The notes beneath the pieces are model-generated. The model ran no database searches. It was not told the DNA's origin and was given only the letters and a program-made list of their open reading frames with translations. Shown one piece after another: positions 1-64,000 of a DNA stretch of 64,000 bases (position 1 is its first letter; each line of letters begins with the position of its first letter). The DNA comes from Janthinobacterium psychrotolerans (lineage in GTDB: Bacteria; Pseudomonadota; Gammaproteobacteria; Burkholderiales; Burkholderiaceae_D): NCBI RefSeq assembly GCF_001677885.1, contig NZ_LOCQ01000054.1, forward strand, positions 124,001-188,000, in the 5' to 3' direction. The position numbers and the translations under genes were made by a program.

Positions 1-1
1 G

Positions 2-244
2 CGCAGCTATTTTTCCGTGCGTCTCGGCCCCGCTCCTGACGACGCGCCGCGCCGCCACTATTGCTTCAAGGCGCCGTCGCGCGCCGCCGTGCAGGCATTT
101 TGGCGAGCCGGCCTGGCACACGGCGGCCTCGACCTGGGCGAACCCGGCCTGCGCGACTATCACGCCAACTATTATGCCGCCTTCCTGTTCGATCCCGACG
201 GCAACCGCATTGAAGCCGTCTGCCACCGCGCTGGTGCCGGCTGA
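2..244 (+). CDS. VOC-fold (glyoxalase/bleomycin-resistance) protein, C-terminal part
   Basis: This is an open frame entering from the left edge and ending at TGA 242-244; only about 80 C-terminal residues are present. The tail has the vicinal-oxygen-chelate layout: a helix with 'AVQAFWRAGLAHGG', then 'YHANYYAAFLFDPDGNRIEAV', in which F-DPDGN-EAV is the usual last strand and its glutamate is the usual metal ligand. Members are dioxygenases, glyoxalases or resistance proteins, and the substrate cannot be told from this fragment. The start and any upstream partner lie outside the window. Confidence 0.85.
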   Translation, partial: RSYFSVRLGPAPDDAPRRHYCFKAPSRAAVQAFWRAGLAHGGLDLGEPGLRDYHANYYAAFLFDPDGNRIEAVCHRAGAG

Positions 245-349
245 CAGGAGGTGAAAGCTTCTGTCGATTGCCGGCCAAAAGAAGCAAGCTGGTAGCGGCC
301 GGAAGCGCAGGGAGCGTGTCAGTTTGCTGGTTCAGTTCACGGAGATTTT

Positions 350-913
350 ATGCCATCAATAATTTCGCATGCTGTTGTTCCACTCGCAGTCGGCCTTGCC
401 CTGGGCAGCAAAGCGATTCCGGGTCGCCTGCTTGTGATCGGCATGATTGCCGCGATGCTTCCTGACGCAGACGTCCTCGCATTTCACTTCGGCGTTCCCT
501 ATGCCCACCAGCTGGGACACCGGGGCATCACGCATTCCCTGGCATTTGCGCTGCTGCTCGCCACGCTTGCCTGGATTTTTGCCAGGCAACTGGCTGCATC
601 GCGCAAGCACGCATGTTTGTTCATGTTTTTTGCCACCGCTTCGCACCCCTTACTCGATATGCTGACAAACGGTGGACTCGGTGTCGCCTTGATTTGGCCG
701 TTTTCAAATGAACGATTGTTTTTCCCGCTACGCGTCATAGAAGTAAGTCCTATCGGTATTCGACGGTTTTTCAGTGCCACCGGCGTCCGGGTTCTTCTGT
801 CCGAGCTTCAGTGGATATGGATACCGTCGGCCATCGCCGCCGTCATTATTGTTGCCTGGAGGCGGATTTTTTATGCGTCAGAATGCAGAACGCCACAGGG
901 TCCCGTCTCATGA
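350..913 (+). CDS. YdjM/DUF457-type membrane-bound metal-dependent hydrolase
   Basis: This 187-residue protein starts with 'MPSIISHAVVPLAVG', followed by 'MLPDADVLAF' (about residues 36-45) and 'GHRGITHSLAF' (about 57-67). Early His, Asp-Ala-Asp and HRGxTHS are the hallmark of the LexA-regulated YdjM/DUF457 inner-membrane hydrolase family. Several hydrophobic segments fit a multi-pass membrane protein. A GGAG five bases before the ATG supports the start. The physiological substrate of the family is not established. The surrounding DNA (to about 4 kb) looks less GC-biased at third positions than the core genes further right, which suggests an accessory segment. Confidence 0.85.
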   Translation: MPSIISHAVVPLAVGLALGSKAIPGRLLVIGMIAAMLPDADVLAFHFGVPYAHQLGHRGITHSLAFALLLATLAWIFARQLAASRKHACLFMFFATASHPLLDMLTNGGLGVALIWPFSNERLFFPLRVIEVSPIGIRRFFSATGVRVLLSELQWIWIPSAIAAVIIVAWRRIFYASECRTPQGPVS

Positions 914-973
914 GCCATGCGCGATATCGCCGCACGGCCAGGCGCGGACATTCCTTATCCACAGAGAGAATTG

Positions 974-1402
974 ATGAAGTTTCTTGATGAAGCCTTTGAT
1001 CGCGCGTGCAGTCGTTACAGCGGCAGTAACTTCGATCAGCTCGATGAAGCTGACAAGATTTTGGTCACGATCTGGGGCCTGGAAGGCGACGTCAATAACG
1101 GCGGCTTCGACCAATACTATTTTAATAGTTCAGGCGATCTTGCCTTCCATGCGCCGGTGGCGCTACGGAGAATCGGCGCTCATCACATGGCACAAATTGC
1201 CGATGACGCAAACAAGCTGTTTGGGCCAAACGGCCCCGCACGCAACCCTGACGAGCGCGAAGCTCAGTTGCTCGCGATGGCGACGAACGGCAGCGAGCCG
1301 CACCGTTGGGACGAGCTTACGCGGGCGTTCCAATCCTACCCGGACGACATTTCTGCGCTGCTGGCGGCCTTTCTCGAAGCACGTAGTCATATACCAAAAT
1401 GA
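974..1402 (+). CDS. DUF4375 (DMP19-like) protein
   Basis: The protein has 142 residues from the ATG at 974, which has 'AGAGAGAA' just upstream; an earlier in-frame start at 917 has no ribosome-binding site. The stretch 'WGLEGDVNNGGFDQYYFN' followed by 'GDLAFHAPVALRRIGA' is typical of the DUF4375 family, related to the DNA-mimic protein DMP19 of Neisseria. Members are small, soluble and often encoded near toxin or immunity-like genes; most have no assigned function. It follows the YdjM-type gene by about 60 bases on the same strand. Confidence 0.8.
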   Translation: MKFLDEAFDRACSRYSGSNFDQLDEADKILVTIWGLEGDVNNGGFDQYYFNSSGDLAFHAPVALRRIGAHHMAQIADDANKLFGPNGPARNPDEREAQLLAMATNGSEPHRWDELTRAFQSYPDDISALLAAFLEARSHIPK

Positions 1403-1487
1403 CTGCCGGCCCCGCTGTTGGCTGAGGGTACCGTCAGTGGTTGCCTTGGGGCCGAATGCAGCCCGATGCTGCCGTTAGAAAGAAAAT

Positions 1488-2012
1488 ATGAATACCAAAA
1501 CTCCTGCTGATTCAACCCAATGTCGCGCGGCCCTTCGGCTTGCCGTTTCGCTTGCGTTCGCGACAGCCCTGGCAGCGTGTGCCAGCAGCCCGACTATAGG
1601 GACCGCTATTACCCAAGCAAAGCTGGTGTATGTAGAGGACGCGACCATGTTCCGATCACGGCTTGATGAGACGCGACTGGCACAGACGGGATGCACATAT
1701 GAAAGCCGCGATCCCGCCGCGATGCTGGCACTGCGACGTCTGCTCGGGTCTGAGCAATTTGAGAATGAGTCCATCGTCCAGATGATTGAACCGCGCTATG
1801 CCTTGTACTTTGAAAAAGAGGACGGCAGCAAGCACTCGCTTCTTCTCGACCGCCAATACAGCGATTCACTACGACGACACGGAACATTTGACGCAAAACC
1901 GATAACCGTCGGAGGCAATTTCGCTTCGCAGTTAGTGCAATGGGCAGTGCAAGCGAACATCTCTCAATCAAACCCGCACTGCAACAGCCCTATTCTCCGT
2001 AAAACCATGTAG
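1488..2012 (+). CDS. putative lipoprotein, function unknown
   Basis: The 174-residue product has a signal peptide with a hydrophobic core ('LAVSLAFATALAAC') and a lipobox ending at Cys31, which predicts a lipid-anchored envelope protein. The mature part has no domain I recognise. It contains a 'CTYES' segment, a 'YALYFEKEDGSKHSLLLDR' stretch and a late Cys. The ribosome-binding site is weak (AGAAAG). The gene is flanked by accessory genes and has no obvious functional partner. Confidence 0.7.
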   Translation: MNTKTPADSTQCRAALRLAVSLAFATALAACASSPTIGTAITQAKLVYVEDATMFRSRLDETRLAQTGCTYESRDPAAMLALRRLLGSEQFENESIVQMIEPRYALYFEKEDGSKHSLLLDRQYSDSLRRHGTFDAKPITVGGNFASQLVQWAVQANISQSNPHCNSPILRKTM

Positions 2013-2227
2013 ACAGCGGTTGAATACGTTTTCGCACCTGACGTGCAATAGCGCGTAACCGTCCGATTAGGGGCGAATCCAGCCTGCAGATGCAGCCGCT
2101 AGATTTGCATCCTGACCACCTGCTATGCTGGGCCGAACGGTCAGATTCGGCCAGAAGCGGCCACCCGCACCAACAGTCGTCACACAAGCGTGACATTTGG
2201 AATATTTACACGATTGAACTGCACCAT

Positions 2228-3994
2228 ATGAGCATGTTGAGAGCAAAAGGGAACCTACAAGATCTTATCGCCGACCGCGAGGTCAGAGTCATGGCACTGT
2301 CTGGAAAATGGGGCACGGGCAAGAGCCACATGTGGGACAGCCTCCGCAAAGCGTCAACGGATAGCCATATACAGGGGGCACTGTACGTTTCCTTGTTTGG
2401 CGTCGCCACGATCACCGAGTTGAAGCTGAAGCTTGCCCAATCAGCGGTGCCAATGATCAAAAAGAGCGGTCCTCAGGCAGATGCGGTTAGGGGCGCGATT
2501 AGCGCCATAAAGAACGGTGCACAGGGCTTTTTCAAACTCGGCACAGCCCTGGACGAATTCGCCCTGCTTGCCGTCCCAGCCATGGTGCGAGAGAAGTTCA
2601 TCGTAGTCGATGACATCGAGCGCAAACATGAGAAACTGACAATCGACGAAGTCTTGGGCTTCATCGACGACTTCACACGGAACTACGGCTGCAGGATCCT
2701 GCTGATACTGAACACCGACCAGCTCGCCGACAGGACTGTCTGGGAGAAATTCAGAGAGAAGGTCATTGATGAAGAGTTGCGGCTGGACACGACGGCGGCC
2801 GAGGCCTTCGACATCGCCATCCAGCTCTCGCAGAGCCCGTTCGCAGCAAAGATCAAACCGGCGGTCGAAGCCTGCGGCATCAGCAACATCAGGATCATTC
2901 GCAAGGTCATCCGCGCGGCAAATAAAATCCTTGCCGCGCATTTGACGCTTCCGGATGACGTCCTGGACCGCGTCATTCCCTCCACGGTACTGCTTTCCGC
3001 CATCCATTACAAGGGGATCGAGGACGGCCCGACCATGGCCTTCGTTCTCGACTCCGAGTCTAATGTGGGCCGCCAAATCGCACGACACGAGCGCGAGCGC
3101 CGTGGCGAGGAAGCAAGCGATGAAGACAAGCTACATGCGCGATGGATGCTCCTGCTTAATCGCCTCGGCATCGCGTACTCCGACGAATACGAAAAGCTTG
3201 TGTCCGACTACCTGAACGCCGGCCTTGTTGACCGTTCGGCAGTCGATGCGATCGTCGGTCGCTATTATCGGGAGCGGCAACGCGCCGGAGCAGAGGCACG
3301 CGTGCGCGAGTTCTTCCAAACCACGATATGGGATCCTGAACTAATGCCCGCGCAGATCGTGGAGGCAGCGGGTGTATTGCTCGCCGATGTGCCGCATGTG
3401 GACTGCTATAGCGTCAGCTCACTGCATTATTACCTAGTCGAATTGCAGGGAGGGGCGGCGATTGCTGAACAGATGGTATCCTTGTGGGTCGATCAACTGC
3501 GGGAGATGGCAGCGGCGCCTGGCGCGAATCCCAGAGAATTCGTACTCGATAACTGGACGGGACGCGCATTGCACCCTTCGATCGTGGCCGCTTTCGCAGA
3601 GGCGCGCGTTCGCGTCGAGCAGCCTAGAACCCTGTTGGACGTATGCCTGTACCTTGCCAATAGTGACGGATGGAACCATTCCGATGAGGCAGTCATGCAG
3701 GCAGCGACCGTGGACGACTTCACGCGCACAGTCTTGAGCATCCGTGGCCAACAGCTCAAGGTGTTCATGCTCAAGAACCTCGACATGTACGCCAACCGTG
3801 GCACTTACGCGCGGCACTTCGGTTCTGGCCCTCAGCACTTCCTTGAAGCATGCAAGAGAATTCAAGTCGAACGCGCCGGAACGCGCTGGGCGAGCCTGAT
3901 CGAGGATTTGTTCAAAGAGGCGAAGCTTGATACCGACCTCAATGTGGGGCAACCGGCCGCCGACACGACAGCAGTTAATGAAGCAACCAGATAG
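2228..3994 (+). CDS. P-loop NTPase (KAP-like), possible defence-type ATPase
   Basis: A Walker A motif 'GKWGTGKSH' lies about 25 residues after the chosen start, and a Walker B-like 'FIVVDDIERK' about 125 residues later; sensor-like 'LLILNTDQL' follows. This order fits the KAP/STAND-like P-loop class. The remaining 350 residues are helical and show no domain or membrane segment I recognise. The ATG at 2228 was chosen because the reading between 2090 and 2200 looks non-coding, but no Shine-Dalgarno precedes either start, so residues before 2228 may be real. Genes of this kind are common in phage-defence islands; here that is inference only. It has no partner nuclease, and pseudogenes follow. 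Confidence 0.7.
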   Translation: MSMLRAKGNLQDLIADREVRVMALSGKWGTGKSHMWDSLRKASTDSHIQGALYVSLFGVATITELKLKLAQSAVPMIKKSGPQADAVRGAISAIKNGAQGFFKLGTALDEFALLAVPAMVREKFIVVDDIERKHEKLTIDEVLGFIDDFTRNYGCRILLILNTDQLADRTVWEKFREKVIDEELRLDTTAAEAFDIAIQLSQSPFAAKIKPAVEACGISNIRIIRKVIRAANKILAAHLTLPDDVLDRVIPSTVLLSAIHYKGIEDGPTMAFVLDSESNVGRQIARHERERRGEEASDEDKLHARWMLLLNRLGIAYSDEYEKLVSDYLNAGLVDRSAVDAIVGRYYRERQRAGAEARVREFFQTTIWDPELMPAQIVEAAGVLLADVPHVDCYSVSSLHYYLVELQGGAAIAEQMVSLWVDQLREMAAAPGANPREFVLDNWTGRALHPSIVAAFAEARVRVEQPRTLLDVCLYLANSDGWNHSDEAVMQAATVDDFTRTVLSIRGQQLKVFMLKNLDMYANRGTYARHFGSGPQHFLEACKRIQVERAGTRWASLIEDLFKEAKLDTDLNVGQPAADTTAVNEATR

Positions 3995-4301
3995 GCTGGG
4001 GCTCACCTTGGGAACAGTCCGCTTTGGGGCGGAAGCTACCATTCAACGATGGGCCATGGCGCTTTCCTGCTTCATGCGCGAACCAGCAAAATCTGTCACG
4101 AGCAAAGTCAACAGCAAAGGCTCTCCGGGCCAAGCGGGCCTGAAAAATGTCGAGGGCAAGGCGCGGCGACGAAGACAGTACGCATGTACGGCGAGGAGCT
4201 GCAACGCGGCCATCGGCATTTTCTCGGGCTCGCGTTTCCGGCCCGCTGTTGATGGTGACATAGCCAAGAACTTCGCCAAGCTGATCTCGTTTTAGGAAGA
4301 C
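3995..4301 (+). other. intergenic, no gene supported
   Basis: About 300 bases between the NTPase and the UTRA remnant. Short open frames exist on both strands but have no ribosome-binding site, no recognisable motif and poor residue composition. It is probably decayed sequence. Confidence 0.4.
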
Positions 4302-4560
4302 ATGCGCACACGCGGGCGCACGCCGCGCAGCGTTTGGCTCAAGCGTTCGGAAGGCACGGTCACGCCGGAAGAAGCACTGCGGCTACGCTTGCGGCCGGGC
4401 GCGCCCGTGTACCGCTTTCAGCGCATCGGCTATGCGGACGAGTTGCCGATGTGCCTGGAATACGCCACCATCGCGGCCGGCTGCCTGCCGTCGCTGGCGT
4501 CGGTCGATCTGTCTGGAACAGGCCGGCAACCGCCCGGTGCGGGCCTTGCAGCGCCACCGG
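4302..4560 (+). pseudogene. remnant of a GntR-family regulator (UTRA effector domain)
   Basis: The frame from 4302 reads like the start of a UTRA ligand-binding domain: 'GRTPRSVWLKRSEGTVT', 'LRLRPGAPVYRFQRI' and 'ADELPMCLEYATIAAG'. At about 4505 the homology passes to another frame ('LEQAGNRPVRALQ') and is then lost, which marks a frameshift. The N-terminal winged helix and the end of the domain are both missing. In intact members this domain binds a sugar or amino-sugar derivative and controls a GntR-type repressor. The fragment abuts a second remnant from an unrelated family. Confidence 0.65.
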
Positions 4561-4574
4561 ACGACTGGTTGGCA

Positions 4575-4833
4575 CCCAGGGTTTCAATCACCGCTCGCCG
4601 CAGCATGGCCAGGCCGAGCTTGCGTATGACCTGGCGCCGGCGTGGTGGGGCCGCGGGATCGCCACGACGCTATGCCTGGAGGCCAGCGACTGGGCGCTGC
4701 AGGCGCAGCACTGGCTGCGGGTGCAGGCGGTGGTGCTCGACACGAATGCGGCGTCGATACGGGTACTGGAGAAAGCGGGATTTGAACGCGAGGGCTCGCT
4801 GCGCGCGTGGCGCAGGGCGCCGGCCTGTAGCAC
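4575..4833 (+). pseudogene. remnant of a GNAT N-acetyltransferase
   Basis: In the third forward frame the sequence reads 'QAELAYDLAPAWWGRGIATT', then 'VVLDTNAASIRVLEKAGFER'. These are the acetyl-CoA-binding loop (W-GRGIAT) and the N-A-S-RVLEK-GF end of a GNAT domain like that of RimJ/RimL-type enzymes. The N-terminal half is absent and the 5' side runs straight into the UTRA remnant, so this is a truncated pseudogene. Confidence 0.6.
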
Positions 4834-4866
4834 ACCTGGCGCGGCGCTGACGGCGGCAGGAAGTGC

Positions 4867-5202
4867 TTACTTGCCGTCTTTGGGCGGCAGGAAGCACGCT
4901 TCGACGATCTGCAGGTCGTTGTCCTTGGCAAACTCGCGCACGAAGTGGAAGGCCATCGGTTCGATCTCGCGCAGCTTGCTGTTGACCACCACCGACTTGA
5001 CGCCATTGACGATGGTCGGGCGCACGTAGGGAGAGTATTGCAGGTGCGCATTGCGCCCACCACCCTCGGGGTTGAAACAGGACATCACTCCGCACAGGCG
5101 TTCGGCCCAATCACTGGGGCGAAATTGCTTGCCATTGCTGGTGAGACCAAGGATGAAGAACTCGTCTGAGAGCTCTCCTTTGTTTTGAGATAACTCGGCC
5201 AT
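4867..5202 (-). CDS. DUF3579 domain protein
   Basis: This 111-residue soluble protein has the motifs 'FFILGLTSNGKQFRPSDWAERL', 'SCFNPEGGG' and 'YSPYVRPTIVNGVKSVVV', which match the DUF3579 family found in Burkholderiales and relatives. No molecular role is established for that family. It is transcribed alone, convergent with the pseudogene debris. It marks the border between the accessory stretch on its left and conserved core genes on its right. Confidence 0.85.
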   Translation of the reverse strand: MAELSQNKGELSDEFFILGLTSNGKQFRPSDWAERLCGVMSCFNPEGGGRNAHLQYSPYVRPTIVNGVKSVVVNSKLREIEPMAFHFVREFAKDNDLQIVEACFLPPKDGK

Positions 5203-5416
5203 GTGGCTTGTCGGGACTGGATTGCGTGAATGGCCCCGGCGGGTAAGCCGGGCTGGTAGTTCAGTGCGTCTTGCGGACAGTCAGTATTATATCTTATAGA
5301 AGACTTGGGTTCTAGCGCGATCTGCGGCGCCTTGACGGCCGCATGCAAAAAGGGCCGGCACATCCGCTGCGCCAGCCCCTTATTCTAATCGAATTGCACT
5401 TGCCGCATGCTGCGCA

Positions 5417-6376
5417 TCAGCCGAGGAGGACGGCGCCCGACAACAGCAGCAGCAACAGCATCCACAGCAGCAAGGCGCGCCAGACCAGGCCGACCGTGCT
5501 TTGCAGCGCGCGCGCGCCCGGCTCTTCGCCAGGCAGGATATCGCTTTCGCTGTCGCTGTCGTCGACCGCCATGTCGGGCGTGATGACCACGCGCGCCGCG
5601 GTTTCCGCTGGCGTGCCCAGCCGTACGCCCATGGCGCCGCCGCCGGCCGTCAAAATGATGCCGATCGCTTCGTCATGCCAGCGGTGGGCGAAATTGCGCC
5701 AGGCGTAGATGGCGTCCTCGAAGTTGCCGACCACGGCAAAGGCGACCGCCGTCAGGCGCGCCGGTATCCAGTCGATCCAGTAAAAGGCGCGCGCGGCGAA
5801 CTGGCCGAACGCTTCATTGCGCATGTGTTCGGGTTCGTTCCAGGCGCGCGCCAGGTATTCGGCCACGCGGTACATCACGGCGCAGGCAGGCCCGACCGGC
5901 ATCATGAACCAGAAAAACACGCCGAACACATTGCGATGGGTGGTAATCAGGGCGCGTTCGACGGCGATGCGCGAGATTTCGCCGGCATCCATGCCGGCCG
6001 TATCGAGCTTGGTCCAGTCGGCCAGCAGCGCGCGCGCGGCCGGCTCGTCACCGGCGCTCAGGGCCAGCTGTATCGACGTGAAGTAATGGCTGTAGTGGCG
6101 AAAACCGAGCGTCAGGTAGACGATCAGCACGTTCCAGGCAAACATCACCAGGGTCAGCTCGTAGTATTTCAATACCCAGTAGACGCCGGCCGTGGGGATC
6201 ATCAGCAAGCCCATCATCAGGAACCAGCCGATGCGGCCGTGGCTGGCGTGGCCAGCGTTGAACCAGGTCTCCATGCGCATCGCCATGCTCTTGATTTCGG
6301 CGTAGATGATATTGTCCGCGCGCAAAGGCTTGAGCTGCTCGATCAGTAGTGCGCAAAGTATGGAGAAAAATGTCAT
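5417..6376 (-). CDS. CobD/CbiB family membrane protein
   Basis: The ATG at 6376 has AAAGGACC immediately upstream and gives 319 residues starting 'MTFFSILCALLIEQLKPL'. Hydrophobic segments around residues 45-85, 155-180 and at the extreme C-terminus ('LLLWMLLLLLLSGAVLL') indicate an inner-membrane protein. The overall pattern matches the CobD/CbiB family; true CobD attaches the aminopropanol arm during cobalamin synthesis. No other cobalamin gene is nearby, and beta-proteobacterial members next to a Nudix gene may do another job, so the biochemical role is left open. It is the gene downstream of the Nudix gene on the same strand. Confidence 0.75.
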   Translation of the reverse strand: MTFFSILCALLIEQLKPLRADNIIYAEIKSMAMRMETWFNAGHASHGRIGWFLMMGLLMIPTAGVYWVLKYYELTLVMFAWNVLIVYLTLGFRHYSHYFTSIQLALSAGDEPAARALLADWTKLDTAGMDAGEISRIAVERALITTHRNVFGVFFWFMMPVGPACAVMYRVAEYLARAWNEPEHMRNEAFGQFAARAFYWIDWIPARLTAVAFAVVGNFEDAIYAWRNFAHRWHDEAIGIILTAGGGAMGVRLGTPAETAARVVITPDMAVDDSDSESDILPGEEPGARALQSTVGLVWRALLLWMLLLLLLSGAVLLG

Positions 6377-6485
6377 CGATGGTCCTTTTTGTCTTTTACA
6401 GCAATACCGCAATGCCCGCTACGATAACGCAGTGCAGTGCTGGAATCAAACTTATTACAATTGAAGCTGATATTCGGACAGTTGT

Positions 6486-7145
6486 CTACGCGCGCAACAG
6501 GTGAAAGAGGTTACGCAGCATGCCGGCGGTGGCGCCCCAAATGTAAAATCGCTCGTAGGGCATGGCGTAGAACGAGCGGCGCCCGCCAGGCAATTCCACC
6601 GACAGGCGCTGGTGATTGACACCGTCCATCAGAAAGGCCAGCGGCACTTCGAACACTTCCGCCACTTCCGCCGGATCGGCGCGCAGCTCGAACGGCGGCG
6701 TGACCAGCCCCACCACCGGCGTGACGCGATAGCCGGTGCCGGTCAGGTAATCGGGCAGCTGGCCCAGCACTTCCACGTGAGCGCGCGCCAGGCCCACTTC
6801 TTCTTCCGTTTCGCGCAGCGCCGTGGCCACTGCCGAGACGTCATAGACTTCGCTGCGCCCGCCGGGAAAGCTGACCTGGCCGGCATGGCTGCTCAGGTGA
6901 TCGGTGCGCATGGTCAGCAGGATGGTCAGGCCTGCCGGGCGCTGCACCAGCGGGATCAGCACGGCGGCCGGCACCGGTTCGGCGCGGGCCGACAAAAAAT
7001 CCTGGGTGATCTCGGGCTGCCAGTCGGGCGGCGACAGCAGGCGCTGGCGCAAGGCCTCGGGTGTCATGCGCGCCGCATCGAGCGCGGCTTCGCCGGCAAT
7101 CGAATCGACGGCCAGCTTTTTCGGATCAAACGCGATTGTTGCCAT
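6486..7145 (-). CDS. CoA-type Nudix pyrophosphohydrolase
   Basis: The 219-residue protein starts at an ATG with a GGAGG site. The Nudix box runs 'GGRSEVYDVSAVATALRETE' followed by EEVGLA, with the REtEEvG core intact. The preceding 'SSHAGQVSFPGG' is the signature of coenzyme-A pyrophosphatases (NudL/PCD1 type), which cleave CoA or acyl-CoA to phosphopantetheine and 3',5'-ADP. It lies downstream of rplS and is separated from it by a terminator, so it is probably transcribed from its own promoter. Confidence 0.85.
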   Translation of the reverse strand: MATIAFDPKKLAVDSIAGEAALDAARMTPEALRQRLLSPPDWQPEITQDFLSARAEPVPAAVLIPLVQRPAGLTILLTMRTDHLSSHAGQVSFPGGRSEVYDVSAVATALRETEEEVGLARAHVEVLGQLPDYLTGTGYRVTPVVGLVTPPFELRADPAEVAEVFEVPLAFLMDGVNHQRLSVELPGGRRSFYAMPYERFYIWGATAGMLRNLFHLLRA

Positions 7146-7171
7146 GCTAACAGCCTCCAGCTCCAGAAACG

Positions 7172-7196
7172 AAAAAGGGGCACCTGATGGCACCCC
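7172..7196 (-). terminator. intrinsic terminator after rplS
   Basis: On the minus strand the RNA reads GGGGUGCC-AUCA-GGUGCCCC followed by five U: an eight-pair stem with two G-U pairs and a tetraloop. It lies between the rplS stop and the Nudix start, and closes the rpsP operon. Confidence 0.8.
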
Positions 7197-7220
7197 TCTT
7201 TACCAAAACAGACGCTAGTA

Positions 7221-7604
7221 TTAAGCGCTTGCTTTCGCCACAACGCGGCGGTTTGGCAGTTTTTCCTTGATACGCGCCGATTTGCCCGAACGCTCACGCA
7301 GATAGTACAGCTTGGCGCGGCGAACATCACCACGGCGTTTCACTTCGATCGAAGCGATCAGCGGCGAGTACAGCTGGAACGTACGCTCGACGCCTTCGCC
7401 GGACGAGATCTTGCGAACGATGAAGTTCGAGTTCAGGCCACGGTTACGACGGGAGATAACGACGCCTTCGTATGCCTGGGCGCGCTTGCGCGTACCTTCG
7501 ACCACGTTGACGCTGACGATCACGGTATCGCCTGGTGCGAAGTCAGGAATCGATTTACCCAGACGGGCGATCTCTTCTTGCTCTAATTGTTGAATCAGAT
7601 CCAT
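7221..7604 (-). CDS. rplS: 50S ribosomal protein L19
   Basis: The 127-residue protein '[20 protein letters not shown]' with '[18 protein letters not shown]', '[15 protein letters not shown]' and '[17 protein letters not shown]' is a full-length L19, located at the 30S-50S interface. The start at 7604 is fixed by the conserved N-terminus. It is the last gene of rpsP-rimM-trmD-rplS, the canonical order in proteobacteria. Confidence 0.97.
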
Positions 7605-7736
7605 TTTTAACACTCCGAAAACCATCATGCCGGCGCACTGTGGATAGCTGGCTATCCGCCCGGTAGAGGATGGGTAAGACACAAAAGGGCAACATGCCCG
7701 GCACTACGGGCCAGCCTGCGGCCTTCCGGAGAAGGC

Positions 7737-8483
7737 TTACAGGCTGGCCAGGAATTGTTCGTCGGTCTTGCTGAGCAAGCCGGCGGCACGCGCGCTGATC
7801 AACAGATCGGGGCGCTTTTTCGCGGTCGCTTCCAGCATGCGCTGGCGGCGCCACTTGACGATCTCGGCATGGTTGCCCCCCATCAGGACGGGCGGCACGG
7901 CCACACCTTCATACGTTTCCGGCCGCGTATAGTGCGGCGAATCGAGCAAGCCGTTGACAAAACTGTCTTCGACCGCCGACGCCTCGGTGTTCAACACACC
8001 GGGCAACAGCCGGATCACCGCGTCCATCAGCGCCATGGCGGGCAACTCGCCGCCCGACAGCACGAAGTCGCCGACGCTGATTTCCTCGTCGACGCAACGG
8101 TCCAGCAAACGCTGGTCCACGGCTTCATAGCGGCCACACAGTATCACCAAACCAGGTTCGGCTTTCAGTTGCGTGACACGCTCATGCGTCAGGGCGCGGC
8201 CTTGCGGCGACATGAACACCACGCGCGGCGCGGCAAGACCGAGGTCTTGCTGGCGCTGCTTTGCGGCGTTGATGGTCGCTTCGAGCGGCCTGGCCATCAT
8301 CACCATGCCGGGGCCGCCGCCATACGGGCGGTCATCCACGGTACGGTGATTGTCGGTCGTGAAATCACGCGGATTCCACAAGGACAAGCCACATCTTTGC
8401 TGCTCGAAGGCGCGCCGGGTGACACCCGACTGCGTCAGCGCGGCAAACATTTCCGGGAACAGGGTCACGACATCAAATTGCAT
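7737..8483 (-). CDS. trmD: tRNA (guanine-N1)-methyltransferase
   Basis: The 248-residue protein has '[13 protein letters not shown]' at the start, '[12 protein letters not shown]' and the trefoil-knot SAM-binding segment '[13 protein letters not shown]...[14 protein letters not shown]'. TrmD methylates G37 of several tRNAs and prevents +1 frameshifting. Its position between rimM and rplS is the conserved one. The 132 bases to rplS may hold a minor internal control element, but none is clearly seen. Confidence 0.97.
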
Positions 8484-8530
8484 CGCCGCCCCATCCTGAA
8501 AGTCTGCCCGGCGCAATCAGCGCAGCCGGC

Positions 8531-9088
8531 TTAATAATCAAGGCCCCAGTCCACCGTGATCTTGCCGGCGGTCTTGTCAACATTGATGACAAACTGGCCG
8601 ACAAACGGGATCAGGCGCTCGGGCGCCTTTTCAACGGACTCATCGGCAGTGGCGACAGGCGTGACGCGCAGAATCGACTGCGGACCGTTGCTCATCATGT
8701 CGTGCACTGTGCCGAGGCACTGGCCTTGCAAATTCTCTACTGTCAGCCCGATCAGATCGGACCAGTAAAACTCATCGGCATCCAGCGTCGGGAAATGGCT
8801 ACGCGGAATTTGCACGGCAACGCCTTTCAGCGCTTCCGCGGCATCCCGCCCGACCACACCCACCAGCTGGGCCACGACGTCGCCGCCGTGTAACTTCGCC
8901 TGCCTGACTTGAACGTCATGCAAGCTCGGTTTATCAAGCCACCAGGTTTTAACGCTTAACAATGCATCCGCGTCGTCGGAGAAAGGAGTGACCCTGATTC
9001 CGCCAGCGATGCCATAGGCACCGGAGACATAGCCTACCTGTACCAGGTCATCGGGGACTTTCACCCCGGATGCAGTCTTGACCGTCAA
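8531..9088 (-). CDS. rimM: 16S rRNA processing factor RimM
   Basis: The 185-residue protein contains 'VQVGYVSGAYGIAGGIRV' (N-terminal RimM beta-barrel) and 'FYWSDLIGLTVENLQGQCLG' with 'RLIPFVGQFVINVD' (C-terminal PRC-like barrel). RimM helps mature the 30S head near S19. The chosen start is a TTG at 9088, 16 bases from the rpsP stop; the homology begins about 16 residues in, so a slightly later start cannot be excluded. Confidence 0.93.
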   Translation of the reverse strand: MTVKTASGVKVPDDLVQVGYVSGAYGIAGGIRVTPFSDDADALLSVKTWWLDKPSLHDVQVRQAKLHGGDVVAQLVGVVGRDAAEALKGVAVQIPRSHFPTLDADEFYWSDLIGLTVENLQGQCLGTVHDMMSNGPQSILRVTPVATADESVEKAPERLIPFVGQFVINVDKTAGKITVDWGLDY

Positions 9089-9103
9089 ACCAGTGATCTG
9101 ATA

Positions 9104-9355
9104 TTAAGCTGCTGCTTTGCCGTTGCTGGCAACCAGGCGAGCGACGGTTGGCGACAATTGTGCGCCAACGCCTTGCCAGTAGGCCAGACGGTCTGCGGTG
9201 ATACGCAGTGGAACTTCGCCACCTTGCGCCATCGGGTTGTAAAAACCGATACGCTCAATGAAGCGACCATCGCGGCGATTGCGCGAGTCAGTAGCGACGA
9301 TGTTGAAGAACGGGCGCTTCTTGGCGCCTCCACGAGCTAAACGAATAACGACCAT
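9104..9355 (-). CDS. rpsP: 30S ribosomal protein S16
   Basis: The 83-residue protein '[20 protein letters not shown]' with '[19 protein letters not shown]' is a complete S16. It is the first gene of the rpsP-rimM-trmD-rplS operon and lies about 40 bases behind a good sigma-70-type promoter. Confidence 0.97.
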
Positions 9356-9396
9356 AATAATTCCAAATAAGTGTGCTGAGGCGGAAAAAGCCGCAA

Positions 9397-9426
9397 ATTA
9401 TAGCGCGCTTTACCGCCATGCAGCAA
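9397..9426 (-). promoter_or_regulatory. sigma-70-type promoter of the rpsP operon
   Basis: On the minus strand TTGCTG (9426-9421) and TATAAT (9402-9397) are 18 bases apart, and the rpsP start codon follows about 40 bases downstream. Confidence 0.7.
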
Positions 9427-9618
9427 GCGTTATGATGACGGGCGTGTAATTTGGGCTAATCAAACATTATGACCAGTCAGCGCCAAAGACGCAATAGGCG
9501 CGTGCGCTTATGGCCCGTCGCTGACCCGTCGCGCCACACCGCAAGACTGTTTTAATCACCACAAACGACCCGCTTTGACCGATACTGACCTTCCTTACCG
9601 CTGCGCAACCGGAACGCC

Positions 9619-10053
9619 ATGACCACCACGACGATCTTGCAACACTCGCACAAGAACAAGGCTGTTACCTCACTGCTGGCCTTCCTGCTGGGCATGCTGG
9701 GCGCGCACCGCTTCTACCTGCACGGCGCCGCTGACCGCTGGGGCTGGATGCACGCCGCCACCCTGCCTGCCAGCCTGGCGCTGCGCCAGCTGTTTCCCGA
9801 CGCCGACTGGTTCTACCAGCTGCTGCCCTTGACCGTTTCCGCCCTGGTCGGTTTCCTCGAAGCGCTGGTGCTGGGCTTGATGCCTGATGAAAAATGGGAC
9901 GGCCGCTATAACGCCGGCTCCGGCCGGACCTCGGACACGGGCTGGCCGCTGGCCGTGGTATTGGTCGCCACCCTGATGCTGGGCGCGGGCACGTTGATCG
10001 CCACCATGGCGCGCTTGTTCGACCTTTTGTATACGGGCGGCGCCTACGGCTGA
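9619..10053 (+). CDS. TM2-domain membrane protein
   Basis: The 144-residue protein has 'KNKAVTSLLAFLLGMLGAHR' then 'FYLHG' near the N-terminus, the classical TM2 motif (a helix, a G-G-HRFYLG turn and a second helix). Further hydrophobic segments lie at about residues 70-95 and 110-135. TM2 proteins are small inner-membrane proteins without an agreed role in bacteria. It is divergent from the ribosomal operon. Confidence 0.8.
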   Translation: MTTTTILQHSHKNKAVTSLLAFLLGMLGAHRFYLHGAADRWGWMHAATLPASLALRQLFPDADWFYQLLPLTVSALVGFLEALVLGLMPDEKWDGRYNAGSGRTSDTGWPLAVVLVATLMLGAGTLIATMARLFDLLYTGGAYG

Positions 10054-10155
10054 CAGGCTGGCCAAACCCGCGCACGACTGTGTTGGCAAGCAATTATGCT
10101 TTTCCTCTATACTGCGGTGATTACCAGCCTCGCTGGTTGCTTACTGGAGAAGATC

Positions 10156-10782
10156 ATGATTCGTCGCCCTATTATTATCACCCTGGCGCTGGCCGGCCTG
10201 TTCAGCACGCCCGCCTTTGCCCAGAACAATCTGTCGCCGAAGGCGCAATACGCCTACGACAGCAAGCAAGCCAATACCCGCTATGCGGATGACAAAAAAC
10301 TGTGCGCCGAGGAAACCTCGTCGAAAGCACGCATGCAGTGCCTGCGCGACGCCAAGTCCGAATACGACCAGGCCATCATCAACGCCAAGGCTGCGCAAAA
10401 AGCCGGCAATTCCTACGCCAGCCAGCCTGCCAAACAGCAGCAACAGATTTGCGCCGATTGCGGCAAAGTATTATCAGTCAATGTCACCGAGAAAGCAGGT
10501 GAAGGCGGCGCGCTGGGCATGATCGGCGGCGGCGTGGCCGGCGCCCTGCTGGGACGCCAGGTCGGTAGCGGCCGCGGCAAGGACCTGGCCACCCTGGCTG
10601 GCGCCGCCGGCGGCGCTTACGCAGGCAAGCAGGTCGAAGGCCACGTGAAAAATTCCAAGGTATGGACCGTGACGGTGCAATACGAAACCGGCGCCCGCGC
10701 CGATTTCGCGTTTGACCAGGATCCAGGCTTGCAGTCGGGCGACCTGGTGCGCAATTCCGGCAACGGCATCACCCGCCGTTAA
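10156..10782 (+). CDS. glycine-zipper (SlyB/17-kDa-antigen-like) envelope protein
   Basis: The ATG at 10156 has TGGAGAAG upstream; the product has 208 residues. A signal peptide ('IIITLALAGLFSTPAFAQ') ends near residue 22. A Lys/Ala-rich helical region follows with four Cys, then a glycine zipper 'GEGGALGMIGGGVAGALLGR' with 'LAGAAGGAYAGKQVEGH', and a C-terminal beta domain ('WTVTVQYETGARADF'). This is the layout of outer-membrane glycine-zipper 2TM proteins, but with a type I signal rather than a lipobox. Confidence 0.8.
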   Translation: MIRRPIIITLALAGLFSTPAFAQNNLSPKAQYAYDSKQANTRYADDKKLCAEETSSKARMQCLRDAKSEYDQAIINAKAAQKAGNSYASQPAKQQQQICADCGKVLSVNVTEKAGEGGALGMIGGGVAGALLGRQVGSGRGKDLATLAGAAGGAYAGKQVEGHVKNSKVWTVTVQYETGARADFAFDQDPGLQSGDLVRNSGNGITRR

Positions 10783-10812
10783 GAACTAGCCCAGCTGCAA
10801 AGGTAACAACAA

Positions 10813-10841
10813 GCCCGAGTCCTGAATCAAGGCACTCGGGC
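10813..10841. terminator. hairpin between convergent genes
   Basis: GCCCGAGT and ACTCGGGC form an eight-pair stem with a 13-base loop between the convergent glycine-zipper and acyl-CoA dehydrogenase genes. The U-tract is poor on both strands, so it may be only a partial terminator. Confidence 0.45.
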
Positions 10842-10873
10842 CTCCGGCCTGCCATTTTCCAGATTCAACACTC

Positions 10874-12664
10874 TCAAAACTGCTCTTCGGACAACGCCAT
10901 CACGCCGGCGCTGCCATCGACGATAGCCGCCCGCAAGCCCGGCGCCTGCGACAGGACATGGTCGGCAAAAAAGCGCGCGGTGGAGATCTTGGCCTTGTAG
11001 AAGGCCGCATCGCCGCTGCCCTCGCCCAGCCTCTGCTGCGCCGCCACGGCCGCGCGCGCCATCTGCCAGCCGCCCAGCACGATGCCGGCCAGTTTCAGGT
11101 AGGGCACACTGCCCGCGAACACCGCCTTGATGTCGGTCTTGATGTTGGCCACCACGTACTCCACCACGGCTTCGAGCGCCGCGCTGCCTTCGGCCAGGTG
11201 CCGCTGCATGGCCTGGAAGTCCGCGCCCGTGAATTCACCGAGCTGGGCTTCGGTGGCGCGCACTTGGGCGATAATGGCTTTGGCCACCGCGCCGCCATCG
11301 CGCACCGTCTTGCGGCCCACCAGGTCGTTGGCCTGGATCGCCGTCGTGCCTTCGTAGATCGTCAAAATCTTGGCGTCGCGGTAATGCTGGGCGGCGCCCG
11401 TCTCTTCGATAAAGCCCATGCCGCCGTGCACCTGCACGCCATCGCGCGCCACGTCCTGCGACATTTCCGTAGCCCAACCCTTGATGATGGGCACCAGGTA
11501 TTCATAGGTGGCCAGGCTTTCCGCGCGCACCTGCGCGTCAGGATGGTGATGGGCGACGTCGCTGATGGCCGCGCCCACATAGGCCAGCGCGCGCGCCGCC
11601 TCGGTTTGCGAACGCATGGACATCAGCATGCGGCGCACGTCCGGATGGTGGATGATGGACACCGGGCCAGCCGAGCCGGCCAGGTCGCGCGACTGCACGC
11701 GCTCTTTCGCGAACGCCACCGCCTGCTGGTAGGCGCGCTCGGCAAGACCGATGCCCTGCAGGCCGACGCCGAAGCGGGCCGCGTTCATCATGATGAACAT
11801 GTATTCCAGGCCGCGGTTTTCCTCGCCCACCAGGGTACCGATGGCGCCACCGTGGTCGCCGAACTGCAGCACCGCCGTCGGGCTGGCCTTGATGCCCAGC
11901 TTGTGCTCGATCGACACGCAGTGCGCGTCGTTGCGCTCGCCCAGGCTGCCGTCCGCATTGACGAGGAATTTGGGCACGATGAACAGCGAAATGCCTTTTA
12001 CGCCAGCCGGCGCGTCGGGCGTGCGGGCCAGCACCAGGTGGACGATGTTTTCGGCCAGGTCGTGCTCGCCGTAGGTAATGAAGATCTTGGTGCCGAACAC
12101 TTTATAGGTACCGTCGCCCTGCGGCTCGGCGCGCGTGCGCACGGCGGCCAGGTCGGAGCCGGCCTGTGGTTCGGTCAGATTCATGGTGCCGGTCCATTTG
12201 CCCGACACCAGCTTTTCCAGATACGTCGCTTTCTGCTCGTCGCTGCCGGCCGTCAGCAGCGCTTCGATGGCGCCGTCGGACAGCAAGGCCACCAGCGCGA
12301 ACGAGATGCTGGCCGCATTGAGCATTTCGATGCACGGCGTGGCCAGCAGCTTGGGCAAACCCTGGCCGCCAAATTCGGTCGGATGCTGCACGCCCTGCCA
12401 GCCGGCTTCACCATAGGCCTTGAAGGCTTCCTTGAAGCCTTTCGATGTCGTCACCTGGCCGTCGTGCCAGAAGCTGGGCTCCTTGTCGCTGGGCCAGTTC
12501 AGCGGGGCCACCACGCCGCCGCAGAACTTGGCGTTCTCTTCCAGCACGGCCTCGGCCGTATCGGGCGTGGCGTCCTCGCAGCCCGGCAAGGTATGGATGT
12601 CGGCCAGGCCGGCCAGTTCGTTCATCACGAACAGCATGTCTTTCAGTGGGGCTTGATAGCTCAT
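10874..12664 (-). CDS. acyl-CoA dehydrogenase (large, DmdC/FadE-like class)
   Basis: This 596-residue flavoenzyme starts at an ATG with GGAGAAAATAAG. It has the N-terminal extension of the larger class ('MSYQAPLKDMLFVMNELAGL'), the flavin-binding segment 'GTMNLTEPQAGSDLAAVRT', 'KIFITYGEHDLAENIVHLVL', and 'ATEMSQDVARDGVQVHGGMG' with 'YRDAKILTIYEGTTAIQAND'. These enzymes oxidise acyl-CoAs to 2-enoyl-CoAs and pass electrons to ETF. The preceding genes on the same strand encode both ETF subunits, so the dehydrogenase and its acceptor are probably co-transcribed. Substrate chain length cannot be read from the sequence. Confidence 0.92.
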   Translation of the reverse strand: MSYQAPLKDMLFVMNELAGLADIHTLPGCEDATPDTAEAVLEENAKFCGGVVAPLNWPSDKEPSFWHDGQVTTSKGFKEAFKAYGEAGWQGVQHPTEFGGQGLPKLLATPCIEMLNAASISFALVALLSDGAIEALLTAGSDEQKATYLEKLVSGKWTGTMNLTEPQAGSDLAAVRTRAEPQGDGTYKVFGTKIFITYGEHDLAENIVHLVLARTPDAPAGVKGISLFIVPKFLVNADGSLGERNDAHCVSIEHKLGIKASPTAVLQFGDHGGAIGTLVGEENRGLEYMFIMMNAARFGVGLQGIGLAERAYQQAVAFAKERVQSRDLAGSAGPVSIIHHPDVRRMLMSMRSQTEAARALAYVGAAISDVAHHHPDAQVRAESLATYEYLVPIIKGWATEMSQDVARDGVQVHGGMGFIEETGAAQHYRDAKILTIYEGTTAIQANDLVGRKTVRDGGAVAKAIIAQVRATEAQLGEFTGADFQAMQRHLAEGSAALEAVVEYVVANIKTDIKAVFAGSVPYLKLAGIVLGGWQMARAAVAAQQRLGEGSGDAAFYKAKISTARFFADHVLSQAPGLRAAIVDGSAGVMALSEEQF

Positions 12665-12754
12665 CTTATTTTCTCCAAGAAAAAAGCCACGCGGCTCGCC
12701 GTGTGGGGCGGGCCGGCGTGGCTTCGTCAATCACAAAACCGGGTCGGGCAGGAC

Positions 12755-13687
12755 TTAACCCAATTCCTTGACCAGCTGCGGCACCAGTTCGAACAGGTCG
12801 CCGACGATGCCGTAGTCGGCCACGGCAAAGATCGGCGCTTCCGGATCCTTGTTGATGGCGACGATGGTTTTCGAATCCTTCATGCCGGCCAGATGCTGGA
12901 TCGCGCCGGAAATACCGACGGCGATGTACAGCGACGGCGCGACGATCTTGCCGGTCTGGCCCACTTGCCAGTCGTTCGGCACGAAGCCGGCGTCGACGGC
13001 GGCGCGCGAGGCGCCCATGGCGGCGCCCAGCTTGTCGGCCAGCGGCTCGAGGATCTGGAAGTTCTCGGCCGAACCGAGGCCACGGCCGCCCGACACGATG
13101 ATTTTCGCGGCGGTCAGTTCAGGACGGTCGGACTTGGCCAGCTCGCGGCCCACGAAAGCGGACTTGCCGCTGTCGGCCACGGCCGTGATGGTGTCGGTCG
13201 AGGCCGCACCGCCGGTGGCGGCGGCGGCATCGAAACCGGTGGTGCGCACGGTGATGACCTTGACCTTGTCGCCCGACTGCACGGTGGCGATCGCGTTACC
13301 GGCGTAGATCGGACGCTCGAAGGTGTCGGGCGAGTCAACCTTGGTGATTTCCGAGATCTGCGCCACGTCCAGCCTGGCGGCCACGCGCGGCAGAATGTTT
13401 TTGCCGTAGGCGGTGGCCGGCGCCAGGATATGGCTGTAGTCGCCGGCGATCGCCAGCACCTGTTCGGCCACGTTTTCGGCCAGGCCGTCGGCAAAGTATG
13501 GCGCGTCGGCCACGATGACCTTGGCCACGCCGGCGATTTGCGCGGCGGCGGCAGCGGCGGCCGAGGCGTTCGAGCCGGCGATCAGCACGTGCACGTCGCC
13601 GCCGCACTGGACGGCGGCCGTGACGGTGTGGTGGGTGCTACCTTTCAAGGTAGCGTTGTCGTGTTCAGCAATAACTAATGCGACCAT
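12755..13687 (-). CDS. etfA: electron transfer flavoprotein, alpha subunit
   Basis: The 310-residue protein '[20 protein letters not shown]' carries the C-terminal FAD-binding region '[19 protein letters not shown]', then '[20 protein letters not shown]' and '[20 protein letters not shown]'. Together with EtfB it carries electrons from acyl-CoA dehydrogenases to ETF:quinone oxidoreductase. It follows etfB by 39 bases and precedes the acyl-CoA dehydrogenase. Confidence 0.96.
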
Positions 13688-13726
13688 GATATGTCCTGTA
13701 ATTGTTCTGGAGAGGCGGCGGGCCGC

Positions 13727-14476
13727 TTAGATGACTTTGGCTTCGGTACGCAGCTTGGCGACCAAGGTGGCCACGTCCGGTACCTTGATGCCGGCCGAGC
13801 GCTTGGCTGGCTCCGCCACTTTCAAGGTTTTCAGGCGCGGGGTGACGTCGACGCCGAGGTCTTCCGGCTTGACGGTTTCCAGCGGCTTTTTCTTGGCCTT
13901 CATGATGTTCGGCAAGGTCACGTAGCGCGGCTCGTTCAGGCGCAAATCGGTGGTGACGATGGCCGGCAGGGTCAAGGCCAGGGTTTCCAGGCCGCCGTCG
14001 ACTTCGCGCGTGACGGTGACTTTGCCGTCTTCCAGCACGACTTTCGAGGCGAAGGTGGCTTGTGGCCAACCGAGCAGCGCCGCCAGCATCTGGCCGGTCT
14101 GGTTGCTGTCGTCGTCGATCGCCTGCTTGCCCAGGATAATCAGTTGTGGCTGTTCTTTTTCGGCCAGCGATTTCACCAGCTTGGCCACGGCCAGCGGTTC
14201 GAGTTCGGTGGCGGTTTCGACCAGGATGCCGCGGTCGGCGCCGATGGCCATGGCCGTGCGCAGGGTTTCCTGGCACTGGGTCACGCCGCAGGAGATGGCG
14301 ACCACTTCGGTGACCTTGCCGGCTTCTTTCAGGCGCATGGCTTCTTCGAGAGCGATCTCATCGAAGGGATTCATCGACATTTTGACGTTGGCGGTATCGA
14401 CGCCAGTGCCGTCACTCTTGACGCGTACTTTGACGTTGTAGTCGACCACGCGTTTGACGGGTACCAAGACTTTCAT
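13727..14476 (-). CDS. etfB: electron transfer flavoprotein, beta subunit
   Basis: The 249-residue protein starts '[20 protein letters not shown]' and contains '[16 protein letters not shown]', '[20 protein letters not shown]' and '[20 protein letters not shown]', the AMP-binding and recognition segments of EtfB. It is the first gene of the etfB-etfA-acyl-CoA dehydrogenase operon, and a TATAAT box and a 12-base palindrome lie upstream. Confidence 0.96.
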
Positions 14477-14532
14477 AGCTATGCCTTTGGGAAATTATAA
14501 AAATGACGGATCAGATGCTGAGTGTGACGTCG

Positions 14533-14580
14533 ATTATAAGAGAAATTTGAATCTCGGACCGAATTTAAGCACGATCGTGC
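14533..14580 (-). promoter_or_regulatory. etf operon promoter region with perfect palindrome
   Basis: Upstream of etfB the minus strand has a TATAAT box (14538-14533). About 30 bases further upstream is the perfect 12-base palindrome GCACGATCGTGC (14569-14580), placed where a repressor would cover the -35 region. No convincing -35 hexamer is present. Size and symmetry suit a TetR-type operator. Fatty-acid-degradation regulators of that family are known in beta-proteobacteria, but the regulator here is an inference. Confidence 0.5.
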
Positions 14581-14715
14581 GATTTTTAGTTAGAGCAAAC
14601 CATCTAAATTGTTTGCGGTAAGGGCGAACCAGGGAATCTGGCGCTACGCTGCACGGCAGCAAAACTGCCGCGCCCACGCGCCGTGCGGCCCGCCTGTCGC
14701 GGCGGACCCGGTGAA

Positions 14716-14973
14716 TTACTTGCGCTGCATCAGGAACACAAACTCGGTGCCCGTCTGCACATGCGACAGCAGGGCATTGCCCGTCTGCTTGGCAAAGGCC
14801 TGGAAGTCGCGCACGGAACCGGGATCGGTTGCCATGATGCGCAGCACTTCACCGCTTTGCAGCTCTGCCAATGCCTTCTTTGCTTTCAGAATCGGCAAGG
14901 GGCAATTCAGGCCCCGCGCGTCGAGTTCTTTATGAAATTCCATAATCTCGGTATCAAGTAGTGTGTCGCTCAT
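14716..14973 (-). CDS. tusA: TusA-family sulfur carrier protein
   Basis: The 85-residue protein has 'KELDARGLNCPLPILKAKKA', the CPxP motif whose Cys carries persulfide sulfur, and 'GEVLRIMATDPGSVRDFQAF'. TusA-like proteins pass sulfur to tRNA thiolation, molybdenum cofactor or other pathways. The ATG at 14973 has TGGGA upstream; a TTG one codon earlier is less likely. It is downstream of alaS on the same strand but beyond the alaS terminator. Confidence 0.88.
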   Translation of the reverse strand: MSDTLLDTEIMEFHKELDARGLNCPLPILKAKKALAELQSGEVLRIMATDPGSVRDFQAFAKQTGNALLSHVQTGTEFVFLMQRK

Positions 14974-15096
14974 CAATATCCCACCATTGTTTTGTTGTAC
15001 TGATTTTCGACATACTACGCTAATTCACGGCCATTGACGCGCTGCACCAAAATAGTTCACCGGCTGTTGTGAGGTCACAACGAGATGCTTCAAAGC

Positions 15097-15131
15097 AAAA
15101 CGGCCCGCCAAGCAGGTCGACGGGCCGTTTT
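15097..15131 (-). terminator. intrinsic terminator after alaS
   Basis: AAAACGGCCCG and CGGGCCGTTTT form an 11-base inverted repeat around a 13-base spacer, leaving a U-run on the minus-strand RNA just after the alaS stop. Confidence 0.8.
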
Positions 15132-15177
15132 CAGGCAGCTACGGGGCATGCACCCCGCATGGACTGTGGCTTGCGCC

Positions 15178-17790
<2,613 letters not shown>

Positions 17791-17913
17791 GTTTTTTGGC
17801 AAAAAGTGGCGGCAGCTTGAAAGGGAAGATTATACGTGATATGGCTGCCTGCAATTAAGGCAGGCAGCGGCCTGTTGCGCGCAGGCCCCGGATATTTTTC
17901 GCTGGCGCGCGGC

Positions 17914-18351
17914 TCAGCCGTGGTCTGCGCAGCTGTGCGATGAAGGGCTGGCGGCAGCCGCCGCCACTTCGCCGGCCGCATTGCAGTCGGCGCAGCGGCC
18001 ATACAGGGTCAGCTCGTGGCGCTCGACCACGAAGCCCTGCGGCGCCATGCGTTTCAGGTCGCCCGGGCAATCATGCACGTCGAACACGCGCTGGCAGCTG
18101 GTGCACTGGAAGTGATGGTGATGGTGATTGGCCACCGTGTTCGATTCATAGCGCGGGTTTTCACCGGGCAAGGTGACCACATGCACCTTCTCTTCCAGCA
18201 CCAGCGACTTGAGGTTGCGGTACACCGTGGCGATGCCCAGCTGCGTCACCTGCAGGCTGGCTTCTTCGAGGATTTCCTGCGCCGACAGCGGGCGCCGAGC
18301 CGACTCGATGGCGGCTTGTATAGCGGTTTTTTGACGTGTTGTGCGTTCCAT
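17914..18351 (-). CDS. zur: Fur-family regulator, probably zinc-responsive (Zur)
   Basis: The 145-residue protein has the Fur winged helix ('RRPLSAQEILEEASLQVTQ', 'IATVYRNLKSLVLEEKVHVV') and the metal-binding core with a five-His run in 'ANHHHHHFQCTSCQRVFDVH'. A CxxC pair there and a second pair in 'LYGRCADCNA' suit a structural zinc site. Its promoter region faces a histidine-rich TonB receptor across a palindromic operator. The Zur assignment rests on that neighbour and on the His/Cys pattern; a Fur or PerR role is less likely. Confidence 0.75.
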   Translation of the reverse strand: MERTTRQKTAIQAAIESARRPLSAQEILEEASLQVTQLGIATVYRNLKSLVLEEKVHVVTLPGENPRYESNTVANHHHHHFQCTSCQRVFDVHDCPGDLKRMAPQGFVVERHELTLYGRCADCNAAGEVAAAAASPSSHSCADHG

Positions 18352-18410
18352 GACAACAGAATACACCATCCACCCGCGATCAATATAGCGCCGGGAGGTT
18401 CACACACTAA

Positions 18411-18432
18411 TGATAATGCGATATCATTATCA
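18411..18432. promoter_or_regulatory. Fur-family operator between zur and znuD
   Basis: TGATAATG (18411-18418) and CATTATCA (18425-18432) form a perfect eight-base inverted repeat with a six-base centre. It resembles the classical GATAAT/ATTATC Fur-family box. It lies 60 bases from the regulator start and 55 bases from the receptor start, so one bound repressor could control both genes. Confidence 0.75.
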
Positions 18433-18486
18433 AATTAACGCTTGCCCAGCCCCTGCAAACACCGCTACACGACAAGGAATTGATCC

Positions 18487-20544
18487 ATGACCGCACCGCA
18501 CTACCATCACCGCCCTACGCCGTTGACCCTGGCCCTGATGCTGGCCTTTGCCGCTCCCGCCAGCGCGCTGGCCCAGCAAGCGCCCACCTTGCCCGCCGTG
18601 ACGGTGTCGGCCAGCGCCCTGTCGCTGGGCAGCGACGACATGAGCACGCCGGTGACCGTGCTCGAAGGCGATGAACTGGTGCGCGCGCGGGAAGCTACCT
18701 TGGGCGAAACCCTGGCCGGCCAGCCCGGCATCCATTCCAGCCATTTTGGCGCCGGCGCCAGCCGCCCCATTATCCGCGGCATGGACGGCCCGCGCGTGAA
18801 AGTGCTGTCCGATGGCGCCGAAGTACAGGATGCGTCCACCATCAGCCCCGACCACGCGGTAGCGTCCGAGCCGATGCTGGCCGAACAGGTCGAAGTGCTG
18901 CGCGGCCCGTCGGCGCTGGCCTATGGCGGCGGCGCCGTCGGCGGCGTGGTCAATGTGATCGACAACAAGATACCGACCCGCGTGCCGGCCAGGGGCGTCG
19001 AAGGCAGCGCGGAAGTGCGCGCCAGCTCGGGCGCGCGTGAAAAAGCCGGCGCCTTCGAAGTCACCGGCGGCTCGGGCAATGTTGCCTTCCACGCCGAAGG
19101 CGTGAAACGCGACGCGAAAGAATACAAGGTCGGCAGCGGCTGGCAAGGCGGTTCCAAAGTGGCCGGCAGCTACAACGACACCGACACCGGCAGCGTCGGC
19201 GCCGCATGGGTGGGGTCGCGCGGCTTCCTGGGCCTGGCCTTTACCAGCCAGCGCGCCGAATACGGCCTGCCCGGCCACAACCACGAATTCGAAAGCTGCC
19301 ACCCGCACGGCACCCACCTGCACTGCGGCGAGCACGAGGAAGAGGAAGGCAGTGACCACGATCACGGCCACGAAGAAGGCGGCGCCGTCCCGTATGTAAA
19401 ACTGAAAAGCGAGCGCTGGGACGTGCGCGGCGAACTGCGCGACCCTGTGCCCGGCTTTACCCGCTTGCGCCTGCGCGCCGCGTTTACCGATTACAGGCAC
19501 GATGAAATCGAAGGTAGCGAGATCGCTACCACCTTCAAGAACAAGGGCCATGACGCGCGCCTGGAAATGGAACATATGCCGCTGGCAGGCTGGCGCGGCG
19601 TGGTCGGCCTGCAAACGACCAAGCGCGATTTTTCGGCGCTGGGCGAAGAAGCCTACGTGGCGCCAACCGTCACCAAAAAGCACGCGGCTTTTCTGGTCGA
19701 GGAATACAACCTTGCGCAGTGGCGCTTCGAAGCGGGCCTGCGCCACGAATGGCAGGATATCGATGTCGACAGCGCGACCTTGAAGGACCACAGCGCCAGC
19801 GGCACTTCCATTTCGCTGGGCGCCGTGTGGAAATTCGCGCCCCAGTATTCGCTCGGTGCTACCGCCTCGCGCACGCACCGCCTGCCCAGCGCCGAAGAGC
19901 TGTACGCCAACGGCGTGCACATGGCCACCGCCACCTATGAGCTGGGCAATGAAAACCTGGGCAAGGAAACCTCGAACAATATCGACCTGACCCTGCGCAA
20001 ATACGCTGGCAACACCACCTTTTCACTGGGCGCCTACCGCAACAGGATCGACAATTATATTTTCGGCTCCACCCTGGACAGCCATGAAGGCTTCCAGCTG
20101 ATCGAATACGCCCAGCGCGACGCCACCTTCACCGGCGTGGAAGGCCAGATCCGCCAGCAACTGAACCCGATCTTTGGCGCCAGCGTGTTCGGTGATTATG
20201 TGCGCGCCAGGCTGGACGATGGCGGCGGCAATCTGCCGCGCATTCCCGCCCAGCGCCTGGGCGTGAAATTCGACGCCAGCTGGCAGGCCTGGAATGGCGT
20301 GGCCGAGTTCTACCGCGTCGGCAAGCAGGACAAGGTGGCCGCCTTCGAAACGTCTACGCCTGGCTACAATATGCTGAACCTGTCGGCCAGCTACAACACC
20401 CGCATCGCCGGCACGCCGACCCAGTTCTACCTGAAGGCGAATAACCTCACGAATGAACTGGCATACAGCCACACCTCGTTCATCAAGAATGCGGCGCCTT
20501 TGATGGGGCGTAATCTGACGGCGGGGGTGAGGGTGACGTTTTAA
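18487..20544 (+). CDS. znuD: TonB-dependent outer-membrane receptor, ZnuD-like zinc uptake
   Basis: The 685-residue protein has a signal peptide ending near 'ALAQQ' (residue 31). The plug domain follows ('GETLAGQPGIHSSHFG', 'RPIIRGMDGPRVKVLSDG', 'VEVLRGPSALAYGGGAVGG'), then a beta-barrel ending in 'MGRNLTAGVRVTF' with the expected terminal Phe. An extracellular loop near residues 270-300 is rich in His, Glu, Asp and Cys ('CHPHGTHLHCGEHEEEEG', 'DHDHGHEEGG'), as in ZnuD, where such a loop captures zinc. The divergent Zur-like gene and shared operator support zinc-repressed expression. Its stop overlaps the stop of the convergent ugpQ-like gene. Confidence 0.88.
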   Translation: MTAPHYHHRPTPLTLALMLAFAAPASALAQQAPTLPAVTVSASALSLGSDDMSTPVTVLEGDELVRAREATLGETLAGQPGIHSSHFGAGASRPIIRGMDGPRVKVLSDGAEVQDASTISPDHAVASEPMLAEQVEVLRGPSALAYGGGAVGGVVNVIDNKIPTRVPARGVEGSAEVRASSGAREKAGAFEVTGGSGNVAFHAEGVKRDAKEYKVGSGWQGGSKVAGSYNDTDTGSVGAAWVGSRGFLGLAFTSQRAEYGLPGHNHEFESCHPHGTHLHCGEHEEEEGSDHDHGHEEGGAVPYVKLKSERWDVRGELRDPVPGFTRLRLRAAFTDYRHDEIEGSEIATTFKNKGHDARLEMEHMPLAGWRGVVGLQTTKRDFSALGEEAYVAPTVTKKHAAFLVEEYNLAQWRFEAGLRHEWQDIDVDSATLKDHSASGTSISLGAVWKFAPQYSLGATASRTHRLPSAEELYANGVHMATATYELGNENLGKETSNNIDLTLRKYAGNTTFSLGAYRNRIDNYIFGSTLDSHEGFQLIEYAQRDATFTGVEGQIRQQLNPIFGASVFGDYVRARLDDGGGNLPRIPAQRLGVKFDASWQAWNGVAEFYRVGKQDKVAAFETSTPGYNMLNLSASYNTRIAGTPTQFYLKANNLTNELAYSHTSFIKNAAPLMGRNLTAGVRVTF

Positions 20545-21281
20545 GCCATCACCGGTACGGGCGGGATGATATCTATCCTGTCCGTACAAAACCCATCCAC
20601 GCCCCACCCCAGCAACTCGTCAGCCCTTGCCTGCGTATTGACGGTATAGCAGAACACGCCATATCCCTGCGCCTTGATGGCAGCTACCTGCTCGCGGGTC
20701 AGCGGCGAGTGGTCGCAATGGATCGCTACCACGCCCAGCGCGCGGGCCTGCGCCAGCCAGTCCGGCGGCAGTTCCTCCACCAGCCAGCCACGCGCCAGCT
20801 CCGGTGCCGCCTCGCGTGCGGCCTCCAGGGCGGCGATGCTGAACGATGACAGCAAGGGCAATTGTCCGCCACCGGCAAAATGCCGGCGCGTGCGCTGCGC
20901 CACCACCGTGCCGGTCTCGACCTCGAAGCCCGGCGCCGGCTTGATTTCGATATTCATCCAGATGCCGTGCGCCTGGCAATATGCGACCACCGCATCGAAC
21001 GCTGGCACGCGCTCGCCCGCAAACTGCGGGCCGAACCAGCTGCCCGCATCCATTGCCTCCAGCTGTGCGGCCGTGTAATCGGGAATCGCGCCGCTGCCGG
21101 CCACGGTGCGGCCCAGTTCCACGTCGTGCACCACGACCGGCACGCCGTCGCTGGCCAGCATGACGTCGAATTCGACGGCGCGGTAGCCGTGCTCCAGGCC
21201 GCAGCGCAGGGCGGCAATCGTGTTTTCAGGGGCCAGCGTGCCGCCGCCGCGGTGCGCCACAGTGCGTGGATAGGGCCACAT
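20541..21281 (-). CDS. ugpQ: glycerophosphodiester phosphodiesterase
   Basis: The 246-residue cytoplasmic enzyme starts at an ATG with AAGGAC. It carries 'TVAHRGGGTLAPENTIAALR' (catalytic His and Glu), 'AVEFDVMLASDGVPVVVHD' (metal ligands and second His), 'NIEIKP' and 'VDGFCTDRID'. It hydrolyses glycerophosphodiesters to glycerol-3-phosphate and an alcohol. It has no signal peptide, as for UgpQ rather than GlpQ. It is transcribed towards znuD, and the two stop codons overlap by four bases (TTAA). Confidence 0.9.
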   Translation of the reverse strand: MWPYPRTVAHRGGGTLAPENTIAALRCGLEHGYRAVEFDVMLASDGVPVVVHDVELGRTVAGSGAIPDYTAAQLEAMDAGSWFGPQFAGERVPAFDAVVAYCQAHGIWMNIEIKPAPGFEVETGTVVAQRTRRHFAGGGQLPLLSSFSIAALEAAREAAPELARGWLVEELPPDWLAQARALGVVAIHCDHSPLTREQVAAIKAQGYGVFCYTVNTQARADELLGWGVDGFCTDRIDIIPPVPVMA

Positions 21282-21462
21282 GGTTGTCCTTGCTTGATTG
21301 ATTGAGATAGCTGCCATCATCGCGCGCCCGCGCGGCCATGTAAAGGACGCACGGGCGCGATTGGCGCCGTGCCAGAGCTGTTTCGTCGCAGCGGCGTTGC
21401 GCTTGGCGCACGCAGCAGACACAATGCCTTATCCGATCACATGCAAACATCACACAACCACC

Positions 21463-22581
21463 ATGTCCAGCCCGACCATTGCTCCCGCCAGCCGGCCGCG
21501 TTCACGCTACCACCGCATGCTGCACGATATCCGCTACGCGCTGGCCATCAATGTGCTGTGCGCACTGGTGATTACCTACCTGCTCAATCCGGGCAGCCAT
21601 CTGGGGCAAAACCTGATCGCCTCCATGTGCATCGGCGGGATTGCCTTCGTGCTTATCGATGGTGCGCGCCTGACCTTCTGGAATCCGGGACAGCGGCCCA
21701 AGGCGCTGCCGTTTATCGCCATCATCGCGGTGTCCGTGCCGGTGGCGCAGTGGCTGGGCATGCAGATGTTTGTCTGGCTGACGAACGTCAAGGTAAAAGC
21801 CATGACCACCCTGGAGCCGGCCGAGGTGGCCGCCAACCTGGTATTTACCCTGATCGTGACAGGCGTGGCCGTACTATTTTTTTCCAGCCGCGAACGCATT
21901 TCGCGCCTGCAGACGGCGGCCGCAGAAGAAAAGGCGCGCGCCGAATCGGTGGCGCGCCAGGCCATGCAGGCGCAGCTGCAAATGCTGCAGGCGCAGATCG
22001 AACCGCACATGCTGTTCAACACCCTGGCCAACCTGCAGGGACTGATCAGCTTTGACCCGGACCGCGCCCAGCTGCTGCTCGACCAGCTGATCCAGTACCT
22101 GCGCGCCACCCTCAGTTCCTCGCGCGCCAAAGCGACCACCCTGGAGCAGGAATTCAAGCTGATGCAAGCCTACCTGGGGCTGATGGCCGTGCGCATGGGT
22201 GCGCGCCTTAACTACACGCTGGACCTGCCCGACGACCTGCGCGGCACACGGCTGGCGCCCATGCTGCTGCAGCCGCTGGTGGAAAACGCCATCCAGCATG
22301 GCCTGGAGCCGAAGATCGAAGGCGGCCATATCACCGTGCAGGCCAGCCACCAGGGTGGCCAGCTGATCCTGACGGTGGTGGACGACGGCCTGGGCCTCGA
22401 TCATCCGGGCCAGACCAAGGGCATGCACAAGGGTACTCAGCTGGGCGTGACGAATATCCGCGAACGGCTGCAGGTCATGCATGGCGACAGCGCCAGCCTG
22501 TCGCTGTCCGCCAACGACGCCGGCGGCGTGACCGCCCGCCTGGCCCTTCCTTTCAACCTTCCATTGAGCAGCACACCATGA
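21463..22581 (+). CDS. LytS/AlgZ-type sensor histidine kinase
   Basis: The 372-residue protein has four N-terminal hydrophobic segments (roughly residues 25-45, 50-70, 80-110 and 125-145) and a short linker. The His_kinase domain follows, with 'QAQIEPHMLFNTLANLQGL' (phospho-acceptor His) and the ATPase part 'LLQPLVENAIQHGLEPK' and 'VDDGLGLDHPG'. No separate input domain is visible. It overlaps the next gene by four bases (ATGA), which encodes a LytTR response regulator, so the two form a pair. The signal sensed is unknown. Confidence 0.88.
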   Translation: MSSPTIAPASRPRSRYHRMLHDIRYALAINVLCALVITYLLNPGSHLGQNLIASMCIGGIAFVLIDGARLTFWNPGQRPKALPFIAIIAVSVPVAQWLGMQMFVWLTNVKVKAMTTLEPAEVAANLVFTLIVTGVAVLFFSSRERISRLQTAAAEEKARAESVARQAMQAQLQMLQAQIEPHMLFNTLANLQGLISFDPDRAQLLLDQLIQYLRATLSSSRAKATTLEQEFKLMQAYLGLMAVRMGARLNYTLDLPDDLRGTRLAPMLLQPLVENAIQHGLEPKIEGGHITVQASHQGGQLILTVVDDGLGLDHPGQTKGMHKGTQLGVTNIRERLQVMHGDSASLSLSANDAGGVTARLALPFNLPLSSTP

Positions 22582-23432
22582 CAGATACCGCCAGCACCAC
22601 CGCACCCGCACGTGCCCTGATCGCCGAAGACGAACCGATACTGGCCGCCGCCCTCGCCCACGCCCTGCGCCGCCTGTGGCCGGCACTCGAGATTGTTGCC
22701 ACCTGCGCCAATGGCGTGGAAGCGCTGCAGCAGGGCCTGGCCTTGCGCCCCGATATCCTGTTCCTCGACATCAAGATGCCGGGCAAGACGGGCCTGGAAG
22801 CGGCCGAAGAGCTGGCCGAACAGTGGCAGGATGGGCAGGACGGGCCGGATGGCACGCCGTTTCCGCAGATCGTGTTCGTCACCGCCTATGACGACTATGC
22901 GCTGGCGGCCTTCGAGCAGGCGGCCGCCGATTATGTGCTGAAACCCGTCAACGACGCACGCCTGGGCAAGACGGTGGAGCGTTTGCAGCAGCGGCTGCAG
23001 GCGGCAAAGCCGGCAGCCACGACCAAGACGGCAACAACGCCCGCGCCGGCCGACGACAACCTGGCCCGCCTGCTGACGCAGCTACAGGCGATGACGCCCC
23101 CTGCGCCGCGCCTGCAAATGATACGGGCGGCCGTCGGCAACAGCGTGCGCATGATCCCCATGGCCGACGTGGTGTACTTCGAAGCGCTGGACAAATACAT
23201 CAACGTGGTCTGCCGCGACGGCGAAGCGCTGATACGCACCAGCCTGAAGGAACTGCTGCCGCAACTGGACCCGCAGCAGTTCTGGCAAATCCACCGCGGC
23301 ACCATCGTCAACGCCGGCGCCATCGCCAGCGCCGTACGCGACGAGGCCGGCAAGCTGTCCCTGACCTTGCGCCAGCATCCGGCGCATCTGCGCGTCAGCC
23401 CGCTTTATGCCCACCTGTTCCGGCAAATGTAA
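22578..23432 (+). CDS. LytTR-family response regulator
   Basis: The 284-residue protein has an N-terminal receiver ('ALIAEDEPILAAALAHAL', phospho-acceptor in 'ILFLDIKMPGKTGLE', 'ADYVLKPVNDARL'), a variable Ala/Thr-rich linker and a C-terminal LytTR DNA-binding domain ('IPMADVVYFEALDKYINVV', 'IRTSLKELLPQLDPQQFWQI', 'HRGTIVNAGAI'). It is translationally coupled to the kinase. Targets of such regulators often include neighbouring envelope genes, but nothing here identifies one. Confidence 0.92.
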   Translation: MTDTASTTAPARALIAEDEPILAAALAHALRRLWPALEIVATCANGVEALQQGLALRPDILFLDIKMPGKTGLEAAEELAEQWQDGQDGPDGTPFPQIVFVTAYDDYALAAFEQAAADYVLKPVNDARLGKTVERLQQRLQAAKPAATTKTATTPAPADDNLARLLTQLQAMTPPAPRLQMIRAAVGNSVRMIPMADVVYFEALDKYINVVCRDGEALIRTSLKELLPQLDPQQFWQIHRGTIVNAGAIASAVRDEAGKLSLTLRQHPAHLRVSPLYAHLFRQM

Positions 23433-23759
23433 TCAATGCAGCTGGTGCTTGAGGTCCGACAGTTCATCGTGGACCCTGATCACCGCGTTTTTCACTTCCG
23501 GCGTCAGCTTGGGCGCCGTGCCGCAGGCGCGCTTGGCGCGGTCGCCCAAGGACTCCATATTGTCGACCGCCTGGCGGATGCGCGCATCGTCATGCGAGTC
23601 GATCGCCTGGCGCACCGATGCCTTTTGCTGGTCCAGCTGGTTGATGCAATCCTTCAGGTCCATCGGCATTTCCTGCGCGCTGCCGCACAGCTGCGCCGCC
23701 TGGCCGATCGCCTGCTCGATGGCGCCGAAGCGCCGTGCCACTTCGTTTGCTTGCAACAT
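23433..23759 (-). CDS. small helical protein, function unknown
   Basis: The 108-residue product starts at an ATG preceded by GGGGAG. It is predicted wholly helical, with two Cys ('AAQLCGSAQE', 'LKDCINQL') and a heptad-like charged pattern. It has no signal peptide or recognised domain. It is convergent with the LytTR regulator, and its stop abuts that gene's stop directly. Confidence 0.65.
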   Translation of the reverse strand: MLQANEVARRFGAIEQAIGQAAQLCGSAQEMPMDLKDCINQLDQQKASVRQAIDSHDDARIRQAVDNMESLGDRAKRACGTAPKLTPEVKNAVIRVHDELSDLKHQLH

Positions 23760-23932
23760 GATCTCTGCTCCCCAATGATATAGACGTTGGATCATGACGG
23801 CGCCGGACAGTTCCAGCGGCAACGCAATTCACTTCAAATTTCCGCAAGGAATTATTTGTAAGGACCTGTGACATTTCAGATAATTATCAAGTGACTCAGA
23901 TACATTGGCTCACTTCTTTAACCAAGCTGATC

Positions 23933-24586
23933 ATGACGCCATCGACACTGTCCCGCCACGCGCCCAGCCTGTTGCTGGTGGCCCTGCTGCATCTGCTGGC
24001 GATTTATCTCTTCCTGCAATCGAAGCCCCGGCCCGTGACGGAGACTCCTGGTCCACAGGGGCCGCGCATACAGTGGTTACGTACATCGGCGCCCAAGGCA
24101 GTACCTGCGCCAGCCCGTCCCGCCGTCAAGCCTGAAGCGTACCGGGTCTTTCGGCGGCCGTCAGCAGGCTTGCCGCGCCAGACCGTCGCGGCGCCCATGA
24201 CCGAGCCAGCGCCGGCAGCAACGACCATAGCCGACATCGCGGCAGAAGCAGCACCACCAGCCTTGGCGAGACCGACTGCGGCCGATATCCTGGCGCAGGC
24301 CAGGCGCGACGTGGGCCAGATTGACAAGGATTTACGCAAGGAGTTCCCACAGCAAGGTGGACAGAAATTCGACGATACAGCTTTCAAGCGCATGCAGCAG
24401 GGCTTTGCCGATGCCTACGCGGCCGTGCCGCCAAAATGGTATGAGGCGTCAAGAATCGAGGAAATCGGCGCGAATGCGGCCAGGGGCAGCCACACATACA
24501 AGATCACCAGCGCGCTGGGCACCCTGTGCGTGACCACGGGCGCTGGCAAGAATGGAGAAACGATGATAGGCAATTGTCCCAAATAG
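23933..24586 (+). CDS. membrane-anchored Pro/Ala-rich protein, function unknown
   Basis: The 217-residue protein has one N-terminal membrane segment ('SLLLVALLHLLAIYLFLQ'), then a Pro/Ala-rich periplasmic stretch to about residue 110, and a compact C-terminal domain with 'WYEASRIEEIGANAARGSHT' and a Cys pair ('GTLCVTTG', 'IGNCPK') that could form a disulfide. The layout resembles TonB-like or division-accessory proteins, but no known domain is recognised. It is convergent with the MFS gene. Confidence 0.65.
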   Translation: MTPSTLSRHAPSLLLVALLHLLAIYLFLQSKPRPVTETPGPQGPRIQWLRTSAPKAVPAPARPAVKPEAYRVFRRPSAGLPRQTVAAPMTEPAPAATTIADIAAEAAPPALARPTAADILAQARRDVGQIDKDLRKEFPQQGGQKFDDTAFKRMQQGFADAYAAVPPKWYEASRIEEIGANAARGSHTYKITSALGTLCVTTGAGKNGETMIGNCPK

Positions 24587-24591
24587 CCGCC

Positions 24592-25896
24592 TCAACCCGC
24601 CGCTTCGCGCGCGCCCAGCGGCTGCAAATGGCGCAGCTTCAGGGCGATCAGCACGCCGCCCCCGAGACAAACACCGAGCATGGCCACCACGCCGGTCCAG
24701 CCGTCGAAGCCCCACATCATGCCCGAGGCGGAACCGATCAGGCTCGAACCCAGATAATAGAACAGCAAATAGAAGGCCGAGGCCAGCGCCTGCGGCGCGC
24801 GGGCGCGGCGGCTGACCCAGCTGCTGGCGATCGAGTGCGAGGCAAAGAAGCCGAAGGTGGCCAGCGCCATACCGATCACGATCAGCGGCAGCGAGTCGAA
24901 CAGGGTCAGCAAGATACCGCTCAGCATGATGGACAGCATGATCCACAACACGCCGCGCCGGCCCAGCCGGTCCACCAGGCGGCCGGCCCAGACGGAGCTG
25001 AAAATACCGATCAGATACAAGAATGCCAGCAGGCCGACCGTGCTCTGGCGCAAGCCGAACGGCGCGGTCAGCAGGCGGTAGCCGATATAGTTATACAGGC
25101 TGACAAAGCAGCCCATCAGCAAGAACGCCAGGCAGAACAGCCACGGCAGGCCGCGGTCGGAAAAATGCTGCTGGACGGCATGCGGCAGCGCCTGCCAGCC
25201 GCGTGTCGAAGGCACGAAGTTTTTCGATGCCGGCAGGCTGCGCCAGAATTCCGCCGCCGCCAGCAGGCCGGCCACGCCCAGCACGCCCAGCGCCCAGCGC
25301 CACGACAAAAAGTCGCTGAGCATGGCCGCGATCAGCCGCCCCGACATGCCGCCAAAGGCGCTGCCGGCAATATACAAGCCCATCGACAAGCCCAGCGACG
25401 GGCCTTCGATTTCCTCGCCCAGATAGGCCATGGCGACGGCCGGCATGCCGCCAAGCGCGATGCCGAGCGCGGCCCGCAGCGCCAGCAGCTGCGCATAGTC
25501 CTGCGCGAACGCCGACAACACCGTCAATAGGGCGGCCGAAAACATCGACGCCACCATCAGCGGTTTGCGGCCCACGCGGTCCGACACGGCGCTCAGCAGC
25601 ACCAGCGAGATGGCCAGCAGGCCGCTCGACACCGACAGCGACCAGCTGCTTTGCGCCGGCGTCAGATGAAACTGCTGCGACAGCAGCGGGAACAAAGGCT
25701 GGATGCAGTACAGCAGGCTGAAGGTGGAAAAGCCGCCGAAAAACAGCGCGCGGTTGCTGCGCTTGAATGCGGCCGTGCCCTTGGCGATCGCCGCTCGCGC
25801 GGCAGGAGCGGCAGGAGAAACAGTGTTGGCGGAGGCGGCAAAGGCCAGCGATGCATCGGACATGACGGTATATGGAGACAGGCGAGAATTCATCAT
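24592..25896 (-). CDS. MFS transporter
   Basis: The 434-residue protein has about 12 hydrophobic segments and the MFS loop 2-3 signature 'LLSAVSDRVGRKPLMVAS', repeated weakly in the second half ('GRLVDRLGRRGVLWIML'). It resembles the YnfM/AraJ-type exporters. It is divergent from a LysR gene with 74 bases between starts, a common arrangement in which the LysR protein controls the exporter. The exact start is uncertain; ATGs at codons 1, 2 and 12 all have weak ribosome-binding sites. Confidence 0.85.
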   Translation of the reverse strand: MMNSRLSPYTVMSDASLAFAASANTVSPAAPAARAAIAKGTAAFKRSNRALFFGGFSTFSLLYCIQPLFPLLSQQFHLTPAQSSWSLSVSSGLLAISLVLLSAVSDRVGRKPLMVASMFSAALLTVLSAFAQDYAQLLALRAALGIALGGMPAVAMAYLGEEIEGPSLGLSMGLYIAGSAFGGMSGRLIAAMLSDFLSWRWALGVLGVAGLLAAAEFWRSLPASKNFVPSTRGWQALPHAVQQHFSDRGLPWLFCLAFLLMGCFVSLYNYIGYRLLTAPFGLRQSTVGLLAFLYLIGIFSSVWAGRLVDRLGRRGVLWIMLSIMLSGILLTLFDSLPLIVIGMALATFGFFASHSIASSWVSRRARAPQALASAFYLLFYYLGSSLIGSASGMMWGFDGWTGVVAMLGVCLGGGVLIALKLRHLQPLGAREAAG

Positions 25897-25970
25897 AGGA
25901 TTGCCAACTCATATCGTCCAATATATATTTCAGTGCCAACTCATACTTTAAAACGATTACTGGACTAGTC

Positions 25971-26873
25971 ATGGAATTGCGCCACCTGCGTTATTTTGTC
26001 GCCGTCGCCGAGGAGCTGCACTTCACGCGCGCGGCCGAGCGCCTGCATATCGGCCAGCCGCCGCTGAGCCAGCAGATCCAGGCACTGGAGGCCGACGTGG
26101 GTGCGCAGCTGTTCGAGCGCAACAAGCGCTCGGTGCGGCTGACGGAAGCGGGCCGGCTGTTCCTGGACGATGCGCGCCGCATCCTGGCGCTGTCGGAACA
26201 GGCCGGCGCGACGGCGCGCCGGGCCCAGCGCGGCGAAGCGGGAGAATTGCGTATCGGCTTTACGTTTTCCACGCCGTTTACGCCTTATTTTGCCACCGTC
26301 ATCAACCGCTACCGCCAGCTGTTTCCGCACGTGACATTGACCCTGCACGAGATGGCGACCCTGCATCAACTGGAGGCGATTTCCGCGCGCAGCATGGACC
26401 TCGGTTTCGTGCGCCCGCCCGAGCTGGCCTATCCCGGCGACATCAAGCTCACGCAGCTGCGCCAGGACCCGCTGTTCCTGGTGCTGCCGGTGGCGCACCG
26501 GCTGGCGGCCCAGGCCTCGATTGCGATTGCCGACATGGCCGGCGAAGGCTTCGTGATGTACCCGAAGGACGCCGGCACCGGCATCTATCCGCAGATTTTT
26601 CGCCTCTGCAAGGCGGCCGGTTTCGTGCCGACCGTGGCGCAGGAAGCGGGCGAGGCGTCGACCATTATCGGCCTGGTGGCAGCCGGCTGCGGCATCTCGG
26701 TGCTGCCGTCCTCGTTTGACCGCATCCGCATGGACGGCGTGTGCTACCGGCCCATCGCCGATCCGCAGGCGACCACCAGTTTGCTGCTGGCGCAGCGCCA
26801 GGAAGAGACCTCGCCGATGGTGGCGGCGTTTGTCAAACTGGCGGAAGAAGCGGCGCCGCAAGGCGGTGCCTAA
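25971..26873 (+). CDS. LysR-family transcriptional regulator
   Basis: The 300-residue protein has the N-terminal winged helix 'MELRHLRYFVAVAEELHFT' with 'LHIGQPPLSQQIQALEAD' and a type-2 periplasmic-binding-like effector domain ('GELRIGFTFSTPFTPYF', 'GLVAAGCGISVLPSSF'). It belongs to the broad CatM/BenM-like class. Divergent orientation to the MFS gene suggests it controls that exporter and itself. Its stop codon overlaps the stop of the convergent ABC ATPase gene (CTAA, 26870-26873). Confidence 0.9.
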   Translation: MELRHLRYFVAVAEELHFTRAAERLHIGQPPLSQQIQALEADVGAQLFERNKRSVRLTEAGRLFLDDARRILALSEQAGATARRAQRGEAGELRIGFTFSTPFTPYFATVINRYRQLFPHVTLTLHEMATLHQLEAISARSMDLGFVRPPELAYPGDIKLTQLRQDPLFLVLPVAHRLAAQASIAIADMAGEGFVMYPKDAGTGIYPQIFRLCKAAGFVPTVAQEAGEASTIIGLVAAGCGISVLPSSFDRIRMDGVCYRPIADPQATTSLLLAQRQEETSPMVAAFVKLAEEAAPQGGA

Positions 26874-28291
26874 CCGACCTCATGCAAGGCAATCCGCCGC
26901 TGCCCCACCGCCCGCGCAATCTGCGCATCATGCGTCACCAGCAGCACCGCGCAGCCGCTCTCCCCGGCCACTTCCAGCAGCAGGTTCAAGGTCTGCTGCT
27001 GGGTGATGGGATCGAGCCGCGAGGTCGGTTCGTCGGCGAAGATCAGGGCGGGTTTGAGCAGCAGCACGCGCGCCAGCGCAAAGCGCTGCAGTTCGCCGCC
27101 CGAGACCTGTGACGGCAGCCGGTCCAGCAACGTTTCAGCCAATCGCAGGCGCGCCAGCAGCGGCGCCATGTCTTCCCATTGCAAGCCATGCAGCGCCAGC
27201 ACATCGCGCAGCGCGGCGCGCAAGGTCAACGTGGGCGCAAAGGCCGCCGCCGGGTCCTGGTACAGCTTTTGAAACGCCGTGCGCGGCAAGCCGGCAGCGC
27301 GGGTGACCGTGCCCGCATCGGGCCGCAACAGTCCCAGCAGCAGATTGCCAAACGTGGTCTTGCCAGCGCCGCTGTCGCCCGTCACCGCCACCACTTCGCC
27401 ACGCCGGATGTCGGTAGTGATACCGTCGAACAGCCGGTGCTTGCCGAAGGACTTGGCCACGTTATCTACCTGCGCAACGACTTCGCCCGGCGCCTGCAAG
27501 GCGGACCGCACGGGCCAGTTGGCCGGATCGGCCGCCAGCAGCGCGCGCGTATAAGCGTGTGCTGGCCGCGACAACAATTGCGATGACGCACCGTGTTCGA
27601 TGACACAGCCATCCAGCATCACGGCCGTGTCACCGCCCAGCGCGCGCGCCAGCGCCACATCGTGGGTAATGCACAGCACCGCCATGCCATCGCCTTGCGC
27701 GGCGCGCAGCATGGCCAGCATCTCGTCGCGCTTGCCGCTGTCGAGACCCTTGGTCGGCTCATCGACAATCAGCAGTTTTGCGCCGGCCGCGTGGGTGGCC
27801 AAAAACGCCACGCGCTGGGCCATGCCGCCCGAGATCTGGTGCGGATACAGCCGCGCCGCGTGCCGCAGGCCCAATTGATCGAGGTCGCGCAGCGCCGCTG
27901 CGCCTGCCTGGTCAGCGGTCTTGCCGGCCACCAGTTCATGGGTTTCCGCGATCTGATGCAGCACGCGCATGGTCGGGTCCAGCGCCAGCCACGGTTCCTG
28001 CGGCAGCAGCGCCACCGCCCTGCCCCACAGGCGCTGGCGCGAACGCTGGTCGGCCGCATCGAAACGTTCACCGCCGATGCCGATGGCGCCTTCGGCGCGC
28101 AGGCCTGATACAAGTGTGCCCATGATGGCTTGCGCCAGCAGCGACTTGCCGGAACCGCTTTCACCGAGCAAGGTCAACACGCCGCCGTTGGCGACGCGCA
28201 GCTTGACACCATCGACAATCGCCTTGCCACTGGCGGCGTCAAACACGCGCAGGCCCGCCACATCGAGGAAAAACTCACTCATGGATGTCAC
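26870..28291 (-). CDS. ABC transporter ATPase, fused double domain (Nik/Dpp type)
   Basis: The 473-residue protein contains two complete ABC domains. Domain 1 has Walker A 'GESGSGKSLLAQ', signature 'SGGMAQRV' and Walker B 'LLIVDEPTKGLD'. Domain 2 has 'GDSGAGKTTFGN', 'SGGELQRFAL' and 'LIFADEPTSRLD'. It thus does the work of the separate NikD/NikE or DppD/DppF subunits. It is the last gene of a four-gene operon (binding protein, two permeases, ATPase) and overlaps the upstream permease by 17 bases. Confidence 0.9.
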   Translation of the reverse strand: MTSMSEFFLDVAGLRVFDAASGKAIVDGVKLRVANGGVLTLLGESGSGKSLLAQAIMGTLVSGLRAEGAIGIGGERFDAADQRSRQRLWGRAVALLPQEPWLALDPTMRVLHQIAETHELVAGKTADQAGAAALRDLDQLGLRHAARLYPHQISGGMAQRVAFLATHAAGAKLLIVDEPTKGLDSGKRDEMLAMLRAAQGDGMAVLCITHDVALARALGGDTAVMLDGCVIEHGASSQLLSRPAHAYTRALLAADPANWPVRSALQAPGEVVAQVDNVAKSFGKHRLFDGITTDIRRGEVVAVTGDSGAGKTTFGNLLLGLLRPDAGTVTRAAGLPRTAFQKLYQDPAAAFAPTLTLRAALRDVLALHGLQWEDMAPLLARLRLAETLLDRLPSQVSGGELQRFALARVLLLKPALIFADEPTSRLDPITQQQTLNLLLEVAGESGCAVLLVTHDAQIARAVGQRRIALHEVG

Positions 28292-29042
28292 CGATCAGCA
28301 TCAGTCCCAGCATGGTGAAAAACAGCAGCGCCACCGGCGCGCCCACCAGCCAGGGCGCTTCGCTGTAATACGGCAGCAGTTCGATCATCATCACCCCCAG
28401 TTCGGGCGTGGGCGGCTGCAGGCCGACGCCGATAAAGCCCAGCGCCGCCATCGCCAGCACGGCGCCGCCCAGGCCGAAGCGCATCAGGGTGGCCAGGCGC
28501 GGCAGCAACACCGGCGCCAGGTGGCGGCGCACGATATACAGCGTACCAAAGCCCAGCAGGCGTGACGCTTCGACCTGCGGACCGGCCAGGAGCAGCACGC
28601 TAGCGCTGCGCGTGACGCGAAAATACTCGACCCACAGCGCCAGCGAAATGCCCACATACAGCGGCCAGAACTGGCCCGGCGCAAACGCGGCCAGCAGCAG
28701 CACCAGCAACAGGCCCGGCAAGGCCAGCACGGCGTCGGCAAAGGCGCTCAAGCCACGCTCGAACCAGCCGCCGCGCCAGGCCGCCAGCACCCCCAGCACG
28801 GTGCCCGGCACGGCCGCGCTCAACACGCTCAATACCGCCATCGCCAGCGACAGCTGCGCGCCATGGGCCAGGCGCGAGAGCATGCTGCGGCCCAAATGAT
28901 CGAGGCCCAGCGGATGGGCCAGGCTGGGCGCTTCGAGGAAGCGCGACAGGGTCTGGCTGGCCGGGTCGATGCCGACCAGCGCCGGGCCAAACAGGGCAAA
29001 GCCGGCAATCGCCAGCAGCAGCACCACGCCAAATCGCCTCAT
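28275..29042 (-). CDS. ABC transporter permease (NikC/DppC-like)
   Basis: The 255-residue inner-membrane protein has five to six hydrophobic segments, the N-terminal 'PLGLDHLGRSMLSRLAHG' seen in DppC/NikC/OppC permeases, and the EAA-loop region 'EASRLLGFGTLYIVRRHLAP'. It overlaps the upstream permease gene by four bases (ATGA), so the two are translationally coupled. Confidence 0.88.
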   Translation of the reverse strand: MRRFGVVLLLAIAGFALFGPALVGIDPASQTLSRFLEAPSLAHPLGLDHLGRSMLSRLAHGAQLSLAMAVLSVLSAAVPGTVLGVLAAWRGGWFERGLSAFADAVLALPGLLLVLLLAAFAPGQFWPLYVGISLALWVEYFRVTRSASVLLLAGPQVEASRLLGFGTLYIVRRHLAPVLLPRLATLMRFGLGGAVLAMAALGFIGVGLQPPTPELGVMMIELLPYYSEAPWLVGAPVALLFFTMLGLMLIGDIHE

Positions 29043-29971
29043 GCGCGCCTCGCGCGCGGGTCGAGCGCGGCGCAGGTCAGATCGACCAGGCAGTTGAACA
29101 GCACGAACAGCAATCCCAGCACCAGCGCCGTGCCCTGGATCATGGTCACGTCGCGCGCGAAGATGGCGTGCACCAGCGCGTGGCCGATGCCGGGCCAGGC
29201 AAAGATGGTCTCCACCAGCACCACGCCTTCGACCAGGTACACCAGTTGCACCGCCGTATAGGCCACCACCGGCGTGGCCACATTGCGCGCGCCATGGCGC
29301 AGCAGGGCGTCACTGGCGCGCAGGCCTTTGCTCAGTGCAAACGCATAGTAAGCCGAGGCTCTGACATCCTGCATGGCGTCGCGCGCTACCCGCGACGACA
29401 CGGCCGCCAGGCCCAGCGCCAGGGTCAGCGCCGGCAGCAGCAAGCTGCCATGGCCGGCGTGGCCGGCGGCCGGCAGCGCCTGCAGTTGCACGGCAAACGC
29501 CAGCACCAGCAGCAGCGCCAGCACGAACGGCGGCAAGGCGCGCAGCAGCACCGACAACAGCAGGTTGACCCGGTCGAACCAGCCGCCGGGACGCAAGCCG
29601 GCCAGCACACCCGGCAAAGGCCCCAGGGGCAGCGACAACAGCACCGCCATCAATGACAGGCGCAGGGTCTGGCCCAGCTGCAAACGGATTTCATCGATGA
29701 CCGGTTGCGCGGTGACCAGCGACACGCCCAGGTCGAAGCGCAGCAGCCTGCCCCACCAGTCGGCCAGGGCAGCCAGGGGCGCGCGGTCCAGTCCCAGCTC
29801 GATGCGCACCGCCTGCGCGGCGGCCGCGTCGACCATCTCGTAGCCATAACGGCCGGCGGCGATGCGGTACGCCGTGTCGCCGGGCAGCATGCGCGTCATG
29901 AAGAAGCACAGCGTGCCCACCAGCAGCGCCACCAGCAGCGCCTGTATCAAGGCTTTGGATATCGTCTTCAT
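29039..29971 (-). CDS. ABC transporter permease (NikB/DppB-like)
   Basis: The 310-residue inner-membrane protein starts 'MKTISKALIQALLVALLVG' and has about six membrane segments, with 'FFMTRMLPGDTAYRIAAG', 'LRFDLGVSLVTAQPVIDEI' and 'VEGVVLVETIFAWPGIGHAL', all typical of DppB/NikB. The start at 29971 overlaps the binding-protein stop by four bases; longer open readings upstream of it are antisense noise. Confidence 0.88.
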   Translation of the reverse strand: MKTISKALIQALLVALLVGTLCFFMTRMLPGDTAYRIAAGRYGYEMVDAAAAQAVRIELGLDRAPLAALADWWGRLLRFDLGVSLVTAQPVIDEIRLQLGQTLRLSLMAVLLSLPLGPLPGVLAGLRPGGWFDRVNLLLSVLLRALPPFVLALLLVLAFAVQLQALPAAGHAGHGSLLLPALTLALGLAAVSSRVARDAMQDVRASAYYAFALSKGLRASDALLRHGARNVATPVVAYTAVQLVYLVEGVVLVETIFAWPGIGHALVHAIFARDVTMIQGTALVLGLLFVLFNCLVDLTCAALDPRARRA

Positions 29972-31566
29972 GCGGCCTTCCAGGTCAAGGCTGAAATACG
30001 GTAGCTGCGCTCGAACGGGTCGATGCTGGCGCCGGCCACCCGGCGCGAGACGGCCATGGTCTGGCGATACCAGACGACGGGGATTACAGGCAGGCCCTGC
30101 TGCAGTTCGCGCGCGATGTCGGCGCGCAGGGTGGCCGCTTGCGCGCTGCCGGCCGGCACGCCGCCATTCGACAGCCGTACCAGCGCATCGGTCAAGGGCG
30201 CGCTGTGCCAGCCCATCGCGCCCCAGTCGCCGCCTTCCACGCCGTAATCGTCGGCCAGGGTGGCGACCGGATCGGGCAGGCTGCCGAAATTGCGCGCGAC
30301 CAGACCGATCTGCAGTGCGCCGCTGCGGTGGCCGGCCGGGATATCGCTGGAGTTGCCCACCACGACTTTCACGGCGATGCCGACCTGGCGCAGTTCTTCC
30401 TGCACCGCCGTGGCGATCAGCGGCAGCTCGGGGCGGTCGACAAAGGTGGTCAGGTTGACTTCGAAGCGCCGGCCATCGCGCCGCACGATGCCGTCGGCGC
30501 CCGGTACAAAGCCGGCCTGGCGCAGCAATGCGCGCGCCGCCGCCGGGTCGCCGCGCAAGGGCGCCAGCGCCGGCTGGTGCCACAAGGCCATCGCCGGCGG
30601 AAACAGCTGGCCCGCGCCCAGGTCATCGTCGCGCAGCAGCGCGCGGGCAATGCCGGGACGGTCCAGCGCCAGGCTGACGGCGCGCCGCACGCGCACGTCG
30701 TTCAGCAAAGGATGGCCGGCGTTCAGCTTCAGGAAGGTGGTGCGCGGCAGGGGCGCGGCCACCAGCCGCACCTCGCGCCGGCCCTGCAGGCGGCGGATGC
30801 TGGGCGGGTCGAGCGAAAAAGCCAGGTCGGCCTGGCCGCTTTGCACCATCAGGGTCCGCGTTTCGGCGCGCGAGACGCTGATATAGCGCGCGCGCCGCAC
30901 GGCAGGCGGCTCGCCGCGCCACCGCTCGAAAAACGCCACCTCGAACTGCTGCGGCAGCGAGATGGACGTGATTTGATAGGGGCCGCTGCCGACGATGCGC
31001 AGCACGCGCCCATCGGTGCCATAGGACGACGGCGCGAGGATCTGCGTGCCGGAATGGGTAAACAAAAAGGGCAGCGGCGCATATGGCTGCGCCAGGGTGA
31101 CAAGAATGGCGCCGCGCGACACCGCCATGCTGCGGATGCGCGCCAGGCGCAGCACACCGGGCGCGGCCGCCGCGCGTTTCAGCGACGCCAGCACGGTGCC
31201 GGCCGTCACCGGCGAACCATCGTGGAACAAGCGGCCCTGCGCGACAAAGAAGCGCCATTCCAGGCCGTCGTTCGACACTTCCCACGCGCTGGCCACGGCC
31301 GGCAGCAAGCGGCCCTGGTCATCGGCGTCGAGCAGGGTCTGCGTCACTTCCATGCGGGTAAACATATAGCCGCCACGCGAAGGCTCCAGCCCCGTCAGCT
31401 CCCACGGCCCGACCACGGTCAAGGTATCGCGGCTGGCCGGAGCAACGGCCGCGTGTTCGCTCAGCGGGCCATCATGCGCGCGTGCCTGCGGCAGCACCAG
31501 GGCGGCGCCGGCCGCCAGCAGTGCGGACAAGCGCAGCAGCGCCTGTCGCCTGTCGTGTTCTGTCAT
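29968..31566 (-). CDS. ABC substrate-binding protein, SBP_bac_5 (NikA/DppA-like)
   Basis: The 532-residue periplasmic protein has a Tat-like signal peptide ('MTEHDRRQALLRLSALLAA', with the RR pair) cleaved near 'ARAHDG'. The family-5 core follows: 'LLPAVASAWEVSNDGLEWRF', 'FHDGSPVTAGTVLASLKRA', 'VRRAVSLALDRPGIARALL' and 'LPVIPVVWYRQTM'. Such proteins bind peptides, nickel or metal-metallophore complexes. The His-containing mature N-terminus and single fused ATPase lean towards the nickel/metallophore side, but the ligand is not determined. It is the first gene of the operon and divergent from a YciI-like gene. Confidence 0.88.
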   Translation of the reverse strand: MTEHDRRQALLRLSALLAAGAALVLPQARAHDGPLSEHAAVAPASRDTLTVVGPWELTGLEPSRGGYMFTRMEVTQTLLDADDQGRLLPAVASAWEVSNDGLEWRFFVAQGRLFHDGSPVTAGTVLASLKRAAAAPGVLRLARIRSMAVSRGAILVTLAQPYAPLPFLFTHSGTQILAPSSYGTDGRVLRIVGSGPYQITSISLPQQFEVAFFERWRGEPPAVRRARYISVSRAETRTLMVQSGQADLAFSLDPPSIRRLQGRREVRLVAAPLPRTTFLKLNAGHPLLNDVRVRRAVSLALDRPGIARALLRDDDLGAGQLFPPAMALWHQPALAPLRGDPAAARALLRQAGFVPGADGIVRRDGRRFEVNLTTFVDRPELPLIATAVQEELRQVGIAVKVVVGNSSDIPAGHRSGALQIGLVARNFGSLPDPVATLADDYGVEGGDWGAMGWHSAPLTDALVRLSNGGVPAGSAQAATLRADIARELQQGLPVIPVVWYRQTMAVSRRVAGASIDPFERSYRISALTWKAA

Positions 31567-31607
31567 AGAATGAAGTCCCTGATAGTTGATACGAACGGAG
31601 CGAGCGC

Positions 31608-31907
31608 ATGATCTTTGTTTTTCACCTGACCGACAAGCCCGACAGCGGCCAACTCCGCACCAGTGTGCGGCCCGAACACAAGGCCTACCTGGGCCTGCAG
31701 GCCGAACGCATGGCCTTTGCGGGACCATTGACCAGCGACGACGGCGCGACCATGATCGGCAGCCTGCTGGCCATCGATTTCCCCGACCGCGCCGCCGCCG
31801 AAAGCTGGCTGGCCAACGAGCCATTTACCAGGGCGGGATTGTATGGCGCGGTGAGCATCCACGCCTTTAATAATCTGTGGCCGCAGAAGGTGGGGTTTCC
31901 CGCGTGA
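31608..31907 (+). CDS. YciI-like protein
   Basis: The 99-residue protein 'MIFVFHLTDKPDSGQLRTSV' with 'RPEHKAYLGLQAERMAFAGP' and 'GSLLAIDFPDRAAAESWLAN' is a YciI-fold (ferredoxin-like) member; His and Asp in the usual active-site places are kept. YCII proteins are small putative enzymes of unknown substrate. It is divergent from the binding-protein gene; REP-like repeats follow its stop. Confidence 0.88.
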   Translation: MIFVFHLTDKPDSGQLRTSVRPEHKAYLGLQAERMAFAGPLTSDDGATMIGSLLAIDFPDRAAAESWLANEPFTRAGLYGAVSIHAFNNLWPQKVGFPA

Positions 31908-31923
31908 TCTGATATACGTCGGT

Positions 31924-32010
31924 GTCGGCTTACGCTGCGCTAAGCCGACCTACGAGTGCAACATGGCACATGCGTAGGTCGGATTAGCGGCGGCACGCTG
32001 CGTCATCCGG
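31924..32010. repeat. pair of REP-like palindromes (GTAG type)
   Basis: GTCGGCTTA (31924-31932) pairs with TAAGCCGAC (31941-31949) and ends in CTAC. Twenty bases later GTAGGTCGGATTAGCG starts an imperfect second copy on the opposite strand. The GTAG ends face each other. The same GTAGGTCGG core recurs at 48683-48791. These look like REP elements of the GTAG class, set between the YciI gene and the operon of unknown genes. Confidence 0.65.
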
Positions 32011-32023
32011 CAACAGCGTTGGA

Positions 32024-32896
32024 TCAGGAATAATCGGCATCCAGCTCCGAGCCCGCATAATTTTCCAGATCCTCGAACAGGCTTTTCATGCTGGCCCGCG
32101 TGAGGATCTTCTGCACCACGGTGCAGCTGCGGCGATACGATTCGATCCGCTCCAGCAGCACCGGGTGGTGCTGCACCGGCACCTTGGCCACCAGCGCCGC
32201 CCAGCCTTCTTCGAAGTCGGGCTTGTTCTTGCGCACCGAGCGCACGAAGCGTTCGAATTCCTTCTGGCCCGTGCGCGCGATGATGCGCCCGCCGCCTTCG
32301 ATGGCGAAGATGACGGCCAGCGCGATCACGCCCTCGGCATTGAGGTCGCTGTCGCTGACGGGGCCATGGTCATGGTGGCGGCGCAGCCAGCCGGCCAGCC
32401 GCACCACGGCCTGCACTTGCTTGCGCTGCTGCAGCTGCACGGCATACTTTTCGGCGCCGGACCAGTTCTGGTTCGGGTCGGCCTGGCAGATGTCGACGAA
32501 CAGCTCGCGCAGGCGGCGCGCCATGTAGACCGGGTCCTGGTCGTACTCGCCGACCAGCGCGTCCTCGGGCAGCTGAGACAATTCCTTGATCAGGCGAAAA
32601 CCGACCTGGAACGCATGTTCGGCGCCATGCTCGACGAGGAAGTCGAGTGCGGCCTGGTCGTTTTCCAGGTGCAGCGCGTTTTCCAGGCCCAGCGAGACGC
32701 AGCCCACCGTCAGGTACAAGGCCTTCTGGATGCCGTCGGCCGTGCGCTCATTGGTGAACTTCTCGGCCACCATGGCCGTGATGCCCGTCAGTTCGTCGGC
32801 CAGGTTCAACGCCGCGTCCTCGCGCGGGTCGCCCGGCAGCAGCTTGATGGCGCGCACCAGGCGCGGCAGGTTTTCTACAACTATTGCTGGCAGCAT
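32024..32896 (-). CDS. protein of unknown function, last gene of the J-domain operon
   Basis: The 290-residue soluble protein has AAGGA before its ATG. It is helical and acidic at the C-terminus ('LFEDLENYAGSELDADYS'), and has a middle region with 'YDQDPVYMARRLRELFVDI' and a basic patch 'GRIIARTGQKEFERFVRSV'. No signal peptide, membrane segment or known domain is evident. It starts 18 bases after the preceding gene and is clearly part of its operon. Confidence 0.75.
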   Translation of the reverse strand: MLPAIVVENLPRLVRAIKLLPGDPREDAALNLADELTGITAMVAEKFTNERTADGIQKALYLTVGCVSLGLENALHLENDQAALDFLVEHGAEHAFQVGFRLIKELSQLPEDALVGEYDQDPVYMARRLRELFVDICQADPNQNWSGAEKYAVQLQQRKQVQAVVRLAGWLRRHHDHGPVSDSDLNAEGVIALAVIFAIEGGGRIIARTGQKEFERFVRSVRKNKPDFEEGWAALVAKVPVQHHPVLLERIESYRRSCTVVQKILTRASMKSLFEDLENYAGSELDADYS

Positions 32897-32914
32897 CGAT
32901 GATTCCTTGCTTGA

Positions 32915-33712
32915 TTACGAGAAGATGCCGGTGCCCAGGCTGCGGCGCGCACCGGCGCGTGGCGCGCTGCGCGTGCTCGGCACTTGCTTGCGCAGGCGGT
33001 ACAGCAGTTCCTTGGTACTGCGCTGCAAGATCGTCGGCTCTTCATCCGGGTCGTCCGAGTATTCCGCGTCGGCCAGGTCGGCGCTGTGGCGGAAGTCGGG
33101 GAACAGTTCGAACAGCGCGCGGTCCCAGCCATCTTCATTGGCCTGCGCCAGTTCGATCGCCAGCGGCACGACGTCGTTGTCGGACGACGTCACGCCCGTC
33201 ACGTACGGTCCCTTGATGACGATCTCGCCCGCCACTTCGAGGATTTCCTTCGGCGCCATCGAGAACAGGATGGCAAAGGCGGTCGCGCCCCAGTCGGTGG
33301 CCGAGGCTTCCTGCAGCAGTTCGCGGCGGCGCTCAAGATCGTCGGTGGAAAACACCACGCCGTGGATATGCGCGAACAGCGACTCGGCGATGCGTTCCGG
33401 ATCGTCCTCGATCTGGTCGTCGCTCCAGGTGGCGGCGATAAAGGCCAGGCTGTCGGCCCACGCCTTGGGCGGCACCAGCAGGGTCGCCAGCGACATCTTG
33501 CCGCCGTCGAAACCGGCCAGGTGCAAGGCCGTCACTTGCGGCGGAATCGCGCTCAGCACCTCGACCACGGCCAGGTCGCCATACTGGTCGGCGGCGTCGG
33601 CAAAAGCCTGCTCGGCGTGGCCCAGCGAACCTGACAGCACCAGCTCGGTGACCTGCCTGGTCAGCGCCGGCAGGTTGCTTTTCTGTTCCGCGTTGTCTTT
33701 GTTATCGGCCAT
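32915..33712 (-). CDS. protein of unknown function in the J-domain operon
   Basis: The 265-residue soluble protein starts 'MADNKDNAEQKSNLPALTRQ'. GGAG is correctly spaced from the ATG at 33712; an ATG two codons earlier is too close. It has Ala-rich helical repeats, a hydrophobic middle ('ATDWGATAFAILFSMAPKEI'), a strongly acidic stretch ('DLADAEYSDDPDEEPT') and a basic Arg/Ser-rich tail. It overlaps the upstream gene by 11 bases. No known family is recognised. Confidence 0.75.
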   Translation of the reverse strand: MADNKDNAEQKSNLPALTRQVTELVLSGSLGHAEQAFADAADQYGDLAVVEVLSAIPPQVTALHLAGFDGGKMSLATLLVPPKAWADSLAFIAATWSDDQIEDDPERIAESLFAHIHGVVFSTDDLERRRELLQEASATDWGATAFAILFSMAPKEILEVAGEIVIKGPYVTGVTSSDNDVVPLAIELAQANEDGWDRALFELFPDFRHSADLADAEYSDDPDEEPTILQRSTKELLYRLRKQVPSTRSAPRAGARRSLGTGIFS

Positions 33713-34214
33713 GGTCATCTCCATCCTGGTCAAACATCTGGGCGAAATCGTCGGTGGCCTGGTCATCGTCGTGGTCGTCGTCGCCGTCGTCATTGGCGGC
33801 CAGCTGGTCGAGCGACTGGTCGTCGTCGTCCCACAGGCGCGGGTTCTTGTGCAAAAAGGCCGTGATGATGGCCTGGCGCGCCAGCTCAGGGAAGCTCTCT
33901 TCGATGGCGGCGTACATCTTGGCCGCTTCGGGCGCGGCGCAGGAGGCCATCGCAAACACATGGGCCGTGTCGCCGAATTCGTAGTCTTCGCTTTCGGCCA
34001 GCAGGCCCTTCGGGTCGTTGAAGGTGATATGGTCGACCAGCGCGAAGGCCAGCATGTTCACGTCTTCGATGCCGCCGCCGCTGGCGTATTCGCCAACGAG
34101 CGCGTCGACCATGCTCTTGTAGTTCTTGCGGTTCGGCGGATCGCCGAGGATGCCTTCGATCTGGCCTTCCAGCTCACGCGACTGATAGGCGAATTCGGGG
34201 TGTACTCTTCTCAT
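33702..34214 (-). CDS. very acidic protein of unknown function in the J-domain operon
   Basis: The 170-residue protein starts 'MRRVHPEFAYQSRELEGQIE' after GGAAAG. The first two thirds are helical and Ala-rich with a recognisable 'FALVDHITFNDPKGLLAESE'. The last 35 residues are almost all Asp with His, Gln and Ala ('NDDGDDDHDDDQATDD'), so the tail is highly negatively charged and probably disordered. It overlaps the next gene by 11 bases. Confidence 0.75.
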   Translation of the reverse strand: MRRVHPEFAYQSRELEGQIEGILGDPPNRKNYKSMVDALVGEYASGGGIEDVNMLAFALVDHITFNDPKGLLAESEDYEFGDTAHVFAMASCAAPEAAKMYAAIEESFPELARQAIITAFLHKNPRLWDDDDQSLDQLAANDDGDDDHDDDQATDDFAQMFDQDGDDHGR

Positions 34215-34302
34215 GATGTGCTTTCCAATGTCATGCGCGGCGCTGGTTGATGGAAGCGCCGTTGTTGTTGTTTTCAGGGGGTGCGGCCGCGGCCGCGCGC
34301 AA

Positions 34303-34596
34303 TCAGTCCGCGGGCAGCGAGGTGCCGTGCAGGCGGAACACGCCGCTCCACAAGGCATAGGCTTCCGCTTCCGGATCGATGATGATGCGGTGGTTGACGC
34401 TCTGGTCGTATTCGGCGCGCTTGGCCGGATCGGCCAGGATCTCGTACGCCTTGGTCACGCTCTTGAAGCGCGCCTCGGCGCCGGGAGCCTGGTTGCGGTC
34501 GGGATGAAAGCGCATCGCCAGCGAGCGGTAGACCTTCTTGATCTCGTCGTCGCTGGCATTGGGGGCGACACCGAGGACGTTGTATAAATTTTCCAT
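34303..34596 (-). CDS. short J-domain (DnaJ-like) protein
   Basis: The 97-residue protein consists of a J domain ('[20 protein letters not shown]', '[14 protein letters not shown]', '[20 protein letters not shown]') with the HPD motif intact, and a short C-terminal tail '[20 protein letters not shown]'. J domains stimulate the ATPase of Hsp70. There is no Gly/Phe or zinc domain, so it is a class III co-chaperone. It is the first gene of an operon with three unknown proteins, which are its likely clients or partners. Confidence 0.88.
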
Positions 34597-34767
34597 GGCA
34601 GGCTCCGGAGGCACGTTTTTTGCAGGTTTTTGCAATTCAAAGCGAGATTATCCTATAGAACGGCCTGCGCGTCGCTGCCACGCTGCTTTCCGGCTGAAAA
34701 TTGCGCCTGATAAAGCGGCGTCGGTACGGTAAAATGCTCTTTACTGTCACTCTACCCGCATTGATCA

Positions 34768-36534
34768 ATGAGCAACGATAAACCGAATACCGCCGCGCCC
34801 GCGCTGGCGCCCAATTTTTTGCGTAACATCATCGAAGCCGACCTGTCCTCGGGCGCCCACGTGCGTCCCGGCCTGCCACAGGTGATCACGCGTTTCCCGC
34901 CCGAGCCGAACGGCTACCTGCACGTCGGCCACGCCAAGTCGATCTGCGTCAATTTTGGCCTGGCGCGCGATTACGCCGGCCAGTGCAACCTGCGCTTCGA
35001 CGACACCAACCCGGCCAAGGAAGAGCAGGAATACGTCGACACCATCATGGACAGCGTGAAATGGCTGGGCTTTGACTGGGAACCGAAAAATGGCGACGGC
35101 CAGAGCCATCTGCACTACGCCAGCGACTATTTCGACCAGCTGTACGCGATGGCCGAGTACCTGATCACGGCCGGCTTCGCCTATGTCGACAGCCAGAGCG
35201 CCGAAGACATGGCCGCCAACCGCGGCAACTTCGGCCAGGCCGGCAAGAATTCGCCGTTCCGCGACCGTCCGCGCGAGGAATCGCTGGCGCTGTTCCGCGC
35301 CATGAAGGCGGGCCAGTTCAAGGATGGCGAACATATCCTGCGCGCGAAAGTGAGCGAAGACGCCATGAGTTCGCCCAACATGAACTTGCGCGACCCGGCC
35401 ATCTACCGCATCCGCCATGCGCATCACCACCGCACGGGCGACGCCTGGTGCATCTACCCGATGTACGATTACACGCATCCAATCTCGGACGCGCTGGAAA
35501 ACATCACCCATTCGATCTGCACCCTGGAATTCCAGGATCACCGGCCGTTCTACGACTGGCTGCTGGCGACCCTGTCCGACGGCGGCTTCTTCGCCAGGCC
35601 GGTGCCGCACCAGTATGAATTCTCGCGCCTGAACCTGACCTATATCGTCACCAGCAAGCGCAAGCTGCGCCAGCTGGTGGAAGAAAAAATCGTCGACGGC
35701 TGGGACGACCCGCGCATGCCGACCCTGGTGGGCATGCGCCGCCGCGGCTACACGCCGGAAGCGATTCAATTGATGTGCGAACGCACGGGCGTGACCAAGT
35801 CCGACGGCTGGATCGACTACAGCGTGCTCGAAGGCTGCTTGCGCGAAGACCTCGATCCGAAGGCGCCGCGCACGGTGGCCGTGCTGCGCCCGTTGAAACT
35901 GATCATCGACAATTTCCCTGCGGGCGAGAGCGTGGAATGCACGGCGCCCGCGCACCCGCACTTCCCCGAGCGCGGCCTGCGCACCTTCCCGATCTCGCGC
36001 GAGCTGTGGATCGAGGAAGACGACTTCATGGAAGTGCCGAACAAGGGCTATTTCCGCCTGTATCCGCCGCTCGACGGCAAGCCGGGCAGCCGCGTGCGCC
36101 TGCGCTACGGCTATGTCATCGAATGCACCGGCTACGACAAGGATGAAAACGGCAAGGTCATCGCCGTGCACTGCAATTATTTTGAAGACAGCAAGTCGGG
36201 CACCGAAGGCAGCTCCACCTACAAGGTCAAGGGCAATATGCACTGGGTCAGCGCGCCGACCGCGATCGCCGCCGAAGTACGCCTGTACGACCGCCTGTTT
36301 ACCGATCCGCAGCCGGACGCGGGCGGCAAGGACTTCAAGCTGGCCCTGAATCCGCTGGCCAAGGAAGTGGTGCAGGCATGGCTGGAACCGGGCGCCGAGC
36401 TGGCGCAGCCGGAAGAGCGCTTCCAGTTCGAACGCCACGGCTATTTTGCGGCCGACCGGGTCGACAGCCAGCCAGGCAAGCCGGTGTTCAACCGCATCGT
36501 GACCTTGAAAGACGCCTGGCAGGCAACAAAGTAA
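34768..36534 (+). CDS. glnS: glutaminyl-tRNA synthetase
   Basis: The 588-residue protein has the class I signatures 'FPPEPNGYLHVGHAKSICVN' (HIGH) and 'LTYIVTSKRKLRQLVEEK' (the KMSKS region). It also has 'NLRFDDTNPAKEEQEYVD' and the GlnRS-type anticodon-binding beta-barrels ('RELWIEEDDFMEVPNKGYF', 'RYGYVIECTGYDK'). It charges tRNA-Gln directly. A strong terminator follows its stop. Confidence 0.97.
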   Translation: MSNDKPNTAAPALAPNFLRNIIEADLSSGAHVRPGLPQVITRFPPEPNGYLHVGHAKSICVNFGLARDYAGQCNLRFDDTNPAKEEQEYVDTIMDSVKWLGFDWEPKNGDGQSHLHYASDYFDQLYAMAEYLITAGFAYVDSQSAEDMAANRGNFGQAGKNSPFRDRPREESLALFRAMKAGQFKDGEHILRAKVSEDAMSSPNMNLRDPAIYRIRHAHHHRTGDAWCIYPMYDYTHPISDALENITHSICTLEFQDHRPFYDWLLATLSDGGFFARPVPHQYEFSRLNLTYIVTSKRKLRQLVEEKIVDGWDDPRMPTLVGMRRRGYTPEAIQLMCERTGVTKSDGWIDYSVLEGCLREDLDPKAPRTVAVLRPLKLIIDNFPAGESVECTAPAHPHFPERGLRTFPISRELWIEEDDFMEVPNKGYFRLYPPLDGKPGSRVRLRYGYVIECTGYDKDENGKVIAVHCNYFEDSKSGTEGSSTYKVKGNMHWVSAPTAIAAEVRLYDRLFTDPQPDAGGKDFKLALNPLAKEVVQAWLEPGAELAQPEERFQFERHGYFAADRVDSQPGKPVFNRIVTLKDAWQATK

Positions 36535-36563
36535 GCTGCCGGACAAGCTGTTGCTTGTACAAC

Positions 36564-36589
36564 AAAAAAACCGCTGCGGCGGTTTTTTT
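36564..36589 (+). terminator. intrinsic terminator after glnS
   Basis: AAAACCGC-TGCG-GCGGTTTT with A-run before and T-run after: an eight-pair stem that can work on both strands, 30 bases after the glnS stop. Confidence 0.9.
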
Positions 36590-36734
36590 CATTTCAATCA
36601 CGCTTTTCTTGATCAAAAATATTGCCAATTGTCTACAACACCAGTCTTTTTGTATATGATGGTACGGTTAAGAAATTCACAATTATTTTGATGCTGGCGC
36701 ACAGCACACCGCGCCGCCACCGATTTCACCTCCG

Positions 36735-38591
36735 ATGCGGATTGCGATGCCTGCTGCTGCCAATGGCGAGAACCTGCGAACATCTGAAAAAAAGCCGCTC
36801 TGGCTGCTCAGTTGCGTGCTGTCGCTGTGCGTCGGGCTGCTGTTCCACATGGCGGCATCGATATCGATCGACAACGACGCGCGCGTGCTGTTCCACAGCC
36901 TGGCAGACGCCACCAGGCAAAATATCGATATGCGCGTCAAGTCGTATACCGATTTGCTGCGTGGCGCGGCCAGCCTGTTCCGTGCCAGCGACCTGGTCAG
37001 CCGCGAACAATTCCACGATTATGTGAATAACCTGGATTTGCGGAAAAACTTTCCCGGTGTGATGAATCTCAATTATTGCAAGGCGATCGACCAGGCCCAG
37101 CGCCCCGCTTTCGAAGCGGCCATGCAGCGCGATTACCCCGCCGGGCGCGATGGCTATCCCGCTTTTGCCATCGATCCGCCCGGTCCGCGCGACTGGTATT
37201 CGGTGCTGCTGTATATCGAGCCGATCAGCAGCGCACCGGAAAAATATGGCCATGATATCGCCGTGCGCCCGGCCGTCGCCGAGGTGCTGGCGCAGTCGCG
37301 CGACTCCGGCGAGATCAGCAATTCCGGCCTGTCCGTGCCGATGCCGGGCCGCCCGCACCTGACCGGCATGGCCATGCGCCTGCCCGTCTACCGCAATGGC
37401 ATGCCGGTCGGCACGGTGGCCGAACGCCGCGCCGCCTATCAGGGCTCGGTCGGCCTCGGCTACGACCTGGCGCTGATGGTGCGCGGCGTGCTGGCCGCCA
37501 TGCCGGTACGCAACGTGCGCCTGACCCTGTTCGATATCGGCGCGCAGGCCACCGAACCACAGGTGCTGGCACGCGACACCCGCCCCGTGTTCGACAGCGC
37601 GGCACCGGGCCGCCCGCTGCCGTGGTGGCAGCCGGGCGGCTCGAGCAAATACCTGAGCAGCACCATGCTGATCGACTACAACGGCAGGGTCTGGCAAGCA
37701 CTGTTCAGCGTGCGCAAGAGCGACCTGTACACACCATTCGAAACCTATCTGCCCTGGCTGGCCCTGCTGGTGGGCTTTACCAGCAGCATGCTGCTCTACA
37801 CCGTGTTCCATACCCTGGCTTCGTCGCGCCTGCGCGCCATCCGCATGGCCACCGTAATGACCGAGGAATTGCGCGCCAGCCAGCTGCGCCTGCAACAGTC
37901 GCACCAGAAGCTGCGCCGCCTGGCGGCCCACGCCGACCATATCAAGGAGGAGGAACGCAAACGGATCGCGCGCGAAATCCACGATGACCTGGGACAAAAC
38001 CTGCTGGTGCTGCGCATCGACGCCGACATGCTCGCCTCGCGCACCGAGCTGCGCCACCCGCGCCTGCATGCCCGGGCCCGCGCCACCCTGGGCCAGATCG
38101 ACGCCACCATCAAGAGCGTGCGCCAGATCATCAACGACTTGCGGCCCACCGTGCTGGACCTGGGCGTGAACGCCGCCGTCGAATGGCAGGCGGCGCAGTT
38201 CCGGCTGCGTACCGGCATTGCCTGCGAGATCAGCGAAAGCCATGGCGACATCAGCCTGAGCGACCAGTGCGCCACCGCCCTGTTCCGCATCCTGCAGGAA
38301 TCATTGAGCAATATTTCGCAGCACGCCAAGGCCAGCCGGGTGCAGATCAAGCTGGAAAAATACCGCGACAGCGTGTCGATGACGGTCAGCGACAACGGCG
38401 TGGGGGCCGGCGCCGACCGGCGCAACAAGCAAGGCTCCTTCGGCCTGGTCGGCATCGAGGAACGCATCAAGCTGCTGGGTGGCACTTTCCTGATCGACAG
38501 CAGCCCCGGCGCCGGCATGAGCGTGCAAGTCACCGTGCCGCTGGGTGCGGGCAAGCAAGACTCGCCGCATGGGAAAGGCCAGCCCGGGTAA
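36735..38591 (+). CDS. CHASE-domain sensor histidine kinase (NarL-partner type)
   Basis: The 618-residue protein has one membrane segment near residues 22-42, a periplasmic CHASE domain (about 75-260; 'RGAASLFRASDLVSREQFHD', 'FPGVMNLNYC', 'DWYSVLLYIEPIS'), a second segment near 335-357, a coiled coil, and a HisKA_3 dimerisation domain with 'EEERKRIAREIHDDLGQNL' (phospho-acceptor His). The ATPase domain follows ('LFRILQESLSNISQHAKAS', 'DNGVGAG', 'GSFGLVGIEERIKLLGG'). CHASE domains sense small extracellular ligands. No response regulator lies next to it, so it is an orphan. Confidence 0.88.
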   Translation: MRIAMPAAANGENLRTSEKKPLWLLSCVLSLCVGLLFHMAASISIDNDARVLFHSLADATRQNIDMRVKSYTDLLRGAASLFRASDLVSREQFHDYVNNLDLRKNFPGVMNLNYCKAIDQAQRPAFEAAMQRDYPAGRDGYPAFAIDPPGPRDWYSVLLYIEPISSAPEKYGHDIAVRPAVAEVLAQSRDSGEISNSGLSVPMPGRPHLTGMAMRLPVYRNGMPVGTVAERRAAYQGSVGLGYDLALMVRGVLAAMPVRNVRLTLFDIGAQATEPQVLARDTRPVFDSAAPGRPLPWWQPGGSSKYLSSTMLIDYNGRVWQALFSVRKSDLYTPFETYLPWLALLVGFTSSMLLYTVFHTLASSRLRAIRMATVMTEELRASQLRLQQSHQKLRRLAAHADHIKEEERKRIAREIHDDLGQNLLVLRIDADMLASRTELRHPRLHARARATLGQIDATIKSVRQIINDLRPTVLDLGVNAAVEWQAAQFRLRTGIACEISESHGDISLSDQCATALFRILQESLSNISQHAKASRVQIKLEKYRDSVSMTVSDNGVGAGADRRNKQGSFGLVGIEERIKLLGGTFLIDSSPGAGMSVQVTVPLGAGKQDSPHGKGQPG

Positions 38592-38774
38592 CTATCGAAT
38601 TGCAAGTTGCGAGTCCGGCACAGGCGGCGATGGCGGCTTGCGCCGAGCTCGATTCGATGCAATATTAGTGCTTGCCCAACTCATGTTCCAGGAGTACCCG
38701 CGCCCAGCCAGCACGGACACCACACCCTTGCGCACTCTTTGCAGTCTTTCCAGTGACACTCTTAAAGGATATTC

Positions 38775-39437
38775 ATGGATACGAACGTTGATTTCAAGGC
38801 AATTGCCGATCTGAATCTGGACGCCATCAAGGTCAAACTGATGCACCGCGAGTCCGGCGAAGGCTGGAGCCTGGAAAAGGCCAATGCGGTGGAGTTCGAA
38901 TACCGCCGCTTCCTGATCCTGATGAAGCAGTTTCCGGAAGAGGAAACGGCGCCATTGATGGATGTCGACACCTTCTGGCACTACCATATCCTCGACACCC
39001 TGAAATACGCGGCCGACTGCGACCAGGTGTTCGGCTACTTCCTGCACCATTTCCCGTATATCGGCCTGCGCGGCGAAGACGACGAAGCGGCCCACGCGCG
39101 CGTCGGCGAGCGCATGAAGCAGTTGTATGAACAGACGTTCGGTGAAGATTACGTGCGCGCCGAAACGGCCTACTCGGGCCGCGCGGTGCAGGCGGCGTAT
39201 TCGGGCCGCGCCGTGCAGGCCGCGTATTCCGGGCGCGCGGTGCAGGCGGCCGCCTATTCGGGGCGCGCGGTGCAGGTAGCGTATTCGGGACGGGCAACCG
39301 GTGCGGTCACGGCGTTTTCCAGCGCGCCAGCTTCGCTCGGCGCGGCGCTGGTAGCCACCTCGACCGCATCGTTGGCCGATGGGGATGTGAAGCGCTTCTA
39401 TATCGACCGGCCGGTATTGCGCCAGGATCATGCTTAA
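38775..39437 (+). CDS. GRDP-like (DUF1399-type) protein with tandem AYSGRAVQA tail repeats
   Basis: The first 125 residues look like the glycine-rich-domain-protein-like (GRDP) family: 'VEFEYRRFLILMKQFPEEET', 'MDVDTFWHYHILDTLKYAAD' and 'VFGYFLHHFPYIGLRGEDD', with W-H-HILDT-KY and C conserved. From residue 132 to 175 there are five near-identical nonapeptides AYSGRAVQA/V, then a Ser/Ala-rich linker and a charged C-terminus ('VKRFYIDRPVLRQDHA'). The function of the bacterial members is unknown to me. The repeat tail recalls multi-core peptide precursors, but no maturation gene is adjacent. Confidence 0.75.
   Translation: MDTNVDFKAIADLNLDAIKVKLMHRESGEGWSLEKANAVEFEYRRFLILMKQFPEEETAPLMDVDTFWHYHILDTLKYAADCDQVFGYFLHHFPYIGLRGEDDEAAHARVGERMKQLYEQTFGEDYVRAETAYSGRAVQAAYSGRAVQAAYSGRAVQAAAYSGRAVQVAYSGRATGAVTAFSSAPASLGAALVATSTASLADGDVKRFYIDRPVLRQDHA
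39168..39299 (+). repeat. tandem 27-base coding repeat
   Basis: Five tandem copies of a 27-base unit (the fourth preceded by one extra codon, the fifth partial), each coding AYSGRAVQ plus A or V. The copies differ at several third positions (for instance TAC/TAT and TCG/TCC), so the repeat is old enough to have drifted while its peptide was kept. Confidence 0.9.
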
Positions 39438-39532
39438 AGTTTGACGGCGGATTCACCGTGCTGGCTGCCGCACGCGGCAAACCCGTTTGAAACCCAGACG
39501 GCAGCTCTCAGTTTGCCGTCTGTCCGGCAGAC

Positions 39533-39772
39533 TCAGGCTGCCATCAGTTCGCGCAGTTCGCGAATGCTGAAGTCGCTGATTTCGTGCATGCGAATCAGGA
39601 TGGTGGCGCCGATCGGCAGGGTGTTGTGACGAATCTTGCTGATGACCGGTGGCGCCACTTCCAGCGCACGCGACAGGGCCGCGTCGTTTTTCAGTTGCAG
39701 CTTGTCGATGATGGCATCGAGCACGCGGTTAGGATTGTAGGTAGGCAGGGAGGTAATTTGTTTGAGAGACAT
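39533..39772 (-). CDS. small helix-turn-helix (Cro/CI-like) protein
   Basis: The 79-residue protein reads as a compact XRE-type fold: 'VLDAIIDKLQLKNDAALSRA', 'LEVAPPVISKIRHNTLPIGA', 'TILIRMHEISDFSIRELREL'. The second part has the recognition-helix pattern of a Cro-like binder. It has no effector or oligomerisation domain. Its upstream region is AT-rich. No adjacent target gene is obvious. Confidence 0.8.
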   Translation of the reverse strand: MSLKQITSLPTYNPNRVLDAIIDKLQLKNDAALSRALEVAPPVISKIRHNTLPIGATILIRMHEISDFSIRELRELMAA

Positions 39773-40011
39773 GGTGAGAAATCCGTACTTGTTGTATTAA
39801 GGCAAAAAAAGACTGGTCGTCGCTTTTGCGCTAATTCAGGGTCAACACACTAAAAAGCGCCATTGCTTGTGCGGCTTTTAGCCGACAGGCAATATAATAC
39901 ACTTATTTGTTGATTTTTGCTTAACTAGAGGCAAAAATGTGACAATTGAAGAGAATTTGCGCGTCTGGAATGTGCTAGAGGATAACTCAAAACATAATAC
40001 TTTGCTGCAAG
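39773..40011. other. AT-rich intergenic region
   Basis: This stretch is clearly more AT-rich than its surroundings. It contains TATAAT at 39893-39898 on the plus strand but no -35 at a normal distance. A GTG start with a purine-rich upstream at 39939 opens a frame that soon runs antisense to the next gene. No gene is supported. Confidence 0.4.
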
Positions 40012-40269
40012 TCATCCATTTTCAACAAAGCTGCCCTCGATATACCAGGACAGCAGCAGCAAGGTGCCCAGCCACGCCAGGTCGACCGACACCAGCCAGC
40101 CCTGCAGCGCGATGCTGGCGGGGCTCGGCGGCGCGCTGCCGCTGTGGCGATGGCGCCAGGCCAGCTGGCGGCGGATCTCTTCAGGCGCCGGCGGTGGCTG
40201 GCGTGCGCCCAAGCGCCGCCGCATGTAGGCGCGCACCTGCTCCTTGCTCGGCTGATTCAGAGCGGGCAT
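40012..40269 (-). CDS. small single-pass membrane protein, function unknown
   Basis: The 85-residue reading starts 'MPALNQPSKEQVRAYMRRRL', has a basic, Pro-rich middle and one C-terminal membrane segment ('VDLAWLGTLLLLSWYIEG'). There is no clear Shine-Dalgarno, and codon bias is only moderately convincing. It could be a real tail-anchored protein or a chance frame. Confidence 0.5.
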   Translation of the reverse strand: MPALNQPSKEQVRAYMRRRLGARQPPPAPEEIRRQLAWRHRHSGSAPPSPASIALQGWLVSVDLAWLGTLLLLSWYIEGSFVENG

Positions 40270-40416
40270 GGCAGGCGGCCGCCAGCCAGGCGGCAATCGG
40301 CTGATAAGGACAATGGCTGGTGCATGAGGGCCACCATAGCGCCGGCGCGCCGCAGCGCGTTTGCGCCGGCTCAAGCGGGCAACCGCACAGGCCAGGCGCC
40401 GCAGCGCCAGAACGGC

Positions 40417-40677
40417 TTACTTGTTTTTCTGGCGCACGCGCTGCTGTTGTTTTTCCTGCGTCTGCTGGCGGTTCTGCTTGCGCTCGAACAGGGTCACGGC
40501 GTCTTTCCCGGCCTGCTCCACGGTACGCATGGCTTCGTGGTCGTCGTGCGGCACGAAAAATTCGGCGTCCTGCGCCGCCATGACCAGCTTGATGGCGGCC
40601 TCGTCATCAAGGTCATACAGTTCTGTCAGGACAGTGGTGACTTCGTCGAGGAAGGCTTCGTAGGTCAGGGTACTCAT
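40417..40677 (-). CDS. small helical protein, function unknown
   Basis: The 86-residue product has AAGGATC before its ATG. It is acidic in the first half ('TTVLTELYDLDDEAAIKLVM') and strongly Gln/Arg/Lys-rich at the end ('KQNRQQTQEKQQQRVRQKNK'). It is fully helical and has no recognised domain. It lies between two minus-strand genes. Confidence 0.65.
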   Translation of the reverse strand: MSTLTYEAFLDEVTTVLTELYDLDDEAAIKLVMAAQDAEFFVPHDDHEAMRTVEQAGKDAVTLFERKQNRQQTQEKQQQRVRQKNK

Positions 40678-40760
40678 GGTGATCCTTAGGTAATCAGGCG
40701 CGCGGCAGACAGGCCATGCAAGCTTGCGGCCTGTGGAAAATGCGGAAACAACCGGGCATT

Positions 40761-41672
40761 TTAACTGATGCCGGCCTTGCCGTCAGTCAGTAACTGCAAG
40801 GCATCGGCCACCCGCGCATGGCGCAGGCGCACGCCCAGTTCGCGCTTCATGCGGCCATTGTCCAGGCGCCGCGATTCGGACATGAACGACAGCAGCATCG
40901 GCGTGACCACGTGCTTCAGCGCTTCACGCGGCAGCCGCGGCGCCCGCGCCAGGCCGAAGGCGTCGGCCACCGCATCGAAATACGCGGCCATCTTCATGTC
41001 GCTGTCGTCGCTGGCGTGGTAGACGCGCCCGCCCGCCTGCATGTGCCACAGCGCGCGCAGCACGATCGCCGCCAGGTCATCGGCATGGATGTGGTTGGTG
41101 TACACGTCGTCGGCGTCAACCAGCGCCGGCGTGCCTTCGCGCAAGCGTTTCAGTGGCAGGCGGTCGGCCGCATAGATGCCGGGCACGCGCAAAATCGCCA
41201 GGCGCGCGGCACGCCTGGCGCCCCAGGCGCGCAGCACGGTCTCGGCGTCGAGGCGGCGCCGCGCGCGCGCATTCGACGGCGCCGGCGTGCGTGTTTCATC
41301 GATCCGGGCGCCGCCGCAATCGCCATACACGCCGCTGGTGCTGACATACACCAGGCGCGCATGCTCAGGTAAAATGGCGGCCAGATTGCGCGTGCGCCGG
41401 TCCAGCAGGCCGCTGGCCTGCGGCGGCGCCAGGTGCAGCACCCAGGGCGCGATGCCGGCCAGGCGGCGCAAGCTGGCGCGGTCGTCGAGGTCGGCCACGA
41501 TGGGCACGGCGCCGGCGGCGCGCAATTCGGCACAGCGCTCAAGCTGGCTGGTCACGGCAAACACGCGAAAACGCGCGCCCAGCAGGGGCAGCAGCCGCAT
41601 GCCGACATCGCCACAGCCCAGTATCAGCAGGCGCGGCAGGCCCAAAGGTTGGCGCAAAGAGTGCTTTAACAT
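40761..41672 (-). CDS. NAD(P)-dependent epimerase-like oxidoreductase (YeeZ-like)
   Basis: The 303-residue protein has the Rossmann motif 'RLLILGCGDVGMRLLPLLGA', 'LVYVSTSGVYGDCGG' and 'YTNHIHADDLAAIVLRAL', as in atypical SDR epimerase-like proteins of the YeeZ type. The usual Tyr-x3-Lys catalytic pair is not clear. The start is either ATG 41672 or ATG 41681 three codons earlier; spacing from a GAG favours 41672. It is divergent from the flavin reductase gene with only about 20 bases between. Confidence 0.8.
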   Translation of the reverse strand: MLKHSLRQPLGLPRLLILGCGDVGMRLLPLLGARFRVFAVTSQLERCAELRAAGAVPIVADLDDRASLRRLAGIAPWVLHLAPPQASGLLDRRTRNLAAILPEHARLVYVSTSGVYGDCGGARIDETRTPAPSNARARRRLDAETVLRAWGARRAARLAILRVPGIYAADRLPLKRLREGTPALVDADDVYTNHIHADDLAAIVLRALWHMQAGGRVYHASDDSDMKMAAYFDAVADAFGLARAPRLPREALKHVVTPMLLSFMSESRRLDNGRMKRELGVRLRHARVADALQLLTDGKAGIS

Positions 41673-41693
41673 ATTTTTCATCTCAAGGATTGT

Positions 41694-42719
41694 ATGACTT
41701 TTCAAGTAACTGTTCAGCCCAGCGGCCACCAATTCAGCTGCGAAGCGGACGAAACGGTGCTGGCGGCGGCGATCCGCGCCGGCGTCGGCCTGCCTTACGG
41801 CTGCAAGAATGGCGCCTGCGGTTCCTGCAAAGGCAAGGTCGTATCCGGCAGCGTACAGCACAAGGCGCACCAGCAGCGCGCCCTGACGCCGGAAGAAGAA
41901 GCGGCCGGCATGTCGCTGTTCTGCTGCGCCACCACCAATGCCGACCTGGTCATCGAGGCGCGCGAAGTGGCCGGCAGCAGCGATTACCCGATCAAGAAAA
42001 TGCCGTCGCGCGTAACCACGCTGGAAAAAGTCGCCCCCGACGTGATGGTATTGACCTTGCAATTGCCGGCCGCCGAACGCCTGCAGTACCGCGCCGGACA
42101 GTATATCGAATTCATGCTGCGCGACGGCAAGCGCCGCTCCTACAGCATGGCCAGCGCGCCACAGGACGGCGGCCCGGTCACCCTGCATATCCGCCACCTG
42201 CCGGGCGGCCTGTTTACCGACCAGGTATTCACCACCATGAAGGAGCGCGACATTCTGCGCTTCGAAGGTCCCCTGGGCACCTTCTTCCTGCGCGATGACT
42301 CCGACAAGCCGGTGCTGCTGCTGGCCTCGGGCACCGGCTTTGCGCCGCTCAAAGCCATCGTCGAGCACATGATCCACCAACAGTCGAGGCGCCCGATCAC
42401 CCTGTACTGGGGCGCGCGCCGCCCGCATGACCTGTACATGGACGCCCTGTGCCGCCAGTGGGCGGCCAACTTGCCGCAGTTCACTTATGTGCCGGTGGTA
42501 TCGGAGGCGCTGCCGGAAGACGCCTGGCAGGGCCGCAGCGGCTTCGTGCACCAGGCGGTGATCGCCGACCTGCCCGACCTGTCCGGCTACCAGGTGTATG
42601 CCTGCGGAGCGCCGGTGATGGTCGATTCGGCCAAGCGTGATTTCGTGCAGCAATGCCGCTTGCCGGAAGAGGAATTCTACGCCGACGCCTTTACCACCGA
42701 GGCCGACCTGGCCAAATAA
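41694..42719 (+). CDS. 2Fe-2S/FAD oxidoreductase (CDP-6-deoxy-glucoseen reductase-like)
   Basis: The 341-residue protein has an N-terminal plant-type 2Fe-2S domain with 'CKNGACGSCKGKV' and a later 'CCATTNADL', then an FAD domain ('RSYSMASAP') and an NAD domain ('LLASGTGFAPLKAIVEHM', 'VYACGAPVMVDSA'). This is the layout of AscD/RfbI-like and phenol hydroxylase reductase proteins. In this group the protein is often a stand-alone NAD(P)H-flavin reductase. AAGGA precedes the ATG. Confidence 0.9.
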   Translation: MTFQVTVQPSGHQFSCEADETVLAAAIRAGVGLPYGCKNGACGSCKGKVVSGSVQHKAHQQRALTPEEEAAGMSLFCCATTNADLVIEAREVAGSSDYPIKKMPSRVTTLEKVAPDVMVLTLQLPAAERLQYRAGQYIEFMLRDGKRRSYSMASAPQDGGPVTLHIRHLPGGLFTDQVFTTMKERDILRFEGPLGTFFLRDDSDKPVLLLASGTGFAPLKAIVEHMIHQQSRRPITLYWGARRPHDLYMDALCRQWAANLPQFTYVPVVSEALPEDAWQGRSGFVHQAVIADLPDLSGYQVYACGAPVMVDSAKRDFVQQCRLPEEEFYADAFTTEADLAK

Positions 42720-42785
42720 CGCCGTCCGGAGCACAGGGCGGCGCGGCCGCCCGGCCCGCCCCCTGCCCCACTCTGGAAAGTCTGC

Positions 42786-44057
42786 ATGTCCACAGCAATC
42801 TCCGGCAACGGCTTCAGTGTCCTGCGCCACCGCAATTTCGCGTTCTACCTGTCCGCCCGCGTGCTGGGCACCCTGGCTGTCCAGATGCAAAGCGTGGCCA
42901 TCGGCTGGCAGGTGTACCAGCTGACGGGCAGCCTGTTCGACCTGGGCCTGATCGGCCTGGCGCAGTTCGCTCCCTTCCTGTTGCTGATTTTGCCAGCCGG
43001 CCATATCGCCGACCGCTACAACCGCCGCAATATCATCGCCTGGTGTTTGACGGCGCAGCTGGCCTGTGCGCTGGCGCTGCTGGCGTTTACCATTACCGGC
43101 CTGGCCATCGTCTGGCCGGTGTTCGCCGTGCTGGTGCTGTTCGGCAGTGCGCGCGCCTTCATGATGCCGGCCACCCAGGCCGTGCTGGTCAACATGGTGC
43201 CGAAGGAAAGCTTCAGCCGCGCGCTGGCGCTCAGCTCGTCGAGCTCGCATATCGCCATCATCCTCGGCCCTACTTTGGGCGGCCTGCTGTATCTCTTCGG
43301 CCCCAGGGTGGTCTACCTGATCTCGTCGGCACTGCTGGTGCTGTCGGTGCTGCTGATGCGCGCCACCACGCCGGCGCCGCAGATCGTCAAGCGCGAGCCG
43401 GTCAGTTGGTCGACTTTGCTCGAAGGCCTGCGCTTCGTCTGGTCGCGCCCCATCATGCTGGGCGCCATTTCGCTCGACCTGTTCGCCGTGCTGTTCGGCG
43501 GCGCCACCGCCCTGCTGCCGGCGCTGGCGCACGACGTGCTGCATATCGGCCCGACCGGCCTGGGCCTGCTGCGCACGGCGCCCGGCATCGGCGCGGCGCT
43601 GTGCTCGGTGCTGCTGGCGTTCCACCCGATCACGCGCCGGGTCGGCGCCTGGATGTTCGGCGGCGTGGCCGTGTTCGGCCTGGGCACCATCGTGCTGGGG
43701 TCGACCACCACCTTCCTGGTGGCGCTGGTGGCGCTGTTCCTGATGGGCGCCGGCGACATGGTCAGCGTCTATATCCGCCACCTGCTGGTGCAATACGAAA
43801 CCCCGGACGAGATACGCGGCAGGGTCAGCGCCGTCAATTCCGTCTTTATCGGCGCCTCGAACGAGCTGGGCGAATTCGAGTCCGGCGTCACGGCCGGCTG
43901 GTTCGGCCTGGTGCGCGCGGTGCTGTTCGGCGGCGCCGCCACCCTGGCCGTAACCGGCATCTGGGCGGTGCTGTTTCCGGTACTGTCGCGCATGGACCGC
44001 TTCCCCCACCACGAAAAGGAAGAGGCCGCCAAAACAGCCGCCGGCAAGCCGGCATAA
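42786..44057 (+). CDS. MFS transporter (MFS_3, EntS-like)
   Basis: The 423-residue protein has about 12 hydrophobic segments with 'LPAGHIADRYNRRNIIAWCL' in the loop 2-3 position and 'FGSARAFMMPATQAVLVNMV' as in the EntS/MFS_3 exporter class. It ends in a charged Lys/Ala tail. Co-directional with the reductase upstream (66 bases) and the DUF1345 gene downstream (40 bases), it may share a transcript with both. Substrate unknown. Confidence 0.88.
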   Translation: MSTAISGNGFSVLRHRNFAFYLSARVLGTLAVQMQSVAIGWQVYQLTGSLFDLGLIGLAQFAPFLLLILPAGHIADRYNRRNIIAWCLTAQLACALALLAFTITGLAIVWPVFAVLVLFGSARAFMMPATQAVLVNMVPKESFSRALALSSSSSHIAIILGPTLGGLLYLFGPRVVYLISSALLVLSVLLMRATTPAPQIVKREPVSWSTLLEGLRFVWSRPIMLGAISLDLFAVLFGGATALLPALAHDVLHIGPTGLGLLRTAPGIGAALCSVLLAFHPITRRVGAWMFGGVAVFGLGTIVLGSTTTFLVALVALFLMGAGDMVSVYIRHLLVQYETPDEIRGRVSAVNSVFIGASNELGEFESGVTAGWFGLVRAVLFGGAATLAVTGIWAVLFPVLSRMDRFPHHEKEEAAKTAAGKPA

Positions 44058-44097
44058 GGGCTACCATGTGCGCTCGTCGACTACGCCAACTTGCACC

Positions 44098-44763
44098 ATG
44101 AAAATACCGCTGCCCTTCCACGGCTTTGTCCGCAGCCGCCCTCACCTGAGCCTGGCCATCGTGATCGGCGTGGCGGCCGGCGTGCTGCTGCCGTCCAGCT
44201 GGGCGCCGATGACGCGGGTGCTGACGGCCTGGAATGTCGCCGTCTGGCTGTATCTGGTCACGATGGGCGCGATGATGATGCGCGCCAACCATCACAAGGT
44301 GAAACAGATGGCCAGGCGCCAGGACGAGCGGGCGGCGATGGTGCTGTGCGCGCTGTCGGTGGCGTCCGTGATGAGCTTGCTGGCCATCTTTTCGCAGCTG
44401 TCGTCGATCAAAAGCATGGGCGAGGAGCAGCGCGCCCTGCACTATGGTTTGACGATACTGACCCTGGTCGGCTCCTGGTTCCTGGTCGGCGCCCTGTTCT
44501 GCTTTCACTACGCCCACCTGTATTACCGCGCCGACGCCGACCGCCGGCCGTTGAAATTTCCCGATGACGAACAGGAACCCGACTACTGGGATTTCCTGTA
44601 TTTCGCCTTTACCCTGGCCGTCGCCGTGCAGACTTCGGACGTGACGGTGCAAACGCGCATGATGCGCCAGATCGTGCTGGGCCAGTCGGTGCTGAGTTTT
44701 TTCTTCAACCTGGTGGTGCTGGGCCTGTCGATCAATATCGCGGCCGGACTGATCAACAACTGA
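44098..44763 (+). CDS. DUF1345 membrane protein
   Basis: The 221-residue protein starts 'MKIPLPFHGFVRSRPHLSLA' and has five to six membrane segments; 'PDYWDFLYFAFTLAVAVQTS', 'DVTVQTRMMRQIVLGQSVLS' and 'FFFNLVVLGLSINIAAGL' are typical of DUF1345. The DVxVxxRxMR motif is preserved. The family has no known function. Confidence 0.88.
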   Translation: MKIPLPFHGFVRSRPHLSLAIVIGVAAGVLLPSSWAPMTRVLTAWNVAVWLYLVTMGAMMMRANHHKVKQMARRQDERAAMVLCALSVASVMSLLAIFSQLSSIKSMGEEQRALHYGLTILTLVGSWFLVGALFCFHYAHLYYRADADRRPLKFPDDEQEPDYWDFLYFAFTLAVAVQTSDVTVQTRMMRQIVLGQSVLSFFFNLVVLGLSINIAAGLINN

Positions 44764-44812
44764 ATAATTGACCTGGCTGAACCGTTAAGCCCCACTTAAT
44801 TGTGCGGCGCCC

Positions 44813-44839
44813 TTGAAATCAGGCAAACAGGAGTAAGAT
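44813..44839 (+). promoter_or_regulatory. possible sigma-70 promoter for the HPF-like gene
   Basis: TTGAAA (44813-44818) and TAAGAT (44834-44839) are 15 bases apart, with the ribosome-binding site about 90 bases downstream. The leader contains a small CGGGC/GCCCG hairpin and a T-run just before the Shine-Dalgarno. Confidence 0.35.
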
Positions 44840-44940
44840 AAGTCTCATGCAACGGTCATCCGCAGGCGACAGCCGCGCCAATGACCGGGCACAGCATGAC
44901 GCCCGTGTTGGGTTTTTTTCGAATTGACAGGAGATAGCAT

Positions 44941-45318
44941 ATGCAAATCAATATTCAAACCGACAGCACCATCGCCAACAACGCTGGACTGAACGAACAT
45001 GTGCAATCCGTACTGGAAACAGCCCTGAGCCGTTTCCGCGACAACATCACCCGCATTGAAGTCCACCTCAGCGACACCAACGGTCCCAAGGGCGGCGCGG
45101 ACGATATCCGCTGCGTGATGGAAGCGCGCGTAGCCGGCTACCAGCCGATCGCCGTCACCGAGCAAAATGCTTCCGTGCACCAGTCGGTCAGCGGCGCCAC
45201 CGACAAGCTGAAACGCGCCATCGACAGTGCGCTGGGCCGCCTGCAGGACAGCAAACGCCACGCCACCGGCAAGCATGCCGTCAATGACACGGCCGACGTC
45301 GAAGAAGCCGCCGAATAA
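44941..45318 (+). CDS. HPF/RaiA-family ribosome-associated protein
   Basis: The 125-residue protein has an HPF-like N-terminal domain: 'MQINIQTDSTIANNAGLNEH', 'LSRFRDNITRIEVHLSDTNG', 'DIRCVMEARVAGYQPIAV', then a helical segment and an acidic tail. HPF proteins bind the decoding centre and hibernate ribosomes; this one keeps the fold but is shorter than long HPF. A strong site (CAGGAGATAG) precedes the ATG and a terminator follows. Confidence 0.85.
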   Translation: MQINIQTDSTIANNAGLNEHVQSVLETALSRFRDNITRIEVHLSDTNGPKGGADDIRCVMEARVAGYQPIAVTEQNASVHQSVSGATDKLKRAIDSALGRLQDSKRHATGKHAVNDTADVEEAAE

Positions 45319-45343
45319 TTTCCCGCTTTTCTGATGAGACCTG

Positions 45344-45372
45344 GGCAGCCGATCAAGGCTGCCTTTGCTTTT
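45344..45372 (+). terminator. intrinsic terminator after the HPF-like gene
   Basis: GGCAGCC-GATCAA-GGCTGCC followed by TTTGCTTTT: a seven-pair stem and a U-rich tail, 26 bases after the stop. Confidence 0.8.
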
Positions 45373-45455
45373 GTGCAACACACTTTTACCAAAGTGCCGA
45401 GCTGGCGCTTACAAATCAGCCATAGTTATTACTGCCAAGAACGCTTTACGCTATC

Positions 45456-46472
45456 ATGATGAGCACGTACCGCCGCTTGCGCGGGCTCGTCTCTGGAAAG
45501 CATATCGTGGAAAAAATCGGCAATTTTGGCGCTTCAGGCTGCAACATCAGTGATCTTCAACTGTTTTGCGCCGCCGCCGATGACACCACGGCGGCCATGC
45601 TGGCGCCCTGCCCGGTGCTGCGCCTGGAGGCTGGCGAGGCGCTCAGTGACGCCAGCGGCGCCTGCCTGTATATCGTGCTGCGCGGCTCGCTGGCGGTGGC
45701 CACCGACACGCATACCGGCATGGACGATGGCACCGTCAGCAAGGTCCTGCCCGGCGAAAGCGTGGGCGAGCAATCGGTGCTCGATGAGGCGAGCAACCTG
45801 GTGGCTATTTCCGCTCTGGAAGAAACCGATGTACTGGTGATCGACGCGGTGCTGGTGTGGGAATTGATCGAACAGTCGAACGGCCTGGCGCGCAACCTGC
45901 TGCGGCTGATGTCGTTCCGCGTGCGCGCCGCCAACGCCCTGCTGCGCCGGCGCCAGAAACTGGGTGAGTTCTACCGGCAACTGTCGATGGTCGACAGCCT
46001 GACGGGCCTGTACAACCGCGCCTGGCTCAACGATTTATTGCCCAACATGATCACCACCGCCCACGACAGCGATGCACCGCTGTCGCTGGTAATGATCGAT
46101 CTTGACCATTTCAAGCGTTTCAACGACCAGCACGGCCACCAGGCCGGCGACCAGGCGCTGCGCATCGCCGCCCAGGTGCTGGGCGCGGCCCTGCGGCCCA
46201 CCGATTTTGCCGTGCGCTATGGCGGCGAGGAATTGATGGTAATTTTGCCTGACACACACCAGCCCATGGCCCTGCTGGTGGCCGAACGGCTGTGCGAACG
46301 GCTGCGGCAGGCCGTCATTTTCGAAGACCTGCGCTGCCCCCTGCCCCATGTCACGGGATCGTTCGGCGTGGCCAGCCTGTTGCCGCGCCAGCAAGAGCAC
46401 GACCTGATCGCCACGGCCGATGCGGCGCTGTACCGCGCCAAGGATGCCGGCCGCAACCGGGTTGCAGTGTAG
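45456..46472 (+). CDS. cyclic-nucleotide-binding-fold / GGDEF diguanylate cyclase
   Basis: The 338-residue protein has an N-terminal cNMP-binding-type beta-barrel ('GACLYIVLRGSLAVATDTHT', 'LPGESVGEQSVLDEASNLVA') and a GGDEF domain: 'MVDSLTGLYNRAWLNDLL', 'VMIDLDHFKRFNDQHGHQAG', 'FAVRYGGEELMVILPDT'. The active site is GGEEL, a functional variant. It should make c-di-GMP under control of an effector bound to the barrel. The ATG at 45456 has no ribosome-binding site; a GTG at 45507 with GGAAAG six bases before is a real alternative. Confidence 0.88.
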   Translation: MMSTYRRLRGLVSGKHIVEKIGNFGASGCNISDLQLFCAAADDTTAAMLAPCPVLRLEAGEALSDASGACLYIVLRGSLAVATDTHTGMDDGTVSKVLPGESVGEQSVLDEASNLVAISALEETDVLVIDAVLVWELIEQSNGLARNLLRLMSFRVRAANALLRRRQKLGEFYRQLSMVDSLTGLYNRAWLNDLLPNMITTAHDSDAPLSLVMIDLDHFKRFNDQHGHQAGDQALRIAAQVLGAALRPTDFAVRYGGEELMVILPDTHQPMALLVAERLCERLRQAVIFEDLRCPLPHVTGSFGVASLLPRQQEHDLIATADAALYRAKDAGRNRVAV

Positions 46473-46480
46473 CCCAAGGT

Positions 46481-47068
46481 TCAGGCGGCGGTTTCTGCTT
46501 TCTTGCTGCTGTTGGCGGCCACAAAATCGGCATAGCCTTTCTGCACCAGCTCATAGGTCTTGTCGATATTGCCGGCGATATCGCCCTGCAGCACGTTCAA
46601 GCCCTGCAGGATATCGCGCGCCTCCGAAAAGCCTTTGTCCATGCCGCCGGTAATGGTGCCCATGAATTTTTCCAGCGCGGCGTCATTGTCCATGCCGGGG
46701 TTCTGCTTCTTGAAGGCATCGAAAAAACCGGTCGACAGCGAGACGATGCGCTGGGCGGTTGCTTCGGCGCTGTTGTCCTGCGAGGCCGCGTTCTGCACGG
46801 CGTCGTCGCCAAAATCGGCCTTCAAGGCCTCGTTGATGCTGGTGATGGCCGATTTGTAGACCAGCGCCAGCGGATCGTTCTGCGAACTGATCGACACATT
46901 CATCGAGGCCTGCAAGATGGCGGCGTTGAGCTGCAGTTTCGAGCGGTCGTTGACGCTCATCTGCGCCTTGTCATCCTTGCCGGCAACGGCGCCGGTGGAA
47001 TTGCCCGCATTGCTGACGGAGCTCAGGGAACTGGCGGAATTGCCGCTTGTAGCGATGGGAATTGACAC
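46481..47068 (-). CDS. DUF5610-like protein
   Basis: The 195-residue product begins at a GTG with a perfect AAGGAGG seven bases before. Its first 40 residues are Ser/Ala/Asn-rich and probably disordered. The rest is helical with 'LQLNAAILQASMNVSISSQN', 'DPLALVYKSAITSINEALKA' and 'GGMDKGFSEARDILQGLNVL', as in DUF5610. No signal peptide. The function of the family is not known. It is convergent with the GGDEF gene. Confidence 0.7.
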   Translation of the reverse strand: MSIPIATSGNSASSLSSVSNAGNSTGAVAGKDDKAQMSVNDRSKLQLNAAILQASMNVSISSQNDPLALVYKSAITSINEALKADFGDDAVQNAASQDNSAEATAQRIVSLSTGFFDAFKKQNPGMDNDAALEKFMGTITGGMDKGFSEARDILQGLNVLQGDIAGNIDKTYELVQKGYADFVAANSSKKAETAA

Positions 47069-47208
47069 GATAGGCCTCCTTGGGCGGGAAATGTATGACA
47101 CCATGCGAGAATGCGCAGCACGACTGATCCTCTCTTTGATAGTATCGGCAACTATTCTGAAAACTGAAGCGGCGAATTTTTTCGCCGCCACCAACGCAAG
47201 CACCATCA

Positions 47209-48654
47209 ATGACAAACCAGACTTTTCTTTGGCACGACTACGAAACCTTTGGCGTGCAGCCGCGCCGCGACCGGCCAGCCCAGTTCGCTGCCATCCGCAC
47301 CGACGCCGACCTGAACGAAATTGGCGAACCCATCATGCTGTATTGTCAGCCTGCCAATGATTTCTTGCCAGATCCGCAGTCCTGCCTGATTACCGGCATT
47401 ACGCCACAGCAATGCCTGGCCCTGGGCGTGCCCGAACACCAGTTCGCCGCCGCCATCGAAGCGGCGTTCTCGGAGCCCGGCACCATCGGCGTCGGCTACA
47501 ACACCATCCGTTTCGACGATGAAGTGACGCGCTTTTTGTTCTGGCGCAACCTGATCGATCCGTATGCGCGCGAATGGAAAAACCATTGCGGCCGCTGGGA
47601 CCTGCTCGACGTGGTGCGCATGACGCATGCGCTGCGCCCCGAAGGCATACAGTGGCCCAAGCGCGACGATGGCCAGACCAGTTTCAAGCTCGAACACCTG
47701 AGCAAGGCTAACGGTTTGATCCATGAAGCGGCGCACGATGCGCTGTCCGATGTGCGCGCCACCATCGCGCTGGCCCGCCTGGTCAAGGAGAAACAACCAA
47801 AACTGTTCGATTTCTGCCTGGCGCTGCACAAGAAGGACAAGGTCGCCAGCGAAATGGGCATGCACCTGGCCGCCGCCCAGCGCCAGCCTTTCCTGCACGT
47901 GTCGGGCATGTTCCCGGCCGAGCGCGGCTGCATCGGCGTGGTCTGGCCGCTGGCCACGCACCCCAGCAACAAAAACGAAATCCTGGTGTGGGATTGCCAG
48001 TACGATCCAAGCGAGCTGTTCACGCTGGACGCCGACACCATCCGCACGCGCTTGTTCACCCGCAACGACGCCATGCCCGAAGGCATGACGCGCCTGCCCG
48101 TGAAAAGCGTGCACCTGAATAAGTCGCCCATGCTGGTGGGTAATTTGAAAACCCTGTCGCCGGCCATGGCCGCGCAATGGGGCATCGATCTTGCCGCCGC
48201 GCTGGACAACGGCCGCCTGGCCGCCGGCGCGCCGAACATGGACGCGATCTGGGCCGAGGTCTTCAAGCGTCCCGCCGAAGGCCGCGCCGATGTCGATGAG
48301 GATCTGTACAACGGCTTTGTCAGCAACGACGACCGCCGCGTGCTCGAGTCCTTGCGCCGCGACACGCCCGACAAGCTGGCCAGCGCCCGCCCGTCCTTCA
48401 GTGACGAGCGCCTGCAGGAACTGCTGTTCCGCTACCGCGCGCGCAACTTCCCGCAGACGCTGAGCGAAGCGGAACTCCAGCGCTGGGAAGAACACCGCGC
48501 CGCCCGCCTGTTCGACGGCGAAGCGGGTGCCCGCACCATCGAGATGCTGTTTACGGAAATCGACACCCTGTCGGAATCGGTGGATGAGCGGGGGGAGGAA
48601 ATTCTTGGGCAGCTCTACGATTACGCCGAGATCGTTGCTCCCCAGCGCGATTAA
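47209..48654 (+). CDS. sbcB: exodeoxyribonuclease I
   Basis: The 481-residue protein has the DEDD exonuclease core ('FLWHDYETFGVQPRRDRPAQ', 'GVGYNTIRFDDEVTRFLF', 'EAAHDALSDVRATIALARL') followed by the ExoI SH3-like and helical C-terminal domains. SbcB degrades single-stranded DNA 3' to 5' and acts in mismatch repair and in suppressing recombination defects. Length and motif order are those of the family. Confidence 0.95.
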   Translation: MTNQTFLWHDYETFGVQPRRDRPAQFAAIRTDADLNEIGEPIMLYCQPANDFLPDPQSCLITGITPQQCLALGVPEHQFAAAIEAAFSEPGTIGVGYNTIRFDDEVTRFLFWRNLIDPYAREWKNHCGRWDLLDVVRMTHALRPEGIQWPKRDDGQTSFKLEHLSKANGLIHEAAHDALSDVRATIALARLVKEKQPKLFDFCLALHKKDKVASEMGMHLAAAQRQPFLHVSGMFPAERGCIGVVWPLATHPSNKNEILVWDCQYDPSELFTLDADTIRTRLFTRNDAMPEGMTRLPVKSVHLNKSPMLVGNLKTLSPAMAAQWGIDLAAALDNGRLAAGAPNMDAIWAEVFKRPAEGRADVDEDLYNGFVSNDDRRVLESLRRDTPDKLASARPSFSDERLQELLFRYRARNFPQTLSEAELQRWEEHRAARLFDGEAGARTIEMLFTEIDTLSESVDERGEEILGQLYDYAEIVAPQRD

Positions 48655-48682
48655 AACCCGGGACTCGGCGTCCCGTCAGTGC

Positions 48683-48791
48683 GTAGGTCGGATTAGGCGC
48701 AAGGCGCCGTAATCCGACACCACCGTGACGTCAACATTGTTGTCGGATTACGGCCCGACGGGCCTCGGCGGCCCCGCCTAATCCGACCTAC
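48683..48791. repeat. inverted pair of REP-like palindromes (REPIN/BIME-like)
   Basis: GTAGGTCGGATTAGG (48683-48697) and its reverse complement CCTAATCCGACCTAC (48777-48791) bound a 109-base unit. Within it GTCGGATTA pairs with TAATCCGAC twice (48687-48718 and 48742-48787). The unit lies between sbcB and pyrF, and its right end overlaps the pyrF stop. The same core occurs at 31924-32010. Confidence 0.8.
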
Positions 48792-49612
48792 ACCGCGCGG
48801 TGTTGATTGATCGCATCGCGCGTCTCGATCGCCACGCGCCTTGCCGCGTCGGTCCAGTCTTCTCCGTCTTGCGGCTGGGCATAGATGATGGCCCGCGAGG
48901 AACTGATCATCATGCCCATGCCGTTCGCCGTCTGGCCCGCGCCAACGGTGGCGGCGATGTCGCCGCCTTGGGCGCCGATGCCGGGCACCAGCAGCGGCAT
49001 GTCGCCGACAATCGCGCGCACCTGCGCCAGTTCTTCCGGGAAAGTGGCGCCCACCACCAGCGCGCACTGGCCATTCTTGTTCCATTTTTCGGCCACCAGG
49101 CGCGCCACCCTCTGGTACAGGGGCACGCCGTCGGTGTCGAGGAACTGCAGGTCCGAGCCGCCCGGGTTCGAGGTGCGGCACAGGATGATCACGCCGCGGT
49201 CCGGCCATGCCAGGTAGGGGTCGAGCGAATCTTCGCCCATGTAGGGGTTGACGGTGACGGCGTCGGCGCCATAGCGTTCGAACGCCTCGCGCGCATACTG
49301 GGTGGCGGTGGCGCCGATGTCGCCGCGCTTGGCGTCGAGGATCAGCGGAATATGCGGGTAATTGTCGCGCAGGTAGCGGCAGATGTCTTCCAGCTGCTTT
49401 TCCGCGCCCAGCGCGGCAAAATACGCGATCTGCGGCTTGAAGGCGCAGGCCAGGTCGGCCGTGGCGTCGATGATGCGCGTGCAAAAGGTGGTGATGCCAT
49501 CGGGCGTATCGCGCAGTTCGGCCGGCAGCTTGGCCAGGTCCGGGTCCAGTCCCACGCACAGCAGGGAATGATTGGCCGTCCACGCGGCGGATAATTTATC
49601 GATGAAATTCAC
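48788..49612 (-). CDS. pyrF: orotidine-5'-phosphate decarboxylase
   Basis: The 274-residue protein has '[20 protein letters not shown]', '[10 protein letters not shown]', the catalytic '[19 protein letters not shown]' (Lys and Asp) and '[18 protein letters not shown]'. The length and motif are of the longer OMPDC class typical of beta-proteobacteria and mycobacteria. It makes UMP, the last step of pyrimidine synthesis. Its TAG stop (48788-48790) is formed within the CTAC end of a REP-like repeat. Confidence 0.95.
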
Positions 49613-49781
49613 GGCACACCTTTTCTGTATTCAGTTGCAAACCCCGTATTGTAACGCGGGCGGCCAGTGCCACGGCAGCCTGCGGCAGCTGCGCCACGCT
49701 TATTAAACCAACATCCGCACGCGTTTCAGGTATATTTGCCCCACCTGACTTTCCTCCTTACTACTACGCACGGAACCCATC

Positions 49782-50396
49782 ATGCAAATCACCCAACAAT
49801 TCACCAAATGGCTGCGTCTGGCCCTGTCCGTCACCGTGCTGGCCGGCGTATTGAGCGGCTGCGGCTACAACGATTTCCAGAGCAAGGACGAGGCGACCAA
49901 GGCCGCCTGGGGCGAAGTGGTCAACCAGTACCAGCGCCGCGCCGACCTGATCCCCAACCTGGTCAATACCGTCAAGGGCTATGCCAGCCACGAGCGCGAA
50001 ACGCTGGAAGCGGTGACCAAGGCTCGCTCGGCCGCCACCAGCTTCCAGATCACGCCCGAAGTGCTGAACGATCCGGCCGCCTTCGAGAAATTCCAGCAGG
50101 TGCAAGGCCAGCTGTCGTCGGCCCTGTCGCGTCTGATGGTGGTGTCGGAGAAATATCCTGACCTGAAAGCCAATACCAACTTCCGCGACCTGCAGTCGCA
50201 GCTGGAAGGCACGGAAAACCGCATCACCGTGGCGCGCCAGCGCTATATCGCGGCGGTGCAGGACTACAACGTCCACGCGCGCAGCTTCCCGAACAACCTG
50301 ACGGCCATGATGTTCGGCTACAAGGTCAAGCCATCGTTCACGGTGGAAAATGAAAAAGCCATCTCGACCGCGCCAACCGTCGACTTCGGCAAATAA
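49782..50396 (+). CDS. lemA: LemA family protein
   Basis: The 204-residue protein has an N-terminal lipobox-like signal ('LSVTVLAGVLSGCGYNDF'), then the LemA core 'AAWGEVVNQYQRRADLIPNL', 'VNTVKGYASHERETLEAVTK', 'LMVVSEKYPDLKANTNF' and 'ENRITVARQRYIAAVQDYN'. LemA proteins are helical bundle envelope proteins. It is two bases from a TPM-domain gene, the usual partner. Confidence 0.95.
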   Translation: MQITQQFTKWLRLALSVTVLAGVLSGCGYNDFQSKDEATKAAWGEVVNQYQRRADLIPNLVNTVKGYASHERETLEAVTKARSAATSFQITPEVLNDPAAFEKFQQVQGQLSSALSRLMVVSEKYPDLKANTNFRDLQSQLEGTENRITVARQRYIAAVQDYNVHARSFPNNLTAMMFGYKVKPSFTVENEKAISTAPTVDFGK

Positions 50397-50398
50397 GC

Positions 50399-51226
50399 AT
50401 GGGCATCAAGGGCTATTTTGCGGCGCTGTGCACGGCGCTGCTGTGTGCGACGGCGCTGCCGGCCAGCGCACAGCTGGCCGGCGTGCCGGCGCTGGCGGCG
50501 CGCGTGACCGACCAGGCCGCCATGCTGGACGACAAGCAGAAGGCGTCGCTGGAAGCCGTGCTGGCCGACTACGAAGCGCGCACCGGCAGCCAGATTGCCG
50601 TGCTGCTGGTCAAGTCGACCGAACCGGAAGCGATCGAGCAGTACAGCATCCGCGTGACGGATGCCTGGAAGCTGGGCCGCAAGGGCGTCGATGACGGCGT
50701 GCTGCTGCTCGTCGCCAAGGACAATCCGTCGTCGCTGCGCCGCTTGCGCATCGAAGCGGGACGGGGCGTGCAAGGCGTGCTGACCGATGCGCAATCGAAA
50801 CGCATCTTGCAGGACGTGATCGCGCCCCACTTCAAGCAGCAGGATTATTATGGCGGCCTGGTGGCCGGCGTGGGCGCGATCGCCACCTTGCTGAACCAGG
50901 AGCAATTCCCTGCACCCGCCAGGCAAGCCGCGCCGGCAACGATGGAAGCGGGCGGCCTGGGCTTCTGGCTGCCGCTGCTGTTCTTCGGTTTCCTGGTGGT
51001 GCTGACCATGTTCCGTTCGCGCGGCAATTCGAATCGCTTGCAGCGCGGCAGCAACTGGAGCAGCGGCGCCACTGGCGTGGTGCTCGGCAGCATCCTCAGC
51101 CAGGCCATGAACAACCGTGGCGGTGGCGGCGGTTTTGGTGGCGGCGGTGGTTTCGGTGGTGGCGGCGGCTTTGGCGGCGGCGGTGGCGGCAGCTTTGACG
51201 GCGGCGGCGCCTCGGGAGACTGGTAA
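50399..51226 (+). CDS. TPM-domain (YgcG-like) membrane protein with Gly-rich tail
   Basis: The 275-residue protein has a signal peptide ('ALLCATALPASAQ'), a TPM domain ('VTDQAAMLDDKQKASLEAVL', 'YSIRVTDAWKLGRKGVDDGV', 'LRIEAGRGVQGVLTDAQSKR'), one membrane segment near residues 188-205 and a Gly/Phe-rich C-terminus ending in 'GGGSFDGGGASGDW'. Membrane topology is that of a periplasmic TPM domain. The TAATG overlap couples it to the next gene. Confidence 0.93.
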   Translation: MGIKGYFAALCTALLCATALPASAQLAGVPALAARVTDQAAMLDDKQKASLEAVLADYEARTGSQIAVLLVKSTEPEAIEQYSIRVTDAWKLGRKGVDDGVLLLVAKDNPSSLRRLRIEAGRGVQGVLTDAQSKRILQDVIAPHFKQQDYYGGLVAGVGAIATLLNQEQFPAPARQAAPATMEAGGLGFWLPLLFFGFLVVLTMFRSRGNSNRLQRGSNWSSGATGVVLGSILSQAMNNRGGGGGFGGGGGFGGGGGFGGGGGGSFDGGGASGDW

Positions 51227-51747
51227 TGACTCAACATCTGACATTCGGACAGCGCTGCGGGCGCGCCCTGAAACATTGGCGCACCAGCCCGGCCACGGCC
51301 AGAGCGGCCTTCCCGGAAACAACCCTGAAAGCGATCGAAACGGCGATTGCCGACGGTGAAAAAATTCATCGCGCCGAAGTGCGCCTGATCGTCGAAGCGG
51401 CGCTGACACCGGGCATGGCGTACCGGGGCGTGACCAACCGCGAACGGGCGCGTGAACTGTTTGCCCACTATGGCGTGTGGGATACGGAAGACAATTGCGG
51501 CGTGCTGATCTATATCAACCTGGCCGCGCACCAGGTCGACATCGTGGCCGACCGCCATGTGGGACGCCGCATCACGCCCGAGCAGTGGCAAGCCATATGC
51601 CGCACCATGACGGCCGGTTTTGCGAGTGGCAACTACCATGACAGCAGCTTGCAGGCGCTGGGCGAACTGAACAGCTTGCTGCAGCACCACTTCCCGGCCT
51701 CGGGCGAGCGCAGCAATCAATTACCGAATGAAGCCATTCTTCTCTGA
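51226..51747 (+). CDS. second TPM-domain protein, without signal or anchor
   Basis: The 173-residue protein has the TPM features 'AIETAIADGEKIHRAEVRLI', 'RNRERARELFAHYGVWDTE'-like text and 'DIVADRHVGRRITPEQWQAI' with 'LGELNSLLQHHFPA'. It has no signal peptide or membrane segment, so it probably stays in the cytoplasm. It overlaps the preceding gene by one base and completes a lemA-TPM-TPM operon. Confidence 0.9.
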   Translation: MTQHLTFGQRCGRALKHWRTSPATARAAFPETTLKAIETAIADGEKIHRAEVRLIVEAALTPGMAYRGVTNRERARELFAHYGVWDTEDNCGVLIYINLAAHQVDIVADRHVGRRITPEQWQAICRTMTAGFASGNYHDSSLQALGELNSLLQHHFPASGERSNQLPNEAILL

Positions 51748-51757
51748 CAGAGCATTT

Positions 51758-52522
51758 ATGAAACTGAGCAATAAAACCGCCATTGTCACGGGCGCCACGC
51801 AAGGCATCGGCCTGGCCTGCGCCAGCCGCCTGATCGCCGAAGGCGCGCAAGTGATGCTGGTCGACATCAAGGAAGCCGGCGCAGAAGCGGCCGCCGCACT
51901 GGGACCGCAGGCGCACTTCTTCTGTGCCGACGTCAGCCAGAAAGCCGATGTCGACGCCATGATGACGGCCACCCTGGCCCGTTACGGCCAGGTCGACATC
52001 CTGATCAACAACGCCGGCGTGACGCACGCCGCCGATTTCCTCGACGTGACCGAAGACGATTTCGACCGCGTGCTGCGCATCAACCTGAAATCGATGTTCC
52101 TGTGCGGCCAGGCCGTGGCGCGCGAGATGGTCAAGCGCCGCAGCGGCGTGATCATCAATATGTCGAGCGTGAACGCGGAACTGGCGATCCCGAACCAGGT
52201 ACCTTACGTGGTGTCGAAAGGCGCGATCAACCAGTTGACCAAGGTGATGGCGCTGAACCTGGCGCCGCACGGCGTGCGCGTGAACGGCATCGGCCCGGGC
52301 ACCATCCTGACGGAACTGGCGAAACAGGCGGTACTGTCGAGCCCGCAGGCACGCCATACCATCCTGTCGCGCACCCCTTTGGGACGCTGCGGCGAACCGG
52401 AGGAAGTGGCCGGCATCGCCGCCTTCCTGGCCAGCGACGACGCCAGCTACATGACCGGCCAGACCATCTATGCCGATGGCGGACGCATGGCGCTCAACTA
52501 CACGGTGGCGGTGCAGGAATAA
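51758..52522 (+). CDS. short-chain dehydrogenase/reductase
   Basis: The 254-residue protein 'MKLSNKTAIVTGATQGIGLA' has the classical SDR motifs TGxxxGIG, 'DILINNAGVTHAADF', a Ser in 'IINMSSVNAE' and 'YVVSK' as the YxxxK catalytic pair. It ends 'GRMALNYTVAVQE'. It resembles the glucose/ribitol dehydrogenase-like group; substrate unknown. It starts 11 bases after the TPM operon and may share its transcript. Confidence 0.92.
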   Translation: MKLSNKTAIVTGATQGIGLACASRLIAEGAQVMLVDIKEAGAEAAAALGPQAHFFCADVSQKADVDAMMTATLARYGQVDILINNAGVTHAADFLDVTEDDFDRVLRINLKSMFLCGQAVAREMVKRRSGVIINMSSVNAELAIPNQVPYVVSKGAINQLTKVMALNLAPHGVRVNGIGPGTILTELAKQAVLSSPQARHTILSRTPLGRCGEPEEVAGIAAFLASDDASYMTGQTIYADGGRMALNYTVAVQE

Positions 52523-52573
52523 GTGGCGCGGACAGTTATATCAAAAAGCGATAATCGATATCTGAAAATACCA

Positions 52574-52672
52574 TTAGACACATATCGTGCAGCGCAGCAT
52601 AATGCACCTGTCTCCACTATTCTCCTCCAAGAAAATAGTTTTAAGCCCGCTTTCACCAGCGGGCTTTTTTTT
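52574..52672 (+). ncRNA. candidate small RNA A (about 60 nt) with promoter and terminator
   Basis: TTAGAC (52574-52579) and CATAAT (52598-52603) are 18 bases apart, so transcription would start near 52610. The RNA then has a hairpin ACTATT/AATAGT (52616-52621 and 52634-52639) whose loop holds CTCCTCC (52622-52628), complementary to a Shine-Dalgarno. An eight-pair terminator AAGCCCGC/GCGGGCTT (52643-52650 and 52659-52666) with a T8 tract follows. No ORF. The whole unit is intergenic. Confidence 0.5.
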
Positions 52673-52710
52673 GTCCTGCATTCCGCCAACTTTCTCCAGA
52701 AAGTCCGCAA

Positions 52711-52744
52711 CTGTCATCAAGCGGTCATCTTCACCACCTATACT
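52711..52744 (+). promoter_or_regulatory. Pho box and -10 of small RNA B
   Basis: CTGTCAT-CAAG-CGGTCAT (52711-52728) matches the tandem PhoB half-sites (7-4-7 spacing). TATACT follows ten bases later (52739-52744), the spacing of PhoB-activated promoters in which the box replaces the -35. Confidence 0.55.
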
Positions 52745-52750
52745 TGCTTC

Positions 52751-52914
52751 ATCTGCAGTACACGCAACCGATATGCGCGACGGCGGACAGGTGTGCCTTT
52801 ACCGGTGCACCACTCCCCTTTCAGCATCGTGGCGCCAGCTGGCGACATGGTCACCGTTTCTCAACTCTTGACCCATTTGGGTTTTTGCCCGCTCTTCGGA
52901 GCGGGCTTTTTTTT
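52751..52914 (+). ncRNA. candidate small RNA B (about 160 nt), Pho-box promoter
   Basis: From the predicted start the transcript would fold as hairpin GGTGTGCC-TTTACC-GGTGCACC (52790-52811), a pyrimidine-rich single strand (ACTCCCCTTTC, 52812-52822), hairpin CGCC-AGCT-GGCG (52833-52844) and a terminator GCCCGCTC-TTCG-GAGCGGGC with T8 (52887-52914). A 32-codon frame at 52773-52871 lacks a ribosome-binding site. The RNA ends 64 bases before the VanZ-like gene. Confidence 0.5.
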
Positions 52915-52978
52915 GCCTCGCTTGCGCAGCAACATGGCGAGCGCGCCGGCCACATGCTATTGTTGCCACCTTTTCGCT

Positions 52979-53404
52979 ATGCCACTCCCCATGCAAGCCA
53001 CCCTGACCCAGCTTTGTTTCGCCGAGCGCCATGAGCGCCTGCGCTTTCGCAGCGCACTGTTTCTGTATGCGCTGGTGATCATCATCGGCGACATTCCCGG
53101 CGCGCGCGCCGATGTGGGCCAGTACGCCTCGGGCGTGGTGCTGCATTCGTTCGGCTACGGCGTGCTGGCAATGCTGCTGTTCAGCGGCATTGCCGGCGGC
53201 ATGGCCCGCCGCGCCGCGCTGTCGGTACTGCTGGTGGCGGCGATGGGCGCGCTGGACGAATTCATCCAGAGCTTCTTGCCCTACCGCCGCGGCGCCGTCT
53301 CGGACTGGCTGGTCGACATCACGGCCGCCAGCGTGGTGGCCGCCGCACTGTACTTTGTCTGGCCGCGCATGGTCGCGGCCTGCTTGAAAAAACCGGTGCG
53401 CTAA
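52979..53404 (+). CDS. VanZ-like membrane protein
   Basis: The 141-residue protein has four hydrophobic segments and the VanZ-like end 'GALDEFIQSFLPYRRGAVSD', 'WLVDITAASVVAAALYFVW'. VanZ-fold proteins of this size are general membrane proteins, and glycopeptide resistance is not implied. ATG 52979 is used; ATG 52991 is an alternative. The TAA stop lies inside the 13-base duplication flanking a palindromic element. Confidence 0.85.
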   Translation: MPLPMQATLTQLCFAERHERLRFRSALFLYALVIIIGDIPGARADVGQYASGVVLHSFGYGVLAMLLFSGIAGGMARRAALSVLLVAAMGALDEFIQSFLPYRRGAVSDWLVDITAASVVAAALYFVWPRMVAACLKKPVR

Positions 53405-53408
53405 GAGC

Positions 53409-53582
53409 AATGCCGTTCAGTTAGCTCGCCTACGCTGTCAGGAAACTCGCAAAACGGATTGAGGCCTCGGTCTCCAGCACAGGCCCACCGGGCCAAGCGG
53501 GACTCGCGTCTCCGGCCCGCCGTTTGTACGTTTTCAGGCCTTACGCATTTAATGCATCAGACAGCTTAACTGAACGGCATTA
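53409..53582. mobile_element. MITE-like element 1 with 15-base inverted ends
   Basis: AATGCCGTTCAGTTA (53409-53423) and TAACTGAACGGCATT (53567-53581) are perfect inverted ends of a 174-base element without an ORF. The direct repeat GTGCGCTAAGAGC occurs just before (53396-53408) and just after (53583-53595), a 13-base target duplication of the length made by IS4-type transposases. Confidence 0.7.
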
Positions 53583-53591
53583 GTGCGCTAA

Positions 53592-53749
53592 GAGCCTATC
53601 CCAGTAGATGAATACGCCCCCTGCTGGCGCCCCTCAAAAACGGGAACTGCGTTGATCGTCGTTGCATGGCTCGCCATGCCGCCTCCTCACGCCTTGTCCG
53701 CGCTCCTGATGAGCTGCAAGCAGAAGACGCTCACTACTGGGATAGGCTC
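53592..53749. mobile_element. MITE-like element 2 with 16-17-base inverted ends
   Basis: AGAGCCTATCCCAGTAG (53591-53607) and CTACTGGGATAGGCTCT (53734-53750) are perfect inverted ends of a 158-160-base element. TAA flanks both sides (53589-53591 and 53750-53752). Its left end forms part of the target copied by element 1. No ORF of note. Confidence 0.65.
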
Positions 53750-53752
53750 TAA

Positions 53753-53953
53753 GCAGCACGGCGCGGCGGCTCCGTTGCCGCCCAAGCTATGGACGTCTTG
53801 ATGTATCTCAACGCAAAATACATTGCGGCGAACGTCTTGCCATCGCGGCGCTCTTACATGCAGTAGTGACGGCCAGCTCCGGCATGTGTCCCCCATGCGG
53901 ACTCCACCATCCCTCTACCCTCCACTCGATTGTCATTTCCAAGGAGAATACAG
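53753..53953. other. intergenic, nothing recognised
   Basis: Two hundred bases between element 2 and the lipoprotein gene. No repeat, hairpin or gene is seen apart from the AAGGAGA ribosome-binding site at its end. Confidence 0.4.
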
Positions 53954-54523
53954 ATGAGAGCAAAAACCTCTTCCGCGCTGGCAGGCCTGTTATGCCTGCT
54001 GTTGGGCGCTTGCAGTTCGACGGGCAGCGACAGCACGGCCATGAATCGCAGCGGCGAGAACTACAGCAGCACCGCCGGCTCTGACCAAAGCATGACCGGC
54101 AGCGGCGCCAGTGGCACCACCGGAACCGGCAGCACCAGTGGCAGCGGCAGCATCAGTTCCGCCGGCAGCAGCGACATGGGTAGCACCGGTACCAGCGGCA
54201 GCGACGGCCGCACCGCCACTGCCAACAATGCCAGCAGCATGGATGGCAGCCAATCGGGCGTTACCATTGCTTCGGCCACCGTGATGTCGATCGAACCGGT
54301 GGCGCGCGGCATGGACCTGGGCAGCGGCGAAACGCAGGCGGGCAGCTCGGGGACGGCGGGCAGCACTGCCGGCGCAGCAGCAGGCGGCACGGGCAACATG
54401 ATGTACCGGGTCACGCTGCGCCTCGATGACGGCAGCACGCGCGCCATCATGCAAAACTCCCAGCCCGGCTACCAGGTCGGCGACAGGGTCAAGATGGTCA
54501 ACGGCCTGCTGCAAAAAAACTGA
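53954..54523 (+). CDS. Ser/Gly/Thr-rich lipoprotein
   Basis: The 189-residue protein has AAGGAGA before ATG 53954, a signal peptide with lipobox 'LCLLLGACSSTGS', a long low-complexity Ser/Gly/Thr region (about residues 30-105) and a small C-terminal beta domain ('VTIASATVMSIEPVARGM', 'YRVTLRLDDGSTRAIMQNSQ', 'VGDRVKMVNGLLQ') similar to the surface-exposed domain of SlyB-like proteins, but without the glycine zipper. Confidence 0.8.
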   Translation: MRAKTSSALAGLLCLLLGACSSTGSDSTAMNRSGENYSSTAGSDQSMTGSGASGTTGTGSTSGSGSISSAGSSDMGSTGTSGSDGRTATANNASSMDGSQSGVTIASATVMSIEPVARGMDLGSGETQAGSSGTAGSTAGAAAGGTGNMMYRVTLRLDDGSTRAIMQNSQPGYQVGDRVKMVNGLLQKN

Positions 54524-54608
54524 CACGCAGCACCTTCATCATGACAGGCAGCGCGATGGCTGCCTGTCACTCCCACTGTCACTCCCTCTGTCACTCCCTC
54601 CTTCCCCC

Positions 54609-57600
54609 TCAGATCACCGTTCCCGACTTGCGCTCGCTACCTGACAGTTGCGCAATCGCATAGGCTGCCTTTTTGCCGGCCAGGAAAGCGTGGTCGGAAT
54701 TGTAGTATTCCCATTCACTGTAGCGCCCCGCCAGCACAATGTCCTGCCTGGCCAGCCAGGCTTTCACCAGCGCCACATTCTGCGCGCGCGCGTGGTCGTA
54801 CACCACATAGGCATAGGGCATGTCGACCTGGTTGGCGGCCAGCAGGCGGTCATCTTCGCGCAACAGTCCGACAGCAATGCAGTCGGCCACGCAACGGTCG
54901 ATCAGCGCCTGCCCGTCGAGCGGCAGCGGTTTCCATGGCGAATAGCTGATTTCACAGGTCAGGCCAAAGCCGCCCGGTGGATTGCAATGGGGGCTGGCGT
55001 TACCTTGCAAAAAGATGCGGTGGAAAATCGTCTGCTCGGGATAGTAGATCCAGTGTTTCTCGCTGATCTGCTCGCGCGCCACGCCCAGGTTGACGCAGCG
55101 TACCGAGATATGGCGCAGCGCGCGCGCCGCCGCCTGCACCTGCGGCGGCGCCTGGTCGCCGATCAGGCGCACCAGTTCCGGCAGCGGCATGGTGCTGAGC
55201 AGATGCTCGTAGCGGAAGCGGCGGCCATCACCGAGGGCGATGATATGCTGCTGCGGCAGGACCTGCACCACATTGGCGCCCAGCTCCAGCTTGCCCTTCA
55301 GGTGCGGCAAAAAGCCCGACATCAGCGCCTGGAAACCGCCCTTCAAGGGGTAGCCGAAGCGCGCATTCGGCCCCATCGGCTTGGCGACCGGTTCCAGCGC
55401 CCCTTCGATAATCTCTTCCAGGTTCGGCAGCGGCACCCGCCCACCCAGCCACGAGGTTTCCATCTCGCTCAAGGGTACGGTCCATAGTTTCTTGTTGTAG
55501 GGAATCGCAAAATGGCGGGCAATGCCACTGCCCCAGACCTGATGGATGAACTGCTCGAAATTGGGCGGCGCGGGCGGCGCGCTGGCGATGGCGGCGGCAC
55601 CGTCGGCATGCGCCAGGTCGACTCCGCCATCGGCGCAGCAATCTTCGACCACCGGGACCGGGTCAGCCTCGGCAGCGTTGGCGGCGACCGGTTTGCCATG
55701 GCGCGCCTCGATGGCGCCGACGATGCACTCCTTGATGACGGCCGGCGGCAAGCCATACAGCGCACCCTGGAATGGATAGCGCGTATGGACCTGCTTGCTG
55801 TACACCCAGGCCTCGCGGTTCTGCCAGTGCAGGTTGGCGCCAAGCAAGGTGCGGTACATGTCCAGCACATAGGGATCGTTGGAAAACATGATATGGCCGG
55901 CATGGTCGAACGTGAAACCGCGGTCTTCGATGGAGCGGCACCAGCCGCCCACGGTGGCGTTTTTATCGAGCAGCAAGGTGTCCGCGCCCAGGTGATAGGC
56001 GGCGGAGAGGCCGGTCGGACCGGCGCCGATAATGGCGCACGACACGGCCTGCGGCAGGCCAGGGCCGCGCAGCGGATTGATGCTGGCCCCGGGCGCATCG
56101 CCGGGCAGCGCCGCCGCGCCGGTCCCCGCGCCGGCGCCCGCCTCTGGCGGCACCTGGCGCACACCCTGGCCCGGGGGCGTGTTTTCCAGCAATTGATGCA
56201 TCTGCAGCACGGTCGCGTCCCAGGAGGTGGCGGCGACCACCGCGCGCATGCTGGCTGCCATCGCCGCGCGCTGCGGCGGCGTCATCGCCAGTGCCTGCTC
56301 GCAAGCTGCGACAAAGGCCTCGGGCGTATCGGCAAGGGCCACGATGTCGCCATAGGGCACGGCAACGTCGGTGATCGACGTGCTGACAATGGGCAGTTCG
56401 GCCGCCATATATTCGAGCACCTTGGTCGGGCTGATATAGCGGGTCGCTTCGTTGTGCGCGAAGGGCAGCAGGCAGACGTCCCAGCCGGCCAGGAAATGCG
56501 GCAGCGCCTGGTAAGGCTGCTGGCCCAGGTAGTGGATGTTCTGCCGCTGCGGCAGGCTGGCCGGATCGATCTTGACGATCGGCCCCACCAGCACGATTTG
56601 CCAGTGCGCATGGGCGTCGGCCAGCGCCGCCACCAGCGCGGCGTCGAAGCGCTCGTCGATCACACCGTAGTAACCGAGGCGGGGCCGGCCGATCTCGGCT
56701 TGCGCCGGATGGCCGTTGTGGCGGTCCAGCGCCTGTTCGAAGTGCACCGTGTCGACGCTGCTGGCAAAGCAGTGCGCGTTGGGATGGCGGTGGCGCTTGG
56801 CCTCGAACAGGCTGGGGCCGCCCGCAAAGACCAGGTCGGCACGTGCCAGCAAGGCCGTCTCGCGCTGCAGCAATTGCTTGGGCGCCTGCTTGAAAGCGGC
56901 CAGTTCATCCATGCAGTCGTAGACTACCAGGCCGGCGTGCAGCGCCGGCAGCAGCGGCAAGGCCATCGGCGTATAAAACCAGACGATGGGATCGTCGGCC
57001 GGCGTGATCTGGCTCATCAGCGGCTGCAGGGCGGCCAGCTGGTCATCGTGAAAACCGGGCGCGGGCACCGCCGTGCGCGGCTGGCAGACGGTGAGATTGG
57101 GCGCCGGCGTGGACAGTTCCAGCCGGCTGGCGCCGTCTTCCCATACGGGTTCCTCGACAAACACCACGTGGTAGAACTGCGCCAGGCGCGACAACAGCTG
57201 CTGCGGCCGCTGATAGACGAAATTCCAGCGCAGATGTGAAAAGACGATAATGGTGCGCATGCCAGTTCCTTTCCGCCCCTCTGGGGCAAACATTGAACAA
57301 AGGTGGTCCGTCAGGTATTGCGCCTGGTGCAGCGCGGTCGCATACGGCTGGGACAGCAGGCGCGGCAGTGGCGGTGCCCCGGGCGCCTCTTGCGCCAGCG
57401 TGTCGACCTCCCACAGGCCGCTGCGATGCCAGTGCGAGGCATCCTCCCAGTCAGGCCGGTCGATGACGGGGTAGATGCAGACGCCGTGCAGGTCCGCGCC
57501 ATGCTGCATGGCGAGCAGGGCCTCGGCGGCGGTGTCGCGTATCCAGGCGCCGCGGCCGCTGCCCACATGGCTGGTTTCGGCGATCAGCATGGGCCGCTGG

Positions 57601-58466
57601 TAACGCCGTCCCACTTCCAGCAACAGCTGGTGCAGCGGCATGCGGCGCGGCTCGCCCAGGTGCCACCACAGGCGCAGGTTGCTGCCGCATTCCCACTGGT
57701 TGCTGTGGTAATAGTTCAGGCCGATCAGGTCCAGGTAGCGCGGCGCGCCGCCAAGCGCCGGCTCGCAGCGCCCGCACAACATGTCCCAGGCTTCGAACTG
57801 CGATTCACGCCAGGCGGCGGCCTGCGCGATCCAGTCGGCGCGCCCGGCCGGGGCAGTCACATGGATCAATGGATCGCATTGCAGGATGCGCGCGCGGGGA
57901 TCGACGCTCCAGATCGCTTCGCAGCCGGCGATGGTGGCGCGCACCAGTTGCCGCTTGCCCTCCTGGCCGGCGTCAGGCCGGTCCATGTTCAGGCAGCGAA
58001 ACATATGCACCGACAAGCCCCAGCTGGTAAACGAGATTTCATTAATCGGTGAAAACACCGGCGTGCCCACCGCATAGGGCGCCAGGAAACGTGTTGCCGC
58101 TGCGCAAAACTGCGCAAAACGCGGCACGAATTGCGGCGAGAACAGGTCGAGCTCCCCGGGCCAGCCGTAGTGGCAAAAGGTCCAGTTGATCTGCAGACCC
58201 AGTTCCTGCGCCACGGCGGCTCTTTCCTGTATCAGTGAAAAATCATGCTGGCCACCACGTTCGGCCAGGCGCCAGCCTATGCTCTCGCGCACGCTGCGGA
58301 TGCCGAACTGGCGCAGCAGCAGATAGTCCGCGCGCACCCGGTCCAGGTGGCCGGTGGCGCGATTCATGTCCAGCGCCTGGCCGGCGTGCGTGACATGGTC
58401 GGCGCCCTCGTAGCCTGCTTGCCAGTACGTCTGGAAAAGCGCAGCCGCGCCATCGCTGCTTGTCAT
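54609..58466 (-). CDS. three-part sugar enzyme: GH-A glycosidase + glycosyltransferase + UDP-galactopyranose mutase-like
   Basis: One continuous frame of 1285 codons. Residues 1-400 are a clan GH-A glycosidase: 'VRESIGWRLAERGGQHDF', acid/base in 'VFSPINEISF', nucleophile in 'MLIAETSHVGSG'. Residues 403-800 are a GT4-type glycosyltransferase ('FSHLRWNFVYQRPQQLL', 'SPTKVLEYMAAELPIVSTSI'). After a Pro/Gly/Ala linker, residues 845-1285 are an FAD amine-oxidase/UGM-like domain ('CAIIGAGPTGLSAAYHLG', 'GGWCRSIEDRGFTFDHAGH'). At the GH-GT junction (57260, minus) an ATG has a good AAAGGA site, so the glycosyltransferase-mutase part (883 residues) may also be made alone. Downstream of the GH2 and M24-like genes on the same strand. 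Confidence 0.85.
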   Translation of the reverse strand: MTSSDGAAALFQTYWQAGYEGADHVTHAGQALDMNRATGHLDRVRADYLLLRQFGIRSVRESIGWRLAERGGQHDFSLIQERAAVAQELGLQINWTFCHYGWPGELDLFSPQFVPRFAQFCAAATRFLAPYAVGTPVFSPINEISFTSWGLSVHMFRCLNMDRPDAGQEGKRQLVRATIAGCEAIWSVDPRARILQCDPLIHVTAPAGRADWIAQAAAWRESQFEAWDMLCGRCEPALGGAPRYLDLIGLNYYHSNQWECGSNLRLWWHLGEPRRMPLHQLLLEVGRRYQRPMLIAETSHVGSGRGAWIRDTAAEALLAMQHGADLHGVCIYPVIDRPDWEDASHWHRSGLWEVDTLAQEAPGAPPLPRLLSQPYATALHQAQYLTDHLCSMFAPEGRKGTGMRTIIVFSHLRWNFVYQRPQQLLSRLAQFYHVVFVEEPVWEDGASRLELSTPAPNLTVCQPRTAVPAPGFHDDQLAALQPLMSQITPADDPIVWFYTPMALPLLPALHAGLVVYDCMDELAAFKQAPKQLLQRETALLARADLVFAGGPSLFEAKRHRHPNAHCFASSVDTVHFEQALDRHNGHPAQAEIGRPRLGYYGVIDERFDAALVAALADAHAHWQIVLVGPIVKIDPASLPQRQNIHYLGQQPYQALPHFLAGWDVCLLPFAHNEATRYISPTKVLEYMAAELPIVSTSITDVAVPYGDIVALADTPEAFVAACEQALAMTPPQRAAMAASMRAVVAATSWDATVLQMHQLLENTPPGQGVRQVPPEAGAGAGTGAAALPGDAPGASINPLRGPGLPQAVSCAIIGAGPTGLSAAYHLGADTLLLDKNATVGGWCRSIEDRGFTFDHAGHIMFSNDPYVLDMYRTLLGANLHWQNREAWVYSKQVHTRYPFQGALYGLPPAVIKECIVGAIEARHGKPVAANAAEADPVPVVEDCCADGGVDLAHADGAAAIASAPPAPPNFEQFIHQVWGSGIARHFAIPYNKKLWTVPLSEMETSWLGGRVPLPNLEEIIEGALEPVAKPMGPNARFGYPLKGGFQALMSGFLPHLKGKLELGANVVQVLPQQHIIALGDGRRFRYEHLLSTMPLPELVRLIGDQAPPQVQAAARALRHISVRCVNLGVAREQISEKHWIYYPEQTIFHRIFLQGNASPHCNPPGGFGLTCEISYSPWKPLPLDGQALIDRCVADCIAVGLLREDDRLLAANQVDMPYAYVVYDHARAQNVALVKAWLARQDIVLAGRYSEWEYYNSDHAFLAGKKAAYAIAQLSGSERKSGTVI

Positions 58467-58537
58467 GCTTGCCTCTGAGTTGTGAGTGGAATTACAGGAC
58501 GCCCCTGCCCTGCCGTCAAGCCAGACCGGTCAGGTCA

Positions 58538-60373
58538 TCAGGGACGGATATTGCGGGTGGCCGCGCTGAGCAATTCCAGCGCGGCCTTCGGCGTTCGGTC
58601 CGCCGTCAGCAAGCCGTTCGCCTCCTGGAAGGTATCGGCAAACTGGGTGTAGCAAAAACCGCTGAACATCTGCGCCGTGTTGACCACCGTCATCAGGCGC
58701 CGGTACAGGTCGAGAAACGCCGCTTCGTTGCCGGCCCGCGCATAGCCCCAGGTCGCATCTTCGTCCTGTTGTTCCTTGTCAAAGGCAATGCCGCCAAACT
58801 CGGTCAATACAATGGGCTGGCCCCGGTGCGGGAAACCGTCCAGCGTCAGGATGCGCCCGCCCGGACGGCGCTGGTCGAACAGGGCCGTGCGGGCCGCATC
58901 GGAAATCGCATAGCGCGCCTGCAGCCGTTCCGGATCGCAATCGTAGTCGTGGATACCGAGGATGTCGGTGGCCGACGCTTCCCAGCCGTCATTGCCGATC
59001 ACGGGCCGCGTCGGGTCCAGGGTGCGCGTCAGGTGGTACAAGGCTTCAACGGCGTTGCGGTGGGCCTGGATCGCCGTCAGGTTCGGCACGCCCCACGATT
59101 CGTTGAACGGCACCCACACCAGGATGCACGGATGGCTGTAGTCGCGCTCGATGGCGTCGGTCCATTCGCTGACCATGCGCGTGATGGCCTTGGTTGAAAA
59201 ACGGTAAGTGGACGGCATTTCTTCCCACACCAGCAGGCCCAGCCGGTCAGCCCAGTACAGGTAGCGCGGGTCTTCGATCTTCTGGTGCTTGCGCACGCCG
59301 TTGAAGCCGAGCGCCTTGGCCAGCTCGACGTCGCGCCGCAAGGCGTCGTCCGATGGCGCCGTCAGCAGGGTGTCGGGCCAATAGCCCTGGTCGAGCACCA
59401 GGCGCAGCGGATACGGGCGGCCGTTGAGCATGAAGCGGTCGCGGTTGATCGCCACCGAGCGCAGCGCCGTGTACGACTTGATACTGTCGAGCACGGTGTC
59501 GCCATGGCGCAGGGTCACTTCGGCGTCAAGCAGGATGGGCCGCTCCGGGCTCCACAGCAATTCATTGCGCGAGTCATCGATGCCGGGGTCGGACAAGGCG
59601 ATCTTGCGATTGGCCTCGTGTTCGATCAGCTTGTAGTGATCGTCGGCCAGCAGGTTGCGGCCATGCCAGATGCGCACCCCCACCGTCAGGTCGCTGCAGA
59701 TATCGCCGGCGGCAAAGATCTCGCAGCCGATCTCGTAGCCTTCGAACACCGGTGTCCAGCGCAGCTTGCGGATATAGGTCGACGCCACGCGCTCGATCCA
59801 CACGCTTTGCCAGATGCCGGTGGTGCGCGGGTACCAGATCGAATGCGGCTCCAGCTGCCAGTCCTGCTTGCCGCGTGGCTTGGCCAGGTCGTGCGGATCG
59901 TCCTCGACCAGCAAGGTCAGCACCTGCGGCGCGTCGTCGAGCAGTACGTCGCTGATATTGGCGACGAACGGCGTATGGCCGCCTTCGTGCCGGGCCACCA
60001 CATGGCCGTTCAGCCAGACCGTGGCCTGGTAGTCGACGGCGCCGAAATGCAGCAGCACGCACGGGCCGCCCGGCTGCAAAAGGAACTCGCGCTGGTACCA
60101 GCAGGCGCTGTGAAAGCCGCGGTCGCCGACGCCGCTGGCCTGCGACTCGGGCGGAAACGGCACGATGATGTCGTGCGTCCAGGCGATCTCGTCACTGGGC
60201 AGGCGGTAGCGCCGCTCATTGTCGAAGGCGAAGCGCCAGGGACCGTTCAGCGACTGCCACTGCTTGCGCACCAGTTGCGGCCGCGGATACGCAAAATCCC
60301 AGGCGGCGGCGCCACTGGTGGCTGCGCCGCCTGGCGGCGTGGTGTCGGGGTCATGGCGAGGTTGATTGAGCAT
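58538..60373 (-). CDS. GH2 family glycosidase (beta-galactosidase/glucuronidase type)
   Basis: The 611-residue protein has the GH2 sugar-binding domain ('VRKQWQSLNGPWRFAFDNE', 'CWYQREFLL', 'AVDYQATVWLNGHVVARHEG'), an Ig-like domain and the TIM barrel with 'FNGVRKHQKIEDPRYLYWAD', acid/base Glu in 'LVWVPFNESWGVP' and nucleophile in 'PIVLTEFGG'. It has no signal peptide, so acts inside the cell. The start is uncertain: ATG 60373 lacks a ribosome-binding site and a TTG 25 codons earlier is possible. It lies 70 bases upstream of the three-part enzyme. Confidence 0.85.
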   Translation of the reverse strand: MLNQPRHDPDTTPPGGAATSGAAAWDFAYPRPQLVRKQWQSLNGPWRFAFDNERRYRLPSDEIAWTHDIIVPFPPESQASGVGDRGFHSACWYQREFLLQPGGPCVLLHFGAVDYQATVWLNGHVVARHEGGHTPFVANISDVLLDDAPQVLTLLVEDDPHDLAKPRGKQDWQLEPHSIWYPRTTGIWQSVWIERVASTYIRKLRWTPVFEGYEIGCEIFAAGDICSDLTVGVRIWHGRNLLADDHYKLIEHEANRKIALSDPGIDDSRNELLWSPERPILLDAEVTLRHGDTVLDSIKSYTALRSVAINRDRFMLNGRPYPLRLVLDQGYWPDTLLTAPSDDALRRDVELAKALGFNGVRKHQKIEDPRYLYWADRLGLLVWEEMPSTYRFSTKAITRMVSEWTDAIERDYSHPCILVWVPFNESWGVPNLTAIQAHRNAVEALYHLTRTLDPTRPVIGNDGWEASATDILGIHDYDCDPERLQARYAISDAARTALFDQRRPGGRILTLDGFPHRGQPIVLTEFGGIAFDKEQQDEDATWGYARAGNEAAFLDLYRRLMTVVNTAQMFSGFCYTQFADTFQEANGLLTADRTPKAALELLSAATRNIRP

Positions 60374-60484
60374 GGCTGTTGGAGGCGGCGACGAGGATCT
60401 TGGTTCCCCGGCAACACTGCCCGCACGACCAGCCTTGAGCCATCTCAACCCATGCCAATTCGGCAGGAACTGGCACGGTTGCGT

Positions 60485-61591
60485 TTACTCCAACTCAAGG
60501 CTTAGCGGACGGCGCCGTCCACGCACCGAAATCGACGGCCAGGCCGGGTCGAAGGTCAGGTTGCGCAGGCGCTGTCCGCTCAGCATGAAGGTGTCTTCGA
60601 CCATGCCGCCAGGCAAGCTGGGATGCAAGGCCAGCGCCATGCCGTCCTTGAGCAGCAATTCCGTGCTGCCGCCTGCCGCCACCTCGGGCGCCTGGTAGCC
60701 GGTAATGCCGCCCTGGCGATGCTGCAGCACCGCGTCCGGCTGGCCGGCGTAGGCATAGGCGCTGTCGAGCGCGTGATACACCATGCTCAGCGCATGGCCC
60801 ACTTCGCAGGCATCGAGCGCTACCGCTTCGAGCGCGAGGATGGCGGCATCGGCCTCGTCCACGCCAGCCTGGGCCGGGCGGAAGCGGCGCCGCCGGCACA
60901 GCGAAGCGCACAGGCCGAAACGCCGCGCGCACAGCGCCAGCAGCACGCTGTCACCGAGCGGCGTGCACGATGGCGGCGCGCGCCGGTAGTGCCGCTGGCG
61001 CTGCGCCCCGACGACCATTACATGCATGGCCTGCAGGCCGCGCGCCCATAAGGCGCGTGCGCAGGCGCCGGCCAGTTCCTGCTCGGTCCATTCGGGGCGG
61101 GCCGCGCGCAGCGCCTCGCTGGCGGCGCTGGCGGCCTGGCGGCCCACCGCGCGGTAGCGCAACTGTTCCGGTGGCAGCAAGGCCAGCCGCTCGTCGCGCA
61201 AGATTACGGGCAAGCTGCGTTCGAACACGCCGGGCCGGTCGCACAGCACCGGCAGGCCGCCGGCCGCGTGCTGCACGAAATGCTCGCGCAACTCGGCCAG
61301 CCTGGGCTGCATCCACGGCGTCACCTGCCAGGTCCAGGGACCGCGCACCTCGTCGTGGCGCAGGCGCCGCGCTTCGGCTTCGTCGGTCAGAATATAGGCG
61401 GCGTCGCGGGTGACCAGCACTTCGGCATGGCCGCACTCGGCGGACAGGCAACTGCCGCCCGAAGCGCCGGCCGTGGCCCAGGCAAACCAGTCCAGGCCAC
61501 GCAATCGCAGCGCGCCGGCGCGCTCCTGTTCCAGCCAGCGGCGCATCAGCGCCAGTTTGTGGGCGATTTCCTGTTCGACTGTCCAGTTCAT
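60485..61591 (-). CDS. M24 (creatinase/aminopeptidase P-fold) protein, probably without metal
   Basis: The 368-residue protein has GGGAGCGC before its ATG. It has an N-terminal creatinase-like domain and a pita-bread C-terminal domain with 'QHRQGGITGYQAPEV' and a late 'GGMVEDTFMLSG'. The first two metal-binding Asp expected after 'LLALCARRFGLCA' are missing (replaced by Ser/Arg), so a metallopeptidase role is unlikely. It resembles the non-peptidase M24 subgroup with H-QGG-TGY. It is the first gene of the carbohydrate cluster. Confidence 0.8.
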   Translation of the reverse strand: MNWTVEQEIAHKLALMRRWLEQERAGALRLRGLDWFAWATAGASGGSCLSAECGHAEVLVTRDAAYILTDEAEARRLRHDEVRGPWTWQVTPWMQPRLAELREHFVQHAAGGLPVLCDRPGVFERSLPVILRDERLALLPPEQLRYRAVGRQAASAASEALRAARPEWTEQELAGACARALWARGLQAMHVMVVGAQRQRHYRRAPPSCTPLGDSVLLALCARRFGLCASLCRRRRFRPAQAGVDEADAAILALEAVALDACEVGHALSMVYHALDSAYAYAGQPDAVLQHRQGGITGYQAPEVAAGGSTELLLKDGMALALHPSLPGGMVEDTFMLSGQRLRNLTFDPAWPSISVRGRRRPLSLELE

Positions 61592-61792
61592 GCGCGCTCC
61601 CATCCCAAAGTCGACACGGTGCTATAGAAAATCTTAAGACTGACCGCTCAAAAAAAAGTTCAGCGACAAAAACAGGTTTACTCCAAGCAGCGCAAGTTTT
61701 AACGATTGTTCCTGATGGCTACAACCCTGCTGGTGTCAGGGGATAGACAAATTGTCCATTGTGTTTTCCAAAGCCGGCCCGATATCGTTTGC

Positions 61793-62791
61793 ATGATTCC
61801 ATTTTCCATACTCGACCTGGCGCCGATTGCCGAGGGCAGCAGCGCCACTCATTCCTTCCAGAACACCCTGGATCTCGCCCAGCATGGCGAGCGCTGGGGT
61901 TACAACCGCTACTGGCTGGCGGAACACCACGGCATGCCCGGCATCGCCAGCGCCGCCACGGCGGTCGTGATCGCCCATGTGGCGGCGGGGACGAAAACCA
62001 TTCGCGTCGGCGCTGGCGGCGTGATGCTGCCGAATCACTCGCCGCTGGTGATCGCGGAGCAGTTCGGCACCCTCGAAGCGCTGCATCCGGGCCGCATCGA
62101 CCTGGGCCTGGGCCGCGCGCCCGGCTCCGACCAGACCACGGCGCGCGCCTTGCGGCGCGACCTGCAGTCCGACGCCGAGCAGTTCCCGCAGGATGTGCTG
62201 GAACTGATCGACTATATGTCGGACGAACCGCGCCAGCGCGTGCTGGCCGTGCCCGGCAAGGGCGCCAAAGTGCCGGTCTGGATCCTCGGTTCCAGCCTGT
62301 TCGGCGCGCAGCTGGCGGCCCACCTGGGCTTGCCGTACGCCTTCGCCTCGCATTTCGCGCCACAAATGATGATGCAGGCCGTCGCCTATTACCGCGAACA
62401 TTTCAAGCCATCCAAGCAACTGGCCAAGCCGTATGTGATGCTCGGCTACAACGTGTTCGCCGCCGATACCGACGCCGAAGCCCATCTGCGCGCCACCTCG
62501 ATGCAGCAGGCTTTCGTGAACCTGCGCACCGGCCGTCCGTCGCGTCTGCAGCCGCCCGTGCCCGGCTACCTGGAACAGCTGGGGCCGCAGGAACGCGCCA
62601 TGCTCGACTCGGTCTTGTCGTGCACCGCCATCGGCTCGCCTGAAACGGTGAAAGCAAGAATGGCCGCCTTCATTGCCGAGACCGGCGCCGACGAGCTGAT
62701 GATCACCTCGCAGATCTTCGAGCACCAGCACCGGTTGCGCTCGTATGAAATCACGGCCCAGGTACACGCGGAGCTGGCCGCCCAGTCGTAA
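61793..62791 (+). CDS. LLM-class flavin-dependent oxidoreductase (luciferase-like)
   Basis: The 332-residue protein '[20 protein letters not shown]' has '[20 protein letters not shown]', '[20 protein letters not shown]', '[20 protein letters not shown]' and '[20 protein letters not shown]'. These are the FMN-binding TIM-barrel features of the YhbW/LuxA-like family. Substrate unknown. It is divergent from the M24-like gene; a terminator follows. Confidence 0.92.
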
Positions 62792-62828
62792 CCTTCTCTC
62801 CTGGTATATCTCCCAACGTATACCCTTT

Positions 62829-62863
62829 TCCCGGCCGTCCGCATGGACCGCCGGGATTTTTTT
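62829..62863 (+). terminator. intrinsic terminator after the LLM gene
   Basis: TCCCGGCCGTCC-GCAT-GGACCGCCGGGA with one mismatch, followed by T7, 38 bases after the stop. Confidence 0.85.
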
Positions 62864-62935
62864 GCTCCCGGCAGCAGGAAAAGTGCATCGCCAGTATCAT
62901 GCATGGCCTTGAGCAAGATTCGAAAGCCGCAGCGC

Positions 62936-64000
62936 ATGTCCTCCTCCTCTTCCAGCATCAACGCCAGCGCCCTGCTGACGTCCACCCGCATCATGCTGTT
63001 CGCCCTGTCGGCCGGCGTGCTGGTGGCCAGCCTGTATTACGTCCAGCCCCTGACTTCGATGCTGGCCGCCTCGTTTGGCGTCGGTGTCACGCAAGCGGGC
63101 TACCTGGTCACCGCCACCCAGATCGGCTATGTGCTGGGCATCGTGTTCCTGGTGCCCTTGAGTGATGTATTGAACCGGCGCAAGCTCTTGAGCTGGATGC
63201 TGGTCGCCAAGATCGCGGCCCTGCTGCTGGCCGCCACCAGCCAGAATATCGTCGTGTTTGCGATTGCCAGCGTGCTGATGGGCATTACCGCCAGCGCGCT
63301 GATGGTGGTCACCGCCATGGTGGCCTCGTACGCGCCGGACCATAGCCGGGGCCGCATGGTGGGCACCGTGATGACGGGCTTGCTACTGGGGATCTTGCTG
63401 GCGCGCACGGTGTCCGGCACCGTGGCGCAGATCAGCGGCGGCTGGCGCACCGTGTATGTGCTGGCGGCCGTGGTAGTGGCCTTGCTGCTGGTGATGCTGC
63501 GCCGCATCCTGCCAAACGAAGCGCCGCGCGGCACCTTGCAGTACGGCAAGCTGATGGCCTCGCTGTTCGAGATCATCCGCCGGGAACCCTTGCTGCGCCA
63601 GCGTGCCTTGTTTTCAGGCCTGGGCCTGGGCACCTTCAGCGTGTTCTGGACCGGCCTGACTTTTTTACTGAGCGGCGCCCCATATCATTATTCGGAAATG
63701 CAGATCGGCCTGTTCGGCCTGGCCGGCGCCACCGGCGCGCTGGCCGCCAATACGGCCGGCCGCATGGCCGACCGCGGCTATGCCCGGCAGGCGACCTGGC
63801 TGCTGGCAATCGCCTCGATCGCCGGCTGGGCCCTGATCGGCTTCGGCGCGCAATCGCTGACCCTGCTGTTAATCGGCATTGTGCTGCTGGACATGGGCGT
63901 GATGGGCCTGCAAGTGACGCACCAGTCCATCATCTACAAGCTGGCGCCGCAGGCGCGCGCCAGGGTCACCACCGTGTTTATCGCGGCCGGCTTTATCGGC
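62936..64000 (+). CDS. MFS transporter, 5' part
   Basis: A 355-codon open frame from ATG 62936 runs off the right edge. Text such as 'LFALSAGVLVASLYYVQPLT', 'VFLVPLSDVLNRRKLLSWML' and 'LLLGILLARTVSGTVAQISG' is typical of YgaY/YnfM-like MFS exporters; about ten membrane segments are present before the edge. The last two segments and the stop lie outside the window. Confidence 0.88.
   Translation, partial: MSSSSSSINASALLTSTRIMLFALSAGVLVASLYYVQPLTSMLAASFGVGVTQAGYLVTATQIGYVLGIVFLVPLSDVLNRRKLLSWMLVAKIAALLLAATSQNIVVFAIASVLMGITASALMVVTAMVASYAPDHSRGRMVGTVMTGLLLGILLARTVSGTVAQISGGWRTVYVLAAVVVALLLVMLRRILPNEAPRGTLQYGKLMASLFEIIRREPLLRQRALFSGLGLGTFSVFWTGLTFLLSGAPYHYSEMQIGLFGLAGATGALAANTAGRMADRGYARQATWLLAIASIAGWALIGFGAQSLTLLLIGIVLLDMGVMGLQVTHQSIIYKLAPQARARVTTVFIAAGFIG

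Follow-up and report, generated by a model that had tools for sequence, protein, structure and literature searches.

Two predicted small RNA genes, one of them linked to a Pho box, in a single intergenic spacer of Janthinobacterium

The 64 kb window considered here (the whole stretch of DNA that was analysed, contig C9:124001-188000 of a 5.84 Mb genome) contains a spacer between a gene for a short-chain dehydrogenase (SDR) and a VanZ-like gene, in which two RNA units, referred to below as unit 1 and unit 2, are located (Table 1). An open reading frame that spans the spacer (52523-53404) was rejected as a separate gene, as it represents the vanZ frame extended upstream. The original prediction had described two units, each consisting of a promoter, an RNA and a terminator and neither containing a gene, the second of them with a Pho box, a -10 element and a terminator with a UUCG loop, and all of these elements are found at the places where they were described. 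By itself, a consensus scan of positions 52300-53200 is poor support for two units, as it yields 1 promoter-like site (0.4 expected) and 3 terminator-like sites (0.8 expected); it is their conservation across the genus that places both units above chance. The spacer is matched by all 36 of the other genus genomes in a sequence search (part of them over a fragment only), and the DNA identity of the locus with Janthinobacterium fluminis is 77-85%. The form GCCCGC..GCGGGC-TTT occurs twice in the window (0.01 expected), both times in the spacer. We infer that the bacterial family scanned in this work is the Oxalobacteraceae.

Table 1. Features of the spacer and its flanking genes (positions in the window).
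Feature	Position	Strand	Basis
5' flanking gene, short-chain dehydrogenase (SDR)			PF13561, PF00106 (Pfam match)
Spacer	SDR stop (52520-52522) to vanZ start at 52979 or 52991
AT-rich stretch 5' of unit-1 promoter (GTTATATC..GATAAT..GATATC)	52535-52574	+	Kept in genus (30-locus alignment)
Unit-1 promoter: TAGACA (52575-52580), 17 nt, CATAAT (52598-52603)	52575-52603	+	Consensus scan; kept in 30-locus alignment
Unit 1, RF02278 double-hairpin sRNA, 64 nt	52609-52672	+	Rfam 53.0 bits, cut-off 50; folding z-score -5.5
Unit-1 5' end UGUCUCC, predicted unpaired	within unit 1	+	Fold and sequence
Unit-1 hairpin 1, CU-rich loop	52616-52639	+	Fold
Unit-1 terminator, AAGCCCGC..GCGGGCTT and T run	52643-52672 (hairpin 52643-52666)	+	Sequence, fold
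Pho box, CTGTCAT-CAAG-CGGTCAT	52711-52728	+	Sequence; own-genome sites; kept in 30/30 genus loci
Unit-2 -10 element TATACT, 10 nt 3' of Pho box	52739-52744	+	Sequence, genus alignment, Pho-box scan
Unit 2, structured RNA linked to the Pho box, ~164 nt (start placed by means of the -10)	52751-52914	+	Alignment, fold, covariance searches
Unit-2 hairpin H1, apical loop ACCGAUA	52752-52787	+	Fold; covariation
Unit-2 hairpin H2	52790-52811	+	Fold; covariation
ACUCCCCUUUCAGC 3' of H2, predicted unpaired (holds ACUCC), candidate pairing region	52812-52825	+	Fold and alignment
Unit-2 intrinsic terminator, UUCG loop (hairpin 52887-52906 and T run)	52887-52914	+	Terminator scan; found in 30/30 genus loci
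3' flanking gene, VanZ-like			PF04892, 28.3 bits, slightly below cut-off 30.1

The RF02278 family (Betaproteobacteria toxic sRNA) consists of growth-inhibiting ("toxic") RNAs, and unit 1 is almost certainly a further member of this already known family. The RF02278 covariance model matches unit 1 over its full length (1-64 of 64) and above the gathering cut-off, and two hairpins together with a CU-rich unpaired 5' end and loop, which are characteristic of the family, are present in its fold and sequence. Unit 1 is invariant over its first 24 nt across the 30 aligned genus loci (own locus included), and conservation in this alignment extends upstream to about -70. The AT-rich stretch that precedes the promoter is a possible regulator site; it also bears a loose resemblance to the DNA preceding other RF02278 copies. 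The genome harbours eight RF02278 copies over the cut-off (unit 1 among them) and one weak copy. A GUCUCC motif close to the 5' end and a terminator of the form GCCCGC..GCGGGC are common to all eight. Five of the copies (L001, L003, L004, L006 and L007; stretches L039 and L040) lie within 23 kb of contig C5 (240582-263434), and comparable arrays are seen in other genomes of the genus (e.g., G017:C166 15819-23541). Two of the C5 copies are in tandem, 152 nt apart, whereas in Burkholderia the RF02278 RNAs are not in tandem according to the available part of the description (PMC5688073).

The closest known relatives of unit 1 are the RF02278 sRNAs of Burkholderia cenocepacia (ncS03, ncS05, ncS27 and ncS62) and Herbaspirillum seropedicae (Hsnc059/063/086/107), which it resembles in the full-length model match, the double hairpin, the CU-rich unpaired regions and the presence of multiple copies. 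In the accessible portions of the B. cenocepacia studies, RNAs of this type are expressed, at higher levels in starvation and in glucose medium, their predicted targets are genes of carbon transport and metabolism, often at ribosome-binding sites, and overexpression of ncS27 leads to slower growth (PMC5688073, PMC4603805); four RF02278 sRNAs are listed for H. seropedicae in the part of the survey available to us (PMC7011215). The S17 RNA of Bordetella pertussis, which we set beside unit 1 by its description only, is likewise reported to be homologous to the RF02278 sRNAs and to pair with, and thereby repress, a sigma-54 activator (PMC11722255). S17S is processed out of a longer transcript, whereas unit 1 appears to have a promoter and start of its own. 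By analogy with these studied relatives, the CU-rich unpaired regions of unit 1 would be expected to pair with the ribosome-binding sites of mRNAs.

The original prediction regarded the two units as a duplicated and diverged sRNA pair on account of a common GCCCGC/GCGGGC stem. The terminator stems of both units are indeed similar in the window; however, this stem is a trait of all eight RF02278 copies, and in 23 of the 30 genus loci the unit-2 terminator is GCCCGCG..CGCGGGC instead. When the terminators are left aside, the two RNAs align locally with a best score of only 12.0, and 282 of 500 shuffles reach this value. The units also differ in family and in distribution, unit 2 being rejected as an RF02278 member with 24 bits against the cut-off of 50. 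The units thus have only the terminator in common and the duplication, the least probable of all the readings considered here, is rejected. The remainder of the earlier interpretation, viz. two separate sRNA genes with the second under a Pho box, is upheld by conservation and covariation, and our best explanation of the spacer is that it holds two independent sRNA genes, with a probability of about 0.75 (a joint figure for the explanation as a whole). Outside the genus, an RF02278 member accompanies unit 2 in 18 of 39 loci, in 17 of them within ~350 nt upstream of the Pho-linked RNA and in one (L108) ~800 nt downstream, which indicates that the tandem belongs to a part of the family. In many genus loci (L014, L018, L028 and others) a short inverted repeat (GAAACATGGnCATTCTTGCCATG), absent from the window, separates unit 1 from the Pho box.

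Unit 2 is the stronger find of the two, and its existence as a real conserved RNA is hardly in doubt. It is laid out as a Pho box, the TATACT element, the hairpins H1 and H2, a variable middle and a terminator, and its folding z-score is -3.7. Across the genus (30 loci) the unit-2 sequences align over 164-186 nt, with a mean column identity of 86%. A model built from these loci (R1) matched 190 of 294 family genomes, a count that includes low-scoring matches, not all of which were inspected, and 39 of its matches in other genera were fetched as a family set; all 39 carry H1 with its loop region followed by H2, and the H1 loop ACCGAUA is near-invariant. In addition, a scan of named genomes with the H1 core identified 88 stretches, two of them in acetic acid bacteria (L153 and L174) and the others in Massilia, Telluria, Herbaspirillum, Undibacterium, Noviherbaspirillum, Herminiimonas, Duganella, Janthinobacterium and unplaced bins. 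The named set consists of the 80 stretches first listed (81 occurrences) and the 8 others, less L153 and L174, which gives 87 occurrences; it has 8 loci in common with the family set. L153 and L174 are probable chance matches that lack both the Pho box and the second hairpin and appear coding-like by eye.

The two-hairpin structure of unit 2 is paired in 92.2% of cells (n = 49 sequences, 46 distinct). Changes on both sides are found in 17 of its 23 base pairs, whereas shuffling gives 9.3 and sliding the structure no more than 7; the covariation score is 0.315, compared with 0.168 for shuffles and a maximum of 0.105 on sliding. These figures are tilted toward H2, because the ends of H2 were trimmed by folding before the test while H1 was left untrimmed. 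This covariation makes unit 2 ready for an RNA family entry. A covariance model of the two-hairpin 5' domain (R2) matched 179 of 294 family genomes in 19 of 44 genera, where low-scoring matches are again counted and not all were inspected. The same model matched 9 of 399 genomes in a sample of the order, all 9 from the same family, and 1 of 274 in a sample of the class, which is the own genome; no match was thus found in another family among the genomes sampled from the order and the class. No Rfam 15 family scores over its cut-off on unit 2 in the loci scanned, and the top match below cut-off is anti-hemB at the 3' end (52859-52914), with 28 bits against 49.5. Unit 2 looks like a new and strongly conserved RNA family, separate from RF02278. 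Several R2 matches per genome occur in some genomes of g47, which at a guess is Noviherbaspirillum-like: G271 has 7 (its listed contamination is also 7) and G255 has 4.

The sequence at the -35 position of the unit-2 promoter has the form of a Pho box, and inspection of the sequence revealed no -35 hexamer at the usual distance from TATACT. PhoB binds direct repeats termed pho boxes, as stated in the available part of PMC10294691. The pattern TGTCAT-N6-GTCAT occurs at 9 sites in the own genome versus 1 for a control pattern. Eight of these sites adjoin the unit-2 RNA and genes for a glycerophosphodiester phosphodiesterase (GDPD), a calcineurin-like phosphoesterase, Ppx, a phytase-like protein, CorA and two TonB-dependent receptors; the ninth (L053) was left out of the assignment of neighbouring genes. 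The sites at the two receptor genes (L048 and L050) are exact Pho boxes, and these receptors perhaps serve Pho-regulated uptake. A relaxed Pho pattern is present in 30/30 genus loci, 37/39 family loci and 69/79 named occurrences (0.08, 0.075 and 0.235 expected from shuffles); for a strict pattern the corresponding counts are 30, 32 and 54. With 6 of the 8 additional named loci the relaxed pattern reaches 75 of 87, so that it is missed by 2 of the 39 family loci and 12 of the 87 named occurrences. A conserved Pho box at the promoter is one of the marks of a PhoB-controlled gene, and unit 2 is very probably under PhoB control.

Based upon these results, unit 2 is probably a PhoB-activated and mostly trans-acting sRNA, with predicted transcription, predicted PhoB binding and putative targets. 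In low phosphate, phosphorylated PhoB would occupy the Pho box and activate transcription of the structured RNA from TATACT; in the window's clade this RNA would stop at its own terminator and work in trans, most likely pairing with mRNAs via the H1 loop and/or the unpaired ACUCC after H2, and this pairing would trim expression in phosphate starvation. The genes next to unit 2 vary between genera, which favours action in trans: the window's clade has SDR and VanZ in this position, and ManC-like and AraC, DUF3472 and ChaN, Ppx, UPRT or TctA are found elsewhere. Within the genus unit 2 also has the attributes of a trans-acting sRNA, viz. a promoter and a terminator of its own without a conserved reading frame. 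Every one of the 30 genus loci has the intrinsic terminator (3/30 on the opposite strand), and about half of the distant loci are without a detected one: it was detectable in 20 of 39 family loci and in 33 of 77 named occurrences, a count that leaves out two occurrences which are too short, as against 1 and 2 on the opposite strand. Several of the distant loci that lack it, e.g., in Herbaspirillum, have a C/U-rich tail or are followed by a convergent gene, which would be in keeping with Rho-dependent termination.

The loci without a terminator bear upon an alternative in which unit 2 acts in cis as a 5' leader, whose hairpins and terminator set the read-through of a PhoB transcript into the gene that follows, in this case vanZ and at other loci a different one. 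VanZ-like genes lie 3' of unit 2 in the window's clade, and in four g64 loci (L103, L113, L114 and L119) a VanZ-like frame, identified by eye, follows close behind H2 without a terminator, as if the sRNA and the mRNA had merged. Similarly, in the Undibacterium-type loci L111 and L121, the gene 3' of unit 2 is on the same strand, with no terminator detected in front of it; Pfam identifies this gene as ChaN in L111, and the one in L121 resembles it by eye. A leader role is therefore possible in both groups of loci. As a general account of unit 2 it is unlikely, given that a terminator precedes vanZ in every genus locus and that the downstream genes vary and in many cases are encoded on the other strand (Herbaspirillum; Undibacterium with AraC).

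The action of the proposed trans-acting RNA by base pairing is likely, if somewhat less firmly so than its activation by PhoB. Exact seed complements in the own genome amount to 6 and 5 sites, of which one per set is the unit-2 RNA itself, and no convincing ribosome-binding site was found among them. The lack of a convincing seed complement, as well as the covarying stem with its near-invariant loop of 7 nt, is also compatible with the binding or sequestration of a protein via H1. We consider this improbable, as no known protein motif was recognised in unit 2 and the accessible ACUCC appears similar to an anti-ribosome-binding-site stretch. It is far less probable that unit 2 encodes a small protein: the ATG at 52773 is kept throughout the genus loci, 13 of the 30 having a 37-codon frame in common, but no reading frame is kept in all 30, the frames of the remaining loci range from 28 to 80 codons with three lacking a stop within the 300 nt read, and the ATG lies inside the covarying H1 hairpin.

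RyhB-type sRNAs (RF00057) are trans-acting sRNAs driven by a nutrient regulator, an arrangement that is also proposed for unit 2, and the RyhB model scores 16-19 bits on units 1 and 2 against a cut-off of 55. We are inclined to regard unit 2 as the founder of an sRNA family not described so far, controlled by PhoB and acting in trans as the equivalent of RyhB for phosphate, which is found in most of the sampled Oxalobacteraceae genomes and recognises its targets or a protein partner via the near-invariant ACCGAUA loop. If this is true, the Pho-box-linked RNA would represent a post-transcriptional arm of the phosphate response in Janthinobacterium, Massilia, Herbaspirillum and Undibacterium. 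An Escherichia coli sRNA that, in the accessible text, is similarly raised by PhoB in low phosphate and is said to act on rpoS (PMC8829014) can be likened to unit 2 by description only, whereas in the sample of the class R2 matched nothing beyond the family. Among CC-licensed PMC papers, little was found on sRNAs directly under PhoB and nothing on a PhoB-driven sRNA in the Oxalobacteraceae; the available parts of PMC12131859 and PMC6337395 contain nothing on the unit-2 RNA, and those of PMC12506140 and PMC8565329 deal with sRNAs that act on phoB. The H. seropedicae survey, as far as its text is available, reports 117 sRNAs, 20 of them with Rfam matches (PMC7011215), and unit 2 may be among those without Rfam information.
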